DNA of 18,099 bases from an uncultured Clostridia bacterium (GTDB lineage: Bacteria > Bacillota > Clostridia > Oscillospirales > CAG-272), in the NCBI GenBank assembly GCA_946061315.1, contig CAMGRB010000001.1:1-18099 (forward strand), read 5' to 3'. Under the pieces are notes generated by a model. It ran no database searches and was not told the origin of the DNA. It was given only the letters and a program-made list of their open reading frames with translations. The position numbers and the translations under genes were made by a program. How positions within the stretch are numbered: position 1 is the first letter of the stretch; every line of letters starts with the position of its first letter. Positions 1 to 18,099 of this stretch are shown here, piece after piece.

Positions 1-19
1 AAAGGACGGTCTTATATCA

Positions 20-1807
20 TTATGCGCCCGGAAGTGCAAGATTGAAATGGTCGAGCGCAATACCCGTATCGGACCCTTCAATGAGATAGTTCATCTGCAC
101 TATCATGGATTGATAAGCGCTGTAGAAAAGCCTCTTTGCGCTATCTTTCGTATATTGAGCCTCGTCCTCCGAGGTTTCGGGATATCTTATCGCCTTTACT
201 GTAACCGCTTCGTCAAAGGACTCCTCATACGTACCCGTCGCTTTTAATCCGTCAACCGACGCCTCTATACCGAACTGCCCCATGTAATAATCGTACAGAT
301 AAACGTTGTACGACGAGTTTACCTTGTTAAAGCTCATACAAAGTGTAAATCTGACAACTCCGCCCGATATGATGTCGTGCTCTATATCCATCACGTTGTT
401 TTCGGAATCGTAAATAAAGCGTGTTTCCGTGCCGTAGCTCGTTTCGGTTTCCGCCACGTTAAGAGTTATCGCATAGTTTACGCCGTCACCCTCGGTTGCG
501 TTTGTAAGCACGTAAATTTTGAGAATATCAAACACGTTCTCGTCTATTTTGTCGTTATAGAGCTGAATTACGCTCTTATTGTACGTCTTTGAAAGACCGC
601 CTATTACCTCCGCTTTTATCGCAAAATTCATATTCTGACCGTACGTCGCCGTCATTGTATTTATACCGACAAGCTCACCCTTGGAATTTACAAGCGGTCC
701 TCCGCTGTTGCCCGAGGAGATCGGGGCGGTCATCTGAATATATCTCATTCCCGATATAAGTCTGTCGGGATTTGCGACAATGCCCGACGAAAACGAGTCG
801 ACAAGCCCGAGAGAACTTCCGAGTGCATATACCGTATCTCCCGTTTTTACCCCTTCCGTTGATATTTTTATGAAGGGAGTGTCGCTTAAATTGATTTTAA
901 GCATCGCTATGTCCTGCTCGGAATCATACGATATTACGCTCGATACCACGTATTTTTCTCCCGAAAGAAGCGTTACTTCAAGAGCGTATGCCGATTTGAT
1001 GACGTGATAATTCGTTATTATTTCTCCGTCGGAGGATATAAAGAAACCCGAGCCCATTGAAAATCCGCGGCCCTGTTTGGTGTAAGCCGTTATATGAACC
1101 GTTGCATCCTTGATAAGATTATACACGTCCTCGGCGGTATTTTCCGTTTCCGTCTTTACGTACTCGCTCCTGTATGATGAGCCGCATATCGTACATTTAT
1201 ACGTAACGTAGCCGTTCTCGCTCTCCGACGGCTCAACCGTAGAATAAACGACGTACGAATGTTCGGTAACGCTGATTTGCCCGGACACCAGCTCCTTGCC
1301 GCACATTACGCAGGTTTTCATACGCTTGCCGGGCTCAAGGCAGGTAGGCGCCTTTGTCGTTATCCAATCACCCGCCACGTGATCAAGCGGAGTAACAAAA
1401 CCGTCCCTATATGTGTCTGCGCATCTTTGGCAGGTATATAACGTATAGCCCTGTTCTTCGCACGTCGGAGCAACCACTTTGTAGCCGTAGGCGTGGTCAA
1501 GGGCGTCTTTGAAATTTTCTTTTTTTGTATCCCCGCATACGTTGCAGGTGTAAAGGTCGTAGCCCTGCTCCGTACAGGTTGCCGATACGGTCTTTTTGGC
1601 ATAGTCGTGTCCCTTGCTGTCGACAAAATCGTATTTTTCGCTTTTTTGGCATACGGTACAGACTTTTTCGGTATATCCTTGCTCGGTACACGTCGGATCG
1701 TACGTCTTTTCAACGTAGTTGTGAGTGTGCGCATTCTCCAGGCCCATGCAGGAAACGGCAAACGTGCAAGCGAGTACGGTAAATAACGCCATCAACCATT
1801 TTTTCAT
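20..1807 (-). CDS. Lipoprotein with five Cys-rich repeats and an HtrA-like serine protease domain
   Basis: The 595-residue product starts with a lipoprotein-type signal peptide: Lys-Lys, a hydrophobic stretch, then AVSC with the lipidation Cys at residue 20. It is therefore probably anchored on the outer face of the membrane. Residues 27-210 hold five repeats of about 38 residues, each with a His (H29, H67, H105, H143, H183), usually a Thr-Cys, and a CxxC pair (C50/53, C88/91, C126/129, C166/169, C205/208). The fifth repeat lacks the Thr-Cys cysteine. Residues about 235-405 form a trypsin-like HtrA/DegP protease domain with the full triad: H268 in TNYHV, D299 in QDIAML and S368 in GNSGGP. No PDZ domain is recognisable; the last 190 residues are unassigned. 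The ATG has a GGAG eight bases upstream. Substrate and partners are unknown. Metal binding by the repeats is an inference from the His/Cys pattern. Confidence 0.9.
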   Translation of the reverse strand: MKKWLMALFTVLACTFAVSCMGLENAHTHNYVEKTYDPTCTEQGYTEKVCTVCQKSEKYDFVDSKGHDYAKKTVSATCTEQGYDLYTCNVCGDTKKENFKDALDHAYGYKVVAPTCEEQGYTLYTCQRCADTYRDGFVTPLDHVAGDWITTKAPTCLEPGKRMKTCVMCGKELVSGQISVTEHSYVVYSTVEPSESENGYVTYKCTICGSSYRSEYVKTETENTAEDVYNLIKDATVHITAYTKQGRGFSMGSGFFISSDGEIITNYHVIKSAYALEVTLLSGEKYVVSSVISYDSEQDIAMLKINLSDTPFIKISTEGVKTGDTVYALGSSLGLVDSFSSGIVANPDRLISGMRYIQMTAPISSGNSGGPLVNSKGELVGINTMTATYGQNMNFAIKAEVIGGLSKTYNKSVIQLYNDKIDENVFDILKIYVLTNATEGDGVNYAITLNVAETETSYGTETRFIYDSENNVMDIEHDIISGGVVRFTLCMSFNKVNSSYNVYLYDYYMGQFGIEASVDGLKATGTYEESFDEAVTVKAIRYPETSEDEAQYTKDSAKRLFYSAYQSMIVQMNYLIEGSDTGIALDHFNLALPGA

Positions 1808-1848
1808 TTGCTTTTCTCCGTATCTTTACAGATAAATTCTTCATTATT

Positions 1849-1877
1849 ATTTTATCACGGCGATATTGATTTGTCAA
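1849..1877 (-). promoter_or_regulatory. Sigma-A promoter of the protease lipoprotein gene
   Basis: On the minus strand a consensus -35 TTGACA (1872-1877) is followed after 17 bases by TAAAAT (1849-1854), preceded by a TG that makes an extended -10. Transcription should begin near 1842, leaving a leader of about 35 bases before the ATG at 1807. The promoter lies just downstream of the nfn terminator, so the protease gene is probably an independent unit. Confidence 0.7.
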
Positions 1878-1890
1878 TAAGTTGCCGTTC

Positions 1891-1930
1891 ATAAAAGAAA
1901 TATCCGCCCTTACAACAAAGGCGGATATTT
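1891..1930 (-). terminator. Rho-independent terminator after nfnB
   Basis: The arms at 1898-1908 and 1920-1930 are a perfect 11-bp inverted repeat (AAATATCCGCC). Read as minus-strand RNA, a G-U wobble and two A-U pairs extend the stem to about 14 bp with a GUUGU loop. It is followed by a U-rich tail (UUUCUUUU). The wobble forms only in the minus-strand transcript, which agrees with termination of the nfn transcript 18 bases past the nfnB stop codon. Confidence 0.85.
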
Positions 1931-1948
1931 GTATTTTAGTAATGACGT

Positions 1949-3367
1949 TTATTTGTTTTTGTTCGTTATATACTCGTCTATTGCGGCGGCGGCAGTCTTG
2001 CCTGCGCCCATTGCGAGTATTACGGTTGCGGCACCGGTTACGGCGTCGCCTCCCGCATAAACGCCCTCACGGGTGGTCAGTCCGTTCTCGTCGGCGATTA
2101 TTCCGCCCCACTTCTGCGTTTCAAGTCCTGCGGTGGTTGATTTTATAAGCGGGTTAGGTGAAGTTCCGAGCGCCATTATTACGCAGTCAACGTCAAGCTC
2201 AAACTCGCTTCCCGGTTTCTCTACGGGACGGCGGCGTCCGCTTGCGTCCGGCTCGCCAAGCTCCATCTCGACGCACTTCATACCGCATACGGTCATATTT
2301 TTGGGGTCGCGCTTGTTGTCGGGATTATGATAACCCAATATTTCCGTGGGATTGGTAAGAGTTTTGAAGATTATTCCCTCCTCCTCTGCATGCTCTACTT
2401 CCTCTTTACGTGCAGGGAGCTCCTCCATACCTCTCCTGTAAACTATATAAACCTCCGCGCCAAGACGCTTTGCGCATCTTGCGGCGTCCATAGCGACGTT
2501 TCCGCCTCCTACTACGGCTACGCGCTTTGCGTGCATAATAGGAGTATCGCTTCCGTCACGGTAAGCCTTCATAAGATTTATTCTCGTAAGAAATTCGTTT
2601 GCGGAATATACGCCTTTAAGGTTTTCTCCGGGGATACCCATAAATTTGGGAAGTCCCGCACCCGAGCCGATAAATACCGCCTCAAAGCCTTGCTCGTTCA
2701 TAAGCTCGTCTATCGAGAGCGTCTTTCCGACGACTACGTTCGTTTCTATATCAACTCCGAGGTCTTTAAGTCCCTCTATCTCTTTTCTTACTATTGATTT
2801 GGGAAGACGGAACTCCGGTATTCCGTAAACGAGAACTCCGCCTGCCAGGTGAAGCGCCTCAAATACGGTTACCTTGTAGCCCTTCTTTGCAAGATCGGAT
2901 GCGCAGGTAAGTCCCGAGGGACCCGAGCCTATGACCGCTACCTTGTGTCCGTTTGATTCGGGCTTTACGGGCTTTTCCTTTGCGTTTGCGTTATGCCAAT
3001 CGGCAACGAAGCGCTCAAGTCTTCCTATTGCAACGGGCTCGCCCTTTATTCCTCTTACGCACTTGCCCTCGCACTGATTTTCCTGCGGGCAAACACGTCC
3101 GCATACGGCGGGCAAGCTCGATGAGAGCGATATTATTCTGTATGCTTCCTCAAAATCTCCCTTTGCTACCTGTTCGATAAAAGCGGGTATGTAAATTTTT
3201 ACGGGGCATCCCGCAACGCAGGGCTTGTTTTTGCAGTTAAGGCATCTTGTAGCCTCGTCCATTGCCTGTTCCTTCGTATAGCCGAGAGCAACCTCTTTGA
3301 AGTTTTTGTTTCTTACGTCCGGCTCCTGAACGGGCATTGCATTTTTCTTAAGCGACATATTAGGCAT
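1949..3367 (-). CDS. nfnB: NfnB: large subunit of NADH-dependent ferredoxin:NADP+ oxidoreductase (GltD-like)
   Basis: This 472-residue protein belongs to the glutamate-synthase-small-subunit-like flavoprotein family and, because nfnA lies directly upstream, is best read as the NADPH-side subunit of the electron-bifurcating NfnAB complex. The N-terminus carries two [4Fe-4S] Cys sets, C42/C45/C50/C54 (RCLNCKNKPCVAGCP) and C89/C93/C99/C103. An FAD-binding GSGPSG follows at about 147-152, and a second Rossmann motif (VVGGGNVAMDAA) binds the nucleotide. The frame is open to 3424, but the start at 3367 is preferred. An AAGGAGG lies nine bases upstream inside the end of nfnA, the ATG sits one base after the nfnA stop codon, and translation from there begins MPNMSLKKNAMPVQEP as in the family. 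Alternative: a stand-alone NADPH-dependent glutamate synthase small chain, less likely given the partner gene. Confidence 0.93.
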   Translation of the reverse strand: MPNMSLKKNAMPVQEPDVRNKNFKEVALGYTKEQAMDEATRCLNCKNKPCVAGCPVKIYIPAFIEQVAKGDFEEAYRIISLSSSLPAVCGRVCPQENQCEGKCVRGIKGEPVAIGRLERFVADWHNANAKEKPVKPESNGHKVAVIGSGPSGLTCASDLAKKGYKVTVFEALHLAGGVLVYGIPEFRLPKSIVRKEIEGLKDLGVDIETNVVVGKTLSIDELMNEQGFEAVFIGSGAGLPKFMGIPGENLKGVYSANEFLTRINLMKAYRDGSDTPIMHAKRVAVVGGGNVAMDAARCAKRLGAEVYIVYRRGMEELPARKEEVEHAEEEGIIFKTLTNPTEILGYHNPDNKRDPKNMTVCGMKCVEMELGEPDASGRRRPVEKPGSEFELDVDCVIMALGTSPNPLIKSTTAGLETQKWGGIIADENGLTTREGVYAGGDAVTGAATVILAMGAGKTAAAAIDEYITNKNK

Positions 3368-3368
3368 G

Positions 3369-4211
3369 TTACTGAACCTCCTTTTTGAAGAGATTGCATA
3401 CCTCTTCACGCTTCTTTGTTTCAAAGGGCTTATACATATCTCCTCTTGCCATTGCCTCGTCGAAGTCTATCAGGTGACCGTCAAAATCGGGTCCGTCAAC
3501 GCAGGCAAACACCGTCTTTCCTCCGACGGTAAGACGGCAACAACCGCACATTCCCGTTCCGTCTATCATTATCGGGTTCATGGAAGCTATGGTCTTTATG
3601 CCGTACTGCTTTGTAAGAGCGCATACGAATTTCATCATGATAAGCGGTCCTATGGTGATTACCGTATCATACTTTTCTCCGCCCTCGATAAGCTCCTTAA
3701 GAGCGTCGGTAACAAGTCCTTTTTTGCCCGCCGTTCCGTCATCGGTCATGAGAACGAATTTTGACGATGCTGCCTTGAACTCGTCCTCGAGGATAACGAG
3801 ATCCTGTGATCTGAAGCCCGCTATTGCGTGTACCTCGCAGCCGAGTGCGTGAAGCTTCTTTGCAACGGGGTACGCTATTGCGCATCCGACGCCGCCGCCG
3901 ACGACTGCAACCTTTTTAAGTCCTTCGGTTTCGGTCGGCTTGCCGAGAGGACCGACGAAATCGGCAAGGTACTCGCCCTCTTTAAGATGGTTGAGCTTTT
4001 CCGTAGTTGCTCCGACTATCTGGAAGATTATCGTAACGGTTCCCTTTTCTCTGTCGTAGTCGGCAACCGTAAGCGGTATTCTCTCACCTTCCTCATCTGT
4101 ACGGAGAATAACGAACTGCCCGGGCTCTGCCTTTGCGGCAACAAGCGGAGCTTCGATATCCATAAGAGTAACCGTCGGATTAAGCTCTTTCTTTCTTAAT
4201 ATTTTATACAT
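3369..4211 (-). CDS. nfnA: NfnA: small subunit of NADH-dependent ferredoxin:NADP+ oxidoreductase
   Basis: The 280-residue cytoplasmic protein has the ferredoxin-NADP+ reductase fold: a flavin-binding barrel with RIPLTVAD at about 44-51, an NAD-binding half beginning VAVVGGGVGCAIAYP (about 101-115), and a C-terminal iron-sulfur segment. The last has DGTGMCGCCRLTVGG and FACVDGPDFDGH, with C222, C225 and C237 as likely [2Fe-2S] ligands. In the known family NfnA oxidises NADH, and with NfnB couples NADH and reduced ferredoxin to the reduction of NADP+, reversibly. It is the first gene of a two-gene unit, tightly coupled to nfnB (one base between stop and start). A GAGGGA-type ribosome binding site precedes the ATG. 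A sulfide dehydrogenase or SudB-type label refers to the same family. Confidence 0.92.
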   Translation of the reverse strand: MYKILRKKELNPTVTLMDIEAPLVAAKAEPGQFVILRTDEEGERIPLTVADYDREKGTVTIIFQIVGATTEKLNHLKEGEYLADFVGPLGKPTETEGLKKVAVVGGGVGCAIAYPVAKKLHALGCEVHAIAGFRSQDLVILEDEFKAASSKFVLMTDDGTAGKKGLVTDALKELIEGGEKYDTVITIGPLIMMKFVCALTKQYGIKTIASMNPIMIDGTGMCGCCRLTVGGKTVFACVDGPDFDGHLIDFDEAMARGDMYKPFETKKREEVCNLFKKEVQ

Positions 4212-4229
4212 ATAATTCCCTCTTTCCGC

Positions 4230-4249
4230 AAAATTCCCGGTGGAACTTT
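4230..4249 (-). other. Small hairpin in the nfnA leader
   Basis: In the predicted minus-strand leader, AAAGTTCC and GGAATTTT can pair (eight pairs including one G-U) around an ACCG loop, about 20 bases upstream of the nfnA start. There is no U-tract after it, so it is not a terminator. Its role, if any, is unknown. Confidence 0.4.
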
Positions 4250-4275
4250 GCTTTTTATTTTAAGCCATCGTATTT

Positions 4276-4304
4276 ATTTTAACAAGTGAAAAACGCTTTG
4301 TCAA
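4276..4304 (-). promoter_or_regulatory. Sigma-A promoter of nfnAB
   Basis: The minus strand has TTGACA (4299-4304), a 17-base spacer and TAAAAT (4276-4281). Predicted start of transcription is near 4268, giving a leader of about 57 bases before the nfnA ATG. A TTGTTAA sequence overlapping the -10 resembles one half of a Rex (NADH-sensing repressor) operator, but the matching second half is absent. No terminator is visible between nadK and this promoter, so read-through from nadK is also possible. Confidence 0.7.
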
Positions 4305-4346
4305 ATATAAATAACATATAGCCATATTTACAAAACAATATATCAA

Positions 4347-5186
4347 TTAAGCGTCAAAATCGGTTTTAGACAGTTTATCTCTTAACGTCTGATAAAAGCT
4401 CCTGTCGCTTACTCTGATTATCGCCGCCTCGTGCTCTGCGCGCTTTATTCTTACCGTATCGCCGTCGCACAAATCAAACGCTTCGTCCGCGTCTATTTCA
4501 AGAGATGCAAACGCGGCATTTTCATAAAGACCGTCTATTTTCACCTTTACGTCTATTGTGTCGTCACCGCTTACGACAAGCGAGGATTGCGGAAAATATT
4601 TTGAGGCTATCGGAGTTATTACCACGTTATCCGACGTAGGTGTCAGAAGCGGTCCTCCCGCCGAAAGATTATACGAAGTCGAACCCGTCGGAGTGGCAAT
4701 TATTACGCCGTCACCCGATACCGTTTCGGTATGCTTGCCGTTTATGCTTATTTTCATTCCGAACGCCTTCATCAGCTTTGCGCGGTAAACCGTCGCTTCA
4801 TTGAGAGCCACAAAGGAACGTATCGTCTTTTCGTCCCTTATTACCTCGGCTTCTATCATCATTCTTTTTTCCGTGCGGTACTCGCCGAGGGCTATTTTGT
4901 CAACGTACTCCCACGCTTCGTCGGGCAGGCACTCTGTCAAGTAGCCCATATGTCCGAAATTTATACCGAAGATCGGCGTTTTTGTGCCGTAAAACTTTTT
5001 GCAGGCGCGAAGAATCGTGCCGTCCCCACCGAGAACAACGGCAAAATCATCATCTTTATCGGGAGAATCGTCCTCACCGAGAATTTTTACGTCGTATTCC
5101 TTTTTTTCAAGATAGTCCGAGAGCTTTTTTGCAAAGCATATGCTTTCGTCCTTCAGATAGTTCGGTAATATGGCGACTTTTTTCAT
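4347..5186 (-). CDS. nadK: NAD kinase
   Basis: This 279-residue cytoplasmic enzyme phosphorylates the 2'-hydroxyl of NAD+ to make NADP+, using ATP or polyphosphate. The family signatures are complete: GGDGT at 53-57 with the catalytic Asp, NFGHMGYLTE at about 76-85, the NE pair at 129-130, and SGDGVIIATPTGSTSYNLSAGGP at about 157-179. Length is normal for bacterial NadK. A GGAGGA lies seven bases before the ATG. The gene starts 26 bases after the LysR gene and so is probably co-transcribed with it. Its downstream neighbour nfnAB uses NADP+, so the cluster reads as an NADP(H) supply block. No terminator follows it. Confidence 0.95.
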   Translation of the reverse strand: MKKVAILPNYLKDESICFAKKLSDYLEKKEYDVKILGEDDSPDKDDDFAVVLGGDGTILRACKKFYGTKTPIFGINFGHMGYLTECLPDEAWEYVDKIALGEYRTEKRMMIEAEVIRDEKTIRSFVALNEATVYRAKLMKAFGMKISINGKHTETVSGDGVIIATPTGSTSYNLSAGGPLLTPTSDNVVITPIASKYFPQSSLVVSGDDTIDVKVKIDGLYENAAFASLEIDADEAFDLCDGDTVRIKRAEHEAAIIRVSDRSFYQTLRDKLSKTDFDA

Positions 5187-5212
5187 AACTGTCCTCCGCC
5201 TGCAAAAAGAGG

Positions 5213-6157
5213 TCAGAGAGAAAATGCGATCTCGTTCCTCTTTTCATATATCTTGTTTAGCAGTTTTGTGTCCGTTTCGGAAAATTTATATCCTTTTCTG
5301 CGTATGATAACGTCCTTGAAGCAGTTGTTATCCATAGCGCATTTCTTTTCGACAAGTCCTATCGTCCGGAGCGTTTCCTTGGGCATCGGAGATACCCACA
5401 TAAAAGTCCTCTTGCAGTTTTTAAGAAGCTCAAACTGGCTGCCTCTTTCGTAAACGTAAACCTTCTTTATCCTTTTACCGCTATTCTCCTCGGGGCTTTT
5501 TACCTCGGGTACGGTGATATACGGAATTACGTTATCCCCGTGGACTATCTCTATGCTTGTCCTTTTAAGCTTTTCGTAATCGAGCACCTCGTCCTTTGCC
5601 ATCTCGTGCTCGGCGTTCATAAGCACCTTACACTCAAACTCCCAAAGAAGCTCGTGCTCAAGCTGTTTCTCTTTGAGAAAATCTATGAAATACTTCTCGT
5701 TTACCGTCTGGTAGCGGATAATTCCGAAATTATAGCCGTTCTCCGCTACGTTGATAACCGTTTCTATAGAGTTTGTTTCTCTCAAATTTATTGATATATC
5801 CTTGTCGGGATCAAGAGAATCGACAAAAAGCGAAATAGAGGAGGATATATAGCTTCCTCTCGGTATTGACACCTTCGTCTGCTGCATATTTTTTCTCTTT
5901 TCCGGAGGGATATATATGGCCTTCATTTTGTCAAGCTCGAGAAGAACGTTTTTGGCGTATGAAAGAAATTCCTTTCCCTGATCGGTCGGTATAACGCCCC
6001 TTGACGTGCGCTCAAATATCGTTATCCCCAGAGTGTCCTCAAGCTCGTGTATCGCCTTGCTCAAATTGGGCTGTGCCATAAAAAGATTTTCCGCCGCCTG
6101 CGAGATGGAGCCTGTGCGCTCGACCTCCACGGCATACCTGAAATGCAAAGTATTCAT
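5213..6157 (-). CDS. LysR-type transcriptional regulator
   Basis: The 314-residue protein has the classic LysR winged-helix domain at residues 1-65: MNTLHFRYAVEVERTGSISQ, then AAENLFMAQPNLSKAIHELE as the helix-turn-helix, then FERTSRGVIPTDQG. A substrate-binding-type effector domain follows from about residue 90. The frame extends to 6172, but the ATG at 6157 aligns with the usual LysR N-terminus and has a GAGAG about six bases upstream. The 6172 ATG, whose GGGGAG lies only two bases away, remains possible. The ligand is not recognisable. Because nadK follows at 26 bases and nfnAB lies beyond, control of the NADP pool is an attractive but untested role. Confidence 0.9.
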   Translation of the reverse strand: MNTLHFRYAVEVERTGSISQAAENLFMAQPNLSKAIHELEDTLGITIFERTSRGVIPTDQGKEFLSYAKNVLLELDKMKAIYIPPEKRKNMQQTKVSIPRGSYISSSISLFVDSLDPDKDISINLRETNSIETVINVAENGYNFGIIRYQTVNEKYFIDFLKEKQLEHELLWEFECKVLMNAEHEMAKDEVLDYEKLKRTSIEIVHGDNVIPYITVPEVKSPEENSGKRIKKVYVYERGSQFELLKNCKRTFMWVSPMPKETLRTIGLVEKKCAMDNNCFKDVIIRRKGYKFSETDTKLLNKIYEKRNEIAFSL

Positions 6158-6225
6158 ATGTTTCTCTCTCATCTCTCCCCGTCGGCGCGCAGGGGAACTT
6201 TTGCGCTCGGTATTGCGCCTAATCT

Positions 6226-6254
6226 ATTTTAACACTAAACTTTACCCTTGTCAA
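6226..6254 (-). promoter_or_regulatory. Sigma-A promoter of the lysR-nadK unit
   Basis: The minus strand reads TTGACA (6249-6254), 17 bases, then TAAAAT (6226-6231). Predicted transcription start is near 6219, leaving about 60 bases of leader. This is the same -35/spacer/-10 combination as seen upstream of nfnA and the protease gene. Confidence 0.7.
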
Positions 6255-6352
6255 TCGCAGGCGCGAAAAATAATGTTTTTTTAAGGCGCGTTTTTTGGAA
6301 AAACGAGGCAGAGGGTGATAGTTAAAAACCTGCTTCAAGTCTGCTTTGGCAC

Positions 6353-6388
6353 AAAAAAGCATAAAGGAGCGTCAATAACCGACACTCC
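6353..6388 (-). terminator. Rho-independent terminator of the carbohydrate operon
   Basis: In minus-strand RNA, GGAGUGUC (6388-6381) pairs with GACGCUCC (6373-6366) as eight pairs with one G-U, closing a seven-base loop. A U-rich run (UUUAUGCUUUUUU) follows to 6353. It lies 55 bases past the beta-phosphoglucomutase stop codon. The stretch 6255-6352 between this and the lysR promoter shows only AT-rich sequence with a small palindrome at 6283-6299 and no gene. Confidence 0.75.
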
Positions 6389-6443
6389 CTCGCGTTTTTA
6401 AGATGTTTTTCAATACTTTGGCTTAAAATTTACGACGTCCGCA

Positions 6444-7079
6444 TTAAAAATGCTTCAAAAGGTCGGAAAAAGTACCGAGCACTATGTCCGCTTTTTCGTA
6501 AGATGCGGCATCTCCTATGGCGACCGCCGTCATACCGCCGCTTTTGGCGGCGTCAATGCCCGCAAAAGCGTCCTCGATGACCGCGCACTCACAGGGAGAG
6601 AGCTTTATAAACTCCGCCGCCTTTAAGAATACCTCGGGGTCGGGCTTTGACTTTTTTATGTTCGTGCCGTCGGAAACTGCGTCGAAAAAGTCCGAAAGAG
6701 CGACACGTTCAAGGATATATTTCGTATTTTTGCTCGACGAGCCTATTGCCAGAAGATACCCTCTTTTTTTGAGCTCGGTAAGCGTTTTTCTCACCTCGTC
6801 GGACACGTCCGAAGGTGTCATCTTTGAAAGGTAGCCCTTGTAAATTTCGTTTTTCTTTTCGGCAATTTCAATTTTCTCGTTTTCGGAATACTCCCTTTTG
6901 CCGCCTTCGAGAATAATCTCAAGGCTGTCCATACGGCTAACACCTCGAAGGCGGTTGTTTATCTTCTCATCGAAATATATGCCGAGTTCGTCCGATACCG
7001 CTTTCCACGCAAGATAGTGAAATTTATCGGTAAAAACTATTACGCCGTCAAGATCGAATATAATGCCTTTTGTGTTCAT
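6444..7079 (-). CDS. pgmB: Beta-phosphoglucomutase (HAD superfamily)
   Basis: The 211-residue cytoplasmic enzyme should interconvert beta-glucose-1-phosphate and glucose-6-phosphate. It begins with the HAD motif DLDGV carrying the nucleophile D9 and the acid/base D11. The cap domain has the beta-PGM-specific H21 in FHYLAWK and LRGVSRMDSL with R49. Later motifs are GSSSKN, KKSKPDPEVF and IEDAFAGI with the acidic Mg2+ ligands. One departure is V-F-T in place of the usual T-D-T after DLDGVI. AAGGAG lies seven bases before the ATG. It is the last gene of the carbohydrate operon. Family members usually consume beta-glucose-1-phosphate made by a glycoside phosphorylase; no GH65-type enzyme is in the window, which makes the GH3 protein of the same operon a candidate source. 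Confidence 0.9.
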   Translation of the reverse strand: MNTKGIIFDLDGVIVFTDKFHYLAWKAVSDELGIYFDEKINNRLRGVSRMDSLEIILEGGKREYSENEKIEIAEKKNEIYKGYLSKMTPSDVSDEVRKTLTELKKRGYLLAIGSSSKNTKYILERVALSDFFDAVSDGTNIKKSKPDPEVFLKAAEFIKLSPCECAVIEDAFAGIDAAKSGGMTAVAIGDAASYEKADIVLGTFSDLLKHF

Positions 7080-7095
7080 TTTTGCTCTCCTTTTT

Positions 7096-7125
7096 CAAAA
7101 AAGCGTCTGCACGTGTCGCTTTTTG
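7096..7125 (-). other. Intercistronic hairpin upstream of pgmB, possible weak attenuator
   Basis: CAAAAAGCG and CGCTTTTTTG can pair across an 11-base loop containing CACGTG, between the COG2910-like gene and pgmB. The U-run is part of the stem, as in weak terminators, but only three G-C pairs sit near the loop. It may reduce read-through into pgmB or simply mark an mRNA processing point. It abuts the pgmB ribosome binding site. Confidence 0.4.
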
Positions 7126-7131
7126 CGTATT

Positions 7132-7767
7132 TTATTTTTCGCAAACGGTTATCATCATTTTATCGTGTGCTCTGTTCTCTGCCTCGTCTATCATGGCAGA
7201 GGCGTAATCGGCGTAGCCTATAACACTCTTTCCGTCACTGTTATAGATCACCTCGTCGGAGCCGATTTTATACTCGCCCGTTTTTGCTCTTTCATATTCA
7301 AATTCGAGCGAGGGGCAAACGTAGCACCAGCTTTTAAGCTCCGAGTTTTTCATATCCTCGTAGCCGAGGAGCATATTTTTTGATATTCCGTAAAGGAAAT
7401 CGGGATAGCCGTCCCCCTCGTAAATGCGCTTTGTATGGGTAGCATCCGCATAAAGACTGCCGGCACCGCCCACAACCATTATGCGCACGCCGCTTTCAAT
7501 TCCTATTTCTATAAGTCGGTCTATGCCTTTTCTATTGAGCGTCGGGTCGGAATTAAACCCGAAGCCGACCGCGCTTATAAGTACGTCAAGCTCCTCTACG
7601 TCCTGCGAGGTGAGTGAAAGAAGATCCCTTTCTACCGTTTTATCCACACAGTCGGGCGTATTTTTGCTGTTTCTTACGAAAGCGACGACGAAATGTCCTC
7701 TCTTTTTTGCCTCGGCAGCGAGCATTGAGCCTTGCTTGCCGTTAGCACCCACTATTCCTATTTTCAT
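7132..7767 (-). CDS. NAD(P)-binding protein of the COG2910 (NmrA-like) family
   Basis: The 211-residue protein starts with a Rossmann nucleotide-binding motif, GANGKQG at 7-13, followed by the family stretch RGHFVVAFVRN. It later shows MVVGGAGSL, TGEYKIGSDE and YADYASAMIDEAE, which match the putative NADH-flavin reductase/NAD(P)H-binding group (COG2910, YwnB-like). There is no catalytic YxxxK of a classical short-chain dehydrogenase, so the reaction is unknown. Its start overlaps the end of the membrane-protein gene by 26 bases. A GGGAGG ten bases before the ATG, inside that gene, supports translational coupling. Its job in a sugar operon is not clear. Confidence 0.8.
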   Translation of the reverse strand: MKIGIVGANGKQGSMLAAEAKKRGHFVVAFVRNSKNTPDCVDKTVERDLLSLTSQDVEELDVLISAVGFGFNSDPTLNRKGIDRLIEIGIESGVRIMVVGGAGSLYADATHTKRIYEGDGYPDFLYGISKNMLLGYEDMKNSELKSWCYVCPSLEFEYERAKTGEYKIGSDEVIYNSDGKSVIGYADYASAMIDEAENRAHDKMMITVCEK

Positions 7768-8212
7768 CTTCTTTTTTCCTCCCGTCTGCCTTCATTCCAA
7801 CTTTTATCGCAAGCGGATTTACAAAGCAGGCAACCGCGGTTGCCACTATGCAAAGGATCCATATATCCGAAAAATACGCTTTTACAAGTCCGCTAAAGCC
7901 TATTGCCAACGGCACGTTTATAAGCGTCATTATAATACCTATTATCGCCGTATTTATAATTGCCGGAATTATGTTTGAGGCTATGCTCCTGAATATGAGA
8001 TTTTTTGCGTGAAGCGTATTTGCAAACCACTCGCCTATTCTGCCAAAAGGTATAAGATATGAAAGGGCCATACCGACAGCGTAGCCGATAAGCACGAGAA
8101 GTACCGTTTTATAACCTATGCTTCTGTGTATTATTGACGCCGTAACGTTCATGGCAAGCGCCATTGATACGTTTATCACCGAAAACATTAAAAATTTTGC
8201 TTTTTGCGACAT
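7742..8212 (-). CDS. Small four-helix membrane protein of unknown function
   Basis: I do not recognise this 156-residue protein with certainty; it loosely resembles small DUF2798-type membrane proteins. Four hydrophobic segments are visible at about 7-27, 35-56, 78-102 and 115-136, with a short charged tail (KADGRKKEDENRN) after the last. There is no signal peptide cleavage site or catalytic motif. A GGAGAG lies seven bases before the ATG, 16 bases after the esterase stop codon, and the 3' end overlaps the next gene by 26 bases, so it is a real operon member. A role in export, membrane sensing or partnering with the NAD(P)-binding protein would be guesswork. Confidence 0.75.
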   Translation of the reverse strand: MSQKAKFLMFSVINVSMALAMNVTASIIHRSIGYKTVLLVLIGYAVGMALSYLIPFGRIGEWFANTLHAKNLIFRSIASNIIPAIINTAIIGIIMTLINVPLAIGFSGLVKAYFSDIWILCIVATAVACFVNPLAIKVGMKADGRKKEDENRNSGC

Positions 8213-8228
8213 TGCTTTTCTCTCCGAT

Positions 8229-9236
8229 TTATTTGCCTATTTTATCCTCGGTCTTTTGAAGCCACGTTATATAGAGGCGTATCCATTCCTTCGTTCCTCT
8301 CATATCAAACGGAGGGTGACCGTACATTTCGGGTATATTTTCCTGCGTTACGCCGAAGCCGTGACCGCCCTCTCTGAACATATGAACCTCGTATGGAACG
8401 CCGACTTTTTGATAAGCTGCCGCCATTTCGAGTATATTTGTGGGCGATACTACCCCGTCGTCAACGCATCCGCAAAGGAACATGGGAGCCGAGGAGCTTT
8501 TTACGTATCTCGGAAGATACATTTTGCGAAGAACTCTTTTGCAAAAGTCCGCGTCTGTATGTATCTCATCGCCAAATTGCATTGACATAAGGAATTTATC
8601 CGCGCAAAGCTCGGGATATATCGCGCCTATTGACATGAGCGACGTGTCTTCCTTGTCAATATCGTCGGGCACGTAGCCGTCGATATTAGGAAGCTTTGAG
8701 AAAAGGAACGGCGTTGCAACGGCAAGATTTCCGCCTGCGGAAAAGCCGATTATCGAGAGCTTGTCGGGGTCTATGCCAAACCTTTTTGCATTGTGCTTTA
8801 TATAGCATATCGCCCTTCTGCAATCGCAATATGCGGCAGGATATTTATAGGGCCAGACGCGGTATTTGAGAACAAATGCGCTGATGCCGTTTTTCTGTAA
8901 AAATTCGGCGGTCGGGTATCCCTCGTTGTCAAGCGACACGTCGTAGTAAGCACCGCCCGGACATATAAGCACGCTCTTTTTACTGCCCTCGGCAATAAAC
9001 GGAACTATATAAGGCTCATCGTCAAATTTACGGCTGACGTGCCCTTTCGGTATCTGGATAAGGCGGGTAACGGTATTTGCCCCCATCATATCGTTTCTTC
9101 TTTTTTCGGGGTTGAAAAGTGTTTCGCAAGCCTCAAATACGCTCCACTCCTTATTCCACGGCACAAGAGCGTCCATTTTGCTCTTTCCCGTGTTAAACGG
9201 CACCTTGCTGCCGTAGATTTTAATGTGCTCGTGCAT
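8229..9236 (-). CDS. Alpha/beta-hydrolase carbohydrate esterase (acetyl-esterase-like)
   Basis: The chosen start gives a 335-residue cytoplasmic protein without a signal peptide. It has an alpha/beta-hydrolase core with an oxyanion loop ICPGGAYYDV (about 91-100), the nucleophile S166 in GFSAGGN, the acid at D259/D260 in CVDDGVVSP and H292 in GGHGFG. The stretch around KYRVWPYKYPAAYCDCRRAI and GIDPDKLSIIG resembles acetylxylan esterase and BD-FAE-type enzymes that remove acetyl groups from plant polysaccharide fragments. Exact substrate is an inference from family and operon. The frame is open to 9323, but ATG 9236 has AAGGAGG five bases upstream, and the extra 29 residues would overlap the end of the GH3 gene and cover a hairpin, so they are probably not translated. 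Confidence 0.85.
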   Translation of the reverse strand: MHEHIKIYGSKVPFNTGKSKMDALVPWNKEWSVFEACETLFNPEKRRNDMMGANTVTRLIQIPKGHVSRKFDDEPYIVPFIAEGSKKSVLICPGGAYYDVSLDNEGYPTAEFLQKNGISAFVLKYRVWPYKYPAAYCDCRRAICYIKHNAKRFGIDPDKLSIIGFSAGGNLAVATPFLFSKLPNIDGYVPDDIDKEDTSLMSIGAIYPELCADKFLMSMQFGDEIHTDADFCKRVLRKMYLPRYVKSSSAPMFLCGCVDDGVVSPTNILEMAAAYQKVGVPYEVHMFREGGHGFGVTQENIPEMYGHPPFDMRGTKEWIRLYITWLQKTEDKIGK

Positions 9237-9255
9237 AATGTCCTCCTTATCCCAA

Positions 9256-9285
9256 TAAGGCTGCCGAGTTAGTCGGTCAGCCTTA
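9256..9285 (-). other. Intercistronic hairpin between GH3 and esterase genes
   Basis: TAAGGCTG-CCGA and TCGG-CAGCCTTA form a 12-bp stem with a one-base bulge and a GTTAG-type loop. It lies 20 bases before the esterase start and after the GH3 stop. No U-tract follows, so it is not a classical terminator. It could stabilise the upstream mRNA or mark a processing site. Confidence 0.6.
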
Positions 9286-9304
9286 AGGTGTATTAAAATA
9301 AGTA

Positions 9305-11017
9305 TTAAAGGTGCGTTTCCCACTTGCCGACGAAAGCGTCAACGGGGGATTCTCCCTTAAATTCGCTCCTGCCCGTGAGCTTTTCAACGAGCGCTTCTAT
9401 GACGGCGTCAAACCCGCAATAGCAGTTTATAAACGTGCGTACCTGCGGAACGTCAACGAGGTGATACGGGTTTTCAAGCGATACGAACACGGTGGGAACG
9501 CTGTGACAGTACGTCGGCACGTTTGCGCCCATCGGGCTTGCCCACTCTATTCTTACGACGGTCTGGTTGGAGCGCGTTTGAAGTGCGGCGGAATAGATTA
9601 TAAGATCGTATTTTTCCGTTATTTCCGCAACGGGCGTCATCATTCCCTCAAAGCCCTTTGACGGCTTGAATATATCGACATCGAAGCCCTCCTTTTTAAG
9701 AGCCTCGCAGAACTTCATATTCTCGGAGTCATCGATATTGAATATGGTCATTTCGTTTGCGTTTGCGTCAATCGGGTAGAAAAGTATCTTTTTATATCTT
9801 TGCGGAGTTATGGGTAAAACGCCCTCCTCCTCTTTTACGAGGGTTATAGATTTATCGGCGCACTCGCGGCTCCACGATTTGAACTTATCGTTGCCTATTA
9901 CCTTTTTTGCGTTCTCTATTGACGGGACGAGCGTGCCGTTTTTCTTCTTTTCGTGAAGCTTGAGAGAGGCTTTAAGGGCAAGTATGCGCAAAACCGCTTC
10001 GTCAAGGCGCTGTTTGGTTATTATTCCGTCGCGGTAGCCCTTTTGCATATATGAGAGATCCTCTTCAAGACACTTTGTAAAGAGGAACATATCGCACCCT
10101 GCGGCAATGGTCATAGGCACCATCTTTTCTCTCGGCATCATGGCGGCGATACCTGCCATCGTGCTCGAATCGGTTACTATAAGTCCGTTGAAGCCGAGCT
10201 TACCTCTTAAAAGGTCGGTGACGAGATATTTATTTACCGTTGCGGGCATTATGTCGCGGTCCTTTATACCGGGGCAGAAATGACGTGTGTAGGCGGGCTG
10301 CATAATATGCCCTATCATAACCGTCTTTACGCCTGCGTCTATGCACTCCTTGTATATCATACCGTAGGTTCTGTCCCACTCCTCGCAGGAGAGGTCGTTT
10401 ATCGAGGGGGCTATGTGTTGATCCCTCTCGTCCCTGCCGTCACCGGGGAAATGCTTTGCGCATCCGGCAAGAGAGTTTTTCTGAACCTCGGTTATATAAG
10501 CCTTGCCCATCTCTTTTACAAGCTCGGGGTCGGAGCCGAAGGTTCTTGTATTCGTTATCGGATTTCTCCAGTTATAATCTATATCCACTATCGGAGCAAA
10601 CGACCAGTTGGCACCTACCGAGGCGCCCTCAACACCGCATATCTCGCCAAGACGCCTTGCCTGCTCCACCTCTTTTGTAGCGGCTATTGCCATAGGCTTG
10701 CCAAGCGCTGTGCCGCCGATTATCATACCGTTGCCGCCCGCCTCGAAGTTTGCGGCTACGAGCATCGGAATATCGGAATATTTTTGCATTTTATTTGTTG
10801 CGGAGATACATTCCTCGGCGCTCATCGTGCGGCTCATAAATCCGCCGGGGCGCACCTCTTTGCCTATAAATTTGCAGTACTCCTCGTCGTCGTTGTACGT
10901 TATCAGGCAAAAGAGCTGTCTTATTTTATCGTCCTCGCTCATTTTCGAGAACGTATCGTTTACCCATTTTATATCGCCGTCGTCAAGATAAAACGGTTTT
11001 CCCTTGAAATCAATCAT
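9305..11017 (-). CDS. Cytoplasmic GH3 enzyme of the NagZ type (hydrolase or retaining phosphorylase)
   Basis: The 570-residue protein has no signal peptide and acts on imported sugars. Residues 1-350 form the GH3 barrel: NTRTFGSDP at about 156-164, KHFPGDG at 188-194, a loop with the Asp-x-His dyad D199/H201, and the nucleophile D283 in LIVTDSSTM. A second GH3 C-terminal-type domain follows, as in two-domain Gram-positive NagZ proteins. The Asp-His dyad is the acid/base system of the beta-N-acetylglucosaminidase subfamily; some members release sugar-1-phosphate rather than free sugar. The usual PGHG and DSH are PGDG and DQH here, which may mean a sugar other than GlcNAc. It starts eight bases after permease 2, with GAGGT five bases before the ATG. 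Substrate is uncertain: beta-glucosides, beta-GlcNAc or beta-xylosides. Confidence 0.88.
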   Translation of the reverse strand: MIDFKGKPFYLDDGDIKWVNDTFSKMSEDDKIRQLFCLITYNDDEEYCKFIGKEVRPGGFMSRTMSAEECISATNKMQKYSDIPMLVAANFEAGGNGMIIGGTALGKPMAIAATKEVEQARRLGEICGVEGASVGANWSFAPIVDIDYNWRNPITNTRTFGSDPELVKEMGKAYITEVQKNSLAGCAKHFPGDGRDERDQHIAPSINDLSCEEWDRTYGMIYKECIDAGVKTVMIGHIMQPAYTRHFCPGIKDRDIMPATVNKYLVTDLLRGKLGFNGLIVTDSSTMAGIAAMMPREKMVPMTIAAGCDMFLFTKCLEEDLSYMQKGYRDGIITKQRLDEAVLRILALKASLKLHEKKKNGTLVPSIENAKKVIGNDKFKSWSRECADKSITLVKEEEGVLPITPQRYKKILFYPIDANANEMTIFNIDDSENMKFCEALKKEGFDVDIFKPSKGFEGMMTPVAEITEKYDLIIYSAALQTRSNQTVVRIEWASPMGANVPTYCHSVPTVFVSLENPYHLVDVPQVRTFINCYCGFDAVIEALVEKLTGRSEFKGESPVDAFVGKWETHL

Positions 11018-11025
11018 CGTTTACC

Positions 11026-12075
11026 TCACTGTTCCTCTGTTGCGGCGGATTTATCTTTCCGCTTTTTGATGAAGTTTTTAAGCTTTACAAATTCTATTAT
11101 TTTGTTCTCGTTGTTGAGATAGATAAGGAATACGACGAGTATTACCGCCTCTATTACCTTGTAGACGTCGGAGGTGAAGGAAGCCACTTTGAAGCTTATC
11201 TGTCCGAAGCCTATCTGTATAAACTCGTAAGAGATACAACCGAGAAGTATCGCTATCTGCTTGTTGCAGTACTTGCCTATAAATCCCGAGAAAAACAGCG
11301 GGAGGAAGCAGCTGAACATCGTGGCTATGGTCGAGAAATTGATGGTCGGCGTAACTCCGTTTGTCGAGCAGATGGAGAGCGCGCCTGCGGCACCGAACAT
11401 CATACCCGAGATAGTGTAGCATATAACCGCGTTGGATTTTTCGTTTATTCCCGTATTGACGGCTATTTTCTGTCCCGTCTGGAGCGCACGGTAGTCGTAA
11501 CCGAACTTGGTATAGTGGAAAACCACTATCATAAACGCAAGAGCGATAAGCATTATAACGGTCACAGCGCCTATGTTGACGGCAAACGAATAGTAAGAAG
11601 AATCCGTTCCGAAGCCGACGGGTTTAAGTCCGCCCGTTATAATGGCTACTACTCCTTCGAGGACAAGTGTCATGCCGAGACCTATTATCATAGGGGGCAA
11701 GCGGAGTGCCACGTACAAAAGACCCGTTATGCAACCGAATATTGCGCTTGATACAGCGCCTATAAGTATCATTCCGACAGGACCGAGCCCGCTTGCATAC
11801 GCTATTTTTGCTCCTATTACGCCGCCTATTAACATCTGCGCGCCGGTTGAGAAGTCAAATCTGCCCGTATGCATATTTATGGATACCCCGAAAGAAAGCA
11901 AAAGGACGTAGGCAAGTCCTCTGAAATACAGTTGAAAACTGCTCTGGCTCGCAAAAAGGGAGGTCCCCGAGGCTGCGCACGCTATTGACATAACGACAAG
12001 GCATATTACGGGAATTATCGCTATTCCCACGCCTCTTTTAGCGTATTCCCCCGCTTTATTTTTTGAGATTGTCAT
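11026..12075 (-). CDS. Sugar ABC transporter permease 2 (RbsC-like, BPD_transp_2)
   Basis: The 349-residue integral membrane protein has about eight to ten hydrophobic helices. It carries the family landmark GRFDFSTGAQMLIGGVIGA (equivalent to the GGIDLSVGS region of RbsC) and a cytoplasmic coupling loop YDYRALQTGQKIAVNTGINEK. A charged C-terminal tail (FIKKRKDKSAATEEQ) ends the protein. With permease 1 it should form the channel of a type II/simple-sugar importer. The frame runs up to 12126, but ATG 12075 is preferred. AAGAGGTG lies four bases before it, and the longer start would include a strong hairpin in the coding region. Two unlike permeases in one importer recall the YtfT-YjfF arrangement. 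Confidence 0.88.
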   Translation of the reverse strand: MTISKNKAGEYAKRGVGIAIIPVICLVVMSIACAASGTSLFASQSSFQLYFRGLAYVLLLSFGVSINMHTGRFDFSTGAQMLIGGVIGAKIAYASGLGPVGMILIGAVSSAIFGCITGLLYVALRLPPMIIGLGMTLVLEGVVAIITGGLKPVGFGTDSSYYSFAVNIGAVTVIMLIALAFMIVVFHYTKFGYDYRALQTGQKIAVNTGINEKSNAVICYTISGMMFGAAGALSICSTNGVTPTINFSTIATMFSCFLPLFFSGFIGKYCNKQIAILLGCISYEFIQIGFGQISFKVASFTSDVYKVIEAVILVVFLIYLNNENKIIEFVKLKNFIKKRKDKSAATEEQ

Positions 12076-12099
12076 TTTGCACCTCTTTCCGATTATCCA

Positions 12100-12121
12100 C
12101 TCCCGCACTCTCGTGCGGGAG
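12100..12121 (-). other. Perfect 9-bp hairpin after the binding-protein gene
   Basis: CTCCCGCAC and GTGCGGGAG pair perfectly around a four-base loop, 17 bases past the stop codon of the substrate-binding protein and 25 bases before the permease 2 start. No U-run follows. Such GC-rich hairpins between binding-protein and permease genes commonly protect the upstream message from 3' exonucleases, so that the binding protein is made in excess. Confidence 0.75.
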
Positions 12122-12137
12122 GGCAATCATTTTGTCT

Positions 12138-13352
12138 TTATTTGTTGTATTCGTCGTGGAGAGCTTTTGCCGCGTCGTAGTCTGCGTCGCAAAGCTTCTT
12201 GAATTCGTCAAGCGTATTGCCGACGAAGTGATTGATAACTGCGCTATTGTAGCAGTAGCCGTCCGTCTTGTTGTCGGATGCGAGCATGCTCTGAAGGTCT
12301 GCCTTGCTCGTTGCTACCCAATAGTTCATTCCGAGCCTCAATGCGGTTCCGTCACTGTTTACTATCTTGTTCCCGTTTACTGCGCTGATTGCCATAACGA
12401 CGGCGGGAGCCATTGCCGATGCAAATTTACCGCAGTCATATGCGTAAACCGTATCGAATGCGGAAGCATAATCCTCGGTTATTGCGTCAACGCCGCCTAC
12501 CATAACGCCCGTTACCTTACCGTTTGCCTGGGTGATACCGTAAGCTATCTTTGCAACAGTATCGCCTGCTCCTACGGAGAGAACGCATACGCCGCCTGCT
12601 TCAAGGCTGTTTGTAAGCTTGGTCGAGAAAGCGTCGTCAAATGCAAAGCCGTCCATATATCCGGTTATTCTGTACTTGGTGCTTACGAACTTGGAAGGAT
12701 CAAGGCTCTTGCCTATGAGCTTGGGGATAAGCTCTTCTCTCGTCTTTACCCCGTCATAGCTTGTGCCTGCGTCCTCGCAGAAGTATGCGAGCATTCCGGC
12801 AAGTCTTTGTACGTGCATGTCCGCACCGTAAAGGGTTGCGCCGCCGAATATCGTAAATGCGCTCTGTCCCTTCTGCTCGACAAAGTATTTTGCCATAGCA
12901 TAGCCTGCCTCGTATTCGGTGTCACTCGTGGGTGCTACCGAGCCGAGAAAGTATTCGTTGTTCTTGAGCTGTTCGTACTGAGCTGCGGTAGGATGTCCCG
13001 TCGGGCATACGACGTACATCTTGTTTGAAGAAGCCGCGTCGACTGCCGCTATTATATCGTCGTCAGAGAAAAGGAATATTACGTCATAGCCCTTCGACGC
13101 ATACGTATTGATAGCCGATACTTCCTCGCTTGAGCTTGCGGTCGTCGTGAAATCTACCGTAAAGCCAAGCTCTTCGCCCATCTTTTTGAGGTACTCTTCC
13201 CACGCTTTTGCCTCTCCCGAGGAGTCATCCTCACGAAGAACGCCTATTTTCGTGTCGCCCTTTTTGCCTCCGCAGCTTGCAAATATTACGCCCATAGCAA
13301 GTATGAGAGTAAAAGCAAGAATTACGGAAAGCACTTTTTTCATGTTTTTCAT
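12138..13352 (-). CDS. Sugar ABC transporter substrate-binding lipoprotein
   Basis: The 404-residue protein begins with a signal peptide (MKNMKKVLSVILAF and a hydrophobic run) ending in the lipobox FASC, with lipidated C27, followed by a Gly-Gly-Lys-Lys linker. The mature part starts TKIGVLREDDSSG and continues with alternating strands and helices of a type I periplasmic-binding fold (YDVIFLFSDDDIIAAVDAA; TGVMVGGVDAITEDYASAFDT). It captures the sugar outside the membrane and delivers it to the two permeases. It is somewhat longer than usual sugar-binding proteins (about 300-340 residues). The frame extends upstream to 13394, overlapping permease 1. ATG 13352 is chosen because GGAGG sits eight bases before it and it leads directly into the signal peptide. 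The ligand cannot be told from sequence. Confidence 0.88.
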   Translation of the reverse strand: MKNMKKVLSVILAFTLILAMGVIFASCGGKKGDTKIGVLREDDSSGEAKAWEEYLKKMGEELGFTVDFTTTASSSEEVSAINTYASKGYDVIFLFSDDDIIAAVDAASSNKMYVVCPTGHPTAAQYEQLKNNEYFLGSVAPTSDTEYEAGYAMAKYFVEQKGQSAFTIFGGATLYGADMHVQRLAGMLAYFCEDAGTSYDGVKTREELIPKLIGKSLDPSKFVSTKYRITGYMDGFAFDDAFSTKLTNSLEAGGVCVLSVGAGDTVAKIAYGITQANGKVTGVMVGGVDAITEDYASAFDTVYAYDCGKFASAMAPAVVMAISAVNGNKIVNSDGTALRLGMNYWVATSKADLQSMLASDNKTDGYCYNSAVINHFVGNTLDEFKKLCDADYDAAKALHDEYNK

Positions 13353-13383
13353 CTTTTTTTCCTCCGTTTTTTGTTTTTGTTTT
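13353..13383 (-). promoter_or_regulatory. A-rich ribosome-loading region of the binding-protein gene
   Basis: The 31 bases between permease 1 and the binding-protein ATG are, on the coding strand, almost all A and C except for a single CGGAGG Shine-Dalgarno. Such an unstructured A-rich stretch favours ribosome loading. This fits high expression of the binding protein relative to the permeases. Confidence 0.55.
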
Positions 13384-14421
13384 TTATCTTTCAAGCATCT
13401 TCGGGCGGTTTGCTATTGAGAACAAGAATACAACCACCACAAAGAGTATGCCCTTGACGATTTGTAAATACCAGCTTCCCGTTACGTAAATGTTCATAAA
13501 CGAATCGAGGAAAGCCATCGAGAAGGCACCGAGCATAGCCGCATACATTTTGGATCTCGGTCCTCCGTTCATGTTCATACCGCCGAAAACGAGCGCTATG
13601 AGCATATTCATTCCCACGCTCGAGCCTGACGAAGCGGAGAGCGTCGGCGTTTGCACTATCATTGCAAAGGACGCAAGTCCTATTCCTATGCCCGCCAGAG
13701 CGAACGAGAGAATCGTAAGCTTCTTTGCATTTATTCCCGTAAGGTCTGCGCATAGCGGGTTGCCGCCGAGAAACTTTTGCTTTCTTCCGAGCTTTGTGAA
13801 GTAGAAAAGGAAGCAACACAAAACCTCAAAGCCCACAAGCAACGCTATTCTGAAGCCCGTATTGTTAAGCGAGTTCACAATAGACGGCGGTACCGGCACC
13901 GCGGCGTTTGTTCCGAAGGTCGTTATAAGCAAGGTCGCTATTGCGCCGTACACGTTCATCATAACTATCGTCATTATAAAGACGGGTAAGTTAAAGAGCG
14001 ATGCGAGCACGGAGTTAAGAACGCTTAACGATATTGCAACTACAAGACAGGTTAGTATCATAAGGAAAAGACTGCCCGTCTTTATTCCGACAAGTCCGCC
14101 GACAAGTGCGCTCACCAGCATATTCGAGCCGAGTGACAAGTCAAACGAGCCTGCGGAGAATATAAACGTTGCTCCCGTTGCCACAAGCGCAACGAGTGTG
14201 GCGTTTGATATTATTACCTTAAAGCCTATCGCCAGGTCGTAGCCCTCGATAAGAGCGCATATCACGTACAAAAGTCCGAGTACCGCGCAGGCGCCGAGCG
14301 GAATGTATTTAACTATATTCTGGGCGATAAGCGCCTTTTTCATCCTTGCCGCAGTTTCTTTCTCGGCAATCGCCTCCGCATCGGGGGCAGACAGAGTATT
14401 TATTACTTTTTCTTCCGACAC
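13384..14421 (-). CDS. Sugar ABC transporter permease 1 (RbsC-like, BPD_transp_2)
   Basis: The 345-residue membrane protein has a soluble N-terminus of about 38 residues, then about eight to ten hydrophobic helices. The family landmark AGSFDLSLGSNMLVSALVGG lies at about 89-108, and the coupling-loop region LGGNPLCADLTGINAKK is of the kind that contacts the ATPase. It differs clearly from permease 2, so the pair should form a heterodimer. The start is a GTG with GGAGG seven bases upstream; the stop codon of the ATPase gene is 12 bases before it. There is no nearby in-frame ATG that would preserve the ribosome binding site. Confidence 0.88.
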   Translation of the reverse strand: MSEEKVINTLSAPDAEAIAEKETAARMKKALIAQNIVKYIPLGACAVLGLLYVICALIEGYDLAIGFKVIISNATLVALVATGATFIFSAGSFDLSLGSNMLVSALVGGLVGIKTGSLFLMILTCLVVAISLSVLNSVLASLFNLPVFIMTIVMMNVYGAIATLLITTFGTNAAVPVPPSIVNSLNNTGFRIALLVGFEVLCCFLFYFTKLGRKQKFLGGNPLCADLTGINAKKLTILSFALAGIGIGLASFAMIVQTPTLSASSGSSVGMNMLIALVFGGMNMNGGPRSKMYAAMLGAFSMAFLDSFMNIYVTGSWYLQIVKGILFVVVVFLFSIANRPKMLER

Positions 14422-14433
14422 AGTATCGCCTCC

Positions 14434-15984
14434 TTAAACCATATATTTTATAATCTCGGCATCCGTAAGATCCGGGGATCTTTCAAATTCCTTGGTTATT
14501 CTGCCGTCCTTCATTATTACAAGACGGTCGCTCATTCCCATAAGCTCGGTCATTTCCTCGGAAATCATTATTATCGTCTTGCCCTCTTTTTTCATTCTGT
14601 ACATAAGCTGATACATCGTCTGCTTTACGCCTATGTCTATTCCTCTTGTCGGGCAGTCGAGGATAAGAATATCCGAATTACAGCCTATCCACTTTCCGAA
14701 AACGACCTTCTGTTTGTTTCCGCCGGATAACTGGGATACTTGCTGATCCATTGAGAAGCACTTTATTTTCATAAAGTCTATCTGCTCCTGTACGTACTTT
14801 TTCTCATCGGCAGAAAGGACTAAAAAGTCGCCCTTTGCAAACTCGGAAAGACCCGCTATTGCTATATTGTCCCTTATTGAAGCCTGCGTGCAAAGCGATT
14901 CCGTATCTCTGTCCTTTGCGACGTATCCTATCTTCTTCTTGGTTGCCTCGGTGGGATTTTTAAGCTCCTTGCCGTGAACGTACACGCATCCCTTATCGGG
15001 CTTTATCGCACCGAAAAGCACTTTGCCGAGGGTGTGCATTCCGCAATGGGAAAGACCGCCTATGCCGAGTATCTCGCCCTTGTGCGCTTCAAGTGTCAGA
15101 TCCTTTATTCTATCCTTATAGGTAGCGTTTTCGATTTTGAGAACTGCCTCGTCGCCGTAGCTTCCGTCATAATCCGAACGGTAATAATCGCCTTGAAGCT
15201 CTCTGCCTATCATCGCCATTCTTATCTTGTCGTCGTCGAACTCCTCTTTTTCAAAGGTTCTTATTATGTGTCCGTCACGAAGGACTGTCAAGGTATCGCA
15301 CTTATCGGTTATCTCGTCAAGGTCGTGTGAAATAAAGACGACCGCACGTCCCGAATTTTTCATTCTCTGCATAAGGTCGTATATTATCTCACGTCCTTTT
15401 TGAGAGAGGGACGTCGTCGTTTCGTCAACGACTATTATCTCGGGGTCTTGCATCCATACCTTTGCAACTTCGACAAGCTTTCTGTCCATCATATCGAGCG
15501 ATGCGGTGATTGCGCCTGCGTTTATGTGCCCCGCGCCTATATCGTCAAGCGCGGATTGCGCCGCTTTTTTCATCGCGCTTCCGTTTACGAAGCCCCATTT
15601 TCCTTTTTTAGAATTAAAGGAAGCAAATTTGTCGGTTTCGCAAAGGAACATATTTTCATATACCGTTATTCCCGGTACCGTTCCACTCTCCTGAACTATC
15701 ATTCCGACGCCCATTTTAAGAGCGTACGTCATCGAGGTCGGGTGCCACTCCTCGCCCATATAGTACATCTCGCCGCTGTCGGCAGGCTGCATTCCCGAAA
15801 AAATCGAGGTAACGGTCGATTTTCCCGAGCCGTTTTCTCCGATAAGACCGCGTATCTCGCCTCTTTTGACCTCGAGATTTACGTTATCGAGGGCAACAAC
15901 GGGACCGAAGGTTTTCGTCATATTTACAACTTTGAGTATTACTTCTCCGTTTATTCTTTCGTTATTTTCTTTTTTAAGTTCCAT
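14434..15984 (-). CDS. Sugar ABC transporter ATP-binding protein, two nucleotide-binding domains (RbsA/MglA-like)
   Basis: The 516-residue protein energises sugar import. Domain 1 has a full Walker A (GENGSGKST, 49-57), Q98 in the Q-loop, Walker B IIVVDE with E188, and H220 in the H-loop, but a poor signature (SLDMMDRKLVE, 162-172). Domain 2 has a degenerate Walker A (GIGGLSHCGMHTL), an intact signature LSGGNKQKV (419-427) and Walker B ILILDC, where Cys444 replaces the usual Glu. One ATP site is therefore canonical and the other decayed, more so than in typical RbsA. It is the first gene of the operon. The ATG at 15984 is preferred (AGAGG five bases away); an in-frame GTG two codons earlier overlaps the ribosome binding site. 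Confidence 0.92.
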   Translation of the reverse strand: MELKKENNERINGEVILKVVNMTKTFGPVVALDNVNLEVKRGEIRGLIGENGSGKSTVTSIFSGMQPADSGEMYYMGEEWHPTSMTYALKMGVGMIVQESGTVPGITVYENMFLCETDKFASFNSKKGKWGFVNGSAMKKAAQSALDDIGAGHINAGAITASLDMMDRKLVEVAKVWMQDPEIIVVDETTTSLSQKGREIIYDLMQRMKNSGRAVVFISHDLDEITDKCDTLTVLRDGHIIRTFEKEEFDDDKIRMAMIGRELQGDYYRSDYDGSYGDEAVLKIENATYKDRIKDLTLEAHKGEILGIGGLSHCGMHTLGKVLFGAIKPDKGCVYVHGKELKNPTEATKKKIGYVAKDRDTESLCTQASIRDNIAIAGLSEFAKGDFLVLSADEKKYVQEQIDFMKIKCFSMDQQVSQLSGGNKQKVVFGKWIGCNSDILILDCPTRGIDIGVKQTMYQLMYRMKKEGKTIIMISEEMTELMGMSDRLVIMKDGRITKEFERSPDLTDAEIIKYMV

Positions 15985-16030
15985 ATGCACCTCTGCGATT
16001 CATCTCTTTTCGGTTGGTTCTTACACCTAT

Positions 16031-16059
16031 ATGATACCGAATTATCCTTTGGCGTACAA
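16031..16059 (-). promoter_or_regulatory. Candidate weak promoter of the carbohydrate operon
   Basis: On the minus strand TATCAT (16031-16036, five of six matches to the -10) lies 17 bases from TTGTAC (16054-16059, three of six matches to the -35). It would give a leader of about 40 bases. The poor -35 suits a promoter needing an activator. This is the best candidate seen, not a firm call. Confidence 0.35.
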
Positions 16060-16076
16060 TGCGATAATTTTACGCC
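16040..16076. promoter_or_regulatory. Interleaved inverted repeats, possible operator for the AraC-type regulator
   Basis: Two inverted repeats are interlocked: AATTATC (16040-16046) with GATAATT (16063-16069), and GGCGTA (16051-16056) with TACGCC (16071-16076). They cover and lie upstream of the candidate -35 of the operon promoter. AraC-family proteins often bind overlapping the -35, though usually at direct repeats, so assignment to this regulator is inference. The rest of the 265-bp intergenic region (15985-16249) is AT-rich and holds only the two promoters. Confidence 0.35.
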
Positions 16077-16186
16077 GTACACGTCAATTTTATACCTTTT
16101 TTGCCGAAACCGCGATTTTTTGAAAATATGCAAGGTAAAAAAATTGCACCTTTTGTGACGGTAATGTAAAAATTTAACTCACATTA

Positions 16187-16215
16187 TTGACACAAAGGCA
16201 AAACAATATTATAAT
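16187..16215 (+). promoter_or_regulatory. Consensus sigma-A promoter of the AraC-GH39 gene
   Basis: TTGACA (16187-16192) and TATAAT (16210-16215) are both perfect consensus hexamers separated by exactly 17 bases. Transcription should start near 16222, giving a leader of about 28 bases before the ATG. Such a promoter is strong and likely constitutive unless repressed. Confidence 0.85.
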
Positions 16216-16249
16216 ATGATAAGATAGTATCTCGGAAAAGGAGAAAAAT

Positions 16250-18099
16250 ATGCAGTCCATATATGAAATACTTGAGTACAAGCATCCTTTGAACATCAAA
16301 ATTTTTCTTCACAAGGTAAACGCTTTTGCGCTCCATTGGCACAGGGCTTATGAGCTTTTGCTTATCCTCGACGGCAAGTGCGAGATAACGACGGGCAAAA
16401 CCTCGGTTTACGAAAAGGACGACCTCGTTTTGATAAACCCTTATATACCGCACTCCATTCACTCAAAGAAGGGTGCCGTTATTCTCGCGCTCCAGATAAA
16501 AGAGGACACCTTCGGAAAATCAATGCCCTTTGACGTGGACAGTAAGAAAAACCCGAGCGACGATTATTCGGAGATAAAGTCGATAATGGCAAGGCTTATA
16601 AAGCTCCACTCCGAGCACGCGCCGGGGCATGAAATACTTATGGAGAGCCTGCTTATGCTCTTAAAGTACGAGCTTGTCACGAAATACCGTATGGACAGCG
16701 ACGGCGTGGAGGAATTTGAGCAATACAAAAAGCATATATCGAAAATATCAAAGGTGCTCGAATACGTAAACGAGAACTTCCGCTCCGACGTGACCCTTGC
16801 CGAAACGGCAAACAAATTCTTCTTTGCCCCTGCGTATCTTTCGAGAATTTTTGAAAAAACGATGGGCATCACCTTCAAAAAGTATCTTGACGGGCTCCGC
16901 TTTACCGAGGCTATGTCGCTCCTCGTATCGACCGACAAGAGCATTGAGGAGATCGCTTTTGCTAGCGGATTTCCGAACGTGCGCGCGTTCGTTGCCATGC
17001 ACAAGGCGTCGTACGGTTGCCTGCCGAGCGAATACAGAAAGGGAAGCTCCGAATATCTTCGTGAAACTCCCAAAAAGATGCAATATATTGACTTTGAGAA
17101 AACCGATTACCTCTCCGAAATAGCCTCGTATCTAAAGGGCGGCTCCTCCGTTTCCGAAATAGTAAGTGCAAGCGGTGAGGGTGAGGTCTATTTTGATTAT
17201 TCCTTTGACTCCTCAAAGCCGATGGACGTTCTGAAGCATAATTTCAGAAATTTCTGCACCGTTGCGCGCGCCTCCGACCTGCTTCGCGAAAACGTCAGAG
17301 AAATGCTGCGCACCGCCCAGCGTGAAATAGGCTTCAAGTATATAAAGTTCCACGGAATACTCGACGACGATTTGAGCGTTTACACCAAAACCGCCACAGG
17401 CAAGATAATAATAAACTTTGATAATATAGATAAGATATTTGATTTTCTTTTATCTATAAATTTAAGACCGCTCGTTCAGCTTTCGTTTATGCCGAAGGCG
17501 ATGGCAAAATACCCCGACAAAAAAGTGTTCTTTCACGAATCTATTATAAGCGAGCCAGAAAACTACTACGTATGGGGAGAATTTATAGGAGAGCTTATTC
17601 ATCATCTTCTTACAAGATACGGTCTTGAGGAGGTTGAAAAATGGCTCTTTTCGCTCTGGAACGAGCCGGACTCCCCTCCCGATATGTTCGGCTTCTACGA
17701 TAAGGACACGTATAAAAAATTTTACCGTGTTACTTATAAGTCCGTAAAGAGCATCGCGCCCACCATAAAGTTCGGCTCCCCGTCCTTTATGTACGATTCG
17801 ATAACGAAAAAGGATATATTCGAGAATTTTATAAAGGACGTTGCCGACTGCCCGCCCGATTTTATAAATCTCCATTTTTATCCCGTTGACGGCTCGTTTG
17901 ACGATTCAGATGCAAAAAATCTCGGCGCGGCGATGAAGCTTATTTCCGACCCGTATATTCTTGAAAAGACGATAAGCAAGATAAAAGAAAAGCTTTTGTC
18001 GCTCGGCCTTTCCTCTCTGCCCATATATCTTACGGAGTGGAATTTTACCACCTCGCACAGAGATCTTTTGAACGATACCGCGTTCAAGGGTTCGTATAT
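16250..18099 (+). CDS. AraC-family regulator fused to a GH39 glycoside hydrolase domain (3' end beyond window)
   Basis: The frame is open from the ATG at 16250 (AAGGAG six bases upstream) to the window edge: 616 codons with no stop, so the protein is partial. Residues about 15-85 form a cupin-like sensor domain (HWHRAYELLLILDG, VLINPYIPHSI). Residues about 164-264 are the double helix-turn-helix of AraC regulators (LAETANKFFFAPAYLSRIFE; SIEEIAFASGFPNVRAF; PSEYRK). From about residue 300 a GH39 barrel begins (GFKYIKFHGILDDDLSVY). The acid/base E472 is in LWNEPD and the nucleophile E596 is in YLTEWN, about 124 residues apart as in beta-xylosidases. No signal peptide is present, so it is cytoplasmic. 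It is divergent from the ABC operon and is its likely regulator. Whether the GH39 part cleaves sugar or only senses it is open. Confidence 0.9.
   Translation, partial: MQSIYEILEYKHPLNIKIFLHKVNAFALHWHRAYELLLILDGKCEITTGKTSVYEKDDLVLINPYIPHSIHSKKGAVILALQIKEDTFGKSMPFDVDSKKNPSDDYSEIKSIMARLIKLHSEHAPGHEILMESLLMLLKYELVTKYRMDSDGVEEFEQYKKHISKISKVLEYVNENFRSDVTLAETANKFFFAPAYLSRIFEKTMGITFKKYLDGLRFTEAMSLLVSTDKSIEEIAFASGFPNVRAFVAMHKASYGCLPSEYRKGSSEYLRETPKKMQYIDFEKTDYLSEIASYLKGGSSVSEIVSASGEGEVYFDYSFDSSKPMDVLKHNFRNFCTVARASDLLRENVREMLRTAQREIGFKYIKFHGILDDDLSVYTKTATGKIIINFDNIDKIFDFLLSINLRPLVQLSFMPKAMAKYPDKKVFFHESIISEPENYYVWGEFIGELIHHLLTRYGLEEVEKWLFSLWNEPDSPPDMFGFYDKDTYKKFYRVTYKSVKSIAPTIKFGSPSFMYDSITKKDIFENFIKDVADCPPDFINLHFYPVDGSFDDSDAKNLGAAMKLISDPYILEKTISKIKEKLLSLGLSSLPIYLTEWNFTTSHRDLLNDTAFKGSY

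What the first reader, a model, noticed from the sequence alone, without database searches (positions are those of the whole stretch)
6444..11017. Possible GH3 phosphorylase to beta-phosphoglucomutase route in one operon
Seen: the cytoplasmic GH3 protein has the NagZ-type Asp-x-His dyad (D199/H201) and nucleophile D283, and the same operon ends with a beta-phosphoglucomutase that keeps H21 and R49. No GH65 or other classical phosphorylase is in the window. Known: some GH3 members with this His acid/base are retaining phosphorylases rather than hydrolases, and beta-PGM needs beta-glucose-1-phosphate. Inferred: retaining phosphorolysis of a beta-glucoside would give the beta anomer, which beta-PGM turns into glucose-6-phosphate, saving ATP. 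The change of PGHG to PGDG and DSH to DQH suggests a sugar other than GlcNAc, possibly glucose.
Basis: partly seen in the sequence, partly recalled or inferred. Interest (0 to 1): 0.72.

Follow-up and report, generated by a model that had tools for sequence, protein, structure and literature searches.

The report
GH3 phosphorylase coupled to beta-phosphoglucomutase
A Clostridia operon probably cuts imported beta-glucosides with phosphate instead of water and passes the beta-glucose-1-phosphate to its own mutase, an energy-saving sugar route suggested by repeated gene pairing and natural gene fusions but not yet tested at the bench.

Summary
GH3 (9305-11017; D199-Q200-H201, D283) and PgmB (6444-7079) lie in one same-strand gene run with an Rbs-type sugar ABC transporter. 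The GH3's best solved relative is BglP/BglX (5VQD), a characterised retaining GH3 beta-glucoside phosphorylase (43% identity; 487 bits versus 180 for B. subtilis NagZ), and BglP falls inside its clade while NagZ falls outside. The proposed hand-over of beta-Glc1P to beta-PGM is supported by co-location: pgmB lies within 2 kb of 9 of 29 BglP-clade GH3 genes but of 1 of 100 other GH3 rows in the same genomes (p = 4e-6). Seven listed natural fusions join BglP-type GH3 to PgmB, in both domain orders. No GH65, the usual beta-Glc1P source, was found in the 82%-complete genome. The enzyme class is known. I saw no report of its link to beta-PGM, but the key papers (Macdonald 2015 and 2018, Franceus 2021) could not be read. 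17 of 29 clade genes have no pgmB within 12.5 kb. The substrate is unknown: a rhamnosidase in two syntenic operons and the esterase suggest decorated plant-type beta-glucosides, but GH78 proximity is not statistically enriched (p = 0.10).

The parts
9305..11017 (-). GH3 beta-glycoside phosphorylase, BglP type (570 aa)
10415..10423 (-). codons of D199-Q200-H201 (His/Asp acid-base dyad and the Gln in the place of the Ser of NagZ)
   Evidence: D199 and H201 invariant among 146 aligned clade members; DQH in 116 of the 120 listed homologues, DHH in 4
10169..10171 (-). codon of the nucleophile D283
6444..7079 (-). beta-phosphoglucomutase PgmB (211 aa)
   Evidence: (TIGR01990 243.5 bits, cut-off 189.4)
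8229..9236 (-). BD-FAE/Abhydrolase_3 esterase-like protein, start re-assigned to ATG 9236
7742..8212 (-). small protein with no Pfam or NCBIfam match, conserved in the G204 operon (33%)
7132..7767 (-). NAD(P)H-binding protein (NAD_binding_10)
11026..12126 (-). ABC permease 2 (BPD_transp_2)
12138..13394 (-). putative substrate-binding lipoprotein (Peripla_BP_4 32.5 bits, just under its cut-off of 35.1; no PDB sequence relative)
13384..14421 (-). ABC permease 1 (BPD_transp_2)
14434..15990 (-). ABC ATPase of the arabinose/xylose/ribose type (two ABC_tran stretches; below the cut-offs of the NCBIfam models listed)
16250..18097 (+). divergent AraC-type regulator with a C-terminal GH39 domain, cut by the contig end; possible sensor of the system (inferred)
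   Evidence: long matches beside the GH3 in L039, L041, L046, L049 and L007

Best explanation
The operon imports a small beta-glucoside through an Rbs-type ABC transporter. Inside the cell an esterase, and in relatives a rhamnosidase or fucosidase, removes decorations (inferred). The BglP-type GH3 forms a beta-glucosyl-D283 intermediate and resolves it with phosphate, because the His201/Asp199 dyad lets the anion in, and so releases beta-glucose-1-phosphate by double displacement. PgmB converts this to glucose-6-phosphate without the ATP that glucokinase would need. Shown here: genes, residues, clade, co-location, fusions, no GH65 found. Inferred: phosphorolysis, anomer, transport, substrate.
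For: Best PDB relative is 5VQD/5VQE, a beta-glucoside phosphorylase, 8.9e-145 over residues 7-569; next is B. subtilis YbbD/NagZ at 180 bits. A review states that BglP is retaining and lists beta-Glc1P for it (PMC8950772, passages). BglP lies inside the 36-row clade (100/98) with NagZ (3BMX) and 3SQL outside. pgmB lies within 2 kb of 9 of 29 clade GH3s against 1 of 100 other GH3 rows (p = 4e-6) and within 5 kb of 11 of 29 against 3 of 100 (p = 3e-6). Of 21 pgmB copies, 12 lie within 12.5 kb of a BglP-type GH3, 4 within 1 kb of a GH65, 5 by neither. Seven BglP-type fusions among 120 listed PgmB-fusion candidates: 4 GH3-PgmB, 3 PgmB-GH3. The nine-gene operon is conserved in G204 (GH3 73%). No GH65 found in the own genome.
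Against: No enzyme was assayed. 17 of 29 clade GH3s have no pgmB within 12.5 kb, and a well-supported subclade of 11 has none. Among the 120 listed PgmB fusions, ABC ATPases (30) outnumber GH3 (8), and AraC, GH78, esterase and GH43 partners occur, so fusion shows a shared pathway, not direct hand-over. One fusion, P0136, has a NagZ-like GH3 with DSH. G204, which has the most similar operon, also carries a GH65-family match on another contig (145.8 bits). Genes from related genomes are not independent (G081, G135, G147 are one family). Some His-dyad GH3 enzymes are plain hydrolases. With 82% completeness a missing GH65 is not excluded.
Confidence: 0.8

Rival explanations
1. The GH3 is a hydrolase (beta-glucosidase or beta-N-acetylglucosaminidase); PgmB serves another beta-Glc1P source, such as an unsequenced GH65, or sits here by chance or as a general HAD phosphatase.
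For: Some GH3 N-acetylglucosaminidases hydrolyse without phosphate dependence (PMC6987092 passages). The genome is only 82% complete. 17 of 29 clade members lack a pgmB within 12.5 kb.
Against: The clade contains the characterised phosphorylase BglP and excludes NagZ. pgmB lies within 2 kb of 9 of 29 clade GH3s against 1 of 100 other GH3 rows. There are two fusion architectures. No GH65 was found in the own genome, whereas each of the 4 strong GH65 genes in the other genomes (E below 1e-100) has its own pgmB within 1 kb. PgmB passes the equivalog cut-off for bPGM.
Confidence: 0.12
2. The GH3 is a phosphorylase for another beta-sugar, such as GlcNAc, xylose or galactose, and PgmB acts on that sugar phosphate or is unrelated.
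For: BglP is listed with both beta-GlcNAc1P and beta-Glc1P as donors (PMC8950772 Table 1 passage). P0136 joins a NagZ-like DSH GH3 to PgmB. Related clade members have DHH, DPH or DAH instead of DQH, and one pgmB-linked member (L049) has DHH. The regulator carries a GH39 domain, a family with xylosidases (recalled).
Against: The window keeps Q200 as in BglP. I recall, but could not read, that in BglP changing a Gln to Ser moves specificity from glucoside to GlcNAc. PgmB matches the glucose-specific equivalog model and its substrate-contact residues are kept.
Confidence: 0.08

Closest known systems
BglP/BglX, GH3 retaining beta-glucoside phosphorylase (5VQD, 5VQE; AUG44408)
   Same: 43% identity over residues 7-567, same KHFPGDG...DQH motif and nucleophile, same clade
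   Different: BglP was found by activity screening of a metagenomic library (PMC8950772 passages); I know of no reported pathway partner, but could not read the original paper. Here the gene sits with pgmB and a transporter.
GH65 phosphorylase plus beta-PGM routes (maltose, trehalose, kojibiose)
   Same: Same logic: phosphorolysis to beta-Glc1P, then beta-PGM; frequent neighbours and fusions (40 of 120 listed PgmB fusions carry PF03632)
   Different: GH65 is inverting and acts on alpha-glucosides; this enzyme would be retaining and act on beta-glucosides, with an unrelated fold (established knowledge).
NagZ / Nag3 (GH3 beta-N-acetylglucosaminidases)
   Same: His/Asp dyad and GH3 barrel
   Different: DSH and PGHG become DQH and PGDG; 180 bits against 487 for BglP; NagZ outside the clade. 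NagZ works in peptidoglycan recycling (recalled). Nag3 itself was not in the trees.
GH94/GH149 cellobiose-type phosphorylases
   Same: Phosphorolysis of beta-glucosides
   Different: Inverting, giving alpha-Glc1P, which beta-PGM does not use (established knowledge). Not searched for in the genome.

Membership tests
BglP-type GH3 phosphorylase | Falls in the clade of BglP, outside NagZ | tested here: met
   careful tree with 3BMX and 3SQL: 36-row clade 100/98, in 100% of 200 bootstrap trees; PDB ranking. Nag3 not included.
BglP-type GH3 phosphorylase | His/Asp dyad, Gln between them, Asp nucleophile | tested here: met
   D199-Q200-H201, D283
BglP-type GH3 phosphorylase | Phosphate-dependent retaining cleavage of beta-glucosides | not testable with these tools
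   needs an assay
beta-phosphoglucomutase (TIGR01990) | Score above the equivalog cut-off | tested here: met
   243.5 bits, cut-off 189.4
beta-phosphoglucomutase (TIGR01990) | Nucleophile, acid/base, phosphate and substrate-contact residues | tested here: met
   mapped positions kept except K45 to R
NagZ beta-N-acetylglucosaminidase | PGHG...DSH motif and closest kinship with NagZ | tested here: not met
   PGDG...DQH; BglP much closer
GH65-based beta-Glc1P route | A GH65 gene in the genome | tested here: not met
   0 matches in the 82%-complete assembly; the same search found GH65 in 4 of 14 control genomes

The most novel reading that the evidence does not exclude
A second, unrelated entry into beta-PGM metabolism exists in nature: retaining GH3 phosphorylases that make beta-Glc1P from beta-glucosides, in Bacillota operons (and fused proteins) where esterases and rhamnosidases or fucosidases first trim acylated or deoxyhexosylated plant glucosides. 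This would give the orphan GH3 phosphorylases their physiological role.
Probability: 0.5. Interest if true: 0.72.

Novelty: new variant of a known kind. Interest (0 to 1): 0.62.

Why it matters
BglP was found by activity screening, and how far GH3 enzymes with a His dyad are phosphorylases in the cell has been disputed. A repeated pairing with beta-PGM gives this GH3 branch a metabolic role and a direct coupled assay. It would explain pgmB genes in genomes where no GH65 is found, and would help to correct GH3 names such as 'beta-N-acetylhexosaminidase', which two of the 120 listed homologues carry (P0003 and P0040). It matters for energy budgets of anaerobes and for enzymatic synthesis from beta-Glc1P.

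Tried and rejected
GH78 as a general partner: GH78 lies within 10 kb of 5 of 29 clade GH3s against 7 of 100 other GH3 rows, p = 0.10, so the rhamnosyl-glucoside idea is kept only as a hypothesis from the closest operons. GH78-like/PgmB fusions as a hidden phosphorylase: the N-terminal part of P0135 was searched in 283 genomes; 10 had matches, and none of the 10 loci, with flanks of at most about 1.5 kb, held pgmB or this GH3; left open. L007 first looked like a truncated PgmB beside the GH3 (47 aa hit), but the pgmB found in that genome lies by a GH65 on another contig, so L007 counts as unlinked. The binding protein gave no PDB sequence relative, so its ligand cannot be inferred. No structure prediction was run, since a solved relative covers nearly the full length. 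Literature: the listings of the ten searches and the passages read showed no link between GH3 phosphorylases and beta-PGM; the listed papers were not read in full. Macdonald 2015 and 2018 are not held; Franceus 2021 was seen only as a reference.

Rows dropped or chosen: one search used 21 of the 23 pgmB matches (the two weakest, G955:C1:1909238 and G310:C8, left out). The 29 clade GH3s are 28 tree rows plus the fragment G152:C30, placed by identity only. The 12.5 kb limit was set so as to take in G178 (11 kb); the 2 kb and 5 kb limits do not depend on it. The 100 other GH3 rows include fragments, two rows of one frame in G167 and one row with a stop. One search used 62 GH78 rows, down to E 1.3e-21; weaker rows were dropped. 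L021_G129 was left out of the trees for its long branch. The genome-level counts use all GH3 matches at the cut-offs given, including a few outside the clade (G127, G129, G141; G248, G332). L008, a 99%-identical contig cut inside the GH3, was not counted.
Full report
Observation. The GH3 is 570 aa, 9305-11017 on the minus strand; PgmB is 211 aa, 6444-7079. D199-Q200-H201, D283, PgmB H21 and R49 are present. Upstream in the same gene run are an ABC ATPase with two ABC stretches, two permeases and a putative binding lipoprotein; between GH3 and PgmB are an esterase-like protein, a small protein without a Pfam family and an NAD(P)-binding protein. Gaps from 15990 down to PgmB run from -26 to +68 bp, and LysR follows after 271 bp. 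A divergent AraC-type regulator with a GH39 domain stands at the other end, cut by the contig end. The window is the whole contig C1 of an 82%-complete, 223-contig assembly.

What the GH3 is. Against solved structures it matches 5VQD/5VQE, named beta-glucoside phosphorylase BglX, with 487 bits over residues 7-569; the next hit, B. subtilis YbbD/NagZ, has 180 bits. Identity to BglP is 43% over 571 columns. In a careful maximum-likelihood tree of 43 rows that includes NagZ (3BMX) and 3SQL, BglP lies inside the same 36-row clade (100/98, in 100% of 200 bootstrap trees); NagZ and a group of four GH3s with Asn in the place of D199 lie outside. Trees without NagZ agree. Nag3 of C. fimi was not included. 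D199 and H201 are invariant in an alignment of 146 clade members; DQH is found in 116 of the 120 listed homologues and DHH in 4. A review, read in passages, says that only two GH3 phosphorylases had so far been characterised, Nag3 and BglP, and that such enzymes are retaining and convert beta-glycosides to beta-glycosyl phosphates (PMC8950772). I recall that in BglP a Gln to Ser change moves specificity to GlcNAc, and take the DQH Gln to be that residue; the paper was not held, so this is recall and inference.

What the PgmB is. It passes the bPGM equivalog cut-off (243.5 against 189.4 bits), its closest solved relatives are named beta-phosphoglucomutases, and the mapped active-site residues are kept apart from K45 to R.

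Are they linked beyond this genome? The GH3 was found, own genome included, in 14 of 197 genomes of the order (E <= 1e-60), 16 of 391 of the class and 2 of 398 of the phylum (E <= 1e-80). In 32 genomes that carry it or a distant relative, I compared all GH3 rows with the pgmB copies. pgmB lies within 2 kb of 9 of 29 BglP-clade GH3s and 1 of 100 other GH3 rows (p = 4e-6); within 5 kb 11 of 29 and 3 of 100 (p = 3e-6); within 12.5 kb, a limit set to take in G178, 12 of 29 and 4 of 100 (p = 2e-6). The single other GH3 within 2 kb stands on the far side of a BglP-type cluster in G552. Seen from pgmB: of 21 copies, 12 lie by a BglP-type GH3, 4 within 1 kb of a GH65 (one in the same open frame) and 5 by neither. 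At genome level the association is weaker: order 6 of 14 against 14 of 183 (p = 9e-4), class 8 of 16 against 59 of 375 (p = 2e-3); of those, G165, G465, G529 and G562 carry their pgmB away from the GH3. The genomes are related, so these p-values overstate independence. On the tree the pgmB label needs at least five changes, and the two earliest-branching rows carry it, though their place is not strongly supported; this fits old linkage with losses or repeated gain. 17 of the 29 have no pgmB within 12.5 kb, among them a whole subclade of 11, so the pairing is a feature of part of the clade.

Fusions. Three of the 120 listed GH3 homologues are fused to PgmB. A search with the PgmB part of one of them, which by its length limits sees only long proteins, gave 140 proteins, 120 listed. 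By their Pfam labels, counted by hand: 40 carry GH65, 30 an ABC ATPase, 11 GH78, 8 GH3, and 4 each an esterase of the BD-FAE family and an AraC regulator. Of the 8, 4 are GH3-PgmB and 3 PgmB-GH3, all BglP-type; the PgmB-GH3 ones group with BglP at moderate support (88/89), the others with the window's subclade (100/100 for 8 rows). The eighth, P0136, joins a NagZ-like GH3 with DSH to PgmB. Fusions to transporters and regulators show that fusion marks a common pathway; among the partners, GH65 and BglP-type GH3 are known sources of beta-Glc1P.

GH65. None was found in the own genome; the same search found it in 4 of 14 control genomes. Of the 32 genomes 6 have a GH65 match, 4 of them strong. 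G204, which has the most similar operon, has a weaker GH65-family match (145.8 bits) on another contig, so the two routes can coexist there; G415 has both a GH65 with its own pgmB and the GH3 operon with another. GH94-type enzymes were not searched for; they would give alpha-Glc1P and would not explain PgmB.

The operon elsewhere. G204 (GH3 73%) has the same order of all nine operon genes and the divergent AraC-GH39 regulator, with a GH78 rhamnosidase directly after PgmB. G178 has GH3, transporter, esterase, GH78, NAD-binding protein and PgmB in one run. G415 has regulator, transporter, GH3, esterase and PgmB. L004 and L005 have a GH29 fucosidase-type gene upstream of GH3-PgmB. In Bacillus solitudinis (L006) a GH78 stands directly before the GH3, with the nearest pgmB 40 kb away. 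The own genome has a GH78 on another contig, 53.5% identical to the G204 one. I therefore propose, as the less certain part, that the substrates are small decorated beta-glucosides such as rhamnosylated or acylated plant glucosides. Overall, GH78 is not significantly closer to clade GH3s than to other GH3s (5 of 29 against 7 of 100, p = 0.10).

Novelty. The enzyme class and beta-PGM are known; the route as a repeated natural pairing did not appear in the listings of ten paper searches or the passages read, but the papers most likely to mention it could not be read. I rate it a new variant of a known kind, phosphorylase plus beta-PGM, with a retaining GH3 in the place of GH65.

Noticed in passing
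P0124, P0131, P0135, P0138, P0150, P0179, P0182, P0184, P0192, P0196, P0210: Eleven of 120 listed PgmB fusions carry a compact GH78-like module (P0135: PF21104 plus PF17389) of about 480 aa. It may be a rhamnosidase of the same pathway or an unrecognised phosphorylase.
   Followed up: partly
P0136 (755 aa, Lachnospiraceae): A NagZ-like GH3 with the DSH motif is fused to PgmB, outside the BglP clade (27% identity to the window GH3; on a very long branch).
   Followed up: partly
L016, L018, L058 (G191, G165, G167); L044, L049; L051: Within the clade the DQH motif changes to DAH with PGNG, to DHH and to DPH; these may mark other sugars. The DAH and DPH rows and L044 lie in the 11-row subclade that has no pgmB nearby.
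   Followed up: partly
L020, L022, L036, L037 (G141, G127, G248, G332): A separate GH3 group close to the clade has Asn in the place of the dyad Asp (N-x-H). Whether it hydrolyses or phosphorolyses is open.
   Followed up: no
L043:5507-7771: A GH2 gene stands directly before a clade GH3 without pgmB; a similar-looking ORF precedes the GH3 in L057 (the L057 ORF was not Pfam-tested).
   Followed up: no
window 16250-18097: AraC regulator with a C-terminal GH39 glycosidase domain, possibly a sugar sensor made from an enzyme; long matches to it stand by clade GH3s in L039, L041, L046, L049 and L007.
   Followed up: partly
L071:2267-4939 (G000 contig C113): The own genome has a GH78 53.5% identical to the GH78 of the syntenic G204 operon, but on another contig.
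   Followed up: partly
window 20-1807: Lipoprotein-like trypsin-type serine protease with repeated Cys-rich units (such as CTEQGY) before the protease part (by eye).
   Followed up: no
L073:9731-17864 (G597): GH78 next to what look like rhamnose catabolism genes (isomerase, kinase, aldolase; by eye), about 8 kb from a GH3-PgmB pair.
   Followed up: no
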